64,000 nucleotides of DNA from Psychrobium sp. MM17-31. GTDB taxonomy: Bacteria > Pseudomonadota > Gammaproteobacteria > Enterobacterales > Psychrobiaceae. Below, in pieces: positions 1 to 64,000 of the stretch (position 1 is the stretch's first letter; every line of letters starts with the position of its first letter). The notes beneath the pieces are model-generated. The model saw nothing but the letters and a program-made list of their open reading frames with translations, was not told the origin of the DNA and did no database searches. Both the position numbers and the translations under genes were made by a program. Location: positions 62,001 through 126,000 of the forward strand of contig NZ_JAKRGA010000004.1 of assembly GCF_022347785.1 (NCBI RefSeq), in the 5' to 3' direction.

Positions 1-2185
<2,185 letters not shown>

Positions 2186-2189
<4 letters not shown>

Positions 2190-3004
2190 AGTGTTCCCTT
2201 ACTTAAATTGAAAAAGGCTAGGCTGTTGTTATAGCAATTTTCTCGTAACAATGCGACAGCTTGATTACGCGCTGCCGCAACGGTATCGGCGATGTGATAG
2301 AGGTTTGCAGGTCTATTGTTGCGAGACTTAGGTTTGGGCTTAATGTTTCGCGGCATTAAGTACGGTGAGTCTGTTTCCAAAAGCAACCTGTTATCGGGAA
2401 TTGACGGTACGCTTTCAAGCAAGTGCAAGCCACGGCGCTCATCGCAAATCCAACCTGTGATGCCAATATGGCAATCGAGTTCGATATAATCCAATAACTC
2501 TTGGTGTGAACCTGTAAAACAATGGACGACAACTTGTGGCAGTTGGCTGCGGTATTTACTCAATATTTCCATAAAGGCGTCGTGGGCATCTCTTTGGTGC
2601 ATAACCACCGGCATTTGTAGTTCAACGGCTAGTTGAAGCTGGGCGTCAAATGCGGCACGTTGTTGATCACGTGGTGAGAAATCACGATTAAAATCTAACC
2701 CGCATTCACCCAAGGCGACAATTTCTGGTCTCGACGCTAATTCTGTTAGGGTATTAATGCTGTTATCGTCAAAGGTTTTAGCATCGTGTGGATGAATGCC
2801 AGCGGTAGCGTAGATTGTATTGGGGTAGTCTTGAGCAAATTTTAATGCTTCTAAACTGCCCTCGATGCTACAGCCTAGCGCAAGCATTTTGTCTACATCT
2901 GCAGTTATTGCTTGTTCGACAATTTCCTGTGTTTTGTCGCGCAAAGGGCTGGCACCAAAATTAACGGCAATATCAAAAAGTGGTGCCATAGACTGTGATG
3001 CCAT
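2186..3004 (-). CDS. tatD: TatD family 3'-5' DNase / metal hydrolase
   Basis: TatD is a cytoplasmic metal-dependent nuclease encoded in the tat operon but not needed for Tat export. The 272 residues (about 260 is usual) carry the family landmarks: GIHPHD, the metal-site GECGLDFNR, MPVVMHQRDAH, VVHCFTG, and LLLETDSPYL near the C-terminus. The N-terminus is a few residues longer than E. coli TatD before the conserved FDIAVN; a later start is possible, but the ATG at 3004 sits 5 bp after the tatC stop. It is followed by a diguanylate cyclase with a 4-bp overlap, so both probably share the tat transcript. Confidence 0.95.
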
Positions 3005-3009
3005 GTTCG

Positions 3010-3756
3010 CTATGCCTCGCTTTGTTCGTCTTGCTCATCCTCACGGCCGCGATAGAGGGAGGCGACTACAATGCCGACTTCGTAAAGAAGCAGCATGGGA
3101 ATGGCGAGCATTGATTGGGAAATAATGTCTGGCGGCGTTAACAACATGCCGATGACGAAAGCGCCTACGACGACATAAGGGCGTTTTTCACGTAATTTTT
3201 GCGGTGAGGTTACACCAGCCCAACACAGCAGAATAATTGCAATTGGGATCTCAAAGGCAAAACCAAAGGCGAAGAATAATTTGAGCACGAAGTTGAGATA
3301 GCTTTCGATATCGGTAGCAATAGTCACCTCATCAGGTGCAACGCTGGTAAAGAAGCCAAAGATCACTGGGAACACAAGGAAATACGCAAAGGCAATGCCC
3401 GCGTAAAACAAGATAGTGCTCGATAGTAACATCGGCAACACAATGCGCTTTTCGTGTTTGTAAAGCGCAGGGGCAATAAAGGCCCAGATTTGATGCAGTA
3501 CAAAGGGAATTGCCAAGAAAAATGACAACATCATTGTTAGCTTAAATGGCGCAAAAAACGATGATGTCACGCCAGTTGCTATCATGGTAGTGCCTTCTGG
3601 CAGGCTGTCTTTCAGAGGCTGCGCGACATAGGCGTAAATGTCGTTGGCAAAATATACCAAGCAGAAGAATATCACCAAAATACTCGCCACAGCTTTGAGT
3701 AAGCCATTGCGCAATTCAATTAGATGACTAATGAGTGGTTGTTGCATTGATGACAT
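3010..3756 (-). CDS. tatC: Twin-arginine translocase subunit TatC
   Basis: TatC is the inner-membrane receptor for twin-arginine signal peptides and forms the Tat core with TatB. The 248-residue length is normal. The sequence begins with the family pattern [16 protein letters not shown], and six hydrophobic helices can be read, including the segment [17 protein letters not shown] and the family-typical [11 protein letters not shown]. The C-terminal tail is short and acidic ([11 protein letters not shown]). It lies 2 bp after tatB and 5 bp before tatD, within tatABCD. Nothing is unusual. Confidence 0.97.
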
Positions 3757-3758
3757 GG

Positions 3759-4118
3759 CTATTCTTTAGTGGTCTTGGTGGTATCTACCGCAGGTTCTGA
3801 CGATTTAGTATCGCCGTTATACGGTTGATTTACATCTTGTGCTGCTTGTTGCAATGTAGCGATTGACTCTTTGAGTTCGTCGGGAATGTCTTTGCTGTTG
3901 ATGTCTTGATTGATGCTTTCGGCTTTCTTTAAATCGCTGTGCAGCTTTTCAATTTCTAGCTCTTGCTCTAATTCATTCTTAACATTTTGCGCTAAACGGC
4001 GCATAGTTCTTATCCAGCCGCTGACGGTTCTGACAGCGGTAGGTAAGCGCTCTGGGCCAAGGACAACTAATCCTATAATACCGATGAGAATAAGCTCCCA
4101 TAACCCAATATCGAACAT
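3759..4118 (-). CDS. tatB: Sec-independent protein translocase subunit TatB
   Basis: TatB pairs with TatC in twin-arginine signal recognition. The 119-residue protein has the single N-terminal membrane helix with the family start [25 protein letters not shown], followed by an amphipathic helix ([23 protein letters not shown]) and a variable polar tail rich in Asp, Lys and Thr. The E at position 8 and the GPERLP hinge distinguish it from TatA. It sits between tatA (6-bp gap) and tatC (2-bp gap). Confidence 0.96.
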
Positions 4119-4124
4119 CGACTA

Positions 4125-4346
4125 TTAAACCTGTTCTTTGTCTTTAGCTTTTGCTGGCTCTTGTTCGCTAGACTCTTTTACGTCTAGAGATTCTGTTTTC
4201 TTAGCGTCGTCTTCTTGCATGGCTTTTTTGAAGCCTTTCACTGAAGAACCTAGATCGCCACCTAGATTACGCAGTTTCTTGCTGCCAAAAATTAAAAGCA
4301 CTAAAACGGCAACAATTAACAATTGCCAAATACCAATGTTTCCCAT
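4125..4346 (-). CDS. tatA: Sec-independent protein translocase subunit TatA
   Basis: TatA oligomerises to form the path for folded proteins across the inner membrane. The 73-residue protein shows the N-terminal helix [30 protein letters not shown] with the FGSKKLR hinge, then an amphipathic helix ([14 protein letters not shown]) and a charged tail. It is the first gene of tatABCD; the 124 bp between it and the ubiB stop must hold the operon promoter unless there is read-through from ubiB. An ATG start at 4346 is preceded by GGAGACACC on its own strand. Confidence 0.96.
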
Positions 4347-4470
4347 GGTGTCTCCGAATAATTATAATAAATTGTCACTTTGACATTTTACTCGCGTTTT
4401 ACGCGAACTGTATAGCTGAACTTTATAAAAATTTAGCCAGTACCACAAATACTACCTTGTCCAATTGGTA

Positions 4471-6120
4471 TTAATTGAGATATCGGTCTTTACTATGCCA
4501 CGCTTTGATCCAACAAAACAGACTCAATCCACCGCTGATTATACAGGGAAGCTCTATTCCTTGATTGACATAAAGCAAGGTTGCGCTAATGCCGCTGGTG
4601 GCAGCAAGAATTTGCCAAAACTGGCTGCGCTGCGCCAATTGCTGGTTGCGCAGTAATCGTTGCTGATTTTGCTGCCAAATGGCTTGTTCTTTTTGGCTTC
4701 GCTTAAGGTTGTCGTATACCAAATTTGGCAGCTCTGGCATTTTTTCAACCCAGAATGGTGCATTGCTTTTTACCGATTGGTAAAGGGCTTTAGCGCCCAT
4801 TTGTTCCTTAATCCAGTTCTCTAAGAAGGGCTTGGCGGTTTTCCACAGATCGAGCTCTGGATAGAGCTGACGTCCTAAGCCTTCGATATAGAGTAGGGTC
4901 TTTTGCAGTAGTACTAACTGAGGCTGTACCTGCATATTAAATTGACGCGCCGTGTCAAACAGGCTGACTAGCACATGACCAAAGCTAATTTCGGCCAGCG
5001 GTTTGGCAAATAGTGGTTCGAGTACCTGACGGATCGCAAACTCGAATTCATCGACATTGGTGTCACTTGGCACCCAACCCGAATCGACGTGTAAGGTGGC
5101 TACTTTGCGATAATCGCTATTGAAGAATGCAACAAAGTTTTCGGCTAAATAGCGTTGATCTTCTTTGTTAAGCGTGCCGACGATGCCACAATCGATACCG
5201 ATGTATTGTGGATTTTGTGGATTTTCACGCGAAACAAAAATGTTGCCTGGGTGCATATCTGCATGGAAGAAACTATCGCGGAAAACTTGTGTGAAAAATA
5301 CTTCTACGCCGCGCTCCGCCAGCAATTGCATATTGGTGTTTTGCGCATTGAGCTGTGCTATATCTGCCACTGGAATGCCGAAGATGCGCTCCATCACCAG
5401 CATATTGTCAAAACAGTAATCGCTGTAAGTCTCTGGAATATATAGGGCTTCAGAGTCTATAAAGTTATTACGCAGCGTTTGAGTATTAGCAAGCTCTTTG
5501 GACAGGTTGAGCTCGTTTAAAATGGTGCGGCGATATTCTTTGACGACTTCGACTGGACGGAGGCGGGCGCTTTGTTTTGGCAGAACTTTCGTTAGCAAGG
5601 TCGCAAAGGTAAGCATTAAGTCGGTGTCGCTTTCGATAATAGAAGCTATATTAGGACGAATTACTTTAACGACCACTTGTTGGCCATTGCTCTTGAGGAT
5701 GGCGCAATGTACCTGCGCGATAGAAGCGCTAGCAAGAGGCTTTTCCTCAAAGTCATCAAACACTTCATCGATGGGACACTGTAAATTCTCGCTAATTAGT
5801 GCCATCGCCGCTTTAGACTCGAATGGCGGCACATTGTCTTGCAGTCGTCCTAGCTCTTTCGCTAGTTCATCTGATAGCAAGTCACGACGCGTCGACAGCA
5901 TTTGCCCAAATTTTATATACACCGGACCTAAGGCTTCTAGGCACAAACGCAGGCGTTCAGCTTGTGATTTATCTTTGTGTTTATTGCGCAACCAAAAGAA
6001 ACAGTGACGGCCAAACTTTACGTACCATGGTAGCAAGTGCCATGGCATAAATTCGTCGAGGCCATATTGCAGGAACTGTTTGTTGATGGTGTAAAAGCGG
6101 CGCAGGCTGTTGAGTGTCAT
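4471..6120 (-). CDS. ubiB: Ubiquinone biosynthesis kinase-like protein UbiB
   Basis: UbiB is an ABC1/ADCK-family atypical kinase or ATPase needed for ubiquinone synthesis and tethered to the inner membrane. The 549 residues are family length. Visible motifs are KFGQ (the family KxGQ motif) in [15 protein letters not shown], the Ala-rich nucleotide loop ASASIAQVH, the lysine segment VVVKVIRP, the catalytic-loop region [11 protein letters not shown] and the metal-site IGIDCGIVG. The C-terminus has the expected hydrophobic helices. The start overlaps the ubiJ stop by 4 bp (ATGA), placing it third in ubiE-ubiJ-ubiB. Confidence 0.96.
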
Positions 6121-6725
6121 GCACGATCCTTTAATGCTGCGATTTGTGCTGAGATTTTTTCGATATCGTGGCCAAGTTGTTCTACTTGGTCACTAAAGTG
6201 AATAAATTCGAGTTTTCCAACTAAAATATCGCCTTCGTGAACTAAGTAATCACTGACATTATTTTTAATACGTTGACTGTGTTTAGCAAAGGTTTGTCCG
6301 GCATTTTTAAGGCCTTGGCCCGTGCGATAAGCCATTACGTCGCCGACGTAGTGTGATAGGTGTTCTTGCCAGTCGATATCGAGTTTGGTGAGTAAGTCGG
6401 CGAAAGCTTGTAGAGCCTTGATATCGCCTTGGATAACTAGTTTATCGTCTTTGATAAGTTCGCTAATGTTGCCACTATTTTTCAATTCCAACAGGGCGCT
6501 AAAATTTAACGATAGTTGGGCGGCAATGTCACCTTCGTATTGCCCTAAGACTTCGACATCGCTGGTGGTAAAGTGAAAAAATAGCGGCTGTTTTAGTTCG
6601 CTAATATCTAGCCCAATAGTTTGTCCTAGCAGCGCTTTTTTGCGCAGGGCACTCTTTTCGTCAAGCGTTAGTAATTTATTAATGGACGCTTCGACGCCTG
6701 CGCAAATTAGGCTAGATAATGGCAT
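6117..6725 (-). CDS. ubiJ: Ubiquinone biosynthesis accessory factor UbiJ (SCP2 domain)
   Basis: UbiJ is a lipid-binding accessory protein of the soluble ubiquinone biosynthetic complex. The 202-residue protein has an N-terminal sterol-carrier-protein-2-like part (about 5-115) containing [19 protein letters not shown] and the segment [17 protein letters not shown], and a C-terminal helical part ending in a short coiled coil (about 165-200). Identification rests on these patterns and on its position between ubiE (8-bp gap) and ubiB (4-bp overlap), the standard gammaproteobacterial arrangement. Confidence 0.92.
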
Positions 6726-6733
6726 AGACTTTC

Positions 6734-7489
6734 CTAGAATTTGTAACCGCGGTGCAAGGCAACAATACCACCAGTGAGGTTGTAATATTGTGCTTGTTCG
6801 AAGCCTGCATTTTCCATCATTCCCTTGAGGGTATCTTGATCAGGATGCATGCGAATTGATTCGGCGAGGTATTTATAACTTTCGCTGTCGTTAGCAACAA
6901 CTTTACCCATGGTTGGTAGCAAGTTGAAGCTGTACATATCGTAGGCTTTTGAAAGTAATTCATTACTTGGTTTAGAGAACTCTAATACCAATAAACGGCC
7001 ACCCGGTTTTAACACACGGTACATCGAGCGTAGCGCTTCGTCTTTATCAGTAACGTTACGCAAACCAAAAGCAATGGTGATTAAATCAAAGGTATTGTCA
7101 GGAAATGGCAGCGCTTGCGCATTGGCTTGCACGTATTCAACGTTAGAAACCACGCCTAAATCGCGTAGTTTATCGCGACCAACTTTAAGCATCGAGTCGT
7201 TAATATCGGCTAGGATCACTTGGCCTTTGTCGCCAACAATGCGTGAAAACTTCGCGGTTAAGTCACCAGTACCACCGGCTAAATCTAGCACTTTTTGTCC
7301 TGGGCGCACGCCAGAACAGTCGATAGCAAAACGCTTCCATAAACGGTGAACACCAAATGACATTAAGTCGTTCATGATGTCGTACTTGGCGGCAACTGAA
7401 TGGAAAACATCGGCAACTTTAGCTTGTTTTTCAGATGTTTTTACTTGCTCATAACCAAAGTGCGTGGTGTCGTTAGCGTTTTGACTCAT
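6734..7489 (-). CDS. ubiE: Ubiquinone/menaquinone C-methyltransferase UbiE
   Basis: UbiE is a SAM-dependent C-methyltransferase acting in ubiquinone and menaquinone synthesis. The 251-residue length is usual. Motif I is clear ([12 protein letters not shown]), as are the family segments [24 protein letters not shown] near the N-terminus, [25 protein letters not shown] and the C-terminal [12 protein letters not shown]. It is first in ubiE-ubiJ-ubiB and divergent from rarD. Confidence 0.97.
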
Positions 7490-7631
7490 GGTGTTTACTC
7501 ATAAAATAATTTAGGCGTTAGTGTACTCCAACGCCACGGCTTACGAAACACTCAAAATGAGAAAATTCCGTAGCTTTCAGCACATAATGCGCCTACAATC
7601 TGCGCCATTCTATTGCCATGAGTTTATCGCC

Positions 7632-8546
7632 GTGCAAAACGACCAATTTAAGCAAGGATTATTCTTTGCATTTGCCGCCTATTTTATGTGGGGTTTGGCA
7701 CCAATCTATTTTAAAGCATTAGACGGAATCGGCGCCGTCGATATTCTGCTGCATCGGGTGGTTTGGTCATTTGCCTTTATCTTGTTAATCATCATGCTGG
7801 TAACGGGGTTTGGCAAGCTTAAGAAACTGTTTAAAGATCCGAAAAAACTCGTCTTACTCGGTGCTACCTCACTGCTTATTGCCTTTAACTGGCTACTGTT
7901 TATCTGGGCAGTAAATAACGATCATATGCTGGATGCGTCTTTGGGGTATTACATCAATCCATTGCTTAACGTCTTGTTAGGGACTGTGTTCTTAGGAGAG
8001 CGTTTACGTAAGTTGCAGTGGACGGCTGTTGCGATTGCCTTTGCGGCGGTGATGGTGGAAGTGATTGCCTTTGGCGCTATTCCTTGGATTTCACTGGCAC
8101 TGGCCAGTTCGTTTGGTGTCTATGGCTTAATGCGTAAGAAGATTAATATTGATGCCATCAGTGGTTTATTCGTCGAAACCTTATTCTTGCTGCCGTTCGC
8201 ATTGATTTACTTATTGCTTATCGACAGTAGCTCGCTGTCATTTATCGATGGCGACTGGGCCTTTATCGCGCTAATTGTCTCTGCTGGTATCGTGACTACT
8301 TTACCACTGTTATCGTTTTCGGCGGCTGCTATTAGAATTCCGCTATCAACCTTAGGCTTTATCCAATACATCGGGCCAAGTTTAATGTTACTGCTCGCGG
8401 TGTTTTATTACGGCGAAGCGTTCGAGCTGCAAAAAGCTTTGACCTTCGGTTTAATTTGGCTGGCGTTAGTGGTTTATACCTTTGACAGCGTTCAAGCTGG
8501 AGTGAAGGCGAGAAAACTGAGAAAGGCTGCAGCTAACGAGTGTTAG
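7632..8546 (+). CDS. rarD: EamA-family transporter RarD
   Basis: RarD is an inner-membrane drug/metabolite-superfamily (EamA) transporter with ten predicted helices; its substrate is unsettled. Landmarks shared with the family are AAYFMWGLAPIYFKAL, FNWLLFIWAVNNDHMLDASLGYYINPL, VVWSF and IPLSTLGFIQYIGPSLMLLLAV. The frame is open from an ATG at 7521, but family length and alignment favour the GTG at 7632 (304 residues, starting (M)QNDQFKQG); the ribosome site is weak, so the start is uncertain. An 8-bp inverted repeat (8530-8537 with 8546-8553) spans the stop codon and lacks a T run. Confidence 0.9.
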   Translation: MQNDQFKQGLFFAFAAYFMWGLAPIYFKALDGIGAVDILLHRVVWSFAFILLIIMLVTGFGKLKKLFKDPKKLVLLGATSLLIAFNWLLFIWAVNNDHMLDASLGYYINPLLNVLLGTVFLGERLRKLQWTAVAIAFAAVMVEVIAFGAIPWISLALASSFGVYGLMRKKINIDAISGLFVETLFLLPFALIYLLLIDSSSLSFIDGDWAFIALIVSAGIVTTLPLLSFSAAAIRIPLSTLGFIQYIGPSLMLLLAVFYYGEAFELQKALTFGLIWLALVVYTFDSVQAGVKARKLRKAAANEC

Positions 8547-8563
8547 TTAGCTGTCAGTACGTG

Positions 8564-9259
8564 CTATTTCTTTTGCGCTTGCCACTCAAAAAAACGCTGT
8601 GGATAGTCGGTAAAAACACCGTCAGCGCCCATGGCTTCAAACTCACTAAATAGCCTTGGATCGTTAACGGTATAAATCAGTACTTTTAAGCCGCGCTGGT
8701 GTGCGTCGTCGATGATTTCTTGATTGACGGACTCACTACACAAGTTGATTGACCACGCTCCTAAATCTTGGGCGAATTTAGCGTAATCTATCATTACGCT
8801 GGCACAAAGGGCGCCTGTTTTAATGAGTGGTTGAGTTTCTTTGATGTCGCGCAGTGCGTGATGATAGAAGCTAGAGACCAAGAAATCGTCATAGTGCCAG
8901 CCACGCTCAATGAAGTATTCAATGAGTTTAATAGTTGGCAGCGCGCTGGCGCGATCTTTAAGTTCGATATTAATTACCGCACGACGATTAACCTGTTCGA
9001 TGACTTCACTCAGTAGTGGAATGCCTTGCAAATTTGACGATTGAAAATCGCGTAATTGGCTTAGATCGTGTTGATAAATATGTCCTTGGCCATTGGTGGT
9101 GCGCTCTAGGTATTTGTCGTGAATTACCACTAACTCACCGCTATGCTGGCGAATATCTATCTCAATCCATTTAGCGCCTTGAGTAAGAGCAATTTCTATC
9201 GATTCCAGTGTGTTTTCTGGCGCATAACCACGGGCGCCGCGATGACCAATACAGAGCAT
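8564..9259 (-). CDS. Cytoplasmic glycerophosphodiester phosphodiesterase
   Basis: Hydrolyses glycerophosphodiesters to glycerol-3-phosphate and an alcohol. The 231 residues have the GDPD signature: GHRGARGYAPENT at the start (catalytic His and Arg), WIEIDIRQ, VVIHDKYLERTTNG (metal/catalytic His and Asp), VINIELKD, and the closing segment GVFTDYPQRF. There is no signal peptide, so it is the cytoplasmic UgpQ-like type rather than periplasmic GlpQ. It ends 18 bp from the convergent rarD and starts 6 bp after the glutathione S-transferase gene, suggesting co-transcription with it. Confidence 0.92.
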   Translation of the reverse strand: MLCIGHRGARGYAPENTLESIEIALTQGAKWIEIDIRQHSGELVVIHDKYLERTTNGQGHIYQHDLSQLRDFQSSNLQGIPLLSEVIEQVNRRAVINIELKDRASALPTIKLIEYFIERGWHYDDFLVSSFYHHALRDIKETQPLIKTGALCASVMIDYAKFAQDLGAWSINLCSESVNQEIIDDAHQRGLKVLIYTVNDPRLFSEFEAMGADGVFTDYPQRFFEWQAQKK

Positions 9260-9265
9260 TTTTAG

Positions 9266-9913
9266 TTACTCCTCGTTAAAAGGAAAATAAGTTGGCGCAT
9301 CGCCAGTTTGCCAGCATGGGATTTTCTTCATCACATTGGCAAAAGGGGCTGATGATAAGAAGCCTTCTAACCACGGTTTAAGGTGAGGGTAGTGAGCACT
9401 ATCAAACCATGCTTTGTCGACATGAGCGAATTGGCGCACGAAAGGAAAAATCGCAATATCGCCATAGCGCATGTTATCGCCAAATAAATAAGTACTCTTT
9501 GTAAGTCGCTGTTCTAACTGTTGTAAAAAGGCCTCGCCTTGCTGGCGGTAATCGGCTTGTGTGAGTTCAGGAAAACGGTCGAAATATTTGTATTTATCTA
9601 AGGCTTTTTTAAACACATTGTCGTTGCTATCAATTAGCGCGAGTTCATCGCTGCTTGGTACTGTTAGCGTCGGGTTCGAGCCGTGAGTAACTGCGTAATC
9701 CATCACTTCTAAGCTTTCTTCGATAACTTGGCCGCTCGTATCTATTAATACGGGAACTGTGCCTTTTGGTGAGGCGGCAAGCATTTCTGCGGGCTTATTT
9801 TTTAATATGAGTTCGCGAATTTCTACGCTGACATCGTTTAACGCAAGTGCCATTCGAGCACGCATAGCATAAGGACAACGGCGAAAACTGTATAAGATTG
9901 GATGTGATTGCAT
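9266..9913 (-). CDS. Glutathione S-transferase family protein
   Basis: A 215-residue protein with an N-terminal thioredoxin-like GST domain (about 5-80) and a helical C-terminal domain (about 90-205). The N-terminal site SFRRCPYAMRARMAL has a CPYA motif, so a cysteine rather than Ser/Tyr may contact glutathione, as in omega/DHAR-like or glutaredoxin-2-like members. The cis-proline is in KGTVPVLID and the glutathione-binding ES in EESLEVMDYA. The C-terminal domain has the family pattern YGDIAIFPFVRQFA. Probably cytoplasmic, with thiol-transferase or dehydroascorbate-type activity. It leads a two-gene unit with the phosphodiesterase. Confidence 0.88.
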   Translation of the reverse strand: MQSHPILYSFRRCPYAMRARMALALNDVSVEIRELILKNKPAEMLAASPKGTVPVLIDTSGQVIEESLEVMDYAVTHGSNPTLTVPSSDELALIDSNDNVFKKALDKYKYFDRFPELTQADYRQQGEAFLQQLEQRLTKSTYLFGDNMRYGDIAIFPFVRQFAHVDKAWFDSAHYPHLKPWLEGFLSSAPFANVMKKIPCWQTGDAPTYFPFNEE

Positions 9914-10098
9914 AATAAGATCTGAGAAATTGAACGCAGCGTAAGTTTATATCAATTGTTCCCTGTCAGACTAGAGAATATGAGGCGAATGTTAACTGGA
10001 TGTAATTATTTGATTATTCGACTAATAGCGATTGATATGAGAACGAGAATAATTCACAATAATCTCATCTAATACTTTTTTATGGATAGTTTTTCGAA

Positions 10099-10827
10099 TT
10101 GGACGCAAACATTTCATTAGATTCTTTATTGAGTATTATCGAGCAGAAAAGTTACGGCGTTGAATATCAGCCGATTATTTCGGTCGATGGACAGACGATC
10201 ATGGGATATGAAGCGCTCTCTCGCTTTTATCACAATGAACAGCGTATTCCACCCGATTTGGTATACGCCACGCTTCACGATAGCCCATTTACTTTGCATC
10301 AAGTAGAGCTGGCGCAGAAGAAACTGCAGTTGGCACACGCCCCTAAAGACAAGCTGTTATTCGTAAACTTAGATCAGGATTCTTATTTTGCTGGTGGTAA
10401 TAGCACAGAGCATGACAATGCTTATTTGGCGCTGTTTAGGGATTTTAATGGGCCGCTAGTTGTTGAGTTGATTGAAAATTCTGAAATCAATGACGCCAAA
10501 ATGAGTTTGCAAATGATTGTCGAAATGGCCAATCATAAGATTAAAACCGCTATCGATGATGTTTGTAATGAGCACTCAATGTTATCGACACGGGTTCTGG
10601 AAGAAGTTGACTTCATTAAATTCGATCGTTTGGTGGTAAATAACCAACACAACCCAGTGTTTATGAAGCTTGTTGAGGCGCTAATTAGTTATGCCAAGAG
10701 TACTGATAAAAAAGTGATTTTAGAAGGGATAGAAACGCCAACCGATTTAGCATTTGCCAAATCGATTGGGGTGGATTTTGTGCAGGGGTTTCTATTTAAG
10801 ACGCAGTTTATAAGTGTTCGAGGTTAA
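10099..10827 (+). CDS. Stand-alone EAL domain protein (putative c-di-GMP phosphodiesterase)
   Basis: A 242-residue cytoplasmic protein that is essentially one EAL domain. Key positions are mostly kept: EAL at 38-40 (YEALSRF), Asn in FVNLD, Glu in VVELIENSE, a DD pair in AIDDV, Lys in DFIKFDRLVV, Glu in ILEGIE and Gln in FVQGFLF. However, loop 6, normally DDFGTG, reads DDVCNEHS, which may weaken dimerisation or metal binding, so activity is uncertain and it could be only a c-di-GMP sensor. The best-fitting start is a TTG at 10099; the ATG at 10082 is in another frame. It overlaps the convergent uvrD by 4 bp. Confidence 0.88.
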   Translation: MDANISLDSLLSIIEQKSYGVEYQPIISVDGQTIMGYEALSRFYHNEQRIPPDLVYATLHDSPFTLHQVELAQKKLQLAHAPKDKLLFVNLDQDSYFAGGNSTEHDNAYLALFRDFNGPLVVELIENSEINDAKMSLQMIVEMANHKIKTAIDDVCNEHSMLSTRVLEEVDFIKFDRLVVNNQHNPVFMKLVEALISYAKSTDKKVILEGIETPTDLAFAKSIGVDFVQGFLFKTQFISVRG

Positions 10828-12995
10828 CTCAACACTTCCAAGCGTGCGTAAGCCACCATTAGCCAGCGACTTTCGCCGTCGTCAAAGCTCACTTCAACCC
10901 GCGCTTGGGCGTCGCTGCCTTCGTAGTTGACGATAATGCCATCACCAAACTTGGTGTGGTTAACTCGTTGACCCAATGCCAAGCCCGTTTGATTAAACTG
11001 CTGTGGCGTTTGTTCAAAACGGTTATTGGCGGTTTGTGGTGCTGACACGCTGGTGGTCAATCGAATTTCGTCTTTAAGCTCGCTTGGAATTTCTCGTAAG
11101 AAGCGCGATGGTTTGTGGAATTTCTCTTGTCCAAACAAACGGCGTGATTCGGCGTGAGTGATGTAAAGCTTCTTCATGGCGCGAGTAATGCCTACATAAG
11201 CTAGGCGGCGCTCTTCTTCCATTTTGTCAGCTTCTTCCATGGTGCGCTGACTTGGGAACATGCCTTCCTCAACGCCTGCGATAAATACTAGTGGGAACTC
11301 AAGGCCCTTAGCGCTGTGCATTGTCATCAGTTGTACGGCATCTTCGTACTCGTCGGCTTGTGATTCACCCGCTTCAAGGGCGGCATGGGATAAGAATGCA
11401 TTTAATGGCGTCATGTCTTCGGCGTCATCGGGAATGATGAAATCGTTCATGGCCGTTAATAGCTGATCCAAGTTCTCGATTCTGTCTTGGCCGCGTTCGC
11501 CTTTTTCGGCGAGATACATGGTGCGTAATCCGGTGTGCTGAATAACAAAGTCTGTCATCGAGCGCAGCGACATTTCAACGCTGTCATCTTCCAGCTGATT
11601 AACCAGCTCGATAAAGCCCTTAATAGCATTAGCAGCGCGTCCGGTTAAGATTTTCTCACGCAATAACAATTGGCTGGTTTGCCACAGCGTCATGCCTTGC
11701 TGTCTGGCGTTATGGCGCAGCTTTTCAAGTGTCGTCGCACCGATACCGCGCGCTGGAGTATTTACCACACGTTCGAATGCTGCATCATCATCGCGATTGG
11801 CAATCAGGCGTAGGTAGCCCAGAGTGTCTTTGATTTCTAAACGATCGTAGAAACGTAGGCCGCCATAAATACGGTATGAAAGCTTGTGAGCCAGCAGGGC
11901 TTCTTCAATCACGCGCGATTGAGCGTTGCTACGATATAGAATGGCGACTTCTTCGAGATTGCCACCGTGCTCATGCCATTCATTGATTTTGTTAGTAATA
12001 AAACGTGCTTCGTCGATTTCGTTAAAGGCGGCATACACTGAAATAGCTTCGCCTTTGTCACCATCCGTCCACAGCTTTTTGCCAAGACGCTCTTGGTTGT
12101 TGCTAATGACCGCATTGGCGGCGTCGAGGATGTTGTGAGTCGAGCGATAGTTCTGCTCTAACTTAATGGTTTGGGCTTGCGGAAAATCGGTGAGAAAACG
12201 CTGCAGGTTTTCAACTTTAGCACCACGCCAACCGTAAATCGATTGGTCGTCATCACCAACAATCATCAGGTTATTGTTGCCACTAGCCAACATCTTCACC
12301 CACGCGTATTGGATGTTATTGGTATCTTGGAATTCGTCCACCAAGATATTGGTAAAACGGCGCTGATAATGGGCGAGTACTTGCGGATTGTCGACCCATA
12401 ACTCGTGGGCGCGAAGCAATAATTCGGCGAAATCTACAAGTCCTGCGCGATCACAGGCTTCTTGATAGGCTTGATAAAGATCTTTAAGGCGCTGCTCGTA
12501 AGGATCGCCGTAACTGTCGATGTGTTTAGGGCGCAGACCTTCATCTTTGTGGCTATTGATGTAAGAAATCACTTGGCGCGGTGGGTATTTCTTTTCATCG
12601 AGATTAAGCGATTTCAACAGGCGCTTAATCATGCGTTGCTGATCATCAGAGTCTATTACTTGGAAATTTTGTGGCAATTTGGCTTCTTGATAATGCATGC
12701 GCAGCAGGCGATGGGCGATACCGTGGAAAGTACCAATCCACATTTTACCTAGCTGATCACCAAGTAACGTCTCAACACGATGGCGCATCTCACGGGCGGC
12801 TTTGTTGGTAAAGGTTACCGCTAACATCGAAAAACTAGAGTGCTGCTCAACGCGCATTAACCATGCAATACGATGTACCAAAACTCGGGTTTTACCACTA
12901 CCGGCGCCAGCTAATACTAGCTGTTTGCCCGGTTTCGCCGCCACCGCTTCACGCTGGTATTCGTTTAAGCCATCAAGTAAAAGTGAAACATCCAT
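10824..12995 (-). CDS. uvrD: DNA helicase II UvrD
   Basis: UvrD is the superfamily-1A 3'-5' helicase of nucleotide excision and mismatch repair. The 723 residues match the family (720 in E. coli). Motifs seen: Walker A AGAGSGKTRVLVHR, Ia TFTNKAAREM, II VDEFQDTNNIQ, III GDDDQSIYGWRGA, IV LEQNYRSTHNIL, V MTMHSAKGLEFPLVFIAGVEEG and VI RRLAYVGITRA. The C-terminal Tudor-like tail is present (GQRVNHTKFGDGIIVNYEG). A near-consensus LexA box lies 48 bp upstream of the start codon. In E. coli uvrD follows yigB directly; here an opposite-strand peptidase gene separates them. Confidence 0.98.
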   Translation of the reverse strand: MDVSLLLDGLNEYQREAVAAKPGKQLVLAGAGSGKTRVLVHRIAWLMRVEQHSSFSMLAVTFTNKAAREMRHRVETLLGDQLGKMWIGTFHGIAHRLLRMHYQEAKLPQNFQVIDSDDQQRMIKRLLKSLNLDEKKYPPRQVISYINSHKDEGLRPKHIDSYGDPYEQRLKDLYQAYQEACDRAGLVDFAELLLRAHELWVDNPQVLAHYQRRFTNILVDEFQDTNNIQYAWVKMLASGNNNLMIVGDDDQSIYGWRGAKVENLQRFLTDFPQAQTIKLEQNYRSTHNILDAANAVISNNQERLGKKLWTDGDKGEAISVYAAFNEIDEARFITNKINEWHEHGGNLEEVAILYRSNAQSRVIEEALLAHKLSYRIYGGLRFYDRLEIKDTLGYLRLIANRDDDAAFERVVNTPARGIGATTLEKLRHNARQQGMTLWQTSQLLLREKILTGRAANAIKGFIELVNQLEDDSVEMSLRSMTDFVIQHTGLRTMYLAEKGERGQDRIENLDQLLTAMNDFIIPDDAEDMTPLNAFLSHAALEAGESQADEYEDAVQLMTMHSAKGLEFPLVFIAGVEEGMFPSQRTMEEADKMEEERRLAYVGITRAMKKLYITHAESRRLFGQEKFHKPSRFLREIPSELKDEIRLTTSVSAPQTANNRFEQTPQQFNQTGLALGQRVNHTKFGDGIIVNYEGSDAQARVEVSFDDGESRWLMVAYARLEVLS

Positions 12996-13042
12996 AAGCC
13001 ATCAATCGCCGTAAAATACAATGGAGGCAACTATAACAAATA

Positions 13043-13058
13043 CTGTATATAAATACAC
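13043..13058. promoter_or_regulatory. Near-consensus LexA (SOS) box upstream of uvrD
   Basis: CTGTATATAAATACAC follows CTGT-N8-ACAG with one mismatch in the last base. E. coli uvrD is also controlled by a slightly imperfect LexA box beginning CTGTATATA, so a conserved weak SOS response of uvrD is the natural reading. It lies 48-63 bp before the uvrD start and about 100 bp before the divergent S9 peptidase start. LexA binding is inferred. Confidence 0.55.
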
Positions 13059-13155
13059 TTTCTTGTTGGTGCAAACGTTCTCGGAATTTAACTTGCTTTT
13101 AACATTGTGTTTTAGTAAATTTTCTTCCCTTCATATTACTGGCAAGGAAGTTAGG

Positions 13156-15090
13156 ATGCAGAAGTTCCTATTCTTAATTTTTACACTTTTGTGTATTACA
13201 CCCATTCAAGCGAAAAATATCCCAATTACTGAATTTAATAAGATGCCGATGGTCGCACAACCTTCGGTTTCTCCAGATGGTAAAAATATCGCGACTATTG
13301 TTAATAGTGAAGACAAAACCCAAGTTGCGATAATTCCTTTTAATGATCCCTCTAAAATGAGCATTATTGTTGCTTTAGGGGGGGATAAGTTCAGAATCGA
13401 TAGTATCGACTGGGCAAATAACCAAAGAGTTCTAATTACAGTAAGTCAACCATTTAAGGCCTATAACCTGCAGCTTAGAACATCTCATATTTATTCTGCT
13501 TCACTCGATGGTAAAGATGTAATCGAGCTGAAGAAAAGATTACACCGAAAGGCGACAGCTGAAGAGTTTTATAGAAACTCTCCTAATTTATTGAGTTTAT
13601 TGAAAGATGAGCCAAACCACATCTTGGTGACTATTAATGATATTCGAGACAATAATTATTCGTCGGTATTTAAAGTTGATATTCGTGATAGTAGTTACGA
13701 AAAATATTTACCAAATGGAAAATTGATTACTAGTTGGAATGTCGATTCTAAAGGTCAAGTATTAATGGCCTATGGAATTGATGATGATCGTACAACAGAT
13801 AAGAGATATTTCTATACTAGAAAAGACAGTAAATCGGATTGGAAACTTATTAAGGTTTCGGAAGGCTATACGACAGAAACTTTTTCGCCAAAATTGTATG
13901 ACCCTAAAACTAACAGCGTTATTGTGAAAAGCGATTATAAGCTGGGGAAAGATGCATTATGGCGTTACGATATTGTTTCTGGCGAATACTCATTATTAGG
14001 TGAAGCACCAGGAAATTATGATATTGAAGATGCCCTATTTGTTGAGGAAAATGGCGAACGAAAAGTAGTTGGTTTCAGCTATGTGGATAATTATTTAAAG
14101 CGAGTTTATTTTGATAAGTCTAGTGAAACTTTAAATAAGCAAGTTGCTGCTATTTTTAGCAAAAAAAGTTTGAAAGCTAGTTTGTATCATTGGAATAGTG
14201 ATAAAACACGTTACATAATATCTACCATTAGTGATACTAAACCTACACAATATTATCTGTTTGATAAGAATAATCCTAAAATTGTCCCATGGTATGGTGC
14301 TTTTCCTGGGTTGGCGAAGGAAAAACTAGCATCAGTATCTCCTATTCAATTTCAAGCGAGAGATGGGATGCAATTATATGGCTATTTGACGTTGCCTAAC
14401 GGGGTTAATAATCCACCTTTGATTGTTCATCCCCACGGTGGGCCCTACGGAATAAGAGATACGCAGTATTTTAATCCCTTTGTCCAATTATTTGCGAGTC
14501 GAGGTTACGCGGTTTTGCAAGTAAATTATCGTGGTTCAGGTGGCTATGGTAATGCTTATCATACAAGTGGCTATGAGCAATGGGGTAAAAAAATGCAAAC
14601 TGATTTAATCGATGGCCTTAACTGGGTAAAAGAACAAGAATTAGCGAACACTACAAATGCCTGTATTGCTGGTGGTAGTTATGGTGGCTATGCGGCCTTA
14701 GCTGCTGGTTATCAAACACCTGATTTATTTAAATGTATTGTCAGTATTGCGGGTGTAGGTGATATGACAGAACAAGTTAAAATGTGGCGTAAAAAAGGAT
14801 TGAGAAGTTACATTCAAAATGCGGTAAACCCGAATGATGAAAATTTGCAAGGTATTTCTCCTCAGTTCCATGCTGATAAATTTAAAGCACCAGTGTTATT
14901 AATTCATGGTCAAGTGGATACGCGCGTGAGTTATCGTCAATCAGAAAAAATGTATGAAGCATTACAAGCGGCAGGGAAAGATGTTGATTACAAGTTGTTT
15001 AAGTTTGGAACTCATTATCTGAATGACGCTGTAAACAGAAGAGAAGCAATGGACTTGATGATCGACTTTATCGACGAGCATTTAAAATAG
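13156..15090 (+). CDS. Secreted prolyl oligopeptidase family (S9) serine peptidase
   Basis: Predicted exported peptidase of 644 residues: signal peptide 1-22 (MQKFLFLIFTLLCITPIQA), a beta-propeller region (about 30-375), and an alpha/beta-hydrolase domain (about 390-644). The catalytic triad reads as Ser508 in GGSYGGYAAL, Asp588 in HGQVDTRVSY and His620 in FGTHYLN; the oxyanion segment HPHGGPYG is also present. The frame is open from 13021, but the ATG at 13156 has a ribosome site (AAGGAAGTTAGG) and begins the signal peptide. Base composition is visibly AT-richer than its neighbours, and it interrupts the uvrD-yigB gene order on the opposite strand, suggesting later insertion. Likely role: peptide scavenging. 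Confidence 0.9.
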   Translation: MQKFLFLIFTLLCITPIQAKNIPITEFNKMPMVAQPSVSPDGKNIATIVNSEDKTQVAIIPFNDPSKMSIIVALGGDKFRIDSIDWANNQRVLITVSQPFKAYNLQLRTSHIYSASLDGKDVIELKKRLHRKATAEEFYRNSPNLLSLLKDEPNHILVTINDIRDNNYSSVFKVDIRDSSYEKYLPNGKLITSWNVDSKGQVLMAYGIDDDRTTDKRYFYTRKDSKSDWKLIKVSEGYTTETFSPKLYDPKTNSVIVKSDYKLGKDALWRYDIVSGEYSLLGEAPGNYDIEDALFVEENGERKVVGFSYVDNYLKRVYFDKSSETLNKQVAAIFSKKSLKASLYHWNSDKTRYIISTISDTKPTQYYLFDKNNPKIVPWYGAFPGLAKEKLASVSPIQFQARDGMQLYGYLTLPNGVNNPPLIVHPHGGPYGIRDTQYFNPFVQLFASRGYAVLQVNYRGSGGYGNAYHTSGYEQWGKKMQTDLIDGLNWVKEQELANTTNACIAGGSYGGYAALAAGYQTPDLFKCIVSIAGVGDMTEQVKMWRKKGLRSYIQNAVNPNDENLQGISPQFHADKFKAPVLLIHGQVDTRVSYRQSEKMYEALQAAGKDVDYKLFKFGTHYLNDAVNRREAMDLMIDFIDEHLK

Positions 15091-15112
15091 ATTCAGTATT
15101 TAATTGATGTAG

Positions 15113-15144
15113 AAGGCCTTAATTGAAAGATTAGGGCCTTTTTT
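15113..15144. terminator. Rho-independent terminator between S9 peptidase and yigB
   Basis: Stem AAGGCCTTAAT (15113-15123) pairs with ATTAGGGCCTT (15130-15140), with one G-U pair, a 6-base loop and a following T run. It terminates the S9 peptidase transcript and may serve the convergent yigB operon too. Confidence 0.8.
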
Positions 15145-15145
15145 A

Positions 15146-15874
15146 TTAGCGTAGCCCTGTCAGTCGAGAAAACTCTGTTATCTCAAATGTCGGCAGCTGC
15201 TGTGGTTTTTTATAGTGACTTAGTGGGCGCTGGTGGACGTTAAGCCAGCCGCTTTGCCAGTTGGCGTCATTGCTGCCAACGATGTCTGAAACAGGGTGGT
15301 CGCCAATATACAGAATATCTTTGCCGCTTAAGCCTAATCGTTTTTCTGCTGCTACAAACATATCTGCTGCGGGTTTCATGGCGATAGCAGGCCTGGTGTT
15401 CAGGCTAGGATGAAACGCAAATTCAAACAGCTCACTAATGCCCATCTTGGTAATATCTGCGTTGCCATTACTGATCACAAAGAGGCGAAAGTGCTGTTTG
15501 AGCAATTTTAAGGTGCTAATGACTGACTCGCTTACGGTGATGTCATTACGTGCCGCTAGAAACACTTCCATCGCTTGATTCGCCGCAGTTTTAGCTTGTT
15601 CTTGAGCATAGCCACAGGCAATAAAACCTTGGATTAGCGCTTTATTGCGGGCGAGGGTGACATCTTGCTTTAAATGCGGCTGCTCTTTCGCAAGCAGAAG
15701 GCGAATTCGAGTCCAGTCTTCGATAGTCAATGCGGCGGTTTTGGGATGGTTAGCCACTAGAAACTGATGTAATTTTGCTTCTGCTGCTAGTAATACAGGG
15801 CGGTTGTCATACAGGGTATCGTCGAGATCGAAGCCTATGGCCTTAGGGCGAGTGAAATCTTTATAAAATTGCAT
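15146..15874 (-). CDS. yigB: HAD-family phosphatase YigB-like
   Basis: A 242-residue cytoplasmic haloacid-dehalogenase-type hydrolase. Motif I is GFDLDDTLYDNRP (nucleophile and acid/base Asp), motif II is FVISNGNAD, motif III Lys is in AMKPAADMF and motif IV is YIGDHPVSDIVGSNDANW. E. coli YigB is a flavin-pathway phosphatase acting on 5-amino-6-(5-phospho-D-ribitylamino)uracil; the same role is inferred from family and position. It is last in the lptM-lysA-dapF-DUF484-xerC-yigB series, 15 bp after xerC. Confidence 0.88.
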   Translation of the reverse strand: MQFYKDFTRPKAIGFDLDDTLYDNRPVLLAAEAKLHQFLVANHPKTAALTIEDWTRIRLLLAKEQPHLKQDVTLARNKALIQGFIACGYAQEQAKTAANQAMEVFLAARNDITVSESVISTLKLLKQHFRLFVISNGNADITKMGISELFEFAFHPSLNTRPAIAMKPAADMFVAAEKRLGLSGKDILYIGDHPVSDIVGSNDANWQSGWLNVHQRPLSHYKKPQQLPTFEITEFSRLTGLR

Positions 15875-15889
15875 CTTGGCGTTATCACC

Positions 15890-16780
15890 TTATTTCTTTT
15901 TCGCTTTGGCGCGCGGGTGGGCGGCGTCATACACTGAGGCTAAATGGCCGAAATCGAGTTGGGTATAAATTTGAGTGGTGGATAAATCGCTGTGTCCCAG
16001 CATCTCTTGCACTGCACGTAAATCACCGCTGCCTTCGAGCATGTGAGTGGCAAAAGAGTGGCGCAGTTTATGGGGATGAACACTGGAATTGAGTTGTTGC
16101 TCCTCCGCCCATTTCTTAATGCGAGTTTGTACGCTGCGATGAGAGATACGGCGTTTCTGTTTGCTAACAAATAGCGCCATTTCGTCATGGGATGCAAATT
16201 CACCGCGAATCTTGAGCCATTGCTTAAGACAATTAATGGCGGTGGTGGTGACGGGTACGACTCGCTGCTTGTTACCTTTACCCGTGACTGTGACTAATTG
16301 TTCGGGGTAGCTGATGTCATGTAAGTTAAGGTTTACTAACTCCGCTAAACGCAAGCCGCTTGAGTAGAAGAGTTCCATCATGGCGCGATCGCGAATAGCC
16401 AGTGGCTCGTCGCCTTCAACGTCTAGCAATTGAGTTACTTCATCGACATTAATATTTTTCGGCAATGGTTTGGCTTGCTTGGGGGCGCTAATGCCAACGC
16501 TGGGATCTTGGGCAATGATATCTCGCGCCACTAAAAACTGACAAAAACTGCGGATTGCCGAGAGGTTGGCAGCAATCGAACGCGGTGATACTCCACCTTG
16601 GCGTAGGCTCGCCACCCATGCCTTGATGTGATTGCCTTGTAGCTGTTGCCAGTTGTTTAATCGATTATCTAGATGTGTGAGTAAGCTAGTTATCGCCCGC
16701 TGATAATTGGTAAGGGTGTGATTAGACAGTTGTCGCTCATTGGCGATGTAGTCTAAGAATTTATCAACAGGCGCTTGCAT
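15890..16780 (-). CDS. xerC: Site-specific tyrosine recombinase XerC
   Basis: XerC acts with XerD at dif to resolve chromosome dimers. The 296 residues are family length: an N-terminal SAM-like core-binding domain (about 5-90) and a catalytic domain. Catalytic residues are seen as Arg in SSGLRLAELVNL, Lys in TGKGNKQRVVPV, HKLR in HPHKLRHSFATHML, His in LGHSDLSTTQIYTQL and the Tyr in the same segment. It lies in the conserved dapF-DUF484-xerC-yigB order, so it is the housekeeping recombinase and not a phage or integron integrase. Confidence 0.96.
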   Translation of the reverse strand: MQAPVDKFLDYIANERQLSNHTLTNYQRAITSLLTHLDNRLNNWQQLQGNHIKAWVASLRQGGVSPRSIAANLSAIRSFCQFLVARDIIAQDPSVGISAPKQAKPLPKNINVDEVTQLLDVEGDEPLAIRDRAMMELFYSSGLRLAELVNLNLHDISYPEQLVTVTGKGNKQRVVPVTTTAINCLKQWLKIRGEFASHDEMALFVSKQKRRISHRSVQTRIKKWAEEQQLNSSVHPHKLRHSFATHMLEGSGDLRAVQEMLGHSDLSTTQIYTQLDFGHLASVYDAAHPRAKAKKK

Positions 16781-16790
16781 GTGGTTAGTG

Positions 16791-17462
16791 TTACTTGATG
16801 AGTAAACGCTGTACTAAACTGGCGATCAAACGCGTTAGTTGCATCAGCAATAAGTTATCCATTTCTGGTTGGAAATGGTTAGCGTCTTCGCTGCTAATGG
16901 CTAACAGGCCAAGTTCACCGCTTTTACCTAAGGCGATGAGTGCTACTGAGCCCGGCTCTGGGTGATCGAATAGCAATTGCTGCTCTTGTTGGTTAATGCG
17001 GCCAAAATAGTGATAACCACGGCCAAGGCGTTGTACTAGCAAGTTATCTAGCTCGCTGCGATTGACATAGAGCATCGCTGGCACGTGTTGATCAAATAGC
17101 TTAAACGACACATGAGTAAGGCCAAGCTCGCTAATAAAGTGCTGATTTAACTTGTCGTTAATAGCAATAAGATCGTCGCAATTGAGTAAGTCGAAAAACA
17201 ACGCAGCAAATTTTTTGTATAGCGCTTGGTTTTCGGCGGCAATTGCCATCAGCGAGGTAATTTCATCTTCTAACGCAACAATTTTCTCGCGCATCATGCG
17301 CTGTTGGCGTTGCACTAAAGACACTGTGCCTTCTTGTTGCTGGCTAACTTCCATATAGTTGAGTAAATGCGGATACTTGGTGAAAAAGCTTGGATTTTCA
17401 CGCAGGTATTCTTCAACTAGGTTGTCATCGAGTAGTTGGGCTAAATCGTCAACTTGGTTCAT
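16791..17462 (-). CDS. DUF484 family protein (GAF-like)
   Basis: A 223-residue cytoplasmic protein of the DUF484 family, always found between dapF and xerC in gammaproteobacteria and of unproven function. The N-terminus has the family pattern [19 protein letters not shown], then [15 protein letters not shown] leading into a coiled coil (about 50-85), followed by a GAF-like domain (about 90-220) with GYHYFGRI and [21 protein letters not shown]. The start overlaps the dapF stop as ATGA. Confidence 0.92.
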
Positions 17463-18289
17463 AGTCGGATCTGCCCGTCATACACATGAGTTGCTGGGCC
17501 TGTCATCTTGAGCTGGCTGCGGTCGCCACGCCAAAAGATTTTTAAAGTGCCGCCGGGTAAATCGACAGTGACGTTTTCATCCAGTAAACCTTGAATTTGG
17601 CCGATAGCTACTGCTGCACAAGCACCTGTACCGCAGGCGCGAGTCTCGCCTACACCGCGCTCGTAAACACGTAGTTTAATGTGTTTGCGAGAAATGACTT
17701 GCATGAAACCGACATTGGTTTGCTCTGGAAAACGTTCGTGATTGGAAAGCTGTGGCCCCAGTTCATCAACCGGCGCTTTAGTAATATCATCGACTGTCAT
17801 TACACAATGGGGATTGCCCATAGAGACAACGCCACAGAATGACGTTTGATTGTCGGTACGTAGAATGTAGGTGGCTTCTTGCTTGTTAGCTTCAAACGGC
17901 ACCTTGGCTGGATTGAATTGCGGCACGCCCATCGATACGGTGATTAAGCCGTTGCGTTCGTGCTTGAGTTGTAGCTTGCCGCCCTTACAGCTAACGCCAA
18001 GGCGATAGCGATTGCTCAAACCTTTCATGCGCACAAATTTGGCAAAACAGCGAGCGCCGTTGCCACAGTTTTCTACTTCGCTACCATCTTGGTTAAAGAT
18101 GCGGTAATGAAAATCGAGATCGGGATCGTAGGGTGGTTCCACCATCAATAGTTGATCGAAACCAATACCGGTGTTGCGATCAGCGAGTTTGATGATTTGA
18201 TCTTTGCTGAGAAACACATTGTTTGATGTGGCATCGACCATCACAAAGTCGTTGCCCAAACCATGCATTTTTGAAAAGTGTAATAGCAT
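17459..18289 (-). CDS. dapF: Diaminopimelate epimerase
   Basis: DapF converts LL- to meso-diaminopimelate for lysine and peptidoglycan synthesis. The 276 residues are family length. The two catalytic cysteines are in [10 protein letters not shown] and [15 protein letters not shown]; the N-terminal [13 protein letters not shown] and the C-terminal DLPGGTLKI are also family signatures. Together with lysA upstream, this puts the last two steps of lysine synthesis side by side. A 7-bp inverted repeat (CCAGCAA/TTGCTGG) lies in the 73-bp gap after lysA. Confidence 0.97.
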
Positions 18290-18362
18290 ATTGCTTCTTA
18301 TCGTTATGCAATCGAGGATAACTCTCCAGCAAACACTGCCTGCTTGCTGGGATGATAAGCTA

Positions 18363-19613
18363 TCAGTCGATTGATTTAGCTTCGCCTCGCCACAAGTCGC
18401 TTAAAGTTTCGCGTTGGCGAATTTGGATGGCGCGATCGTTATCGACCATGACTTCAGCAGCTTTGACACGAGAATTATAGTTCGATGCCATGGTAAAGCC
18501 ATAAGCACCGCTAGATCGCACCGCAACATAGTCTCCGGCGTTGACGGCTAAATCACGTGATTTACCTAAAAAGTCGCCAGTTTCGCAGATAGGGCCAACC
18601 ACATCGTAGTTTTTGGTGGTGGCATCAGTTTGTTGCACGGGAATGATCTCTTGCCATGCACTATATAACGCTGGCCTGATTAAGTCATTCATTGCCGCGT
18701 CAATAATGGCAAAATTTTTGTCGGGCGTTTCTTTTAGATACTCCACTTTAGACACCAAGATACCGGCGTTTGCCATAATGGCACGGCCCGGTTCGAAGAT
18801 AATGGTCAGGTGCTCGCGCCCCTTTAAGCCTTCGGCGAGTGCTGCGGCATATTCGCGTGGCGCTGGTGGATTCTCGTCTTGATAAGTCACCCCTAAACCG
18901 CCGCCGACATCGATATGACTCACATCGATGCCATGGCTAGCTAACTCGTCCACCAAAGCAAGCACTCGTTGTAAGGCATCGGTGAATGGTGCTAAATCGG
19001 TTAGCTGTGAGCCGATGTGACAATCAATGCCTTTTACCGCCAGCGATGGCGATTGTTGGGCAAACTGATAGGCGGGCAGGGCATCAGCCATGGTGATGCC
19101 GAATTTGTTTTCTTTGAGACCCGTTGAAATATAAGGGTGAGTCCCCGCATCGACATCGGGGTTTACGCGAATAGAAATTGGCGCAACCTTATTCATGTCG
19201 GCGGCAATGGCGCTGATACGCTCCAACTCCGGTACTGATTCTACGTTGAAGCAGTAGATGCCAACATTAAGCGCATAGCGAATTTCATCTTCTGATTTAC
19301 CTACGCCTGAAAACACCACTTTTTGTGGGTCGCCGCCAGCTTCTAGCACACGCGCTAGTTCGCCTTTAGAAACAATATCAAAGCCCGAGCCCATCTTGGC
19401 CATGGTATTTAGGATAGCGAGGTTGGAATTGGCTTTGACTGCATAACAAATGAGATGTTTTTGCTCGCCTGCGGCTTCATCAAAGGCGCGCCAATGACGT
19501 TCGATAGTCGCGCGTGAATAAACATAAAGCGGTGTGCCATATTGCTCTGCTAGTTGCTGCACTGGTAAGTCTTCGGCGAATAGCTCGCTGCCTTTGACGT
19601 TAAAATAATCCAT
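18363..19613 (-). CDS. lysA: Diaminopimelate decarboxylase
   Basis: LysA is the PLP-dependent decarboxylase that makes L-lysine from meso-diaminopimelate. The 416-residue fold-III enzyme has the PLP lysine in [42 protein letters not shown], the glycine loop [23 protein letters not shown] and the catalytic [11 protein letters not shown]. It lies between lptM (1-bp overlap, TAATG) and dapF. In E. coli lysA lies elsewhere; its presence here is usual for many other gammaproteobacteria. Confidence 0.97.
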
Positions 19614-19741
19614 TATTTAGCCTCTTTCTCTTGCTCCGCTGGTTGATTTGTTGTCGGGGCTTGTTCTTCGTAAAGCGGGCCTTTTTGACCACAACCGGCG
19701 AGTGAGGCTAACAATAATGCGCCAATAACGTATTTTGACAT
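19613..19741 (-). CDS. lptM: LPS translocon maturation chaperone LptM (small lipoprotein)
   Basis: A 42-residue lipoprotein: signal MSKYVIGALLLASLAGC with lipobox LAGC (Cys17), then the strongly conserved GQKGPLY and a short Gln/Glu-rich tail. LptM (formerly YifL) helps assemble the LptDE lipopolysaccharide translocon at the outer membrane. Its stop shares a base with the lysA start (TAATG), so the two are coupled. The position upstream of the dapF group and divergent from cyaY matches the enterobacterial yifL locus. Confidence 0.9.
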   Translation of the reverse strand: MSKYVIGALLLASLAGCGQKGPLYEEQAPTTNQPAEQEKEAK

Positions 19742-19778
19742 GGTTTTCTCAGTGCTAAATATTTCAATTGCCCATATA

Positions 19779-19940
19779 ATACCAATCAGCAAAGATAATT
19801 GCTCATTTTTCGCGGTTTAAATGAACTCTAGCTGCGTTATTTATTTTTCATATAGAGCGACTATATATCAAAATAAATGCCTTGCCATAGCTCATTTCTC
19901 CTCGCTACAAAATTGATCACTTACTTGTCCCGATTGGTAT
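19779..19940. repeat. MITE-like intergenic element with terminal inverted repeats
   Basis: A 162-bp non-coding segment bounded by ATACCAATC (19779-19787) and its exact complement GATTGGTAT (19932-19940), with weaker pairing extending inward for about 30 bp. An inner palindrome pairs ATTTATTTT (19839-19847) with AAAATAAAT (19870-19878) and ATATAG (19850-19855) with CTATAT (19861-19866). There is no coding frame. It sits between lptM and cyaY and may affect both promoters. The class is inferred; other copies cannot be seen in this window. Confidence 0.65.
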
Positions 19941-19979
19941 AATCGCCAACAAACACAAAAGCAAGCTTTAGAGGACGAT

Positions 19980-20303
19980 ATGAACGACAGTCAGTTTCAC
20001 CAAATAGTCGATGATTTCTTAATTGCCATCGAAGAAGCGCTAGACGATGCCATGGTTGATTTTGATTACGAAACTTCAGCCGGCGTTTTAAAGCTAGTAT
20101 TTAGCGATAAGAGTCAGATTATTATTAACCGTCAAGAGCCATTGCATCAGATTTGGGTGGCGACTAAATTCGACGGTCACCACTTCGAATTACGCGATGG
20201 TCAGTGGATTGATAATCGCATCGGCGACGAGTTAGTGGATTTAATTCAAACCAGTATCGAGCGTCAGTCAGGCGTTGTTGTTGATTTAAGTGGTGTACTG
20301 TAA
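19980..20303 (+). CDS. cyaY: Frataxin-like iron-sulfur assembly protein CyaY
   Basis: CyaY binds iron and regulates the IscS cysteine desulfurase in Fe-S cluster assembly. The 107-residue length is typical. The N-terminal acidic helix (FHQIVDDFLIAIEEALDD) supplies the iron ligands; then DFDYETSAGVLKLVF, the strand IIINRQEPLHQIWVA and the invariant-type stretch GHHFELRDGQWID follow. A ribosome site AGAGGA precedes the ATG. It is divergent from lptM across a repeat element and directly followed by an esterase gene. Confidence 0.95.
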   Translation: MNDSQFHQIVDDFLIAIEEALDDAMVDFDYETSAGVLKLVFSDKSQIIINRQEPLHQIWVATKFDGHHFELRDGQWIDNRIGDELVDLIQTSIERQSGVVVDLSGVL

Positions 20304-20966
20304 ATGACCATTGATGCAATAGTAAAAAATCCACAGGGCGCAGCCGATGCCGTGGTGATTTGGTTACACGGTTTAGGCGATTCAGGCGCTGGTTTTAGCG
20401 AAGTCGTGCCAGTACTAAAGCTAGATAGCGACCACAAGATTAAATTCATCTTCCCTAATGCCCCAGAGCAAGCGGTAACCATCAACAATGGTTTTGTGAT
20501 GCGTTCGTGGTACGACATTAAAACCATGGATTTAGATGGCCGCGCCGATATTCCAACATTAGAGCAAAGCGAGCAGCTTATTGTTGAGCTTATCGAAGAG
20601 CAAATTGCGGCGGGCATTAACCCATCACGCATTATCTTGGCGGGTTTCTCACAAGGCGGCGTGTTGTCGCTATACACGGCACTGCGTCTTAAGCACAAAC
20701 TCGCTGGTGTAGTTGCGTTATCGTGTTACCTTGCCCATAACGACTTGCCGTTTGAAGGGGCACAGGGTGTGAATAAAGACACGCCAATCTTTAGCTCGCA
20801 CGGCGAGCAAGATTCTGTAGTGCCATTTGCAGCAGGTAAAGATGCAGCGCAGCGTTTATCAGCGGCGAATTTCGATGTGACTTTCTCGCAGTATCCAATG
20901 GAACACAGTGTGTGTATTTCGCAACTGGAAAAACTTGGACGCTGGATTACTGAAAAACTTAGTTAA
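20304..20966 (+). CDS. Carboxylesterase / acyl-protein thioesterase-like alpha/beta hydrolase
   Basis: A 220-residue cytoplasmic hydrolase of the phospholipase/carboxylesterase (Abhydrolase_2) family. The start has the family motif VIWLHGLGDSGAGF (oxyanion region); the nucleophile is in AGFSQGGVLS, the Asp in HGEQDSVVPF and the His in PMEHSVC. SWYDI in the first half is also typical. The ATG immediately follows the cyaY stop, so it is probably translated from the cyaY transcript; the link to iron-sulfur chemistry is not evident and may be only positional. The natural substrate is unknown. Confidence 0.9.
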   Translation: MTIDAIVKNPQGAADAVVIWLHGLGDSGAGFSEVVPVLKLDSDHKIKFIFPNAPEQAVTINNGFVMRSWYDIKTMDLDGRADIPTLEQSEQLIVELIEEQIAAGINPSRIILAGFSQGGVLSLYTALRLKHKLAGVVALSCYLAHNDLPFEGAQGVNKDTPIFSSHGEQDSVVPFAAGKDAAQRLSAANFDVTFSQYPMEHSVCISQLEKLGRWITEKLS

Positions 20967-21032
20967 TGTGCCCAGGTGTTTAAGATAGGAACCATCCGCT
21001 ATTTATCGCTTTAAATGATTCATTGACCAATA

Positions 21033-21234
21033 GAAAAATCAGGGATGATTTTTCAGTATTTGCCGCAGGGATGCGGATCAAATACGGTATTGAACAGGCA
21101 ATTAATTATTTAAAATTAGGCGATAAATCTGCGGCAGCCCTTCTTTTGGTTACTTTTCTTTGGCTGTTGAAAGAAAAGTAACTGATGTGCCTCATACGAT
21201 GTTAAAAGGATCGTAGTATCTATTAGGCACATCA
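21033..21234. repeat. Compound hairpin repeat region
   Basis: The 290 bp between the esterase and the glycosidase hold four consecutive inverted repeats: GAAAAATCA/TGATTTTTC (21033-21054); a nested hairpin TATTTG-CCGC/GCGG-CAAATA (21057-21084); GTTACTTTTCTTT/AAAGAAAAGTAAC (21149-21182); and TGATGTGCCT/AGGCACATCA (21183-21234). The first two share a loop AGGGATG. No coding frame is convincing. This looks like a dispersed extragenic repeat and may also act as a transcription stop or RNA-stabilising element. Confidence 0.6.
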
Positions 21235-21256
21235 TTCGGTGTGATAAATTTATTAT

Positions 21257-24148
21257 TTAGTTTACAGGCATCACCCTAACCCCAAATAAATCTACCTTAT
21301 TCACTGGCCCTTTGATTCCACCTGAACCGGCGTAGCTGTGATTGTTCTTTAAATAACTCATATTAAAGAAATCGCTTAGCTCTATGCTGTATTCACCAGC
21401 TTTTAAATTAACTAATACAGGCGTTGAATAGGCTTTAGCTGCTTCATTGTGAGGCATTTGTACCACGCCTGTTTTTACGACTGTTCCTTGCTTGTCACGC
21501 ACCGTTAGCCATTTCACGCCAGCGGTAATGCCGGTGTTAATTTGATGCTGCATGTTGTGATATTGCATCGACAACGCATATTTCCCTGCACTTTTTACTG
21601 AGAAGTCGATAGCGAGTTTATCTGCTGGCGCTCCCCAGTTTATGGCCGTGCCATTGCTTGGTGTAAATAACTCACCTTGATTTTGACACTGCACAGGGGA
21701 ATGATGGGATACATTACCTGATGATTTAAAGGTGGCGCTGATGCTGTAACAGGCCTGATTCATCGCGCTTTTTTCCGACCATACAAGGTTTTGTTGTGAC
21801 TGCGCTAATTTACCGTTGCGATAGATTTGGTAATGGACTTGTCCTGACTCATCGTTGTTGGCGATGGTTATATTGTTGAGGCCATCTTTTACAGCAAGTG
21901 TAAATTCAGGTGTTTTAGGCGCGAAGCTCAACGGATCTTTCGGGCCTGTTTTGGCGTCAACTAACATTAACCTATTAGATGATGCACCCGCCGCGATAAG
22001 TGATACCTCAATGGCATTTTCGGCAGTCAGATTACTATCCGTGATAGTCTCTTTCGTGAATTCTTTACCGTTTAGCATAAGTTTACCAACTTGGTAGATA
22101 CCACGTGCTTGTTCATCAAATGGAGGTAGCTTGAGACTTAGGTTAATCTTTTTACCGTGCCATGTAAGGTTGCGCAATGCGATATCAGTTTGTTGTTGGA
22201 AAAACGCCTTGTGTAGATGGGTGGTTAGCATAGGCGCGATGACTAAGCCATCGCGGCTGCTTTCGATACCAAATAGCGATTCTATTACCATATTCAGATA
22301 GCCAGCCACCGACCACAATTGGCGTTTCGAGTTGATCGCAGGGCCAGACAGGGCTGGATTTTCTTTCTCAAGCCACATGGCTTGCGCCGAGAGCCATTCG
22401 AGGTTTTCCATGTTGGATAAATTCAGTGCCGCACCGCGGATCAGGGTGTCATAGGCGCTGTTGGCTACGGCGGCGTTATTACCGATTTTCGCCGCTTTAA
22501 GGCCATAAGCAGTAACGAATGGCCAGATGGCGCGATTGTGATAAACGCCGATGTCTGGTTGCTGCGGAAAGAGTACTGGTGCACCTAAATTTCCGTGTGG
22601 GTAGCGGTTTAAAATACTCGCAGCTTGTTGCTCGCTCGCAATGCCTGTGATGATGGCGAGTGATTGGCCGAGCCAGTCGAATTTGGCTAGCGGTGTGTTA
22701 TCAAAATGTCCTGCCGTTAGGCTGCTATACATGCCGTAATCGCTAAGCCATAGTTTTTTGTTGATGGCATTTTTAAGTTCTTTTTGCCATTGGGCATAGC
22801 GCTTAGCAAGAACTGGTTTATCAAGCTCAATTGCTAATTCTTTGGCAAGTTTGATGGCTTGGTAATGCCCGGCATTGGTTGAGATAGATTTGCTGGTGGC
22901 CATGGACGAAAGATCGTCTTTGATCCACGGCGCATAGCTTTGTTCGCGCCAATCTAAGAAAGACTGCTCGCCATTGTAGAGGCCAGTTGTTTTATCAAAG
23001 GCTACCTGGCGGTCGATTTCTATGGTGTTGCTTAGTGCTTTGAATGCGGTCGCTGCGAATTCTTGGCGGGCGTTACCCGTATGGTTGTTCAGCGCAGATT
23101 CTGCGCCAAATGCCCATGACACACGGTCGGTACTGATCGGCCAGCTGCCACCACTGCCTGTATCTTGAATAATCTGTAGGCCGTCGTCGCTGCCTGCGAT
23201 AACCTCTGCTTTAGGTACGCTGTTGCGATAAGGCGAGAGTTTAAAATTAAGAGAATTGGTAACGCGTTGCGGATCTAATAATCCCAAGCTTAAATGGGCT
23301 GAATAGGCGAGATCGCGGGTCCAAACGTAATTCCATTTCTCACCTGTCTCGAAACACTGACAAGCGATAGCGTTGCCGTGGTTGTAATTGTTATCGCGAA
23401 TGACGTCGACGCTATCGAGTTTCATTTCATCGACAGCTAGCGCAAATAGTGCATCAAAGGCGAGGTTACCTGTGCGGCTATAGGGAAGATTTTCGTCTTC
23501 GCGATAGACTGAGAAAGAGGGTACGGGATCGCGTAATATCGCTGTGGTTTCCTGTACGTATTCTTTAAGTTCGCCGACGTTCTTGCTTGAAAAAGTGACA
23601 GTTTCAGTTTGATTGTCGAAGGTTTTAAAGCTGAGCTGTTGTGTCTCACCCTGATGAGGCGCGATATCCGCAGGATAGACGTGGTCGGTTTTAGCAATAG
23701 TGAGCTTAAATGGTTGCTCATTGGTGTCTAAGGTCAGCTGATATTGTCCCGGCGTGGTCACCATTAAAAAAGATTTTCCAGCGGCTTTATCACCACTCAC
23801 CGAATAACTTGCTTGCTTGTCTAGTACATCGAGAGTAGTGTCGCTCTCTGCTTGCACTACAAATTCTTGCGACCAGCTATCGGTGGCAAACTTAAACTCA
23901 AACACACCGTAACTTAGACGCACTTTTGTCGTTAGTACACCTTGGTTATTAATAAGTTTGTCTTTGGTGCCCCAGCCATTAAAGCTACCGCGAATATAGA
24001 GCTGTGGTAGTTGCTGGTGATTAGCTTGTTGTGAAGTCGTTTGTTCGGCATGTTGAGAGCTAACAGCCGTTGTTGAATCACAACCAGTGAGCGCATACGC
24101 TATCGCAGAAGCAATGGCAAGACGTTGAAATGATGGCGACCAATCCAT
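21257..24148 (-). CDS. Lipoprotein six-hairpin glycosidase-like protein (alpha-glucan-acting, putative)
   Basis: A 963-residue exported protein. Signal peptide with lipobox ALTGC (Cys23) followed by Asp24; by the E. coli +2 rule Asp would keep it in the inner membrane, facing the periplasm. Residues about 48-170 form a beta domain (LYIRGSFNGWGTKD, VFEFKFAT) like starch-enzyme N-terminal modules. The central part (about 225-690) looks like an (alpha/alpha)6 hydrolase: YVWTRDLAYSAHLSLG, GGSWPISTDRVSWAFGAESAL, FLDWREQSYAPW and an acid-rich NMENLEWLSAQAMWLEKENP. The C-terminus is beta-rich. The family is uncertain: glucoamylase-like, debranching-like or MGH1-like. No other sugar genes flank it; it lies between cyaY and cyaA, which adjoin in E. 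coli. Confidence 0.7.
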   Translation of the reverse strand: MDWSPSFQRLAIASAIAYALTGCDSTTAVSSQHAEQTTSQQANHQQLPQLYIRGSFNGWGTKDKLINNQGVLTTKVRLSYGVFEFKFATDSWSQEFVVQAESDTTLDVLDKQASYSVSGDKAAGKSFLMVTTPGQYQLTLDTNEQPFKLTIAKTDHVYPADIAPHQGETQQLSFKTFDNQTETVTFSSKNVGELKEYVQETTAILRDPVPSFSVYREDENLPYSRTGNLAFDALFALAVDEMKLDSVDVIRDNNYNHGNAIACQCFETGEKWNYVWTRDLAYSAHLSLGLLDPQRVTNSLNFKLSPYRNSVPKAEVIAGSDDGLQIIQDTGSGGSWPISTDRVSWAFGAESALNNHTGNARQEFAATAFKALSNTIEIDRQVAFDKTTGLYNGEQSFLDWREQSYAPWIKDDLSSMATSKSISTNAGHYQAIKLAKELAIELDKPVLAKRYAQWQKELKNAINKKLWLSDYGMYSSLTAGHFDNTPLAKFDWLGQSLAIITGIASEQQAASILNRYPHGNLGAPVLFPQQPDIGVYHNRAIWPFVTAYGLKAAKIGNNAAVANSAYDTLIRGAALNLSNMENLEWLSAQAMWLEKENPALSGPAINSKRQLWSVAGYLNMVIESLFGIESSRDGLVIAPMLTTHLHKAFFQQQTDIALRNLTWHGKKINLSLKLPPFDEQARGIYQVGKLMLNGKEFTKETITDSNLTAENAIEVSLIAAGASSNRLMLVDAKTGPKDPLSFAPKTPEFTLAVKDGLNNITIANNDESGQVHYQIYRNGKLAQSQQNLVWSEKSAMNQACYSISATFKSSGNVSHHSPVQCQNQGELFTPSNGTAINWGAPADKLAIDFSVKSAGKYALSMQYHNMQHQINTGITAGVKWLTVRDKQGTVVKTGVVQMPHNEAAKAYSTPVLVNLKAGEYSIELSDFFNMSYLKNNHSYAGSGGIKGPVNKVDLFGVRVMPVN

Positions 24149-24239
24149 ATTGGAAAATCCCTGAATTATTATTATGCAGGTGATAATGCCGAAAACGGGG
24201 CGAGTTTTTAAATGAATACGTATGCGGATAATTCAGTGC

Positions 24240-24273
24240 TTAGCCTCATGTCATTAATGGGACATGAGGCTAA
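24240..24273. terminator. Perfect 13-bp stem-loop after the unknown 121-residue gene
   Basis: TTAGCCTCATGTC (24240-24252) pairs perfectly with GACATGAGGCTAA (24261-24273) around an 8-base loop, immediately beyond the stop at 24278 of a leftward gene. There is no T run on either side, so it may be a non-canonical terminator or an mRNA-protecting hairpin. Confidence 0.45.
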
Positions 24274-24277
24274 AGGA

Positions 24278-24643
24278 TTAATTACCGTAGTACACTGGTA
24301 ATAGATTTACTTCATATCTTTTGGCATATAGCCACCAAGTATCAATATCATCTTTGATAGTATAGAGATGGCAATCTTGCTCGAGGAGAGTTTGGTCTAT
24401 GTAATCCAACACCTTTTCGTCATTTTGTGAAAACTCAAAATCGGGAATTAGTCTAAATGGCAAATGCATGACTTCGACGCCGAAAAAAGTTATTTCAATT
24501 TCTCCGTTATCAATAGAGCCAATTTCACCTGAAAACTTTATTTTTATTTGGCCTGATACATCATGCTTTTCACGCGAGATTGACTCTATATCTGCAAAGC
24601 CTTTTAAAGCTCCAAGATATTTGTTTATTTCCGACTCTCCCAT
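24278..24643 (-). CDS. Unknown 121-residue protein
   Basis: No family recognised. The frame is open from an ATG at 24658 that overlaps the multicopper oxidase stop (TAATG), but the ATG at 24643 has a well-placed GGAG five bases upstream and is the better start (MGESEINKYL). The protein has no signal peptide or membrane helix; it is acidic, starts with a helix, then has a beta-rich middle (SGQIKIKFSGEIG, GEIEITFFGVEV) and ends with an aromatic stretch (DTWWLYAKRY, LLPVYYGN). Cytoplasmic location is inferred. It probably shares the oxidase transcript (14-bp gap). A role in copper or iron handling is only a guess from position. Confidence 0.65.
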   Translation of the reverse strand: MGESEINKYLGALKGFADIESISREKHDVSGQIKIKFSGEIGSIDNGEIEITFFGVEVMHLPFRLIPDFEFSQNDEKVLDYIDQTLLEQDCHLYTIKDDIDTWWLYAKRYEVNLLPVYYGN

Positions 24644-24657
24644 AGTAACTCCGTTCA

Positions 24658-25749
24658 TTATTTTTTCGGAGCTACATGATACAGCGACGTCATTCCCGCA
24701 GAGATATGATCATTGACATGACAGTGATACATCCAGGTTCCTGGGTTATCGACTTTCATATCTAGGGTTTTCATTGATGCTGGTAATAGCTCGACTACAT
24801 CGGTGCGGCGGCCGTTAATCAGACCTGTGTGGCCGTGCCAATGAGGAGTGTGGAGATCTACTTCAGTACCAAGAGCGATTAGATGCCAACGTACTTTGTC
24901 GCCGTCTACCATGTTTAGACCCGGTAAATTAGCGAACAGGTAACCGTTGATCATGTGCATTAGGTTGCCTTCAACAAACTCTTCATCTTCCGCGTCAACA
25001 TCTTTGCCGATGTAGTTTTTAATGTTGTCGTCTAGGAAGTGGCTTTCGTTTTCGTCCATCACTGTGTAGAGATTAACGAACTCGCGATCGATATCTTTTG
25101 GTGTGCCATCTGGGTTAGCCATGCCTTTGGCGGTCACGATAATGGCGCCAACTAAGCCTGAGTTTGAATCGGCAATGCTGTCGACATGCGAGTGGTAAAC
25201 CCAAACGACAGAGCTGTTATCCGCAGGACCTGGTCCTGCTGTTTCTGGCACCTGCCAAGTGTAGGTAAAGGTGGTGCCCGGCATAACTTTGTCGTCGCGT
25301 TTTTGCGATTTGCTAGTGTCGTCGTTAGTTGGTGCACCTTCGTTACTCTTGGTGTAAAACACGCCGTGTGGATGAATGCTGTATGGCAGTGAACCTTTAT
25401 TTTTGAAGACTACCTTGATGGTGTCGCCAACCTCGGCGCGAAATAGCGGGCCGAGCAAGCCAAGGTGCTCTTCGTGAGCTGGGCGTTGCTTGATGGTGCT
25501 AAAAGTGCCATCGGTGTACTCGCGATAGATGGCTTTCTTGTATTTACTGCCGATGGTTTTATTGCTCGTCTCGACAAAGACCTTTTGTGAATCTTTTAAT
25601 GGCATTCCCATCATTAAATTGAAGTGTTTCGGCGCATAGTCCCACTCGATCTCTTCGGCGGCAACATAATAAACACGCTCAACGGCGTGCGCACTCAAGC
25701 TAAGCACGGTTAACGCACCTAGCATGAGTAATTGAATGAATTTAGTCAT
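24658..25749 (-). CDS. Two-domain ceruloplasmin-like multicopper oxidase (periplasmic)
   Basis: A 363-residue exported cupredoxin-type oxidase with signal peptide about 1-22 (cleavage near SAHA). All four His-X-His copper motifs are visible: SIHPHGVFY, WVYHSHVDS, HTPHWHGHT and MYHCHVNDHISAGM; the last supplies type-1 copper ligands (Cys, His, Met) and bridges to the trinuclear site. Only two cupredoxin domains fit in this length, as in small laccases, but the motif context (HTPHWHGHT, SGLVGAIIV) resembles ceruloplasmin/hephaestin repeats. A trimer is expected for such two-domain enzymes. Possible substrates are Fe(II), Cu(I) or phenolics. A Fur-like array upstream favours an iron link. A small unknown gene follows. 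Confidence 0.88.
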   Translation of the reverse strand: MTKFIQLLMLGALTVLSLSAHAVERVYYVAAEEIEWDYAPKHFNLMMGMPLKDSQKVFVETSNKTIGSKYKKAIYREYTDGTFSTIKQRPAHEEHLGLLGPLFRAEVGDTIKVVFKNKGSLPYSIHPHGVFYTKSNEGAPTNDDTSKSQKRDDKVMPGTTFTYTWQVPETAGPGPADNSSVVWVYHSHVDSIADSNSGLVGAIIVTAKGMANPDGTPKDIDREFVNLYTVMDENESHFLDDNIKNYIGKDVDAEDEEFVEGNLMHMINGYLFANLPGLNMVDGDKVRWHLIALGTEVDLHTPHWHGHTGLINGRRTDVVELLPASMKTLDMKVDNPGTWMYHCHVNDHISAGMTSLYHVAPKK

Positions 25750-25789
25750 AGCAAACAGCTTATGTGGTTGGAAAGGCAGTTACTATATC

Positions 25790-25807
25790 AATAATGAGAA
25801 TGAAAAT
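25790..25807. promoter_or_regulatory. Fur-like hexamer array upstream of the multicopper oxidase
   Basis: Three adjoining hexamers, AATAAT-GAGAAT-GAAAAT, each match the Fur unit GATAAT at five of six positions. They lie 41-58 bp upstream of the oxidase start codon, where a promoter would be. An AATAAT/ATTATT inverted repeat brackets the site. Binding by Fur is inferred from the pattern only. Confidence 0.4.
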
Positions 25808-25847
25808 GGCTATTATTTGATTGAAACTTGCGTTAGAGCAATTTGTG

Positions 25848-28259
25848 CTAAAACAACTCTTCGGCTTGACGATCGAATGGTTCGATAATGATGACGCTAT
25901 TTTCAACTTTTATGCGATTAAATTGCGGTAAGTTAAAACTGATATCGAGTTTTTCTTGGCTCTTGTTTTTTTGCTCTTTGGTAAAGGTGTAAAAACGATA
26001 AATTTCTCGCAGCAAATCCATTTCGTTTTGTTGATCTTGCCAGTAGCTGGACAAGTGATTGTTTTCGTCAAGAATGTAGACCTTGATGCCTTCTTTGCGC
26101 TGTTCGAGGAAAAATTGAACATAACCGATACTGGCGTGTTCGTAGATTAAACGTTTGACTTTGCTGGTGGTTGGTTGCTTACTCGGAACTTGAGTAAGCG
26201 CCGTTTGACTGAGGGTCTTATAGAGCTCAACGGCATTGCTAATCGCCTTGTATTCGACCTTTTCTCGATGGAAAAACAGGCCATAAAGCTTGCCGGCAAC
26301 GACTATGGATTTTACTTGGATCCCTTCCTTGCTGGATTTACGTTGAATTTCAAAACACTCACGCAGTAAAAACGATACTTGATCCCGTAATAAAATACTG
26401 TGGCGTTTAGATACGCTCAAAATACTGATTTCTGGTGTACTGCTACTCGAACGAATTAGCGTAAATAGATGACTAAGGAGTTCTAGTATCGCGGTATTAC
26501 CATTAAATACCATAGCATGATGCTCGTTCCAGCTATTGCGATAAGCAAGGTCTATTGACGAAACTAAGCTGCGCTTCTGGCGGCCGATGGAAAAAATATT
26601 GCTAATGAGCCAATCCATCATTTGGGTTTGTCCTTCAAACTCCACTGTTGCGTCATCAAGCATATTTATGATGATAGAAACTTCGTCAATTTGGCTCGAC
26701 TGTACCAAGGCATTTTTAGTCGCGAGTTTATCGCCTGTAAATTGCTCGGCGAGATGAGCGAGTGCGCGATTTACCTTGTAGCTGTATTTGGCGTTATCAC
26801 TGGGTAAGCGCACCTGCGTCGTCGGACTGATAAGTTGGTTGATTGCTGCCCACATCAGCAATTTTATAATGTGGGTGTCTTTGTGAATAATGTAATCTTT
26901 GCCAAATACTGGCGGCTGACTCAGTAGTAGCCAAATACGGTGGCCGCTGTCGTCAATGCCGCGACGCAAGTAAAAGTTGTTATTGGTGTGCTTAACACTG
27001 CGAATGGGCGCTAGTCGGTTGATTTTGGTTTCAGAATGCTGATATGCCGAATAGAGTTTGCGACTAAGAATAGTCAGCTCTTGGGGATACATCGCTTCGT
27101 CGACTTGATGGGATTTAGCTAACTCTTTCATTAATTGGTAGCTTTCTAACAACGCAGAGACTAGCGCTTGATGATGTTGTTGGCTATCAACTGGGCTCCA
27201 GCGAGCTTGTTTGTCTAGATGAGCAATGTGTTCGTCGCTAAACTGCCACTGTGCGACGAGTTCTTTAAGTTGTTGCTGCTGGTAATTTAGCGTTTGGCCT
27301 TGTTTGATAAAACTCAGCGCAGGTGCGCATTTGAGATAAAAACATTCCCTGACTAGTTTTAGTCGCTTGTCATCTCCTAATCGCTGTAAATGGCCACTAA
27401 TGCGATTTAGCAACAATAGGTAGTGATCGCTAAACTGATTAGCAAGCATCAGTTGTTGCCATTCCACCGATAGTAATTGGGTATTGGGAAAATCACTAAA
27501 ATAAGATTCTAACAACAGCGCCTTTAACAGCGATTTCTCAGGGGAATCGATGCCTTTATAAAGCTGCCACATCATGGCACCAAAGTATTCTTGTGCAGGA
27601 ATGCTGGTGGGATGGCCAAGATCAATGGCGCTAATGCTGTTGTCTTGTGGCGACAGATGCCAACGAATTGGCTTGCCCGCGAGGGTGATGGCCGAGCGGT
27701 AGAATTCGTCGAGCAATAACCAATGCTGAGCGCTGCCACTAGATTCTTTGTCAAAGCCCGATTTTATGCCTTGCTCGAACTGATTTTCAGTAACTAAAAA
27801 CAGATGCAGTTCTACACCAATTTGCTTCGCCCATTCCTCAATAAGGTGGCATTTTTTTACTATGTGTTCCCGTGTTTGAGGTGACAGATTGTCACAAAGA
27901 CACAGCCACACATCCCAGTCAGATTTAATACTTTGCCCTAAACTACCAAGGCTTCCTATGGTATACAGCCCACAATAGAGTTCTGTGTTTGGTGCTGTTG
28001 ATAGGGAAATATCGATATTAAAGAAATCTTTGGCGAGCTTTTGTGCGGGTTTAGTGAGTTTAAAGTCAGCAATAGTTCCGCCTGAGAATTCTGCGACATA
28101 ACCGGGAAGACCATCGATATTTTCGTTAATTAACAGTGGAAGTAGGTGAGCGAGCTGGCTATTTTCAACGGATAGTTCTCGAAAAATATGATTGATATGC
28201 AACGTACGTTGCGGGCAGGTGGCCGCAAAGTCTTGTCGTAGTTGATAGTGTTCAATCAT
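25848..28259 (-). CDS. cyaA: Class I adenylate cyclase
   Basis: CyaA makes cyclic AMP from ATP for CRP signalling. The 803-residue protein is a little shorter than E. coli CyaA (848). The nucleotidyltransferase core is at the N-terminal end: GSLGSLGQSIKSDWDVWLCL, with the paired acids SDWDVW, preceded by YTIGSLG. The long C-terminal half, the regulatory region, has family patterns such as SNIFSIGRQKRSLVSS and the closing EYKAISNAVELYKTLS. As in E. coli it is divergent from the hemC group, here with a DUF2914 gene and a repeat element in between. The start at 28259 is uncontested. Confidence 0.95.
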   Translation of the reverse strand: MIEHYQLRQDFAATCPQRTLHINHIFRELSVENSQLAHLLPLLINENIDGLPGYVAEFSGGTIADFKLTKPAQKLAKDFFNIDISLSTAPNTELYCGLYTIGSLGSLGQSIKSDWDVWLCLCDNLSPQTREHIVKKCHLIEEWAKQIGVELHLFLVTENQFEQGIKSGFDKESSGSAQHWLLLDEFYRSAITLAGKPIRWHLSPQDNSISAIDLGHPTSIPAQEYFGAMMWQLYKGIDSPEKSLLKALLLESYFSDFPNTQLLSVEWQQLMLANQFSDHYLLLLNRISGHLQRLGDDKRLKLVRECFYLKCAPALSFIKQGQTLNYQQQQLKELVAQWQFSDEHIAHLDKQARWSPVDSQQHHQALVSALLESYQLMKELAKSHQVDEAMYPQELTILSRKLYSAYQHSETKINRLAPIRSVKHTNNNFYLRRGIDDSGHRIWLLLSQPPVFGKDYIIHKDTHIIKLLMWAAINQLISPTTQVRLPSDNAKYSYKVNRALAHLAEQFTGDKLATKNALVQSSQIDEVSIIINMLDDATVEFEGQTQMMDWLISNIFSIGRQKRSLVSSIDLAYRNSWNEHHAMVFNGNTAILELLSHLFTLIRSSSSTPEISILSVSKRHSILLRDQVSFLLRECFEIQRKSSKEGIQVKSIVVAGKLYGLFFHREKVEYKAISNAVELYKTLSQTALTQVPSKQPTTSKVKRLIYEHASIGYVQFFLEQRKEGIKVYILDENNHLSSYWQDQQNEMDLLREIYRFYTFTKEQKNKSQEKLDISFNLPQFNRIKVENSVIIIEPFDRQAEELF

Positions 28260-28342
28260 TTATTTTTACTCTAATTATTTAGATGGACATTCTAGCGAAA
28301 AAAGGAGCACAAAATCTATCTTGATAAGATTTCGTTTTTATC

Positions 28343-28550
28343 TATACCCGTAGTCGTTGGAGGTGCTTGAAATTATAGTGAGAATAAAAGGTTAGCTACA
28401 AGGCGCGCGATTGAGCAATAGCTGGCTATTGGGATTGAGCGCACAGCTACCGCATCCTGCTCTCGCGAAGTACCTCCGTCCATAGAGGCAACGCAGTAGA
28501 TGGCCTTTTAAGCCACTATAAAACAAGCATCTTCATTGATTATGGGTATA
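28343..28550. repeat. MITE-like element with about 27-48 bp imperfect terminal inverted repeats
   Basis: A 208-bp non-coding segment between cyaA and the DUF2914 gene. The left end, TATACCC...GAGGTGCTTG (28343-28369), is the imperfect complement of the right end CAAGCATCTTC...GGGTATA (28524-28550); pairing continues through TATAGTG/CACTATA and AAAAGG/CCTTTT. An inner hairpin CAATAGC-TG-GCTATTG is present. It has the structure of a non-autonomous mobile element, with ends resembling a repeat widespread in marine gammaproteobacteria. It fills most of this 339-bp gap. Confidence 0.7.
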
Positions 28551-28598
28551 TAGATCCTTTATGATATTGCTTCTCTATTTGCAAAAGGAAGTGTTCCC

Positions 28599-29462
28599 GT
28601 GCAGCTTAAAATTAAAATAGATTTAGGCCCAGACGACGCTGTTAGTGCATCGCAGCCGGCACCTTTTGATCCTGTAAAGATAAGAAATTTCCTACTTGTA
28701 CTCATTCTGTTATCTAGTTTGGTTTGTACCATGGCCTACAGCATGTGGCCGGCGGGCCAGTCGAATACTGAGCCAATGCCTGAAAATGACATAGGTACCT
28801 TAGGTGTTTTACCCATTATTATGGAAGATGAAGAGCCGCCAAAACAGCCGCTGGTTGGTGAACATGACCAGCCATTTCCAATTGAAGACGATACCGAATT
28901 AGAGCCGAAAGAGGATGTAATACCTCAAAAAGGCAATACGCCACTCATTGAGAAGGCGGCAACTGAGAAAAAAGTGCCATCGCAATTAGCGTCAGTAAAA
29001 AATACATTGCTAATGGCTACGCCTTCACCTGCACAGTCTGCTGCCGTTAGCACTCAACCAGCTAGTGACAATAAAGTATCGGTTACTGAGCCTGTAGTTG
29101 CTACTGATGCACTAAGCGAGGTAGTTGCAAATAACGATTCAATTCATGTGCCTCGTGCCCAATTGACATCGGCGATTGCAAAACGAGAACCTATTGATCG
29201 TCTGTCTAGCTTGAGTTTAAGTGAGCACAAGAAGCTGTTTTATTTCACCCAAATTGATCGCATGAAAGATAAGGTTGTTTACCATCGTTGGAGCTTAAAT
29301 GGCAAGGTAATGGCTGAGGTAAGCTTATCGATTGGTGCCAATAAATGGCGTACTTATTCGAGCAAAACTTTCAATCGAAGCATGTTGGGTCGTTGGCAAG
29401 TTGCAGTAGTCGATGATCAAAATCAGGTGCTAAAAGTTACTGAATTTGATGTGACTCAGTAA
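28599..29462 (+). CDS. DUF2914 domain membrane protein
   Basis: A 287-residue protein with one membrane helix (about 29-50, FLLVLILLSSLVCTMAYSMW), a long low-complexity, Pro/Glu/Ala-rich spacer (about 55-205), and a C-terminal DUF2914 domain (about 215-287) marked by FYFTQIDRMKDKVVYHRWSLNGK, the stretch ANKWRTYSSKTF and GRWQVAVVD. The C-terminal domain should face the periplasm. Its function is unknown; in other organisms DUF2914 is often found with envelope proteins. The start is GTG at 28599, preceded by AAGGAAG. It lies 89 bp before hemC on the same strand. Confidence 0.82.
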   Translation: MQLKIKIDLGPDDAVSASQPAPFDPVKIRNFLLVLILLSSLVCTMAYSMWPAGQSNTEPMPENDIGTLGVLPIIMEDEEPPKQPLVGEHDQPFPIEDDTELEPKEDVIPQKGNTPLIEKAATEKKVPSQLASVKNTLLMATPSPAQSAAVSTQPASDNKVSVTEPVVATDALSEVVANNDSIHVPRAQLTSAIAKREPIDRLSSLSLSEHKKLFYFTQIDRMKDKVVYHRWSLNGKVMAEVSLSIGANKWRTYSSKTFNRSMLGRWQVAVVDDQNQVLKVTEFDVTQ

Positions 29463-29551
29463 AACAGCCGAAAAACCGCTATATTTTTTACCAATTAGAT
29501 TGGTGGTGATATCATTGCCGCCAATTTACTATCACTCTTTTTGGAATCTTT

Positions 29552-30484
29552 ATGTCTGTAGATATCGTGCGCATTGCGACTCGTCAAAGTCCGTTGGCGT
29601 TATGGCAAGCTGAATTTGTAAAAGCACAGTTAGAGCACTTTCACCCTAATATTAAAGTAGAGTTGGTTACCATGGTAACCAAGGGCGATAAGATTTTAGA
29701 CACTCCGTTAGCCAAAGTTGGCGGTAAAGGGTTATTCGTAAAAGAGCTGGAAACAGCCATGCTAGAAGGCCGTGCCGATATCGCAGTTCATTCGATGAAA
29801 GATGTACCGGTGGAATTTCCTGAAGGCTTGGGCTTAGAGGTGATCTGTGAGCGTGAAGATCCTCGCGATGCCTTTGTTTCCAACAAATACAAAAATCTAG
29901 ATGAATTGCCACAAGGCAGTGTCGTTGGTACTTCTAGTTTACGTCGTCAATGTCAAATTCGCGCGGCGCGTCCTGATTTAGTTATTCGCGATCTTCGCGG
30001 CAATGTTGGTACGCGTTTAGGTAAATTAGACGCTGCCGAATATGACGCAATCATCCTTGCTGCAGCTGGCCTTATTCGCTTAGAAATGCCAGAGCGTATT
30101 GCATCATTTATTGAGCCTGAGCAATGTTTACCAGCTGTTGGCCAAGGTGCGGTCGGTATTGAATGTCGTTTGGATGACGAGCGAATTAAAGAATTGTTGG
30201 CACCGCTAGAGCACACTGAAACACGTCAACGCGTATTGGCCGAGCGTGCACTTAACAAGCGTTTAGAAGGTGGCTGTCAGGTGCCAATTGGTAGCTATTG
30301 CGTGATTGACGGCGATAACTTTTGGTTACGCGCACTAGTTGGTAACCCTGACGGTAGCGTGATGTTAACTGAAGAAGCACGCGGTACTTTAGCCGACGCC
30401 GAGCAAACGGCCATCGATATGGCTGATAAGTTATTAGACCGCGGCGGCAGAGAGATTCTGCAGCAGGTTTATGCACAAGCATAG
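29552..30484 (+). CDS. hemC: Porphobilinogen deaminase (hydroxymethylbilane synthase)
   Basis: HemC links four porphobilinogen units into hydroxymethylbilane. The 310 residues are family length. Signatures: [17 protein letters not shown] at the start, [31 protein letters not shown], the catalytic-Asp region and the dipyrromethane cofactor cysteine in [10 protein letters not shown]. It begins the hemC-hemD-hemX-hemY operon; its end overlaps hemD by 14 bp. Confidence 0.97.
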
Positions 30485-31211
30485 CCCTAGACAGCGACGT
30501 GTCTTAATTACTCGCCCACAAGCAAAGTCTCAGCAACTTGAGGCTTTGTTGGCGAGCCATCATATTCCCTGTATTTCTTATCCATTAGTCCAATTTTTAC
30601 CTTCTATTGCATCGCAAATCGAGCAAGTTATTGCTGACGCAGATATAATAATTGCGGTGAGTGAGAATGCTGTTTCTCACACGGATAATCAGTTATCACA
30701 ATGGCCCCAACAGGCGGATTACTTTGCAGTAGGTAAAGGAACGGCGCAGCAATTTTTGACCTTGAATATCAAAGCGAAAGCTCCGGTATTGGCTACTTCC
30801 GAAGGGCTGTTAGCACTCGATGATTTAGCTGATGTTAATGGCAAGCGTGTTGTTATTTTACGCGGCAATGGTGGGCGAGAGCTTATTGCACAAACGCTTG
30901 TTAAACGCGGCGCTACGGTGGAATACCTTGAGACTTATCAACGTCAATTGATCGCGATGAATGATGGGGATTGCGTTTTGCAATGGCAACAGCATCAAAT
31001 AAACACTATAGTGGTGACTAGTGGCGAGATATTGCAGCATTTGTGGGAAAACATCGGCGAAATGCAGCAAACTTGGCTAAAATCACTATCTTTAATTGTT
31101 CCGAGTGAGCGTATTGTGAAAATAGCGCGTAAACTTGGCTTTGAATCGATTGAGTTAAGCGAAGGCGCTGATAACCAATCAATTTTAAAAATTCTATTGA
31201 ACGAGTGTTAA
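30471..31211 (+). CDS. hemD: Uroporphyrinogen-III synthase
   Basis: HemD closes hydroxymethylbilane with inversion of ring D to form uroporphyrinogen III. The 246-residue protein is divergent, as always in this family, but shows [18 protein letters not shown] at the start, SENAVSHT, the central [27 protein letters not shown] and [12 protein letters not shown]. The ATG lies within the last codons of hemC and the stop directly abuts the hemX start (TAAATG). Confidence 0.93.
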
Positions 31212-32612
31212 ATGACTAAGACTAATGATGACGCATCGAACAACAAAGCTGACGAAAAGGCTATTGAAGAGCAACAGACTGTCGACAATACAGAGCAGCC
31301 AAATACGTCTGAACCATTAGCCGAAAAAGAGCCGTCAGCGGACAAAAAGTCTTCCGCTAATGAAAAGTCATCGGTAGATGAAAAACCAGTTAATGAAGAA
31401 GAGCTATTGGTAAGTCAAAAGTCATCATCTGATAATGAATCTTCTGCTCAGGAACCCTCGCTTGATGAGAGCAAATCATTAGCCAATGAAACAACAGAAT
31501 TAGATAATGTCGCGTCGTCAGCCGTAGGTAAAAACGAAGCAGCGACTAGCGCTGGCACAGCACAAAAAATGGAATCAACAGTGGTCACTCAAAAAACACC
31601 TATTAGTAAACTCGCCGTTTTATGCTTAATTTTGATCTTAGCGCTAGCTGGCGCAGCGGGATATGGCGTCGATCAATACCAAAAGCTCCAATTGGCTCAA
31701 CAAGACACCATTGATTCACTGGTTGCTAAGCAAAACAGCGTTTTAGAGAATGTGAATCAACAGCTGCAACAGCAACAAGCATTAAATCAATCGTTAACCA
31801 GTGAGTTGAACGATAAAGTTGCTGCGCAGCTTGCAGGTCAAGAGCAAACTCAAGCCCTTATTAATCAAAAAATTGCCGAACTATCGGGACGTCGCCCAAG
31901 TGATTGGTTACTGGCAGAGGCAAACTACTTAGTTACCATGGCTGGCCGCAAACTGTGGCAAGAAAAGGATCAAAAAACCGCTGCGGCGTTGTTAGTGACT
32001 GCCGATAAACGCATCGCTGAAATGCATGATGAGTCATTAATTGAATTACGCCGCGCCCTCGCCAAAGACATCGCGACACTGTCTGCATTACCACAAGATC
32101 GCAGTCAGGATATCGCATTAGCTATCGATGGTTTAATAACTCAAATCGACAACCTTAAACTCAATACAGTTACCTTGCCGGATGCAGTTCAAGAAGAAGC
32201 GCCAGCGGCCGCAGAAGATTCGTGGCAAGAAAACCTGAAGCAAACATGGTATGGCTTTGTCGATGGTTTAATTACAATTCGCAAGCGGGAAAGTAATGTG
32301 GTGCCGTTAATGTCTGCCAAACAGCAATGGTATTTAGAGGAAAATCTAAAGAATAAATTGGTTCAGGCGCAGCTAGCGGTTTATCGCAAACAGCAACAGG
32401 CATTCATCAGTGCTATCGAAGTGAGCAGAACCTGGGTATTACAATTTTTCGATCGCGAAGACAGCGCAACGACATTTATGCTCGAAGAATTAGAAAAATT
32501 AGAAAAAGTTTCGATTGAGGTGAACTATCCGCGTGATTTACTGAGCCGTAATTTGATTGCAGATGAAGTAACACGTCGCAACATTAGCTCAGCACAAGGT
32601 TTGGAGCGTTAA
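31212..32612 (+). CDS. hemX: HemX-type inner membrane protein of the heme operon
   Basis: A 466-residue protein of the HemX family, once annotated as a uroporphyrinogen methyltransferase but lacking that fold. Residues 1-130 are a highly acidic, Ser/Glu/Lys-rich segment with loosely repeated DEKSS/NEKSS units, probably disordered in the cytoplasm. One membrane helix follows (about 135-155, LAVLCLILILALAGAAGYGV), then a coiled coil (about 160-215) and a periplasmic helical domain with SDWLLAEANYLVTMAGRKLW. It is embedded between hemD and hemY (1-bp gap). A scaffolding role for heme synthesis enzymes has been proposed for the family. Confidence 0.9.
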   Translation: MTKTNDDASNNKADEKAIEEQQTVDNTEQPNTSEPLAEKEPSADKKSSANEKSSVDEKPVNEEELLVSQKSSSDNESSAQEPSLDESKSLANETTELDNVASSAVGKNEAATSAGTAQKMESTVVTQKTPISKLAVLCLILILALAGAAGYGVDQYQKLQLAQQDTIDSLVAKQNSVLENVNQQLQQQQALNQSLTSELNDKVAAQLAGQEQTQALINQKIAELSGRRPSDWLLAEANYLVTMAGRKLWQEKDQKTAAALLVTADKRIAEMHDESLIELRRALAKDIATLSALPQDRSQDIALAIDGLITQIDNLKLNTVTLPDAVQEEAPAAAEDSWQENLKQTWYGFVDGLITIRKRESNVVPLMSAKQQWYLEENLKNKLVQAQLAVYRKQQQAFISAIEVSRTWVLQFFDREDSATTFMLEELEKLEKVSIEVNYPRDLLSRNLIADEVTRRNISSAQGLER

Positions 32613-32613
32613 T

Positions 32614-33789
32614 ATGATTCGAGTCTTGATATTTTTACTCATAATCGCGTCAGGCATTTTGATTGGTCCATCGCTGATGGGACATGACACTTACGTATTG
32701 GTAGCTGTGAATGGTTGGACTATGGAAACCAGCCTTGTCGTTATGGTCATGATGATTATCGTGTTTTACGCTGCCTTGCAAATCGCTGAATGGGCGCTTG
32801 TAAATACTATTGCTATGTGGGGACGCACCCGCCATTGGTTTGGCTGGCGTAAAGAGCGTATTGCACAACAAAAAACGATTGATGGTGTATTAGAGTTTGC
32901 CGCTGGACATTTCTCTCAGGCAGAGCAGCTTAGCGTAAATCATGTTAAATACAGTAAAGAGCCACTGTTAAACTATTTTACTGCGATAAATGCTGCAGCG
33001 ACGCAAGGTAAGGTAGAACAGCGTGATGAATATCTTACACAGGCATTGGAATTTGCACCGGAGAACACTGCACTAATTGCAACTAAACTGCGTTATCTTG
33101 TTGAAGAAAAGGATTTCGAAAGTGCGCAAAAGTGGTTGGAGCAACAACCTGACAAAGTCGCTCAACATGATGATTTATTGCCGCTCAATATTCAAGTACG
33201 TGAACATTTTCAGCAATGGACACAAGTTGCACAACTCAATGATATTTTGTTTAAGCACAAGCGTCTGACTGCACCTGAGCATCAGGAAAGAGTGCGTCAC
33301 TGTTACGTTCAGCAATTAGCGGCACTTGCAGACAGTGATCTAGAAACGATTAACCAAAGTTACAAATCTATCCCTAGAAAGTACCGCAATCATATCGACA
33401 TCTTTTGCCAGTATGCTAAGTTAGTTATTAAATTTGATCAGGCGGCGCTGATCGAGAAAGAATTGTTTAAACGACTGAGTAAAGAGCTAAGTGCTGGCTT
33501 GTTAGGTGTGGTTGAGCAATGCCCCACACAACTCGCAACAGCTTGGTGTGAACGTCTTGAAAAGTTAGATGCCTATCAATCTGATTCGGCCTTTATTGAT
33601 GTTATTGTTAGACTGAAAATTATGCAGCGACAATGGAAAAATGCTAAAGAATGGCTGCAACAAGCAATTCAAATCGACCCTTCGGCACACCGCTATCAAC
33701 AACTAGCACAGGTCCAGCAAGAGCTAGGTGAGAGCAGTGGCGCTTTAGATAGCTTCAATAAAGCGTTGAATTATCGCCAAGCGAAGTAA
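32614..33789 (+). CDS. hemY: HemY-type TPR membrane protein of the heme operon
   Basis: A 391-residue protein of the gammaproteobacterial HemY family, not protoporphyrinogen oxidase. Two N-terminal membrane helices (about 1-20 and 40-65) with IRVLIFLLIIASGILIGPSLMGHDTYVLV between them and W/R-rich GRTRHWFGWRKER after; the rest is helical tetratricopeptide-like repeats, including ALEFAPENTALI and AIQIDPSAHRYQQLAQVQQELG at the C-terminus. The length matches E. coli HemY (398). It may organise heme enzymes at the membrane; the exact role is not established. A diguanylate cyclase gene follows after 15 bp. Confidence 0.92.
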   Translation: MIRVLIFLLIIASGILIGPSLMGHDTYVLVAVNGWTMETSLVVMVMMIIVFYAALQIAEWALVNTIAMWGRTRHWFGWRKERIAQQKTIDGVLEFAAGHFSQAEQLSVNHVKYSKEPLLNYFTAINAAATQGKVEQRDEYLTQALEFAPENTALIATKLRYLVEEKDFESAQKWLEQQPDKVAQHDDLLPLNIQVREHFQQWTQVAQLNDILFKHKRLTAPEHQERVRHCYVQQLAALADSDLETINQSYKSIPRKYRNHIDIFCQYAKLVIKFDQAALIEKELFKRLSKELSAGLLGVVEQCPTQLATAWCERLEKLDAYQSDSAFIDVIVRLKIMQRQWKNAKEWLQQAIQIDPSAHRYQQLAQVQQELGESSGALDSFNKALNYRQAK

Positions 33790-33804
33790 CAGGGAAGTAA
33801 GTCA

Positions 33805-34836
33805 ATGAAAGACAACTCGAATTTTGACGAGTCAGTTAAAACGCTGAAGAAAACTATTCCGTTAATGATGAAGTACAGCGTACCGGTTAACCCAACTAAC
33901 TACGCGCTGTGGTATACCTATGCTTCTAATGAAGTGCCTAATCTTAATCGCGAGTTAGAATCGGCGCTGAAGTTATATAACACCTGCCCAACCTTCCGTG
34001 CTGAGCAACTGTATTCAAAGCACGTTAAAAACGAAGCTGTCGATCAAGCTCGAAACTTGCAACAGTCTATCGACAAAATGATGGGTAAAGTTGGCGACTC
34101 TATTGGAAATACGCAAAACAACGCTAAAAGCTTCGAAAAAGAGATGTCTTTATGCCATGAGGAATTGGCGGTTTTAGATGCCATTGAAACACCAATGACA
34201 CCAGAAGCAGTTTCCGGTTTTGTTAGTGAATTACTCTCAAAATCGATGGCGATGCGCGACAATGCTAAGTCCTTAGGTGATAGCCTCGAAAAAGCTCAGC
34301 AAGAGATCAAATCTTTGCGTATGGAGCTAGCAAATAGTCAGCAAGATGCATTATACGACGCATTAACCGGCTTATTAAATCGACGAGCATTTGAACAAGA
34401 GCTCGACGGTTTGATTGAGCTACCAAATGCGCATGCTTGCTTAATCATTGCCGACATCGACCATTTTAAAGCGTTTAATGATGAGCACGGTCATACCATG
34501 GGAGATCAAGTGTTAAAAGCCGTTGGTAAGCGTTTAGCAATTTCTTGCTCTAATGGTGCATTAGCATTCCGCTATGGTGGTGAAGAATTTGCTGTCTTAA
34601 TTCCTAATTCTACTATCGCTAAAGCTCATGATATGGCAGAGAAAATCAGATTGTCGATTGAACGTTTGATTATTAAGGATCGCAAAACTGGGGAAACTGT
34701 CGCCAATATCACTTGCTCATTTGGTGTGGCAGCAATTCTAAAAGACAGAGATGCAATTGACTCAATTAACCTCGCTGATGAGCGTTTATATAACGCAAAA
34801 CAGCAAGGCCGTAATCAAGTCGTATCAACTGCTTAG
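33805..34836 (+). CDS. Cytoplasmic diguanylate cyclase (GGDEF), last gene of the hem operon
   Basis: A 343-residue soluble protein: a helical N-terminal region (about 1-175) with the pattern NPTNYALWYTY and a coiled coil ending near 175, then a GGDEF domain (about 185-340). DALTGLLNRRAF marks its start; the active-site loop is GGEEF at 258-262, so synthesis of c-di-GMP is expected. The I-site RxxD is missing (SNGA at that position), so no product feedback of that type. It starts 15 bp after hemY with a good AGGGAAG ribosome site, hence very likely co-transcribed with hemCDXY, and it overlaps the convergent transporter gene by 4 bp. Confidence 0.93.
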   Translation: MKDNSNFDESVKTLKKTIPLMMKYSVPVNPTNYALWYTYASNEVPNLNRELESALKLYNTCPTFRAEQLYSKHVKNEAVDQARNLQQSIDKMMGKVGDSIGNTQNNAKSFEKEMSLCHEELAVLDAIETPMTPEAVSGFVSELLSKSMAMRDNAKSLGDSLEKAQQEIKSLRMELANSQQDALYDALTGLLNRRAFEQELDGLIELPNAHACLIIADIDHFKAFNDEHGHTMGDQVLKAVGKRLAISCSNGALAFRYGGEEFAVLIPNSTIAKAHDMAEKIRLSIERLIIKDRKTGETVANITCSFGVAAILKDRDAIDSINLADERLYNAKQQGRNQVVSTA

Positions 34837-36182
34837 TGAGTTAGTTTATTAAATCTATGAGTCATTAATGCGGCTGAAATTGTTAGGCCGCAGATAATGG
34901 CAATCCAGTAACCTTGCACACCCCAGCCACCAAATTCCGCCAACACATAGCCGATTGGAAAGCCAATTAACCAATAGGCTACCATGCAGATATACATCGG
35001 TATTTTAGTATCTTTCATACCACGTAGCGCGCCGCTGGCATTGACCTGTACAGCGTCTGATAGCTGGAAGATAGCCGCCAAGATAATAAGCTGACTGGCC
35101 ACTGCGAATACCAATTCATCTGACGTAAATACCGCGATGAAATGCTGGTGAAATAATACCATGCAGGTGGCGGTGAACAGTGAGATAAATACGCCAAACC
35201 AAATACCCATGAATCCCGTCTGACGCGCCTGTTCCGGATCTTTACGGCCAATGTGATAGCCGACTCGTGCCGTCACGGCAATTGATAGACCAAGTGACAG
35301 TGTATAGGCTAGCGCTGAGATATTGATAGCAATTTGATGACCCGCGATATCAGGCACCGAGTAACGGCCGATCATTAAGCCAACTGCACCAAATAAGGCA
35401 ACCTCAAGACCTAGACCAATCCCCATCGGTGTACCGATTTTCAGAATTTCAGTATAGTCTTCAAGACGTGGTTTTAACCAAGTATTAAACAGGTTGAAGC
35501 CGTGATAGCGGGCCGAGGTGAGAGTGTAGATAACTAGTGAAATTGCCATTATCGACCACACTACGAGCGTCGCCCAAGCGACTCCAATAGCGCCCATCGC
35601 AGGCACGCCCCAGCCACCGTTAATAAACCAATAGTTGCAGGCAACGTTAAACGGTAGCGCGATAATGGAGCAATACATGATGGCTTTAGTTGCGAACATT
35701 CCTTCGTTACAAAAGCGCAATGCAAAAAAGAAGTAAAGTGGAAATACGCCCCACGCTAAAACACTCAGGTAACCGCTCGCTAGCGGAATGATCTCCTCGG
35801 TTATGCCAATCGCCCACATTAAGGGTTCAAGAGACACTAAAATGATTGCACTAGGCAGTGCCAAAATGAGCGACATTATTACGCCCGTTTGGAAAGCGCG
35901 TTTTACACCGTGTTTGTTTTCCTCGCCATTGTATTGCGAGGTTATTGGACTTAATGCTAAGAAAATACCAATGATAAAAACGATAATTGGATTGAAAATA
36001 CTTACACCGATCGCTACCGCTGCAAGTGCATCCGCACTGTATTGTCCAGCCATTATGGTATCGATAACACCAAACGACATTTGAGCGAGTTGCGCTAAAA
36101 TGGCGGGAATGGCAAGTTTGATTAGTTGATTACTTTCGGCTTTGGCACTTGGAGTAAAAAACTGTGCGAGGTGTTTTTTCAA
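34833..36182 (-). CDS. MATE family efflux transporter (NorM-like)
   Basis: A 449-residue inner-membrane cation-coupled multidrug exporter with 12 predicted helices in two MatE halves. Family signatures: LIKLAIPAILAQLAQMSFGVIDTIMAGQYSADALAAVAIG near the start, MGLIGVAWAT-type segment (AMGAIGVAWATLVVW) and GLGLEVALFGAVGLMIGRY at the start of the second half, AYTLSLGLSIAVTARVGYHIG and NASGALRGMKDTKIPM. The conserved acidic residue in helix 1 (VIDTIMAG) is present. The substrate cannot be read. It is convergent with the diguanylate cyclase. Confidence 0.94.
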   Translation of the reverse strand: MKKHLAQFFTPSAKAESNQLIKLAIPAILAQLAQMSFGVIDTIMAGQYSADALAAVAIGVSIFNPIIVFIIGIFLALSPITSQYNGEENKHGVKRAFQTGVIMSLILALPSAIILVSLEPLMWAIGITEEIIPLASGYLSVLAWGVFPLYFFFALRFCNEGMFATKAIMYCSIIALPFNVACNYWFINGGWGVPAMGAIGVAWATLVVWSIMAISLVIYTLTSARYHGFNLFNTWLKPRLEDYTEILKIGTPMGIGLGLEVALFGAVGLMIGRYSVPDIAGHQIAINISALAYTLSLGLSIAVTARVGYHIGRKDPEQARQTGFMGIWFGVFISLFTATCMVLFHQHFIAVFTSDELVFAVASQLIILAAIFQLSDAVQVNASGALRGMKDTKIPMYICMVAYWLIGFPIGYVLAEFGGWGVQGYWIAIICGLTISAALMTHRFNKLTH

Positions 36183-36545
36183 TCGAGTATGCCCCTATAA
36201 ATATTAGTATCTGTAAATTGCGATAAGCTGGCTATTATCACTTAAGTTTCTATTGGTGTCATTGTTTCAATTTAGCTATTTTTCCGCCATAAATCCGTCA
36301 CAAAAGACACGTAGGATGTGCGCCTGAAATTTGAAATTACTTGTAACATTTGGTCTGAGCACTTCGACTTTAATCTATGGTAAGTTGTTTTTTACGTATT
36401 GATTATCTTGGTATTAGTAATTATTAAATTAAACACATTTATGAATAATGATGATAATCGCGCGAGTGTAAATTTATCAGTTTTCATTGAACTTGTAGAA
36501 ACTATTAAGGTCGAAAATCTCACGGTAACCATGGAACAATAGCGT
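36183..36545. other. Non-coding stretch upstream of ytfK
   Basis: This 363-bp gap holds the promoter regions of the leftward MATE gene and the rightward ytfK. It is AT-rich, with no strong inverted repeat or recognised operator. A 33-codon frame (36441-36542, ending 3 bp before ytfK) exists but has no ribosome site; it could be a leader peptide or chance. Confidence 0.5.
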
Positions 36546-36758
36546 ATGAAAAAATTCACTAAAAACTCCATTAAGCAAATCGTTAAATATGTAAAAATCT
36601 TCTTTGAAGGCACGTTGAAAGTTGAAAGTTTAGGTGTATTTCAATTTCAACAAGGTTTATTGAAAGCGCCTTGCAATGCAAATGAACAACAGCAATCTTT
36701 TGTAAGTCAAATTAATCAGCTTATCAAGTCGCGACAACCCGTTGCGCAGTGGGAATAG
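36546..36758 (+). CDS. ytfK: YtfK family (DUF1107) protein, SpoT-linked stringent-response factor
   Basis: A 70-residue protein matching the DUF1107 pattern: MKKF, then IKQIVKYVKIFFEGTLKVESLGVFQFQQG, which aligns with the E. coli YtfK segment [26 protein letters not shown], and a C-terminal helix VSQINQLIKS. In E. coli YtfK binds SpoT and promotes (p)ppGpp accumulation under phosphate or fatty-acid starvation; the same role is inferred. The match is weaker at the C-terminal third. The gene stands alone and is followed by a strong terminator. The ribosome site is poor. Confidence 0.8.
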   Translation: MKKFTKNSIKQIVKYVKIFFEGTLKVESLGVFQFQQGLLKAPCNANEQQQSFVSQINQLIKSRQPVAQWE

Positions 36759-36779
36759 ATGTATCATATCCCCACATTA

Positions 36780-36807
36780 AAAAAGCCAATCATTCGATTG
36801 GCTTTTT
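36780..36807. terminator. Strong rho-independent terminator after ytfK
   Basis: A perfect 12-bp stem, AAAAAGCCAATC (36780-36791) with GATTGGCTTTTT (36796-36807), and a 4-base loop ATTC. A and T runs at the two ends allow termination of ytfK and of the convergent lexA-sulA transcript. Confidence 0.9.
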
Positions 36808-36854
36808 AGTTTCTAGTCTTTCATTTGTTGAACCAAATAGTATCCAAAAGCTAC

Positions 36855-37403
36855 CTAGTGAATCGTGCCACTGCGGCGATCGATGCTCAGGTGTTGATGG
36901 CTTAACTGTTGGTTATAACAGTTAAGCTGGATTTTTGGCTGAGCACTAGCCGTTGCTTTAAATAAGAAGGTTAGGGCGCTCGTGCGTTTTGCCGCGAGTT
37001 GCAGACGCTTTAAATCACGATTATCGATTTCTCCTGGCCAGCCTAAGACGGCGCTTGAGTTACCTGACATCAGTGCTTGTTCCATCGCCCATAGTGCATC
37101 GACTTGATCTTTCGGATGAACTAATAGTACGCGAGAAGTATCAATGCCATTGCTCTCTAGTAGTGGTTTCAATCCTGCCTTTGGCGCACCAACTAAAACA
37201 ATCCAGCGACCCTGTTGGCTTAATTTAGTCAATGTTGGTAATAGGATATCTAGCTGTTCACTAATAGATTCAGAGCTAATCACTTCGTTAATGGTTTGCG
37301 ATTGCCAGCCACCGTGAGCGAGAGATTGGTCGATATAATCGATACCAGAACTCATTGAGAAAGTGTTGCTGTCAAAGTTAGTGTTCATTACTAATGATTT
37401 CAT
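36855..37403 (-). CDS. sulA: SOS-induced cell division inhibitor SulA
   Basis: SulA binds FtsZ and blocks septation during DNA damage. The 182-residue protein has family features [11 protein letters not shown], the RecA-like core [32 protein letters not shown], and an [10 protein letters not shown] segment. The frame is open from 37409, but the ATG at 37403 overlaps the lexA stop as ATGA with GGAG upstream and is preferred. Placement directly after lexA, as in pseudomonads and several marine gammaproteobacteria, gives LexA control through the lexA promoter; E. coli instead has an unlinked sulA. Confidence 0.9.
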
Positions 37404-38023
37404 TGCCATGCTCCATTTCTAATTACGCCAACAGCTAAGCCTTCGATCTCAACTGATTGATATTCTAAATCTACAACTATGGTTGAAAACTCTGGGTTTT
37501 CAGGGTGAAGTAAAATCTTGTTCTCTTGGCGCTCAAAGCGCTTAACGGTGACATCATCTTCGACACGGGCCACAACTACTTGGCCTTCGCGCACTTGATT
37601 GGTTTTGTGAACAGCCAGTAAATCGCCGTCCATAATGCCGATGTCTTTCATACTCTCACCGTTTACGCGCAGTAGGTAATCTGCGCTTGGATGAAACATA
37701 TTCGGGTCAACTTGATAATGCGCTTCAACATGCTCTTGCGCCAAGATAGGTTCACCAGCAGCCACTTGACCGATAAGCGGTAAGCCTGCTTCTGGCTCAG
37801 GATCATTCGCAGCTTCGACTAAACGGATACCGCGTGAAGTGCCGGGAATAATTTCGATAGCACCTTTTTTGGCAAGAGCTTTTAAATGTTCTTCTGCAGC
37901 ATTAGCCGATTTGAAGCCTAGCTGTTTAGCAATTTCGGCACGAGTAGGAGGCATGCCAGTCATGGAAATATTATCTTTGATGAGCTGTAAAATTTCTGCT
38001 TGTCGATTAGTTAATTTTTTCAT
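37400..38023 (-). CDS. lexA: LexA repressor
   Basis: LexA represses SOS genes and self-cleaves when RecA is activated. The 207-residue protein has an N-terminal winged helix ([29 protein letters not shown]) and a C-terminal S24 peptidase domain. The cleavage bond is the Ala-Gly in [10 protein letters not shown]; the catalytic Ser is in [11 protein letters not shown] and the Lys in VTVKRFER. The frame extends to 38038, but family alignment favours the start at 38023. Two LexA boxes just upstream indicate autoregulation, and sulA is coupled downstream. Confidence 0.97.
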
Positions 38024-38055
38024 GCTGATGCCTTTCACTGAATATGTTTACTAAA

Positions 38056-38071
38056 CTGTTTTTCTATACAG
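38056..38071. promoter_or_regulatory. LexA (SOS) box 1 upstream of lexA
   Basis: CTGTTTTTCTATACAG is a full CTGT-N8-ACAG match, 33-48 bp before the preferred lexA start. With the second box it forms the tandem operator typical of lexA promoters. Confidence 0.9.
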
Positions 38072-38076
38072 TATAA

Positions 38077-38092
38077 CTGTCAGTATATACAG
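38077..38092. promoter_or_regulatory. LexA (SOS) box 2 upstream of lexA
   Basis: CTGTCAGTATATACAG is a second full CTGT-N8-ACAG match, 21 bp centre to centre from box 1, close to two helical turns, so two LexA dimers could bind one face of the DNA. Confidence 0.9.
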
Positions 38093-38178
38093 TGATATCC
38101 ATTGTGCAATCATTAATCAGCAATTATTTGTAATTTCTTTGGCGAGAGAACACTAATGGATAACAAAAGTTATTGATA

Positions 38179-39120
38179 TTAATAACCTTTATTGAGGTTT
38201 ACTGTCGGCGGTAAAATTTCATTTTTTCGATAGTTACCAATATTATCCGCCACAATTTTCGCAGCTGTACAGTGGTTTGTGGGTGCAGATATGTGTGGCA
38301 ATACAGTAGTTTTTGGGTGATGCCAAAGCGGTGACCGGGCTGGCAGAGGTTCTATATCGAAGACATCGAGTACCGCGTGATTGAGGTGCTGATTGTCCAG
38401 TAATTTGAGTAAAGCATCATGATCGATAATACCGCCGCGTGAGAAGTTAATGATACTCGCGTCTTGTGGCAGCAAGCTTAGGGTTTCGCTATTGAGTAGG
38501 TGCTTAGTCTCCGGTGTTAGAGGCAGCAATGAAATTAAGATATCTGTTTTAGCTAGCATTGCCGTTAGACCGTCTTTACCTGTGTAGTTAGTGACTTTAT
38601 CAATGGTTTTTGGCGATCGCGTCCAACAACTTAATGTGTAATTCAGCTTACCTAACAAAGACAGCGAAGCTAGGCCAAGTTCACCAGCACCTAATACACT
38701 TACCCGCATTTGTTTCGAATTGACGTTAGTGAGTTGTCGCCATTCTCGTTGCTGTTGTTGCCGCTGATAACTTGGCATATTGCGTTGTAAATACAGCGTC
38801 CAAGTGAGCACAGACTCCGCCATAATTTGGGCGAGCTCAGGATCGATAAGACGTACTAGTTGCACACCATCGGGCAAGCCCGTTTTTACTAGATTCTCAA
38901 CACCTGCCCACAAGCTATGTATCCACACTAGGTTGGGAAAACTACGTAGCACCTTAGGGTCTGGGTTAGCGACGATGGCAATATCGACTTCGGCGCATTG
39001 GCTCGCTGTTAGCTGATGGGGAAAATAAATGCTCTCCGAGCTAAGTGTTTGTTGTAATAACTCAAGCCATTGTTGCTGCTCTGTGGTTGGCAGCTGGCTA
39101 ACAAAAACTATTTTCCCCAT
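38179..39120 (-). CDS. D-isomer 2-hydroxyacid dehydrogenase (GhrA-like glyoxylate/hydroxypyruvate reductase)
   Basis: A 313-residue NAD(P)-dependent dehydrogenase. The coenzyme loop is VLGAGELGLASL with CWTRSPK after it (Arg favours NADPH). Catalytic Arg is in INFSRGGIIDHDAL, Glu in DVFDIEPLP and His in VLPHISAPT. The overall layout (SLWAGVENLV near residue 80, AESVLTWTLYLQRN) resembles GhrA rather than SerA or PdxB. Likely substrates are glyoxylate or hydroxypyruvate. It starts 8 bp after the VOC gene, with which it is probably co-transcribed. Confidence 0.88.
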   Translation of the reverse strand: MGKIVFVSQLPTTEQQQWLELLQQTLSSESIYFPHQLTASQCAEVDIAIVANPDPKVLRSFPNLVWIHSLWAGVENLVKTGLPDGVQLVRLIDPELAQIMAESVLTWTLYLQRNMPSYQRQQQQREWRQLTNVNSKQMRVSVLGAGELGLASLSLLGKLNYTLSCWTRSPKTIDKVTNYTGKDGLTAMLAKTDILISLLPLTPETKHLLNSETLSLLPQDASIINFSRGGIIDHDALLKLLDNQHLNHAVLDVFDIEPLPARSPLWHHPKTTVLPHISAPTNHCTAAKIVADNIGNYRKNEILPPTVNLNKGY

Positions 39121-39128
39121 AAATCCTG

Positions 39129-39605
39129 CTATTGTTTTGGTGGGCGGTACGAGAATTCGAGGCGATTACCGCTTGGTTCGCGAATCATCATATGCATTGT
39201 TGGACCACCATACGCTGGCTCTGGTGCGAATTCAATGATCACGCCATCTACCGTTTTTACCTTCTCAAATAGTGCGTTAAGCCCTTCCAATGTCTCTACC
39301 GTAAAGGCGAGATGATGTAAACCAACGTTGTTTTTGCGATTGAAGGTTACGGTTTTTTTAGGATCTTTGGTTTGCCATAAGGTTAAAAACATCTTGCCGT
39401 CTGAAACGAACTTGGCTGGGTACTTTTCATCGCCTCCGACAAGTTTCCATTTCAACACATCAGTAAAAAAACGCGTTGATTTATCGAGGTTTGATACGGT
39501 TAGTCCAACGTGATTAAAGCCAGAGGTTAATGGCTTATCATCGGCGTTCACCGATGTAATAACGCTAAAATAGGCGGTTAAAATGATTGTGAGTAGTTTT
39601 ATCAT
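39129..39605 (-). CDS. Exported VOC/glyoxalase-fold protein
   Basis: A 158-residue protein with a signal peptide (1-21, MIKLLTIILTAYFSVITSVNA) and one vicinal-oxygen-chelate domain made of two beta-alpha-beta units. Possible metal ligands are His in GFNHVGLTV, His in GLHHLAFTV and Glu in NRLEFSYR at the end, as in glyoxalase-type enzymes. An exported VOC protein is somewhat unusual. The reaction is unknown; thiol-adduct lyase, dioxygenase or binding roles are all possible. It precedes the hydroxyacid dehydrogenase by 8 bp. Confidence 0.82.
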   Translation of the reverse strand: MIKLLTIILTAYFSVITSVNADDKPLTSGFNHVGLTVSNLDKSTRFFTDVLKWKLVGGDEKYPAKFVSDGKMFLTLWQTKDPKKTVTFNRKNNVGLHHLAFTVETLEGLNALFEKVKTVDGVIIEFAPEPAYGGPTMHMMIREPSGNRLEFSYRPPKQ

Positions 39606-39674
39606 GGCGCTCTAATAGGCTAATTGGTTGATGGTGAAATAACAGACCCACAGAGCACCAATATTCATTCGTGA

Positions 39675-40952
39675 TTAGGAAGATTTATTCGCGACGCGCT
39701 CTTCAAACGACTTGAGAGTTTGCTTGAAAAAGGCCAGACGAGGATCCTTTAGTTTTTTCGCCACACTCACTGCTTGAAGGTGTGCTTCCATTGCCAGCTC
39801 GTTTTTCCCCAAGCTTTCATAAGCATCGGCAAGACTGTCGAAGGCGTTCGCTTCGTTAGGACTTAGCTCTGTCCAACGCTTGAATACTTCCATCGCTTCT
39901 TGGTGGCGATCATCGCCTAGTAACACATAACCAATGCCGCGAAAGCTATTAACGTTGCGGTTTAAGTCCGGCTCTGGATGAATCGTAAAACCGTGTTTTT
40001 TAGATAAGCTGTGATAGTGAGCTTCAATATTTTTTAAAGCGTTGCCGGGTTTGGCGATCAAGTCGCGAAAAATCTCTAACTCGTTGCGGGGAAAGTTTAG
40101 TTTAAGCGCCGATACCAACGCTGGAATTGCCATCGAGTAGTGTTCGGTGTTTGGTAAAAACTCTAACTTAAAGCGCTCCTTCATGAGTGGCGAGACGAAT
40201 TGTTTGAGGCGCTTGGCGTTACCAGCGTGAGCTGGATTTTCGTCAAAATCAGATTGCGCCGAGGCAATGTAAAGTGAACGCTTTAGCTGTGGGTTGGCTT
40301 TAAGGCTAGTGACTAAAGAATCGAGTAGCGTTGATTTTTCGTCGTATCCTAGCGCGAAAATATCGACGGCAGCGAAAAGGTAATGGGCGTCGAATAACTC
40401 GGGTGCTTTGATAAAACTATCGAGAGCAATAATAGCCGTTGGTGACATACCTATTAGTACGCGATAGTCATTGGTGCGATAGTTCGCATCAATATACGGA
40501 ATAAGCTCTTGTTTGATAAAGTCTAAATACTGCTGGTTTTGATGGGCAGTATTGTTGATACGCCAGCCAGAATCCTTGGTGTCTAACTTCGGCAGGTAAC
40601 GCCAGACGTTTGGTGTGTGCAGCGCCACGACTATTGCTTTGGGCATTGCCGCTGTATTTCCCATGTGCGACACAACACCACTGACGCTTTGCGATAACGT
40701 CCAGCCATCTAGGGTGTAGATAACAGGATAATTTATCGTGCTGTGTTTGTCATAATTTTGCGGTAAATAGACATCAATACGGTGATCGACTTGCAGTGCT
40801 TTTGAGGCAATAGTGATTTGGTTACCGTAAGGCAATGCTTGACTTGTGGTCGTGATATTCTCAGAGTTATTAGCTGCTTGGCTTGGTGGGGCCATTGCGC
40901 CTAACACTGTTACTGCGGTCAATATTATCGGTAGTGATAGCGATTTAAACAT
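39675..40952 (-). CDS. Exported esterase (Fes/esterase D-like) with C-terminal TPR
   Basis: A 425-residue exported alpha/beta hydrolase. The frame opens at 40970, but the ATG at 40952 gives the signal peptide (MFKSLSLPIILTAVTVLGAMA...QA). Residues about 35-285 match the putative-esterase family (VDVYLPQNY-like HRIDVYLPQNYDKH, YPVIYTLDGW, ELIPYIDANYRT). The nucleophile loop reads IGMSPTAIIAL instead of GxSxG, and the probable His is in NTEHYSM. Residues about 330-410 form tetratricopeptide repeats (ALEVF-like QEAMEVFKRWTELSPNEANAFDSLADAYESLGK). The substrate is unknown. It is upstream of the VOC and dehydrogenase genes on the same strand (69-bp gap). Confidence 0.83.
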   Translation of the reverse strand: MFKSLSLPIILTAVTVLGAMAPPSQAANNSENITTTSQALPYGNQITIASKALQVDHRIDVYLPQNYDKHSTINYPVIYTLDGWTLSQSVSGVVSHMGNTAAMPKAIVVALHTPNVWRYLPKLDTKDSGWRINNTAHQNQQYLDFIKQELIPYIDANYRTNDYRVLIGMSPTAIIALDSFIKAPELFDAHYLFAAVDIFALGYDEKSTLLDSLVTSLKANPQLKRSLYIASAQSDFDENPAHAGNAKRLKQFVSPLMKERFKLEFLPNTEHYSMAIPALVSALKLNFPRNELEIFRDLIAKPGNALKNIEAHYHSLSKKHGFTIHPEPDLNRNVNSFRGIGYVLLGDDRHQEAMEVFKRWTELSPNEANAFDSLADAYESLGKNELAMEAHLQAVSVAKKLKDPRLAFFKQTLKSFEERVANKSS

Positions 40953-41073
40953 GGTAGTTTCCTGTGTCATGTATTTGGAGTTTTAGATAATACAAATTGA
41001 CTCGGTAAAAACCTGACAGCGAGCTGATTTGTAGATGATTTATCGCTGAATCAATTGTTTATGGAAAGATGAG

Positions 41074-41901
41074 ATGAAGTGGCTCACGTTATTATTTACG
41101 TTGTGGATTACATTATTTGCAGGTCAGGCGACGGCAAAAAGTGCTGTTTCGCCGCTTACAACTAATGATTGCAAAACGCTCCAGCAAAGCGCTGTTATTA
41201 CCGCGAATAATCCAGTGAATTGTCAGCGTTTAAGGCGAGTCACATTCGATTTTATTGGCTTTGATGGCAATGGACATCGCGGGCAGGTTACCGTGTTAGA
41301 TATCGCCGCGCAGCAAACAGCGAAATTATTCAAAACGCTGTTAAAAGCTGGTTTTGCACTAGAACAAGCGCAGTCAATGGCCAATTATGGCGGTGATGAT
41401 CAGCGCTCGATGGCGCAAAATAATACCTCAGCCTTTAATGGTAGGGCTATTACCAATGGCAAGCGTTGGTCTCTACACGCTTATGGCGCTGCGATTGATA
41501 TTAATCCCGTACAAAACCCATTTGTTGATATTGCAAAAGACGGCGCTGTGGTTGTTAGTCCAACCGAAGGCGCTCGTCAGTTTCTTAATCGTCTAAATGT
41601 CAGACCGAGCAAACCACAACGACAGGGCATGGCGGAAGATGTCGTGGATGTGTTTGCACTGCATGGTTATTTCATTTGGGGCGGGGATTGGAATTACCCT
41701 ATCGACTATCAACATTTTCAACTCGGTCCACGACGCTATGTGGAAACCTTGGCAAAATTATCTCCACAACAAGCTGCAGAACTGTTTAACAACAATGTTA
41801 ACCGCTTTAAGCAATGTTGGCAGCAACATCAAAAGCTGGACAAAAGCCAGCGTCGTCAAACCTGCATTGAATTAATTTTGCCGCAGTTGAAAAGGAAATA
41901 A
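41074..41901 (+). CDS. Exported M15 family peptidase (D,D-/L,D-carboxypeptidase-like)
   Basis: A 275-residue exported zinc peptidase of the M15 (VanY/endolysin-like) fold. Signal peptide 1-21 (MKWLTLLFTLWITLFAGQATA). Zinc ligands and catalytic residues: SLHAYGAAIDINPVQNP (His and Asp spaced HxxxxxxD) and GGDWNYPIDYQHFQL (Asp and His). The role is probably in trimming or recycling peptidoglycan peptides in the periplasm. It is divergent from the TPR esterase and followed after 2 bp by a small membrane protein gene. Confidence 0.88.
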   Translation: MKWLTLLFTLWITLFAGQATAKSAVSPLTTNDCKTLQQSAVITANNPVNCQRLRRVTFDFIGFDGNGHRGQVTVLDIAAQQTAKLFKTLLKAGFALEQAQSMANYGGDDQRSMAQNNTSAFNGRAITNGKRWSLHAYGAAIDINPVQNPFVDIAKDGAVVVSPTEGARQFLNRLNVRPSKPQRQGMAEDVVDVFALHGYFIWGGDWNYPIDYQHFQLGPRRYVETLAKLSPQQAAELFNNNVNRFKQCWQQHQKLDKSQRRQTCIELILPQLKRK

Positions 41902-41903
41902 TT

Positions 41904-42140
41904 ATGTTTTCTGCAGGAAATATAGTGTCTTCAAATACCTGTAAACGGTGTAAGTTAGAATATCCAACTCGTCAGAATAAATGTCATCACTGTACTGGAT
42001 TATCTGATGACAAAGCGGCGCAGTTAGCAAATTCCTATTATGCAGAATTACATAAAAGTAATCGCAAGCTCAGGCGAACAATGCTCATCGGAATGTTGGT
42101 GGTTATTAATATTCTATTGATAGGCTTTATGCTTATTTAA
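41904..42140 (+). CDS. Small zinc-ribbon-like single-helix membrane protein
   Basis: A 78-residue protein not recognised as a named family. It has two CxxC pairs near the N-terminus (CKRCKLEYPTRQNKCHHC), a zinc-ribbon pattern, a charged middle (HKSNRKLRR) and a C-terminal membrane helix (about 60-78, MLIGMLVVINILLIGFMLI). The ribbon would face the cytoplasm. The tight 2-bp spacing after the M15 peptidase gene implies co-translation. It ends overlapping the convergent histidine kinase by 8 bp. Confidence 0.72.
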   Translation: MFSAGNIVSSNTCKRCKLEYPTRQNKCHHCTGLSDDKAAQLANSYYAELHKSNRKLRRTMLIGMLVVINILLIGFMLI

Positions 42141-43458
42141 ATAGTATTACCGCTTTGGTGCCCTGCGGAGAATTGGCATTGATTACCAGCTTCCATTGTT
42201 GCCGTTCACACAAACGCCTTACAATGCTTAAGCCAACGCCTGATTTCTCCATTACATTGAGCTGACTCTTTTCACTGTTCTCAAATCCCTCGCCAGTATC
42301 AGTCACTATGATCATATTGTCAGCGTGACTAACCGTTATTTGGCCATCGTTGGTATGCTGCAGCGCGTTGCGGATCAGGTTGTCTAATATGATAGATAAA
42401 TAGGCTTTGTGGGTGGTTACCTCGACACTCGGTTCTACATTGTTTATGCACTCGAGTTGTTGATTTCGTTTTAGATAATCATGCTTGGCAAAAGCTTGGC
42501 TAACCAGATCATGGAGATTAAAAGTGACTGGAGCTTCGCTATTGTCTTCTTCGCGGCCAAGCATTAAAAAGGTCTCAATCAAGTGAGTCATGTCTTTATT
42601 TGAGCGTTCGACGCGTTTGATAAAATTGTGCACCTTGCCTTGCTTTCCTTCGGGGGTCGATAAGGCGAGCTCGATGGCGGCGCGACTACTGGCAACAGGC
42701 GTTCTTAGCTCATGGCTGGCATCGCGGGTAAAGGCTTTTTCACGTTCAACAAATTCTCGTGTTCTAGCAGCAAAAGAGTCTATCTTGTTGGCAAGGAGAG
42801 CAATTTCGTCGTTAAAGTATGAGTCTTTGCTCAGTGGGGATTTATCGAGATCCATATTGTCCACCGATCTTGCCAAGCGGCTAAGTGGTGATACCACAGT
42901 CATCGCTAGCATAATTCCTATCAGCAACCCAATTAGCATGATTAGCGCTAACATTTCTAAAAACATGTTTTCGACTGCTTCTTCTGAATAATTGTCGTAA
43001 TTGCGAAAGGTGCTAACGTCGACTAAATAATAGAATTTCTCGGGTGAATTGTGGTGTATAGTCGCTTCTAAAATATGGATGGTAATCTCGTCTTTACCGA
43101 ATTCATAAATGGTATAGCCTTGTGGGGTATCAAAAGCTGGTCCTAGGTTGTGAACGTCGATGAGTTTGTTAGCACTAAACTGACTATCGGGGAAAAAAGT
43201 CGCGAGCTTGGCAATCATTTTTTGCTCTGTTGTCACTTCAATATCTGCGGTGGTTAATTCACTAATATCCAATGTTGGATTAGCGCGGTAGCGATCTATA
43301 AGCTGGTGGGCTTCTTGGGTGATATACCAGTTAAACAATTCATCAGAGTTATACTTTAAACCGATAAAAGTAACCCGACCGTAACACAGGGTGACAATGA
43401 TTGCGAAGGCAATACAGGCGAGGATAAAACGAAATTTTATACTTTGTAAAAAGTTCAT
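42133..43458 (-). CDS. Sensor histidine kinase
   Basis: A 441-residue inner-membrane kinase: helix 1 (about 8-30), a periplasmic sensor domain (about 30-165), helix 2 (about 165-192), a HAMP linker (about 190-240), the dimerisation domain with phospho-acceptor His249 in ASHELRTPVA, and an ATPase domain with the N box ILDNLIRNALQH, G1 VTDTGEGF and G2 SGVGLSIVRRL. Its start overlaps the response regulator gene by 4 bp. It is divergent from an RND pump, which it may control. The signal is unknown. Confidence 0.94.
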   Translation of the reverse strand: MNFLQSIKFRFILACIAFAIIVTLCYGRVTFIGLKYNSDELFNWYITQEAHQLIDRYRANPTLDISELTTADIEVTTEQKMIAKLATFFPDSQFSANKLIDVHNLGPAFDTPQGYTIYEFGKDEITIHILEATIHHNSPEKFYYLVDVSTFRNYDNYSEEAVENMFLEMLALIMLIGLLIGIMLAMTVVSPLSRLARSVDNMDLDKSPLSKDSYFNDEIALLANKIDSFAARTREFVEREKAFTRDASHELRTPVASSRAAIELALSTPEGKQGKVHNFIKRVERSNKDMTHLIETFLMLGREEDNSEAPVTFNLHDLVSQAFAKHDYLKRNQQLECINNVEPSVEVTTHKAYLSIILDNLIRNALQHTNDGQITVSHADNMIIVTDTGEGFENSEKSQLNVMEKSGVGLSIVRRLCERQQWKLVINANSPQGTKAVILFK

Positions 43459-44117
43459 GAGATGCTAAATCCTCGGCCTTTGGCGGTTTTTATGAGTGCA
43501 TGCTGATAAGGCTTGTCGATTTTATTACGCAATTTGTAGATGTGACTGCGCAATGAGTCGCTGTCTGGTAGTTCATCGCCCCACACATGATGTTCGAGAT
43601 CTTCTCTTGGTACCACTTGTGGTGAGCGTTGCATCAATAGTACTAGCAGCTTGTAAGTATTGGGAGATAGGGTAATGAAGTCGTCGCCGCGTTTTACTTG
43701 CTCTGTATTGAGGTCAACGGTGAGATCGCCAATCGATAGTTGATTGCTAAAACCGAGGTGACGCTGGTGAATAGCCAGGATGCGCGCTGCTAATTCACTT
43801 AAATCAAAGGGTTTAACGAGGTAATCATCCGCCCCAGCGGAAAAACCAGTGAGTTTGTCTTCTAGCGTGTCGCGCGCCGTCAAAAACAACACAGGTGTGA
43901 AGTCGTTGTGCTCTTTACGCAAGGTGCGACAAAGAGTTAAACCATCCATTTGTGGCATTGCAATGTCAAACACATACATATCGTAGTTATTATCAAGTGC
44001 CGCAGCCAATCCGGCTTTACCGTGCCACGCGAGATCGCAGGTGTGATCTTGCATTTCTAAATAATCAATGATGCTGGCTGCAAGATCGGCGTTGTCTTCC
44101 ACTAGTAATATGCGCAT
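43455..44117 (-). CDS. OmpR-family response regulator
   Basis: A 220-residue transcription factor with a receiver domain (acidic pocket VEDNADL, phospho-acceptor Asp51 in YVFDIAMPQMDG, Thr in LFLTARD, Lys in YLVKPFDLSEL) and a winged-helix DNA-binding domain (about 125-220, VPREDLEHHVWGDELPDSDSLRSHIYKLRNKI). Partner of the adjacent kinase. A 46-bp imperfect palindrome lies 20 bp upstream of its start, in the region shared with the divergent RND operon. Confidence 0.94.
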   Translation of the reverse strand: MRILLVEDNADLAASIIDYLEMQDHTCDLAWHGKAGLAAALDNNYDMYVFDIAMPQMDGLTLCRTLRKEHNDFTPVLFLTARDTLEDKLTGFSAGADDYLVKPFDLSELAARILAIHQRHLGFSNQLSIGDLTVDLNTEQVKRGDDFITLSPNTYKLLVLLMQRSPQVVPREDLEHHVWGDELPDSDSLRSHIYKLRNKIDKPYQHALIKTAKGRGFSIS

Positions 44118-44137
44118 TCTAAAATCCCATTGGTTGA

Positions 44138-44183
44138 TATACCTAAGCTCTGAAGATCAGTATCTTGAGGTGGCTTGGGTATA
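44138..44183. repeat. 46-bp imperfect palindrome in the shared promoter region
   Basis: TATACCTAAGC-TCTGAAGAT (44138 on) and ATCTTGAGGTGGCTTGGGTATA (to 44183) are imperfect complements. The ends (TATACC / GGGTATA, AAGAT / ATCTT) resemble those of the element at 28343-28550, so it could be a solo pair of ends left by that repeat family. Its position also fits an operator for the response regulator. Confidence 0.5.
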
Positions 44184-44313
44184 ACTCATTATAACCACAT
44201 TTGGCGTGACGCTAACGTGAAGTTTCGTTGAGTTATCAATCACGTTGTGTTCACGGTTGACCACGTAGAATCGCAGCGTCAAAAATTGTATTTAATTGTG
44301 TCTTGAGGAAATT

Positions 44314-45378
44314 ATGCGTGCTCTGATAATTAACACCTTGTTGCTAGCATTTGCTTGTAGCAGTTTTATTGCTGTCGCGAAATCAACCGAAGTTGAAGTC
44401 ATTTATGCGAAACTGCAAGCTAAAAGTCTTGAAATTACACTAAGTGGTAACGTTCAAGCGCAAAATGATGCGCAACTTGCCACGCAAGAGTCTGGTGTCG
44501 TGCAATCTATTCTGGTGGATGCTGGCGACAACGTGACTAAAGGGCAGGTGTTATTGACCTTAGATGACTCTCTAGCTGTTATCGAACTAGCACAATCGCA
44601 GGCTGAGGCTAATTCAGCAGCGATTAAATACAAAGAAGATCAGCGTTTGTATAATGAAATTGTTGGTTTAGCCAAAAAAGAAGTGGTGGCAAAAACACTA
44701 TTGGCAGAGCGTAAATCGAATGTGGCGAACAGCAAAGCTTTGTTGACTCAGGCGCAAGCAAAGGTTAAACGCCAACAAGCCGTCGTTGAACGTCATCAAT
44801 TACGCGCACCATTTGACGGTACTATCGCCGCACGCAACGTTGATTTAGGTGAATGGGTTAGCCCGCAAACCCGCGTATTGCAATTGGTATCAGCTCAGTC
44901 TCTACGCGTATTTGTCGATATTCCGCAAGAGCATTTTCACGCAATTCAAGCAAGTGATGTTGTGCCAGCGGTAGTGACGCCTGATTTTGTATCGAATGAA
45001 GTGATGAACTTAGAGTTATCACAAGTTAACGGCGTGTCAGATCAAGCGAGTCGTACTTTCCAAGGTCGTATCGATTTACCTGCTGACTCACCGTTGGTGT
45101 CAGGCATGTCAGCCAAGGTGAGTTTAATGTTGCCATCACAGCAAAGCGCACAAGTTAACTTACCTAAAGCGGCACTTAAGCGTCATCCAGATGGCAGCTA
45201 CAGTGTTTATTCGGTCATTAACAATGCTGTGAAACGCCTTAGTGTACGCCTAATTAGCAGTAACTTTGACAAGGTATTGGTGCAAGGCGTGCCAGACAAT
45301 GCGGCAATCATTACTTCCGGTAGCGAGTTACTTGCTGATGATATGCCAGTGACTGTAGTAAGCAACAAAGGGGCTTAA
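44314..45378 (+). CDS. RND efflux periplasmic adaptor (membrane fusion protein)
   Basis: A 354-residue HlyD/AcrA-type adaptor linking an RND pump to an outer-membrane channel. The ATG at 44314 (after TTGAGGAAATT) starts the signal peptide MRALIINTLLLAFACSSFIAVAKS. Domains: lipoyl/biotinyl halves (VQSILVDAGDNVTKGQVLLTLDDS and HQLRAPFDGTIAARNVDLGEWV), a short coiled-coil hairpin between them (about 85-155), a beta-barrel and a membrane-proximal domain. The gene is directly followed by the pump gene. No outer-membrane factor gene is in the operon. Confidence 0.93.
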   Translation: MRALIINTLLLAFACSSFIAVAKSTEVEVIYAKLQAKSLEITLSGNVQAQNDAQLATQESGVVQSILVDAGDNVTKGQVLLTLDDSLAVIELAQSQAEANSAAIKYKEDQRLYNEIVGLAKKEVVAKTLLAERKSNVANSKALLTQAQAKVKRQQAVVERHQLRAPFDGTIAARNVDLGEWVSPQTRVLQLVSAQSLRVFVDIPQEHFHAIQASDVVPAVVTPDFVSNEVMNLELSQVNGVSDQASRTFQGRIDLPADSPLVSGMSAKVSLMLPSQQSAQVNLPKAALKRHPDGSYSVYSVINNAVKRLSVRLISSNFDKVLVQGVPDNAAIITSGSELLADDMPVTVVSNKGA

Positions 45379-45380
45379 TC

Positions 45381-48300
45381 GTGTTTAAAGCTGTAATAGG
45401 CCGAGGCACCTTAGTTGCCGTTGTTGTTGCTATTGTCTGTATCTTAGGGATCGTCGGCTCCCTAAAAATTCCAGTACAGATGATTCCTGATCTCGAAGTG
45501 CGCACCATTACCGTGCGTACAGGTTGGGCGGGTGCTACGCCACAAGATGTTGAAAAAGAAATACTTATTGAGCAAGAACGCTACTTACGCAGCTTGCCAA
45601 ACCTTAAGCGCATGACGTCTTATGCATCTATGGGCAGCGCCCGCATCGAGCTTGAATTTCCATTTGGGGTTGATGTTAACGATGCGATGATTAACGTCAA
45701 TAACGCGTTAAGTCAGGTGTCGTCGTATCCAGATAACGTTGATCAACCGCGTTTGATTTCCAGCTCATTCTCTAGCAATGCCTTTATGTACTTCTCGTTA
45801 AAACCAGAGAAGGGCAACCCGCTTGGTCTAGATATGGACATGATGCGCGATTACGCCGAAGATTTTGTTCGTCCGCGCATGGAAAGTGTACCTGGTGTAT
45901 CTGAAGTCGGTGTTCGTGGCGGCGCGGCGCGTCAAATTCAAATTAAAATCGATCCATCTCGTTTAGCTCAGCGTGGCATTAGCTTAAGTGATGTGCGCGG
46001 CGCTATTCGCAATCGCAACCGCGATGCCTCAGCGGGTGATATTGAATCAGATCACGAACGTTATTTAGTGCGCGTTATCGGTCGTGTTAACAGTGTCGAG
46101 GCACTGGAAAATGTCATAGTTTCACGTCAAAACAACATCAATATTCGTCTTAAAGACGTTGCAGACGTAGGGCTAGATCACTATGAAACACGTAGCCTGT
46201 CATTTCTCGATGGCGAACGAACAATTAGCCTTTCGGTACGCCGTGAAAGTGGCTCTAACGTTATCGCAATTAAAGAAGGCATGTTAAAGGTTGTAGAGCG
46301 TGTGAATCGCGATTTACTCAAACACAATGGCCTTGAGTTAAAGCTGGTGGGCGACGATGTTGAATACGTACAAAGTTCACTGTCTAACGTGTGGTTTAAC
46401 CTGATTTTAGGTGCCTTACTGGCAGCTGGCGTGATGTATTTCTTCTTGCGCTCTGGCAAGGTCACTTTGATTGGTGTACTGGGTATTCCAATCTGTACCA
46501 TCGCTGCTTTCCTTGGCTTGATGATGTTTGACCGCACCATTAACGTGATTTCATTAGCGGGTGTGGCCTTTGCTATCGGTATGACGGTGGATAACACCAT
46601 TGTAGTGATGGAAAGCATTATGCAGGCGCGTAAGAAATATCAATCGAGTTTCGAAGCTGCAGTTGAAGGCGTAAAAGATGTATGGCCTGCGGTATTAGCT
46701 TCTACAGCGACGACTATTTTGGTATTTGCGCCAATCTTGTTCGTACAACAAGAAGCTGGTCAGCTTTACTCTGATATCGCTATTGCGATTTCTGGCGCTA
46801 TTATCGCCTCGATGCTGGTGGCTATTTTCGTAGTGCCTGTGACTATCGCGAATTTTGGTAAAACTAAGCAAGTTGTTAAACAATCGCTGCAACTTTCCGA
46901 TCGTTGGCTTAAATTTGTCGGCCTTTTCATTAAAGATAAATCACGCGCCATGACTACGGTTGCGGTATTTGTTATTGGTACCTTGGGCTTGGCTTACATG
47001 TTAATGCCAGCTGCGGAATATTTGCCAGAAGGTGAAGAGCCGAAGGCATTTTCCATGATGATCGCGCCGCCAAGCTACAACTTAACGGCGATGAAGAAGA
47101 TTGGCGAAGAACTTCGTGCTGAGTTCGACCAACATGTTAATGCGGTGAGTGACAAGTTCGACAATGGCGAAACAGATATGCCACCACTGAGCTATTACTC
47201 GATGTCGGTGTCATCTGGCAGCATTTGGTTACTAAGTCGTCCTGTTGATGCGGCTAACATTCAAGCGATGATGGATGCGATTACCAAGCGCTTTAGAAGC
47301 TACGACAAGATGCGCGCATTCTCGTCGCGTGGCTCGATTATCTCTAGTAATGACGGTGGTACTCGCGCCGTTGCAGTAGATATTTCTGGTCCGAATATTG
47401 TCGAGCTATACCAAGCGGCAGAAGCGGTTTATCAAGAAGCCAATGTGGTATTTGATAATCCACAAATCAACTCAGAGCCGGGATCGCTTAGCTTAGATCA
47501 GCCGATGATCGAAGTTCATCCTCGTTGGGAGCGTCTTGCTGAGCTGGGAATTAGCAATGGCGAGTTAGGCTACGCCATTTCAGCGTACAGCGACGGTGCT
47601 TATGTCGATGAGTTTATCCTTGGCGACGACAAAGTTGATATCTTTATGTTCTCTAACGCGGGTAATAAGCAAAACCTTGAGCAGCTAGCGAACTCAACTA
47701 TCATGACACCTGCTGGTAAGGTAATGCCGTTAAACGCATTGGCTGATATGCAAGCGAGTTATTCGAGCGACAGCCTACGCCGTATCGATGGCAATCGTAC
47801 GGTGTCGGTTTATATCATTCCGCCACGTGAAGTTGCGTTAGAAACCGCCGAAGAAATGGTGCGTACACAGTTGATTACTCAACTGCGCCAAAGCGGTAAG
47901 ATTGCTCATGGTATTAACCTAACCATCAGTGGAGCAGCGGATCAATTAGAGGCGACTAAGGCGTCATTATCGTCGAACTTTATCGTTTCTATTATCCTGA
48001 GTTACTTGCTGTTAGTGGCTATTTTCACTCACTGGCGTTATCCGCTATTTATCCTAACGACTATTCCGTTAGGCATGGCAGGCGGTTTACTTGGCTTAAT
48101 CGCGGTAAATGGTGTCAATGGTGCGTTAGGGCAGCTTGGTTTATCGAGTTATCACCAGCCGCTAGATATGATCACCATGCTTGGTTTCTTGATTTTATTA
48201 GGTACAGTGGTGAACAATCCGATCTTGATTGTTGATCAAACTCTTAAGAACCTTAAACAAGCAGGAACTTCGGTAGTTGATGCGGTAAAACTCGCGGTAG

Positions 48301-48503
48301 AAAAACGCTTAATGCCAATCTTGATGTCGACTTCGACTACGGTATTTGGCCTCGCGCCATTGGTACTAATCCCGGGGGATGGTACTGAGTTATACCGCGG
48401 CGTTGGCGTGATCGTATTAAGCGGTATTATCTTTTCAACACTACTGACGCTAAGCTTCTTACCGGCGTTATTGGTGAGTGTGATTAAAGAAAATAATAAC
48501 TAA
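45381..48503 (+). CDS. RND family efflux transporter, inner membrane pump
   Basis: A 1040-residue AcrB-like pump with 12 membrane helices and two large periplasmic loops. Signatures: IPVQMIPDLEVRTITVRTGWAGATPQDVEKEI at the N-terminus, the proton-relay helix IGMTVDNTIVVMESI (one of the usual two Asp positions is Asn, common in many subfamilies), PVTIANF and the repeat-half motif LGTVVNNPILIVDQTL (Asn-Asn). The start is GTG at 45381, 2 bp after the adaptor gene. Substrate unknown; the adjacent two-component system is a likely regulator. A terminator follows. Confidence 0.94.
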   Translation: MFKAVIGRGTLVAVVVAIVCILGIVGSLKIPVQMIPDLEVRTITVRTGWAGATPQDVEKEILIEQERYLRSLPNLKRMTSYASMGSARIELEFPFGVDVNDAMINVNNALSQVSSYPDNVDQPRLISSSFSSNAFMYFSLKPEKGNPLGLDMDMMRDYAEDFVRPRMESVPGVSEVGVRGGAARQIQIKIDPSRLAQRGISLSDVRGAIRNRNRDASAGDIESDHERYLVRVIGRVNSVEALENVIVSRQNNINIRLKDVADVGLDHYETRSLSFLDGERTISLSVRRESGSNVIAIKEGMLKVVERVNRDLLKHNGLELKLVGDDVEYVQSSLSNVWFNLILGALLAAGVMYFFLRSGKVTLIGVLGIPICTIAAFLGLMMFDRTINVISLAGVAFAIGMTVDNTIVVMESIMQARKKYQSSFEAAVEGVKDVWPAVLASTATTILVFAPILFVQQEAGQLYSDIAIAISGAIIASMLVAIFVVPVTIANFGKTKQVVKQSLQLSDRWLKFVGLFIKDKSRAMTTVAVFVIGTLGLAYMLMPAAEYLPEGEEPKAFSMMIAPPSYNLTAMKKIGEELRAEFDQHVNAVSDKFDNGETDMPPLSYYSMSVSSGSIWLLSRPVDAANIQAMMDAITKRFRSYDKMRAFSSRGSIISSNDGGTRAVAVDISGPNIVELYQAAEAVYQEANVVFDNPQINSEPGSLSLDQPMIEVHPRWERLAELGISNGELGYAISAYSDGAYVDEFILGDDKVDIFMFSNAGNKQNLEQLANSTIMTPAGKVMPLNALADMQASYSSDSLRRIDGNRTVSVYIIPPREVALETAEEMVRTQLITQLRQSGKIAHGINLTISGAADQLEATKASLSSNFIVSIILSYLLLVAIFTHWRYPLFILTTIPLGMAGGLLGLIAVNGVNGALGQLGLSSYHQPLDMITMLGFLILLGTVVNNPILIVDQTLKNLKQAGTSVVDAVKLAVEKRLMPILMSTSTTVFGLAPLVLIPGDGTELYRGVGVIVLSGIIFSTLLTLSFLPALLVSVIKENNN

Positions 48504-48536
48504 AAGTACATAAGTATCAAAAAAACGTTTACTTAT

Positions 48537-48578
48537 AAATGCAATCAATTATCATTCTCGGTAGTTGATTGCATTTTT
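48537..48578. terminator. Terminator after the RND operon, with an embedded Fur-like site
   Basis: AAATGCAATCAA (48537-48548) pairs perfectly with TTGATTGCATTT (48565-48576), followed by Ts. The 16-base loop plus the stem edge carries a Fur-like pattern. The stem ends 12 bp before the GTG of the ECF sigma gene, so it could also act as an attenuator on that gene. Confidence 0.8.
48548..48559. promoter_or_regulatory. Fur-like site upstream of the ECF sigma gene
   Basis: On the minus strand this reads GAGAATGATAAT, two Fur hexamers matching GATAAT at 11 of 12 positions. FecI-type sigma genes are commonly Fur-repressed, which supports the reading; binding itself is inferred. Confidence 0.45.
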
Positions 48579-48590
48579 ATTTAGTATTCG

Positions 48591-49094
48591 GTGAACAAAA
48601 ACTCTTCCAACACTCAAGCTTATCTTAGTCATCGCGATGCATTAGTAAATTATGCCACGCCAATTACTGGTTGCCGTGCGCGGGCAGAAGACATCGTTCA
48701 AGAAGCATTTTTGAAAGTGATTCCTCACGAATCAACTCAGAAAAATGCTATTGCTTACCTATACCGCACCGTTAGAAATCTAGCGATTGATATGGTCAGG
48801 CGCTCTGTGATGGAAGATAAGCATCAAGATGCTGAGAAAATTAGTTGGCTCGAACCAACCAGTAGTAGTGATCCAGAACAAATGAACTCGCAACGCGACG
48901 AGTTACAATCCATCGCACAGGCTATCGCTGCGTTGCCAAATTCTGAGCGCCGTGCTATCGAAATGCATCGCTTGAACGGTCAAAGTATGGCTGAGATAGC
49001 CCAAGAACTGGGCGTATCAATTGCAACAGTTCATCGCCTTATCCGTAGTGCTCTTGCAACAATTAGTGGCGCTTTAGACGAGTCTACGTCATGA
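48591..49094 (+). CDS. ECF RNA polymerase sigma factor, FecI type
   Basis: A 167-residue group-4 sigma factor. Region 2 is seen in RAEDIVQEAFLKV and AYLYRTVRNLAIDMVRR; region 4 in IAALPNSERRAIEMHRLNGQSMAEIAQELGVSIATVHRLIRSAL. The start is GTG at 48591, the only in-frame choice after the upstream stop; the ribosome site is weak. It is followed by a FecR-type regulator and a TonB-dependent receptor with a signalling domain, the standard cell-surface signalling layout, so it should direct transcription of the receptor (and probably the lipoprotein) gene when the receptor binds its ligand. Confidence 0.93.
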   Translation: MNKNSSNTQAYLSHRDALVNYATPITGCRARAEDIVQEAFLKVIPHESTQKNAIAYLYRTVRNLAIDMVRRSVMEDKHQDAEKISWLEPTSSSDPEQMNSQRDELQSIAQAIAALPNSERRAIEMHRLNGQSMAEIAQELGVSIATVHRLIRSALATISGALDESTS

Positions 49095-49140
49095 TATTTA
49101 CTCTTGCTTTTTCAACTGCCAATTTTTCAATAGCGTATCT

Positions 49141-50103
49141 ATGAGTGACTTAACAAACAACAATCAACATTGTGATCGTGTAATTCGCCGTCAAGCGGCG
49201 GACTGGTTGCTTATTATTGAAGGCGACGCTAATGACGAACAATTCCATCAGTGGAATGATTGGCTACAGCAGTCTGAGCGTCATCAAGAAATTTGGCAGC
49301 AAACTTATAGATCATGGCAATTGATGGCGAAGTTGTCCCTTGATGATGTTCAGGCGGCAGAGCCTACGACGACTAAACCGCCTAAAATCCGTCGCTTGGC
49401 ATGGACGACATTTGCAATAGCGGCGAGCTTTTTAGTCGCCGTTTTATCACCATCATTGATACTTTATTGGCAAGCCGATGAAATGACCACAACTGCACAA
49501 ACCCGTTTAATTACATTAAGTGATGGCAGCCAAGTGACGTTAGGAGCTAATAGTGCTATTGCAGTGAATTATTCTGAACAGCAACGGGCAATTACCTTGT
49601 TAAAAGGGCAAGCATTTTTTGATGTAAGCCATAATAAGCAGCGCCCATTTATTGTGACGACTCCCCAAGCTAACGTTGAAGTTTTGGGCACCCAGTTTGA
49701 TGTTGAAGCGCTTTCTAGTCATGCTTATGTCGCGGTTGCCAGCGGTTCTGTTGGCGTGACGAACAATCTACAGTTGGAAAAAATACTGTCACCGGGTGAT
49801 CTAATGAGCGTAGCTAATGATGGAGTTATGGCTAAACTTCATGTGCCAGTAGAGCAAATTGCTCCTTGGCGCGAGCAGCGTTTATTTGTGCAAAGCCGAA
49901 CAATAGCAGACGTTGTTGATACGGTGCGTCGATATTATGACGGCATTATTATCGTTACCAATGATACTCTCAAAACTAAGCGTGTGACAGGCTCTTATCA
50001 GCTGTCTCAGATAGACAATGTGCTCGATGCTGTAGTACTGCCACATGGCGGTAAAGTGACAAAAGTCGGTCCGATGATCAGAGTTATTTCATTATCTAAA
50101 TAG
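49141..50103 (+). CDS. FecR-type anti-sigma regulator
   Basis: A 320-residue single-span inner-membrane regulator that binds the adjacent sigma factor. The N-terminal cytoplasmic part has the FecR-N pattern QAADWLLIIEGDANDEQFHQWNDWLQQSERHQEIWQ with its Trp residues; one helix (about 83-107) follows, then the periplasmic FecR domain (LITLSDGSQVTLGANSAIAVNY, LLKGQAFFDVSHNKQRPFIVTTPQANVEVLGTQFDVE) and a C-terminal region that should contact the receptor's STN domain. It follows the sigma gene after 46 bp. Confidence 0.94.
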   Translation: MSDLTNNNQHCDRVIRRQAADWLLIIEGDANDEQFHQWNDWLQQSERHQEIWQQTYRSWQLMAKLSLDDVQAAEPTTTKPPKIRRLAWTTFAIAASFLVAVLSPSLILYWQADEMTTTAQTRLITLSDGSQVTLGANSAIAVNYSEQQRAITLLKGQAFFDVSHNKQRPFIVTTPQANVEVLGTQFDVEALSSHAYVAVASGSVGVTNNLQLEKILSPGDLMSVANDGVMAKLHVPVEQIAPWREQRLFVQSRTIADVVDTVRRYYDGIIIVTNDTLKTKRVTGSYQLSQIDNVLDAVVLPHGGKVTKVGPMIRVISLSK

Positions 50104-50137
50104 TTTTTCTTAAAAAAGTATCTCTTTTTGAGAAAAA
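50104..50137. terminator. A/T-rich stem-loop between fecR-type gene and receptor gene
   Basis: TTTTTCTTAAAAAAG (50104-50118) can pair with CTTTTTGAGAAAAA (50124-50137), with one wobble and one bulged A, around a 5-base loop. It begins at the FecR stop and may stop part of the sigma/anti-sigma transcript, leaving the receptor to its own promoter in the next 65 bp. The stem is weak in G-C pairs. Confidence 0.4.
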
Positions 50138-50202
50138 AATTAATCCGCCAATCGTTTATATCCTAAACACGAATTATTCGTATTAAATTTAGGGGGTAGT
50201 TG

Positions 50203-52887
50203 ATGATTGGTGTATTAACCAGATTGCGTTGTATTTTTCTGGTGATAATGTTTTGCGGTGCTTCAGTGGTTGCCAGCTCTGTTGAAGCCGTCACATTACA
50301 GTTTGATATTCCCGCGCAGTCTTTGCCTAGTGCACTGGATCAATTTTCTCGTCAAAGTGGTTATCAGGTTTCTTCAGCCAGCGGCGTGTTAGAGCGCAAA
50401 ACTTCTCGTGCGATCAAAGGGCAATACAGCATTGAACAGGCTATTACGCTGATCCTTAACAATCAATCGCTCGATTGGTTCATTAGCGGCACCAATATCC
50501 TTATTACGGCTAGAACCAATGGCGGTGTTAGTAGCACCGTATTACCAACGGTAAAGGTGCAAGGCAGCTCCGTCAATCGCGCTTCTGAGCGTGTGTATGA
50601 GGCAGCTGCCTCACAATCTCATATTACTCAAAAGGAAATTCAACGCACTCGCGGCTCTTCGGTGGGGGATATTTTTCAAAGCGAAAGCGGTGTTTTAGTT
50701 GGCGAAAACCGCAATTCAGGCGGACTCGACGTTAATATTCGTGGCATGCAGGGGCAAGGACGAGTGCCTGTTTTGCTCGACGGTAGCCGTCAAGAAACTA
50801 CGGTTTATCGCGGATATGCTGGGGTGGCTAGTCGTACTTATATTGACCCCGATCTCATTGGCGGTATTGATATTCACAAAGGCCCTGAATTATCTGCTCA
50901 AGGTAGCGGTGCTACTGGTGGCGTGGTTAGCGTTAGAACATTAGACGCTAGCGACCTCATTGCAGGTGACGGCGATTTTGGTGGTCGAGTTAGAATGGGC
51001 CTGATGGGAAACACGACTAACGGAGCAGTCGCTCCGGGCACTGAATCAGGGTTTAATCCTGTTGGTGGTGATAATGGTGCCTATCGGATTAATTGCAGTT
51101 CACCGTCGTTGTGTGAAGGCCCTTATGACATTAACAAGGCCTTTGGTTCGCCAGATACACTAGATCGTCCGGATTTACTTGCCTTGAAAAGCTGGTCGGC
51201 GAATATCGCTTTTGCTAAACGATTTGAAAAAGTCGATCTCATTCTTGCTTACGCTGAACGCGAGCAGGGCAATTATTATTCTGGCAGTGATGGGCCTGCA
51301 CCAACGTTAGATATTTCAAATCAAATCAATCGCGGTTTTTGGACTGAAGTGCGTCCTGAGCTGACCGGAGTTAGTCGCTTTCGCGCCGAGGAGATGATTG
51401 CTAACAGCAATTATCAAAGTCAATCTAGCTTGGTAAAAGGACAGTTTTATCTCAATGACTATCAGACATTAAAGTTAGGTTGGCAAAGCTACGACAGTAC
51501 TTACGGTGAGCTAATGCCTTCACAACTTGTTTGGTTTGGGCAAGTGCGTCAGACGCCTGGCAGTACGGTTAAGGCCAATACTTACACCTTGCGCTATAAC
51601 CATCAATCTGAGGCCAGTGATTGGTTAGATTTAGAAGCCAATATATGGAAAACAGACACCCAAAGTACTAACCACAGTTATAGCGCAGATATTAGCGGTG
51701 GTTTGGCTGAAACTGAAGATTATCAGCGATGGGGTGGAGACTTTACTAATACCAATCGCGGTGACACTTGGCGCGTGTCATATGGTGTGTCTTGGCAAGA
51801 AGAAAAAATCGATACAAAACCAATTGAAGGCAATGCCACTGCGTTTGGTCGTGACGGTACGCGCAGTGAATATGGTGCTTTCATCAATGTTAATTGGCAA
51901 CCTATTCCTACAGTTAATATCAATACTGGGCTTCGTTATACTCGTTTTGACGTGCTTGACAATAAGCCTGTTGTCGTTAGTGAAGGCAGTGAGTTTTGTC
52001 AGATAATTGCTGGAACACAAGAGTGTCAGACATTACGTAATGAGAACGATTATTCTGGTAGCGCACCAGTGCTAAGTATGGCGTGGCAGGTTAGTGATAC
52101 GTGGCAATTGTATGCACGCCATTCTCAAGCCTTAAGAATGCCGAGTTTATTCGAAAGCTCAGCGGGATTCTCTACCCAGCCTGCGTTAGATGTCACATTA
52201 AAGCCTGAACATGCCAAAAATAATGAAATTGGACTCAACGGTATCAAGGACAATTGGTTAATTGCAGACGATCGTTTTCGCATTAAATTCGCTTACTTTA
52301 GAAATCGCACCGATGATTATTTAACGCGCACCTCGCCCAACCTTTGGGAAGATGAGTCTACGCGTATTTTCTTTGTTACACGTAACATTGACAGCGTTAA
52401 GTTTTATGGCAGTGAATTGAGCGCAGAATATGACGCAGGGCGCTTCTATGTCAAAGTTGGCGCGACGCATTATCACTTTATCGAAGTGTGCCATTACGGC
52501 AGTTTTCGCCGTGAACGTTGCAATGACTACGGCATCGCTAATTCGTATATCAATAACATGATCCCACCAAATCAGCACGCTAATGCAACTATTGCGGGAC
52601 GGTGGTTGGATAAAACATTGGAGATTGGTACGCGTTTGACCTGGATGGGTAAGCGCAACGAAGTCCCTGAATTCGACGATCAAACCCAACAAGGGCGTTT
52701 ACAGCCAATTGCTTGGCACAGTTATCAGCTCATCAACCTATTCGCTAGTTATAGCTGGAATAAACAACTCGATATCGATTTGAACATCGATAACCTTACT
52801 GACAAATATTATTTAGACGCACTGAGTCTCGGCTTAGTGCCTGCTCCAGGGCGGACAATGCGTCTTAATTTTACCTATCGCTTTTAA
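50203..52887 (+). CDS. TonB-dependent receptor with N-terminal signalling (STN) domain, copy 1
   Basis: An 894-residue outer-membrane transducer. The ATG at 50203 has AGGGGG six bases upstream (the TTG at 50200 is ignored). Signal peptide about 1-30; STN domain about 31-108 (LQFDIPAQSLPSALDQFSRQSGYQV); plug about 135-270 (SSVGDIFQSESGVLV, NIRGMQGQGRVPVLLDGSR, YIDPDLIGGIDIHKGP, GATGGVVSVRTL); then a 22-strand barrel ending in APGRTMRLNFTYRF. The FRAP-like site is ALRMPSLFES, without the His typical of heme receptors. Three Cys pairs (NCSSPSLC, CQIIAGTQEC, CHYGSFRRERC) probably form extracellular disulfides. Closely resembles the copy at 61488. The ligand is unknown. Confidence 0.93.
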   Translation: MIGVLTRLRCIFLVIMFCGASVVASSVEAVTLQFDIPAQSLPSALDQFSRQSGYQVSSASGVLERKTSRAIKGQYSIEQAITLILNNQSLDWFISGTNILITARTNGGVSSTVLPTVKVQGSSVNRASERVYEAAASQSHITQKEIQRTRGSSVGDIFQSESGVLVGENRNSGGLDVNIRGMQGQGRVPVLLDGSRQETTVYRGYAGVASRTYIDPDLIGGIDIHKGPELSAQGSGATGGVVSVRTLDASDLIAGDGDFGGRVRMGLMGNTTNGAVAPGTESGFNPVGGDNGAYRINCSSPSLCEGPYDINKAFGSPDTLDRPDLLALKSWSANIAFAKRFEKVDLILAYAEREQGNYYSGSDGPAPTLDISNQINRGFWTEVRPELTGVSRFRAEEMIANSNYQSQSSLVKGQFYLNDYQTLKLGWQSYDSTYGELMPSQLVWFGQVRQTPGSTVKANTYTLRYNHQSEASDWLDLEANIWKTDTQSTNHSYSADISGGLAETEDYQRWGGDFTNTNRGDTWRVSYGVSWQEEKIDTKPIEGNATAFGRDGTRSEYGAFINVNWQPIPTVNINTGLRYTRFDVLDNKPVVVSEGSEFCQIIAGTQECQTLRNENDYSGSAPVLSMAWQVSDTWQLYARHSQALRMPSLFESSAGFSTQPALDVTLKPEHAKNNEIGLNGIKDNWLIADDRFRIKFAYFRNRTDDYLTRTSPNLWEDESTRIFFVTRNIDSVKFYGSELSAEYDAGRFYVKVGATHYHFIEVCHYGSFRRERCNDYGIANSYINNMIPPNQHANATIAGRWLDKTLEIGTRLTWMGKRNEVPEFDDQTQQGRLQPIAWHSYQLINLFASYSWNKQLDIDLNIDNLTDKYYLDALSLGLVPAPGRTMRLNFTYRF

Positions 52888-52908
52888 ATTAATAACAGGA
52901 ACTCAATA

Positions 52909-55476
52909 ATGAAAAAATGCGTTAATCCATTTGCATTGACCGTTGCCAGTTCACTCGTCCTGATGCTGACGGGATGTGGTGGTTCAAGTGACACTAAAGT
53001 GACTCTGCCGCCGATGGCTGTTGCGCTTATTTCTCAAGACAAAGTTAATATCAATGAGAGTGTCAACCTTGATGGAACTCAAAGTATTTCGCCAAATGCA
53101 GGTGTAAGTCAGTGGACTTGGATGGTGGACTCTGCACCTGCTGATAGCATTGCTAAACCAGCTGAAAATGCGCAATCTACCACGTTCACTGCCGATAAAA
53201 TTGGTGATTACACCTTGTGTTTAACGGTACAAGATGATCAGAAAAGTAGTGCGCCAAATTGTCAGCAGTTAACGGCGGTTAATCCTAATCCAACGGCAGT
53301 TTCTTTAGCTGAAATGGGTTCTAGTGTGGGTGATCAGGTGCAATTAGATGCCAGTAACAGTTTGCCACCAACAGAAGGCGATGCCAGTGCATTATCTTAT
53401 CAATGGAAATTGATTAAAAAGCCAGAAGACAGTGCTGCTGAGCTCGACGATGCTGGATATGTTAAACCGCGTTTAACTACCGATATTGAAGGTGATTACG
53501 AACTAGAGTTGGTTGTTAGTTATCTCGATAAGGTTAGTCCCGCGATTAATGTCGTGATACGCGCCTCGGCGTTAAATGCTATTCCAAATCCAGAATTTAC
53601 TATCACTGGTGGCGATGCGGACGGCTGGGTATTGGGAGATACCGTCACCTTAGATGCGAGCGCGACAGTCGATGCGGATGGTGATGAACTCGAGTATCGC
53701 TGGTTCTTGGGATCTGCTGAGCGTCCTTTCGTGCCAGATGGCTCAAGCGCAACATTAGATAAGCACACCGGTAAAGTAGTGACATTTACCCCTGATAAAT
53801 TTGGTCAGTTTAGCGTTGAGCTAGCGGTATATGACGGCACTATTCGTAAAACAGTAAACAAGCGTATTGAGGTCAATCAGTTAGCGAGCGATCACGTTAA
53901 CAATAAGCCAATGGCAAAAGTGGGCGCTAACTTTACAACTGGCACCTATGAAGTTGAGCTAGCGGATACCCTGCAATTATGGGCATTTGATAGTGTCGAT
54001 ATTGAGACAGGTAATCCTTATTACATGATGTATGAATGGGAACTATTGTCCTACCCTGATGGTTTTGACCCTGCGACAGCTGATTTAGCAAATCCATTTG
54101 CGCCATCACTATCTATGCCTGTTGCTGGTGATTATACTCTGCAGCTTCGCGCTAATGATGGCGTTGAGTGGAGTGAGCCAGTAACTGGAACTTTTACTGC
54201 GCTTGTCGGTGCCAATCGCAAACCTACTGCTTCAGCTAAACTCGCCGGTGCAGGGAATGCAGCACTAATCGGTCAAACTATTACATTTGATGGTGGCGAG
54301 AGTAAAGATCCTGACGACAATGAGCTGACGTACCACTGGACACTAATCGATAAGCCAAATGGTAGTACTGCAGAATTAAAAGATGCTAACAAAGTGACAC
54401 CGTCGCTAGTGGCTGATAAAGCTGGTGCTTATGTTGTTGAAATGCATGTCACCGATAGTCATGGCGCAAGCAGTGTCGGTGGCTTTGCTGGACCACAACG
54501 TGTTTTAGCTATGGCAAAAGCAGAAAATAACTTGCCTATTATACGTCCGCAATTAGAGCGTGAGTTTTCTGATGAACAACCACTAGTTGTCTATCCTGTT
54601 ACTGATTTGGTGTTCGATGCTGACACGGGTAATTTTGATCGACGCTCGCTTAATTCATCGGTTGTCGTAAGTAGTGATGCGTTCGATCCTGATGGTGATC
54701 CATTGAGCTACTTATGGCACTTAAAAGAATCACCAGAAAGTAGTGAATTGGTGCTTCCGGCTAGTATTGCAGGTTTTGGTTATAGCCATAGTCTATGTAT
54801 GAATGGACGTCGTGTAACAAGTGATGGTGAATACAAAACCAATAAAGAGTTATTTGAAGGCGTATTAGCGATGCGTGAGTGGACTTGTCAAAATATCGGT
54901 TTTGCACCGTCTATAGCAGGAGACTATGTCGTGTCGTTACAGGTATCTGATGGCATTGAGACTACCGAGGCTGTAGAGTTTGCTATACCAGCCGTTGCAC
55001 CTGCGGATTATCCTACATTGCTACTCGAAGACTTACATGACTCTGTAGTTTTGGGTCTTGATGGTTTACGCCGCCAAGCAGGCATGTCACATCGTCAGAA
55101 GTTGTTCCCATATAACGTAGCAGAAAAGAGTAACTTCCCGATCTTTAATTCGTACCTTAATGCTAATGGGGATACTTTAGCAAAACGTTTTACGTTAACT
55201 GCATTTGATCAAGATTACACTATTACTAACTTGAAAGCGGTTTCGCAAGATGACTTTACCGCTAGCTTTAAAGGGCTCGAAGATGGTCAAGTGATTAAGC
55301 AAGGTGAGTCTGTGACTTTCGATTTAATTATTACCTCGCCAACTGATGTAACAGTTAATCAATTTGACTCTACCAATGCCGGTGAAGAATTACATTGGTC
55401 GTTTGAGATTGCACAGCGCCCTAACTGGACATTCGATTACTCACCTTATATTTACGCGTCTCGCGCTAGCGAATAG
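52909..55476 (+). CDS. Large PKD-repeat lipoprotein, receptor partner, copy 1
   Basis: An 855-residue lipoprotein: signal with lipobox LTGC (Cys23), then GGSS, with no Asp at +2, so outer membrane. About six PKD/Ig-like repeats follow, starting near residues 34, 128, 226, 333, 438 and 575, with recurring phrases such as NINESVNLDGTQS, GDTVTLDAS, DGDELEYRW and GDYTLQLRANDG. A C-terminal module (about 765-855) with FDQDYTITNL and EDGQVIKQGE recurs in the lipoprotein at 59056. It starts 21 bp after the receptor gene, so the two are co-expressed. Inferred role: a surface-exposed or periplasmic partner that captures or presents the receptor's ligand. No enzyme motif is seen. Confidence 0.88.
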   Translation: MKKCVNPFALTVASSLVLMLTGCGGSSDTKVTLPPMAVALISQDKVNINESVNLDGTQSISPNAGVSQWTWMVDSAPADSIAKPAENAQSTTFTADKIGDYTLCLTVQDDQKSSAPNCQQLTAVNPNPTAVSLAEMGSSVGDQVQLDASNSLPPTEGDASALSYQWKLIKKPEDSAAELDDAGYVKPRLTTDIEGDYELELVVSYLDKVSPAINVVIRASALNAIPNPEFTITGGDADGWVLGDTVTLDASATVDADGDELEYRWFLGSAERPFVPDGSSATLDKHTGKVVTFTPDKFGQFSVELAVYDGTIRKTVNKRIEVNQLASDHVNNKPMAKVGANFTTGTYEVELADTLQLWAFDSVDIETGNPYYMMYEWELLSYPDGFDPATADLANPFAPSLSMPVAGDYTLQLRANDGVEWSEPVTGTFTALVGANRKPTASAKLAGAGNAALIGQTITFDGGESKDPDDNELTYHWTLIDKPNGSTAELKDANKVTPSLVADKAGAYVVEMHVTDSHGASSVGGFAGPQRVLAMAKAENNLPIIRPQLEREFSDEQPLVVYPVTDLVFDADTGNFDRRSLNSSVVVSSDAFDPDGDPLSYLWHLKESPESSELVLPASIAGFGYSHSLCMNGRRVTSDGEYKTNKELFEGVLAMREWTCQNIGFAPSIAGDYVVSLQVSDGIETTEAVEFAIPAVAPADYPTLLLEDLHDSVVLGLDGLRRQAGMSHRQKLFPYNVAEKSNFPIFNSYLNANGDTLAKRFTLTAFDQDYTITNLKAVSQDDFTASFKGLEDGQVIKQGESVTFDLIITSPTDVTVNQFDSTNAGEELHWSFEIAQRPNWTFDYSPYIYASRASE

Positions 55477-55506
55477 ACCTAGAAACTCATCCAATAAGAA
55501 GCAAGT

Positions 55507-55536
55507 AAAAGAGACGTCCGAGACGTCTCTTTTTTT
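55507..55536. terminator. Strong rho-independent terminator after PKD lipoprotein copy 1
   Basis: AAAAGAGACGTC (55507-55518), loop CGA, GACGTCTCTTTT onward (55522-55533) and a further T run. It closes the sigma-receptor-lipoprotein cluster; its edge abuts the stop of the convergent agmatinase-like gene. Confidence 0.92.
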
Positions 55537-56368
55537 ACGCCAACATCTTGCCGCACACTTCTTTGTATAACTTAGTGGCGACCATAGCGGTCATGCCGTT
55601 GATATCCCGCTGTGGGTTATATTCTACGATATCAGCACCGATAACAGGTACATTAAGCGAGTGAATGACATCAAGAATTTGCCTCACGCTTAAGCCGCCG
55701 GGCTCGAAATGGGATACGCCGGGCGCATAAGCGGGATCTAAGGCATCTAAGTCGATAGTGATATACACAGGTTCATCAATATTAATTTGTTCTGCACCAC
55801 GCCAGTTAGTCATCTCGTGTACTTCAACGTTAAACTTTTCGGCTTGGTCACGTTGGTGTTGGTTTAAAGTACGAATACCTATTTGCACTAAGTGATTTGC
55901 AAGTTTGTTCTCCATAATCCGCGCGAACGGGCAGGCATGGGAAAGCGGGTTGTTATCTAAAATATCGTACAAATCAGGATGAGCATCGAAATGTAGAATC
56001 GTAAAACTGCCGTGATATTTCGCCAGTGATTTAATAATAGGGTAAGTCACCGAATGATCGCCACCGAAGGTAAGTGGCTTGGCGCCTTGCTTACCAATAG
56101 CGTCTATCGCTGTTTCTAGATTATCAAAAGCCTTGTTGTCATCAGAGCAATCGACAACGCCTGCATCGACAATTCGAGGGTTATGATTGAGCTCTTGCCC
56201 GAGTTCAGTACTGGAATTGGCGGAGCCGCACCTCATCATTTCACGAATTGCAGCGGGCCCTTCGGATGGCCCACGCAGATGCGATGAATTAGCGTCGAAG
56301 GGCATATCCAATAGTGCGATATCGTCTTGGCTTAATGGTTTCTGTGGAGGTGTTTGCATGGTAGTCAT
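55535..56368 (-). CDS. Agmatinase/arginase family ureohydrolase
   Basis: A 277-residue Mn-dependent ureohydrolase. The binuclear metal site is complete: FGGDHSVTYP, LHFDAHPDLYD and ITIDLDALDPAYAPGVSHFEPGGLS. The substrate-loop SHACPFARIME fits agmatinase (SpeB) better than arginase or formimidoylglutamase, but guanidino specificity cannot be settled from sequence. Agmatinase would give putrescine and urea. It follows an Lrp-type regulator on the same strand (103-bp gap), which probably controls it. Confidence 0.88.
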   Translation of the reverse strand: MTTMQTPPQKPLSQDDIALLDMPFDANSSHLRGPSEGPAAIREMMRCGSANSSTELGQELNHNPRIVDAGVVDCSDDNKAFDNLETAIDAIGKQGAKPLTFGGDHSVTYPIIKSLAKYHGSFTILHFDAHPDLYDILDNNPLSHACPFARIMENKLANHLVQIGIRTLNQHQRDQAEKFNVEVHEMTNWRGAEQINIDEPVYITIDLDALDPAYAPGVSHFEPGGLSVRQILDVIHSLNVPVIGADIVEYNPQRDINGMTAMVATKLYKEVCGKMLA

Positions 56369-56471
56369 TTTTGTATTTAGTGTGACTACTACTTTAATGA
56401 GCTTAGGTGAGTGCAGCTACCGCCAAATAGCGGGAATTGGTGACTAATTTTATGCAAAGTGACGGTTGGGA

Positions 56472-56900
56472 CTAGCGCTGAAAAAACGAATTTAGAACGA
56501 TGTTTGTGTCGGTATTACTAATACCGTCGATAGTGCCAAAATGAGCGAGTATTGCGTCGAGTTTAGCGACGTTAGCGACAGATAACTCGATAAACAAATC
56601 ACCTTGGCCGTTAATTGCTGCGCAGCGCGTCACCTCTGGTATATCCTCAAGTTGAGCCACCACATCGTCAAATGCCTTAGTATCGACCGTTAACGTACCA
56701 ATCACTGAAATTGCCTCGATACTATGACGGTTAACAATGGCTTTGTAGCCCGTAATCACCCCTTTATCTTGCAAGCGGTTTATCCGCTCAGTCACAGTGG
56801 TACGAGACAAATGCACCTGCCGCGCGATCTCGCTGACAGGCATACGCGCGTTGTCGGAGAGTAGTTCAATAATGCGTTGATCTTTGGCGTCTAGTTTCAT
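56472..56900 (-). CDS. Lrp/AsnC family transcriptional regulator
   Basis: A 142-residue regulator: N-terminal helix-turn-helix (DAKDQRIIELLSDNARMPVSEIARQVHLSRTTVTERINRLQDKGVITGYKAIVN) and a C-terminal ligand-binding RAM domain (about 68-140, with AAINGQGDLFIELSV). Such proteins form octamers and respond to amino acids or related amines. Placement before the ureohydrolase gene suggests control of arginine/agmatine breakdown, an inference. Its ATG lies 2 bp after the stop of an unknown membrane-protein gene. Confidence 0.93.
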   Translation of the reverse strand: MKLDAKDQRIIELLSDNARMPVSEIARQVHLSRTTVTERINRLQDKGVITGYKAIVNRHSIEAISVIGTLTVDTKAFDDVVAQLEDIPEVTRCAAINGQGDLFIELSVANVAKLDAILAHFGTIDGISNTDTNIVLNSFFQR

Positions 56901-56902
56901 GA

Positions 56903-57610
56903 TTATTTTATTGTCGTATCGAGCTGAACTAATTGGTCTTTATCAACATAATACAAATGGAATTCGTCGGCTTTCTTTATAAGTACAGTATCGTCCTCGA
57001 TGATACGGTAATGTTCAATGTTTTTGAGAAGCTGCTTTAGGTTCTTTCCATCACTATCTGAGACCCAGAAATCGGACTTATCTTCATCATCTAAAAAGCC
57101 ATCTTGATTTGAGTCTTGAGGTATCAAAGTATATAAATTTTTACTGAGCAGATAAGCGTGTTCTGTTTTTTCTGTGTTTTTCAGCGAGGTATCTGCTATC
57201 AATGTATGCGATTTCAATAGCGGATAGCTACTTCCGTCAACACTAGTGAATAGTATGTTGACGGTGTGATGACTGAGGTAACTAAAATTGTTTTTTCCTG
57301 AATTTATAATGAGTGGGGCAATTGAACTTTCGCGATTCTCTTTTTGTTGGATTTTTATTTTATCCGACAAGATCTCAAATAGAAATTTGTCTTCTAATTT
57401 AGTTAGATACCGTTTCTTATAATCAATATTAGTCGTTTCTTTCGTATCATTGATCACTGTAATTGGCTGGTTGTAATGATCTGATTTAGTTAAATAATTT
57501 ATTCCTTTTATGATTAATATAGCTGCTAAAAGTAACGCAACTAGTACTGCCCCCGAGAAGAAAATAACTCTGTTAGCTTTATCAATAAAGTTCATGAATT
57601 TAGACGACAT
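56903..57610 (-). CDS. Unknown membrane-anchored protein with an EF-hand-like loop
   Basis: A 235-residue protein, no family recognised. One N-terminal membrane helix (about 15-40, VIFFSGAVLVALLLAAILIIKGI), then a periplasmic, Lys/Asp/Ser-rich domain of mostly beta character, with SVDGSSYPLLKSHTLIADT and a calcium-loop-like DSNQDGFLDDED (Asp/Asn at positions 1, 3, 5, 9, 12). This is followed by VSDSDGKNLKQLLKNIEHY, reminiscent of TolB/WD-type propeller blades. Codon usage looks AT-richer than the neighbours. The 2-bp spacing to the Lrp-like gene suggests one transcript. Confidence 0.75.
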   Translation of the reverse strand: MSSKFMNFIDKANRVIFFSGAVLVALLLAAILIIKGINYLTKSDHYNQPITVINDTKETTNIDYKKRYLTKLEDKFLFEILSDKIKIQQKENRESSIAPLIINSGKNNFSYLSHHTVNILFTSVDGSSYPLLKSHTLIADTSLKNTEKTEHAYLLSKNLYTLIPQDSNQDGFLDDEDKSDFWVSDSDGKNLKQLLKNIEHYRIIEDDTVLIKKADEFHLYYVDKDQLVQLDTTIK

Positions 57611-57731
57611 TAAATAATCCTTATTTTTGCTTAGTCATTAAGTGGTTGAGGTGTCAGATAAGGGGCAACAATACCCAATAACCCTATGGAATGTCGAGGA
57701 AAAACAGTTACTTTATTTACACAAAGACTCC

Positions 57732-57745
57732 TTGTTTTAAATCAA
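57732..57745. promoter_or_regulatory. FNR-like site upstream of the alcohol dehydrogenase
   Basis: TTGTTTTAAATCAA matches TTGAT-N4-ATCAA with one mismatch, 67-80 bp before the start codon. This would fit oxygen-dependent control of a fermentative enzyme. Binding is inferred. Confidence 0.35.
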
Positions 57746-57811
57746 TATTGCGGCGATGGTGAAGTGCTAATTTATTCCTAGAAACTAAATAATCTCTAGG
57801 AGAGCACGACA

Positions 57812-58960
57812 ATGAGCGCGATGTTTTTTATGCCGTCAATGAATTTAATGGGCGAGGGCTGTGTTAATGAAGCCGTTGAATTTATCAAATCACAAGGTTT
57901 TAAAAAATGTTTGGTAGTGAGTGATACCGTACTGAATGAAATCGGTGTGGTAAAAGGCTTTACCGACTTACTCGACACCGCAGATGTGCAAAGTGTGGTG
58001 TTTGATAAGGCCCAGCCAAACCCTACCGTAGGCAATGTAGAAGCTGGCCTTGCTGTGCTTAAACAACACGACTGTGATTTTGTTGTGTCATTGGGTGGTG
58101 GTTCGCCACACGATTGCGCTAAAGGTATTGCGCTGGTGGCTACAAATGGTGGTGATATTAGTGATTATGAAGGTGTCGATAAATCGGCAAATCCACAGCT
58201 GCCATTAATTGCTATTAATTCGACCGCCGGTACGGCATCAGAAATGACTCGTTTTGCGATTATTACCGACGAAGTTCGACACGTGAAAATGGCGATTGTC
58301 GATAAGCACACTACGCCAATTTTATCAGTGAACGATCCATCGATGATGACAGGTATGCCGCCGTCATTAACCGCTGCAACAGGTATGGATGCGCTAACAC
58401 ATGCCATTGAAGCTTATGTATCTACGGCAGCAACTCCACTCACCGATGCAGTTGCACTCAAAGCGATTGAGCTAATCAATCGATACTTACCAACCGCTGT
58501 ACAAGATGGTAATAACATCGAAGCGCGTGAAAATATGGCGTATGCCCAGTTTATGGCTGGCATGGCATTTAATAACGCATCATTGGGCTATGTTCATGCA
58601 ATGGCGCATCAGCTGGGCGGTTTTTACGACTTACCACATGGCGTGTGTAATGCGGTGCTATTACCTCATGTCCAGCGCTACAACGCGCAAGTTGTGCCGC
58701 AACGATTAGCAGATATTGCTCAGGCAATGGATGTTGATATTAGCGGTTTATCAGCTGAGCAAGGCGCTGAAGTGGCTATCGCGGCTATTGAAACACTGGC
58801 CAAAAACGTTGGTATTCCTGCTGGGCTAAAAGAACTAGATGTGCTTGAGAAAGACATTGCAACCTTGGCTGATAATGCGCTTAAAGACGTGTGCGGTTTA
58901 ACTAATCCGAAGCAGGCTACTCACCAAGAAATTAGTGATATCTATCTCGCCGCAATGTAA
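57812..58960 (+). CDS. Iron-containing alcohol dehydrogenase
   Basis: A 382-residue group-III alcohol dehydrogenase (YiaY/AdhB-like). NAD-binding loop [15 protein letters not shown]; iron ligands in [16 protein letters not shown] (Asp, His), [18 protein letters not shown] (His residues) and [12 protein letters not shown]. Probably reduces acetaldehyde or related aldehydes, or oxidises short alcohols or diols. Start ATG at 57812 with CTAGGAGAG upstream. It stands alone, followed by a terminator; an FNR-like site lies upstream. Confidence 0.94.
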
Positions 58961-58986
58961 TGTTGAAGATATAGTGAGTAGCAATA

Positions 58987-59015
58987 AAAAAGGAGCTAAA
59001 AACTAGCTCCTTTTT
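58987..59015. terminator. Bidirectional rho-independent terminator
   Basis: AAAAAGGAGCTA (58987-58998) pairs perfectly with TAGCTCCTTTTT (59004-59015) across a 5-base loop. It closes the alcohol dehydrogenase gene and, on the other strand, the receptor/lipoprotein copy 2 transcript ending at 59056. Confidence 0.92.
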
Positions 59016-59055
59016 GACTATTGCTCTTCGCTATTATTGTTATTTCAACGCTGGT

Positions 59056-61473
59056 TTATTTGATTTGACCAGCAGTACATTGTTCCCATTTACTGAAGCT
59101 GCTGTTGCTAGCACCTAACCAGTTTTCGTACACGAAAGTAATCTCTGGGATTTCTTTAATGTTGAATGAGAAGTGGAAGCCTTCGCCGCGCTCTTCGGTT
59201 CTTACACAAGGAATAGCTCGCATCCATGTTTTGAACTCAAGCGTTTCCCCTTTCTTAATGACTTGGCCTTCTTCAAGGTTTTCGAAACGTGGTGTTAAAT
59301 CATCTAAACCGCCGTTAATGTGGCTAACTTTGACGTTTTCGATGGTGTAATCACCGTCTACGGCTTCAAGTGCCCATGCTATAGCGCTGTCTTCTTCGAT
59401 TGGACGAGTTGCTGGACTAAATACATTTCCATAAGGTGGTTTATTTTCGTATGGAAGTGGGTGCCATAAGTCACCGCTTGAGCTAACGTTGCGCAGACGT
59501 ACGCCTTTGGCGTCTTCAAAGCTATCTACTTTTACAACGAAATCGTATGGGTCGGCGTCGTCAATTAAGTCAGTCGCGTAGTAACGGAAGGTGTATTCTC
59601 CTGGTTTGGTAAATACCTTACCACGAGTGTTAGCACAGGAATCGTCGCTTGGTGAGCTAGTAAATTCGCCGCCTTCTGGCTTTTTGATTAATTCATTTTC
59701 AGTGTGCTCGAAAATATCGATTTCATCGCCATCAGAGTCAACGACTACTGGGCGGTGTAATAACGACATACAAGGAAGAATTTGGTAGTAGTTTTCCCCT
59801 GGATTCAAACGGCCCCAGTTACGCGCCCAAACTACTGAGCGAATTTCTGGTTTAGTGTTCGAGGTTTTTGCAAAGCCAGTATCTTGTTCGTAAGACTTAG
59901 CGCGTAGACCGCGATCATCTTCAACGATTAGGCGTGCCGTGTAAGAACCTGGAACGTCAGTTTTCACAACAGCTCGGCGTAGCTCGCCACTTTCTGGCTC
60001 AATAACTGGTGTGATAACTGCTTTACTACCGTCTGGTTTATCGGCTAATTCCCAGTGGAAAGTCATAGGATCGCCGTTACGATCACTGCTTGATGCGTCA
60101 AACACTAGGTCTTCACCAACAAGCACTGATTGGGCCTTCACATCGACACTTCGGGTTGATGGTTGTGAGTTAACTTGGCCGATAAGTGCTTGCATATTGG
60201 CTTCGGCGGTAATTTGGTTGACGCCATCTGAGATAGTCATGCGTACACTGTATTTACCGACAACGTCAAGTTTTTGAATTTTCTTACCAAGTGGTTTCCA
60301 GCTACCGATGTTAACGAGTTCTACAGTACTATCAGCAGGCTTTTCAATTAGCTCAGCACTAACGATTTGTAGCGGTTCACCTTCTGGATCGTAACCAACA
60401 AAGTTAAACTCAGCGCGACGACCAACTTCTTGTTCGCCAACACTGTATGAAGGGAAGTAGCCCGTTGCTTCGATTTTACCAACTGGTGGTTGGTTAGTTG
60501 TTACCGCAGGATCTTTTTCTACGGTGATAGTCACTTCTTTATCTTCGCTCTTACGTTCGCCGTCAAACACAAAGAACTTAAGTTTGTATTCACCCGCAGC
60601 CACAGGTGTGAAGCGCACTGTATCTGTTTTAGTGTCGAATAATTCTGGTACTGGTACACCACGCGGATCGACTGGAGAGTAAGACCAAGACCAGCGGTAC
60701 TGCAACGATTCGCCTTCTGGATCGCTACTTGCACTGCCATCAATAACTACTTCTTTACCAAGTGTTACTGTCATATCTTCGGCTTTAGCCATCGGTTGTG
60801 CGTTACCCGAAGCTACTTTAACAGTGACTTCAACAGGTTTACTGCTGGTGTCTTCGAACTTAACAACTAGCTCAAGTTTGTATTCACCTTCTAGATCTAG
60901 GTTAATGCTCGCCTGTGCTTCATTGCTATTACTAATGTAACCCGCACTGTCAGCTGGCTTTTCTTTTAGCGTCCATTGGTAAACAAGGTCACCTGATTTA
61001 CCTGTTGGTAAAGTACTCTTACTCGCGTCTAAACCGACGTTTTCAGTACCTAGTGTTACGCTGTAGTTGGTTTCTGAGTGAGCTACTGGATATGGGCTAG
61101 TCGCAGTGATTGTCATGCGCTTAGCTTCACTTTGCTGTTTGCCGTCATTGACGATTAGGCTTACAACATAGTCACCAGCGAGATCGGCAGTAAAGTCTGT
61201 TGTTTTCTCGTCGGTATTCGCTAGCTCGGCCATGCTCAGATCTGGACGAGAAATCATTTGCCACGCGTAAGTTAAGTTAGCATCACGCGGTGTAGTACTT
61301 GTACTGGCGTCAAGATTAACTTTTACGTTGCCATCTTTAAGAGAAAATGTGCTCTCTGTCGGTGCTGACATTGCAAATGCCGCTGTGGGTTTCTTTGGCG
61401 TGCTGCTGCCACCACAAGCGGTGAGCATGAGCGACAAGCCTATCGTGGCCAAGAGGCCAAGCGTTCGTTTCAT
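59056..61473 (-). CDS. Large PKD-repeat lipoprotein, receptor partner, copy 2
   Basis: An 805-residue lipoprotein: signal with lipobox LTAC (Cys20), followed by GGSS, hence outer-membrane sorting expected. About five or six PKD-like repeats (VNLDASTSTTPRDANLTYAW, VIDGSASSDPEGESLQYRW, LVFDASSSDRNGDPMTFHWEL) and a C-terminal module (about 700-780) with DGDYTIENVKV and EEGQVIKKGE that parallels copy 1. Four cysteines lie in the C-terminal third, in a pattern unlike a catalytic site. It begins 14 bp after receptor copy 2. Function inferred as an accessory ligand-capturing component; PKD repeats alone can also serve as spacers. Confidence 0.88.
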   Translation of the reverse strand: MKRTLGLLATIGLSLMLTACGGSSTPKKPTAAFAMSAPTESTFSLKDGNVKVNLDASTSTTPRDANLTYAWQMISRPDLSMAELANTDEKTTDFTADLAGDYVVSLIVNDGKQQSEAKRMTITATSPYPVAHSETNYSVTLGTENVGLDASKSTLPTGKSGDLVYQWTLKEKPADSAGYISNSNEAQASINLDLEGEYKLELVVKFEDTSSKPVEVTVKVASGNAQPMAKAEDMTVTLGKEVVIDGSASSDPEGESLQYRWSWSYSPVDPRGVPVPELFDTKTDTVRFTPVAAGEYKLKFFVFDGERKSEDKEVTITVEKDPAVTTNQPPVGKIEATGYFPSYSVGEQEVGRRAEFNFVGYDPEGEPLQIVSAELIEKPADSTVELVNIGSWKPLGKKIQKLDVVGKYSVRMTISDGVNQITAEANMQALIGQVNSQPSTRSVDVKAQSVLVGEDLVFDASSSDRNGDPMTFHWELADKPDGSKAVITPVIEPESGELRRAVVKTDVPGSYTARLIVEDDRGLRAKSYEQDTGFAKTSNTKPEIRSVVWARNWGRLNPGENYYQILPCMSLLHRPVVVDSDGDEIDIFEHTENELIKKPEGGEFTSSPSDDSCANTRGKVFTKPGEYTFRYYATDLIDDADPYDFVVKVDSFEDAKGVRLRNVSSSGDLWHPLPYENKPPYGNVFSPATRPIEEDSAIAWALEAVDGDYTIENVKVSHINGGLDDLTPRFENLEEGQVIKKGETLEFKTWMRAIPCVRTEERGEGFHFSFNIKEIPEITFVYENWLGASNSSFSKWEQCTAGQIK

Positions 61474-61487
61474 TAGTTATTCTCCAG

Positions 61488-64000
61488 TTAAAATTGAAGG
61501 TTTAAGCCAAGGCGTGCAGTTCTGCCGGGGGCAGGTACTAGACCAAGGCTTAAAGCGTCGATGTAATAGCGATCTGTGACATTGTCGACAGTGAAATCGA
61601 TTGTTATGTCGTCGCTGAATTTGTATTTAGCGTATAGGTCGAGTAAGCGATAACTCTCCCATAGCACCGGGGGATTAAAGCCTGTGTTTGCGTTGTAACG
61701 CGGCACTGAATTACGTTTACCGATGAAGGTTGCACGTGTGCCAAACTCGAGTTTTTGGTTGAGTAATCGGCCACCCAAGTGCAGCGTTGCCTGCCATTGT
61801 GGCGGGATCATATTGTTGATATAGCTGTGCTCAATGCCCCAATCTGTACACGCGAAACGCACCTCGGTGCCGTTGTGACATACTTCTATCAAGTTGTATT
61901 TGGTGCCTTTGAATTCGATGAGCCATTTGGTGGCGTCGTAGCTGACATCTAATTCAATACCTTCAAGATCTAAGCTTTCGATGTTGCGCAAACGGAAGAA
62001 ATCGAATCCTTGTTGGCGCTCTTCCCATGCATTACGGCGGGTGCGAGTGATGTAGTCGTCAACGTGATTGTCAAAATAGGCTAATTTTGCGCGCAATTGA
62101 TGCTGGTTATTAAATAGTGATTTATCGACATAACTGATGCCAATTTCATTATTTTTTGCGTGCTCGGGATTAATAGGGATATCGAGAGCAGGGCTTACTG
62201 ACCAGCCGGATGTGCTTTCGAATAGACTCGGCATGCGCAGCGCCTGAGCGTGACGTAAATACATCATGATTTTGTCAGTTGGTTGCCATGTAATTGCAAC
62301 TAATGGTGCACTACCCGAATGATCGTTTTTGTAGTTTACTGGCAAACATCCGTCGTTACCGTCTGATACGCAGGCTGGATCGCTGGTTTCCAATGGCAAC
62401 GGATTGCTGTCTTTCGATTCAAATTTGCTGTATCGGATCCCTGCATCTAGCGTCCACTGTGGCATAAACTGCCACTTTAACGCACTAAATGCGCTAAATT
62501 CGCGACGCCAGCCCTTACGTGAGCCCGCGTAAAACCCTTCGGCTTCTGGCGTGTCTGTATCCATATCTTCCCATTGACCTGAAATGCCGTAATTTAAAGT
62601 CATATCACCCCATTGGAAGAAGCGCATACTATTGGTGATGTCGATACCCCAGCGCTGGTAATTATCTTGACGTTTAGTGTTATCTTCTAAATCGACCGAA
62701 CCGACTCCCGGTGTGTTTAACACAGTCGTTGCGTCGGTATGCCAAAGGTTTGCACGTAAATCAGCCCAATCGTATTCGACAGGTTGCCAACGATAGCGGG
62801 CGGTGTAAGTTTTGTTGAGAACTTCACTGTCTAGCCACTGTCTGGCTTGCCCAAAGCGCAAAATTTGCGATGGCATCATCTCACCGTAAGCACTGTCATA
62901 ACGGATATGGCTTAACTCAACACTTTGATCTTGTGGTAGGAAATAACTGCCTTTTAGCAGCAGTGATTCACTGGAAAAATTGGTATTGGGAATGCGCTCT
63001 GCGCCGCGAAAACGCGAAATGTATTCTAGCTTGACGGGGGTATCTGTTTTCCACGGGAAGACCTGAGGTTCGCCAATGGTTAATTCTGGCGTAGTGCCTT
63101 TGGTGCCCGAGTAATAATTGCCTTGCTCGCGTTTGGCATAGGCGACAACGATATCGCCCCAATCGAAACGCTTGCCGCCCGCTAAGCTGGCTGCATAACT
63201 ATTGAAATTAAACAGTCCGGGCCTATCCATACCTTCTTCTGGTGCAAAATGCTCAGGCATTTTTGTGCGCTCAGGGCAGCGCGATGCAAAGCGACAATCG
63301 GAGAAGTAAACGGCTGATGAAACAATGCGCGCCGACTCTTTGTCGATACGTGTAGATCCATTTGGAATGTAGTAGCCAGCGTAAGTCCCTGCCGCTGGCG
63401 TTGATGATGTGTTGCCAACGCCAGAGACACGCATTCTAAAACCGGATAATTCTCCTTGTTTTACAATATCTTCGATGCCAAGCGTATTAACGCTCACCAT
63501 ACCGCCTGTAGCACCAGTGCCTTGAGCAACCATAGCAGGCCCTTTGACAATTTGTAAGTTGCCTATTAAATCGGGATCGATATAGCTGCGACTCGATACA
63601 CCTGCATAGCCGCGGTACACCGTGGTTTCTTGACGACTGCCATCGATCAGAACAGGTACACGCCCTTGACCTTGCATGCCGCGAATATTGACATCGAGCC
63701 CGCCCGAGTTGCGGTTTTCACTGATTATTACACCCGGAGTGCCTTGGAAAATATCCCCCACCGATGTGCCACGAAAACGCTCAATAGTCTCTTGGGTAAT
63801 GACATTGACAGAAGCTGACTCGCGGTAGGTTTTATCTTTGAGTTTAGCGCGCTGGCTTTCAACGGTGATGGTATTGAGCGTTGTACCGTCGCCATTGCCG
63901 CCAGCTAGTGACTTCTTTTTGATTAGCCATGCGTTATCGGTCACTTTAATTGGCATTAAATCGGTATTCTGCAACAGAGTGAATAACACTATATCGGCGC
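61488..64000 (-). CDS. TonB-dependent receptor with STN domain, copy 2 (5' end outside window)
   Basis: At least 837 codons; the frame stays open to the right edge, so the signal peptide and most of the STN domain are missing. The STN end is visible (FTLLQNTDLMPIKVTDNAWLIKK). The plug and barrel closely resemble copy 1: GTSVGDIFQGTPGVII, NIRGMQGQGRVPVLIDGSR, YIDPDLIGNLQIVKGP, LRMPSLFES, PEHAKNNEIG and the ending DALSLGLVPAPGRTARLGLNLQF. The same three Cys pairs recur (CRFASRC, CVSDGNDGC, CHNGTEVRFAC), indicating a common loop architecture. Loop sequences differ, so the ligand may differ. A sigma/anti-sigma pair would be expected just beyond the edge. Confidence 0.92.
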   Translation of the reverse strand, partial: ADIVLFTLLQNTDLMPIKVTDNAWLIKKKSLAGGNGDGTTLNTITVESQRAKLKDKTYRESASVNVITQETIERFRGTSVGDIFQGTPGVIISENRNSGGLDVNIRGMQGQGRVPVLIDGSRQETTVYRGYAGVSSRSYIDPDLIGNLQIVKGPAMVAQGTGATGGMVSVNTLGIEDIVKQGELSGFRMRVSGVGNTSSTPAAGTYAGYYIPNGSTRIDKESARIVSSAVYFSDCRFASRCPERTKMPEHFAPEEGMDRPGLFNFNSYAASLAGGKRFDWGDIVVAYAKREQGNYYSGTKGTTPELTIGEPQVFPWKTDTPVKLEYISRFRGAERIPNTNFSSESLLLKGSYFLPQDQSVELSHIRYDSAYGEMMPSQILRFGQARQWLDSEVLNKTYTARYRWQPVEYDWADLRANLWHTDATTVLNTPGVGSVDLEDNTKRQDNYQRWGIDITNSMRFFQWGDMTLNYGISGQWEDMDTDTPEAEGFYAGSRKGWRREFSAFSALKWQFMPQWTLDAGIRYSKFESKDSNPLPLETSDPACVSDGNDGCLPVNYKNDHSGSAPLVAITWQPTDKIMMYLRHAQALRMPSLFESTSGWSVSPALDIPINPEHAKNNEIGISYVDKSLFNNQHQLRAKLAYFDNHVDDYITRTRRNAWEERQQGFDFFRLRNIESLDLEGIELDVSYDATKWLIEFKGTKYNLIEVCHNGTEVRFACTDWGIEHSYINNMIPPQWQATLHLGGRLLNQKLEFGTRATFIGKRNSVPRYNANTGFNPPVLWESYRLLDLYAKYKFSDDITIDFTVDNVTDRYYIDALSLGLVPAPGRTARLGLNLQF

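Follow-up and report, generated by a model that had tools for sequence, protein, structure and literature searches.

The analysed window, a 64,000-nucleotide (64-kb) stretch of DNA from Psychrobium sp. MM17-31, carries at 48591-55476 four genes on one strand, in the order given by the original prediction: ECF sigma factor, FecR-type regulator, STN-bearing receptor and PKD lipoprotein. The operon, termed operon A here, opens with a FecI-type sigma factor gene with a GTG start (48591-49094, + strand; Sigma70_r2 and Sigma70_r4_2 matches), followed by a gene for a FecR-type sigma regulator (49141-50103, +) that matches DUF4880, FecR and FecR_C and has, as read from the translation, one hydrophobic stretch. 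The third gene, recA (50200-52887, +), encodes a HasR/HphR-like TonB-dependent receptor with an STN signalling domain; its frame begins with TTG at 50200, and the ATG at 50203 is the likelier start. After a gap of 21 bp comes the lipoprotein gene (52909-55476, +), whose product has the lipobox LTGC with Gly at +2 and K319L-like PKD/PKD_4 stretches. Two features of FecIR-type cell-surface signalling are thereby present, namely a FecI-type sigma factor and a FecR-type regulator encoded together 5' of the receptor, and an STN domain on the receptor itself. Scored alone, the STN domain reaches 23.7 bits, below the Pfam cut-off of 28.4, and together with its frame neighbours 28.7 bits; the RecA N-terminus aligns to FpvA, FecA and HasR in phmmer searches.

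A second module of the same kind, missed in the original prediction, lies on the - strand at 59056-64226. Module B comprises a PKD lipoprotein gene (59056-61473, -) and a receptor gene, recB (61488-64000, -, continuing past the window to about 64226; L004:3489-6227), with genes for FecR (L004:6309-7292) and sigma (L004:7300-7815) and a divergent exbB-exbD-tonB operon (L004:7980-10236) beyond the window. A local tandem duplication giving rise to modules A and B was considered and rejected, because the two receptors are 44% identical and fall in different subclades.

The association of receptor and lipoprotein extends well beyond this genome. Among the named loci, the lipoprotein gene lies directly 3' of the receptor gene in 37 of the 38 whose receptor is at least 42% identical (the contig of the 38th ends there) and in 0 of the 32 whose receptor falls below 42%, a divide that was chosen after the data had been seen; the 38 lip+ loci include several per genome as well as near-copies (L111-L113; L095, L096 and L110), and L108, L109 and L148 apparently correspond to the genomes G004, G001 and G014. 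In the receptor tree, a branch with support 100 has the lip+ receptors together on one side, and the pairing with this one clade is unbroken across gamma- and betaproteobacteria. Distances among the lipoproteins track those among the receptors (r 0.90, 39 pairs), partly through linkage and shared ancestry. The L094 lipoprotein start used in the distance comparison (905 aa) is probably wrong, and L094 was omitted from the lipoprotein set A3 (n=30; 28 of 37 from named loci plus A and B); the receptor set A4 has n=28 (26 of 70 from named loci plus A and B).

The lipoprotein itself combines a generic and a distinctive part. Fold searches return generic PKD/Ig arrays, with matches that span mainly residues 31-434 and not the C-terminal domain, a conserved region (residues 700-855; 55006-55473, +) with no Pfam match. 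Run against 8532 frames, a profile of this domain matches receptor-linked PKD lipoproteins only, including those of L065, L071 and L072. One exception was seen, a Sphingomonas plasmid PKD protein that has the domain but does not adjoin a receptor. A PDB sequence search with the C-terminal part gave a best E of 0.014, PKD stretches of collagenase ColH ranking at the top, and a PADLOC search with the lipoprotein gave no match. No His is conserved in the lipoprotein, which thus gives no sign of a heme site.

A putative sigma-dependent promoter, GAAAAAAATT-N10-TCGTT, is located at 50132-50156 (+), inside the 50104-50202 gap that the original prediction had named. This ECF-type motif is common to the Alcanivorax (L094) and Marinobacter (L129) loci and recurs 5' of related receptors, and the pattern AAAAAAWTTN{8,11}TCGTT has a single match in the 4.17-Mb genome, the site before recA. 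The promoter patterns were chosen after the data had been seen; only the module B pattern is checked independently, by the HasI -35 sequence TTTACGGGTTT quoted in PMC9249621, which the B-type motif before recB matches. We infer from the motif that the receptor operon would be transcribed by its own sigma factor. Taken together with the 21-bp gap, a terminator-like hairpin 3' of the lipoprotein gene that would close operon A (55507-55533, scored on the - strand, with T also following on the + strand) and a gene order that is invariant in a count treating the divergent sigma and FecR genes of L088 as absent and lacking the L095 sigma, which tblastn did not find, comparison across loci supports sigma-dependent co-expression of receptor and lipoprotein. 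Control of the two as one unit, as originally predicted, is in that sense supported; the accompanying view that inclusion of the lipoprotein is unusual is not, as the lipoprotein is a constant companion of this receptor clade (37/38 loci). Upstream of the sigma gene, a Fur-box-like site on the - strand (48541-48559), lying inside a terminator-like stem-loop (48537-48576), agrees at 13 of 19 positions with the Fur-box consensus; on its own this site is weak, because 17 of the 420 150-bp tiles of the window score at least 13. The best such site 5' of sigma in an Alcaligenaceae relative (L086) scores 18/19.

The HasR-like arrangement proposed for the receptor is borne out, as HasR is the closest solved relative of RecA both by sequence (phmmer, E 4e-47) and by predicted structure (Z 41.6). 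Both receptors also pass the TIGR01785 heme/hemoglobin receptor cut-off of 316.85, RecA with 317.4 bits and RecB, through its in-window part, with 332.8. The motif reading for RecA was likewise correct: LRMP lies at 645-648 and LKPE at 667-670, with no His between them. The axial heme ligands of HasR are plug His189 and loop His603; in RecA the loop has no His, and sequence alignment places Tyr206 (codon 50815-50817, +) at the plug position, where Tyr is invariant in the lip+ rows (39/39) and nearly so in the lip- rows (32/33). Two insertions are specific to the lip+ receptors, and by the strand order of the model one lies in the first extracellular loop (residues 291-309, Cys299/Cys305; 51070-51126, +) and the other in extracellular loop 6 (residues 600-609, Cys600/Cys609; 51997-52026, +). 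The frameshifted or fused frames of L118, L146, L150 and L153 were left out of the residue counts and the tree, and L066 was also left out of the counts.

Several known systems resemble the operon in part. Two-part receptors with a surface lipoprotein include TbpA/TbpB, BtuB/BtuG and SusC/SusD, and these share with operon A the pairing of a TonB-dependent receptor with a lipoprotein; unlike theirs, the present lipoprotein joins a PKD array to its own C-terminal domain, and it has a putative surface position. The Serratia HasI-HasS-HasR-HasA system has the same signalling order, supplies the closest solved structure and has a -35 sequence like that before recB, but differs in that here a lipoprotein is added, no hemophore gene adjoins, Tyr stands at the His189 position and the loop has no His. 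The hemO locus of Acinetobacter baumannii, whose order as given in PMC10483418 is ECF, anti-sigma, hphR, hphA, hsmA, tonB-related and heme oxygenase, also encodes a TonB-dependent receptor together with ECF sigma and anti-sigma factors, and related receptors in L147, L135 and L126 have HphA and Slam neighbours. Operon A departs from hemO in having the PKD lipoprotein directly 3' of the receptor and no HphA, Slam or heme oxygenase that was found; the likeness of its receptor to HphR is putative. The same gene order, fecI-fecR-fecA-'PKD domain protein', appears twice in a gene table for Kerstersia gyiorum SWMUKG01 (PROKKA_00721-00724 and 02782-02785; PMC6461280), where it is listed without comment and where comparison was by the table only. 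Beyond that table, the partnership is undescribed in the literature consulted, and hemophilin surveys (PMC11332172, PMC11332152) may mention it.

We consider it reasonably probable that operon A is a hemO/HphR-like, FecIR-type operon for uptake of heme or heme proteins, in which the PKD lipoprotein serves as surface partner of the receptor. Through Fur, iron scarcity would increase the levels of sigma and FecR; ligand binding by the receptor outside the cell would lead the STN domain to signal to FecR; and the sigma factor, once released, would transcribe receptor and lipoprotein from the 50132-50156 promoter. The lipoprotein would be a long protein on the outer-membrane surface. There it would dock on its partner, the receptor, probably via its conserved C-terminal domain and the lip+-specific loop insertions, and help to capture a heme carrier. 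In some relatives the lipoprotein adjoins a secreted hemophilin; none is recognised here. Because the MM17-31 genome (G000) has no recognised hemophilin, Slam or heme oxygenase, heme is a ligand that we infer for this strain, as we do the surface exposure, the docking and the order of signalling events.

Gene context points to heme. Searches of the flanks found a heme-oxygenase match near 33 of 70 relatives (17/38 at or above 42% identity and 16/32 below, counts that include seven query loci or duplicates of them); Pfam confirms the gene directly 3' of the receptor in L132, L133, L136 and L141 and directly 3' of the lipoprotein in L087 and L116, and hemophilin and/or Slam genes lie downstream in 11 of the 38 lip+ loci. 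The only heme oxygenase found in the Psychrobium MAG G004 follows tonB beside its module B ortholog; none lies beside module B here. It is rather unlikely, in our view, that the same signalling operon and two-part receptor now serve a ligand other than heme, whether a siderophore, some other metal complex or a non-heme protein. On that reading the receptor would have moved away from heme once hemophore and oxygenase had been lost. Such drift would fit the absence of the HasR ligand His positions, the replacement of His by Met at position 787 in the lip+ clade, and family searches of G000 that recognised no heme oxygenase, HutX or HugZ-type DUF2470: PF01126, PF06228 and PF10615 gave no match, nor did HphA_C, which in the same search matches G343 and G009, nor Slam, in a search whose control was empty though PF04575 matches the Slam of L064, L065 and L073, so that G000 yielded no hemophore and no recognised heme degrader. 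These families, however, cover only part of the heme-degrading enzymes, HemS- and IsdG-types lying outside the search, and in close lip+ relatives the operon itself includes a heme oxygenase or hemophilin gene. The missing loop His, originally taken to speak against heme, loses its force because receptors with hemophilin/Slam genes (e.g. L094, L126, L135 and L147) or heme oxygenase (L087, L116, L132, L133, L136 and L141) downstream of them lack this His as well, lip- relatives beside such genes included.

The place of the lipoprotein admits other readings. A periplasm-facing protein, placed between receptor, FecR and peptidoglycan to keep them apart or to assist signalling, would suit the lack of a Slam match in G000, with its empty control, and a Gly at +2, which specifies sorting to the outer membrane and not to which side of it; yet both lip+-specific insertions map to extracellular loops, and between operon A and Marinobacter the lipoprotein (44% identity) diverges faster than the receptor (54%), so that we hold this to be unlikely. 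Adhesins and carbohydrate-binding proteins often contain PKD/Ig bead arrays, and the generic structure matches would allow the lipoprotein to be an adhesin or a polymer-binding protein of the cell surface, co-expressed with the receptor yet without a direct role in uptake, but the unbroken pairing with one receptor clade and the near-restriction of the C-terminal domain to receptor-linked lipoproteins make this very improbable.

Should the lipoprotein indeed be the surface partner of a heme receptor, a product labelled 'hypothetical' or 'PKD domain protein' in genome records would become a constant partner of a large heme-type receptor clade whose carriers are bacteria of sea and soil and, in a single instance, a plasmid; capture of heme proteins would be possible with no recognised secreted hemophore, and the candidate interface would consist of two cysteine-bounded extracellular loops facing one C-terminal domain. 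More tentatively, PKD lipoproteins with this C-terminal domain may represent an undescribed class of surface co-receptors for HasR/HphR-type receptors; they would signal and transport jointly with the receptor, and may partner or replace secreted hemophilin in taking heme proteins from the surroundings.

The four-gene order anticipated in the original prediction is present on the + strand at 48591-55476 (module A), where an ECF sigma gene and a FecR-type regulator gene are followed by those for a TonB-dependent receptor and a PKD lipoprotein. The window is part of contig 4 of a 4.17-Mb genome (G000) from a small family, in which one relative is a MAG with the name Psychrobium sp. (G004). The receptor stop and the lipoprotein start are separated by 21 bp in which the scan found no hairpin, and AGGA precedes the lipoprotein ATG. 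A terminator-like hairpin lies 3' of the lipoprotein gene (55507-55533), and the same scan returned weaker intragenic hairpins, one of them at the end of the receptor gene (52848-52866). Upstream, a terminator-like hairpin (48537-48576) 3' of an RND operon contains a Fur-like site ahead of the sigma gene.

Sampling of relatives by scan, with one genome per species, yielded 70 named loci. The lipoprotein gene lies directly downstream in 37 of the 38 loci in which receptor identity to receptor A reaches 42% or more, the contig of the remaining locus stopping 201 bp past the receptor, and in 0 of the 32 loci with receptors 30-36% identical. Same-strand upstream sigma and FecR genes accompany 36 and 37 of the former, respectively, and both are present in 24 of the latter. 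Script-derived receptor-lipoprotein gaps span 11-134 bp over the 37 loci, with L094 and L118 uncertain. In the receptor tree, all 39 labelled rows with a downstream lipoprotein (lip+) fall on one side of a branch with support 100. Lipoprotein and receptor protein distances correlate at r 0.90 (39 pairs; maximum of 2000 permutations, 0.17), a correlation also favoured by linkage and common descent. Eight related alphaproteobacterial receptors (L119, L122, L127, L138, L143, L144, L149 and L151) are approximately 1170-1220 aa long and extend approximately 300 residues past the usual barrel end.

The modelled lipoprotein (pLDDT 84.5) is a string of PKD/Ig-type beads (ColG PKD, Z 12.4) followed by a C-terminal region that matches no Pfam family, and the lipoprotein alignment contains no conserved His. 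A profile of residues 700-855, built from 30 lipoproteins, gave 50 matches among 8532 frames of the sequence searched, all receptor-linked PKD lipoproteins; among them are the two 450-aa lipoproteins of L065 and single ones in L071 and in L072, flanked by another HphR-like receptor and HphA-Slam-like genes (for L065 alone, Pfam confirms HphA and Slam). A single exception emerged afterwards, a PKD protein with the same domain and no adjacent receptor on a Sphingomonas plasmid (L163:8197-9486). Two insertions bounded by cysteines, at residues 291-309 and 600-609, distinguish the lip+ receptors from most others. In the 22-strand receptor model they map to extracellular loops 1 and 6, which suggests that the lipoprotein may dock on the outside.

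HasR is the nearest solved relative of receptor A by sequence (E 4e-47), and the receptor model (pLDDT 81.4) matches HasR best (Z 41.6 and 40.6, rmsd 2.6-2.9, 608-664 aligned), with ChuA next (Z 36.4). Heme had been considered unsupported as ligand since the FRAP-like site is altered (LRMP) and the typical His between it and the LKPE site is absent. Absence of the His does not count against heme, because receptors beside hemophilin/Slam genes (L094, L126, L135, L147) and others beside heme oxygenase genes (L087, L116, L132, L133, L136, L141) likewise have no His between the FRAP-like and NPNL-like sites; in L087 and L116 a His directly precedes LKPE but lies away from the usual position on the FRAP side. 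Tyr206 occupies the HasR His189 position in 39/39 lip+ rows and 32/33 others. Residue 787 (52558-52560), which the model places in extracellular loop 9, is Met in 39/39 lip+ receptors and His in 21/33 others, possibly a heme-ligand exchange.

Heme oxygenase matches occur in the examined flanks of 17/38 loci at 42% identity or above and 16/32 at 30-36%. Pfam-confirmed oxygenases lie directly 3' of the receptor in L132, L133, L136 and L141; in Comamonas testosteroni (L087) and Corticibacter populi (L116) they lie directly 3' of the lipoprotein. HphA or Slam is found downstream in 11/38 lip+ loci; among six proteins tested at HphA/Slam-type positions, those of L094, L097 and L118 passed a Pfam HphA cut-off, L106 fell narrowly below, the one match of L096 was to TbpB_B_D and below threshold, and L104 had none. 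Searches of G000 for PF01126, PF06228, PF10615, HphA_C and Slam matched nothing, which counts against heme as the ligand here.

The hemO locus of A. baumannii comprises genes for an ECF sigma and an anti-sigma, then hphR, hphA and hsmA, a gene related to tonB and one for heme oxygenase (PMC10483418); HphR is the receptor for HphA, a hemophore that is secreted (PMC8560813). By its regulators and receptor, module A would work as that system does, but the searches of G000 gave no hemophilin, Slam or oxygenase match, so it is a variant of the hemO-type system rather than a member. A Kerstersia gene table shows this gene order too, its last product named 'PKD domain protein', uncommented in the portion available (PMC6461280), and literature searches, whose coverage excluded two hemophilin surveys, found no account of the lipoprotein's role.

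Putative promoter patterns were composed post hoc from sequences already inspected. TTACGG-N15-TCGGC or a close variant precedes the module B receptor gene (recB) and occurs in 12/60 named-locus upstream regions (13/62 overall; dinucleotide-shuffle mean 0.085), always at 26 nt although 24-28 were permitted, and agrees with TTTACGGGTTT, proposed for HasI of Serratia (PMC9249621). Upstream of the module A receptor gene (recA) lies GAAAAAAATT-N10-TCGTT, 25 nt long here as well as in Alcanivorax L094 and in Marinobacter L129 (3/62 regions; shuffle mean 0.005). The strict recA and recB patterns each match once in G000, ahead of their own receptor; reversed controls match 3 and 1 times.

Module B, which the original prediction does not mention, is convergent with module A and comprises a lipoprotein-receptor pair on the - strand (59056-64226, partly outside the window), preceded by genes for FecR and sigma and accompanied by an exbB-exbD-tonB operon that is divergent; it is covered by 59056-64000 and L004:3489-10236. 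Receptors A and B are 44% identical, and the lipoproteins 27% (gapped BLAST alignment) or 28-33% (multiple alignments). Recent local copying is ruled out as their origin because the receptors fall in different tree groups, receptor A with those of Marinobacter, Alcanivorax and Catenovulum (supports 87-91), receptor B with those of Pseudoalteromonas and Endozoicomonas and with further Psychrobium-group receptors (support 100). A complete B-type module, including ExbB-ExbD-TonB, resides on plasmid pPsKG3_1 of the cheese-rind Pseudoalteromonas sp. KG3 (L164), its lipoprotein annotated 'hypothetical protein'. Two modules also occur in tandem in Alcanivorax sp. 24 (L099) and approximately 14 kb apart in Corticibacter populi (L104/L116), and a Saccharospirillaceae bacterium (L114) has a second sigma-FecR-receptor set downstream.
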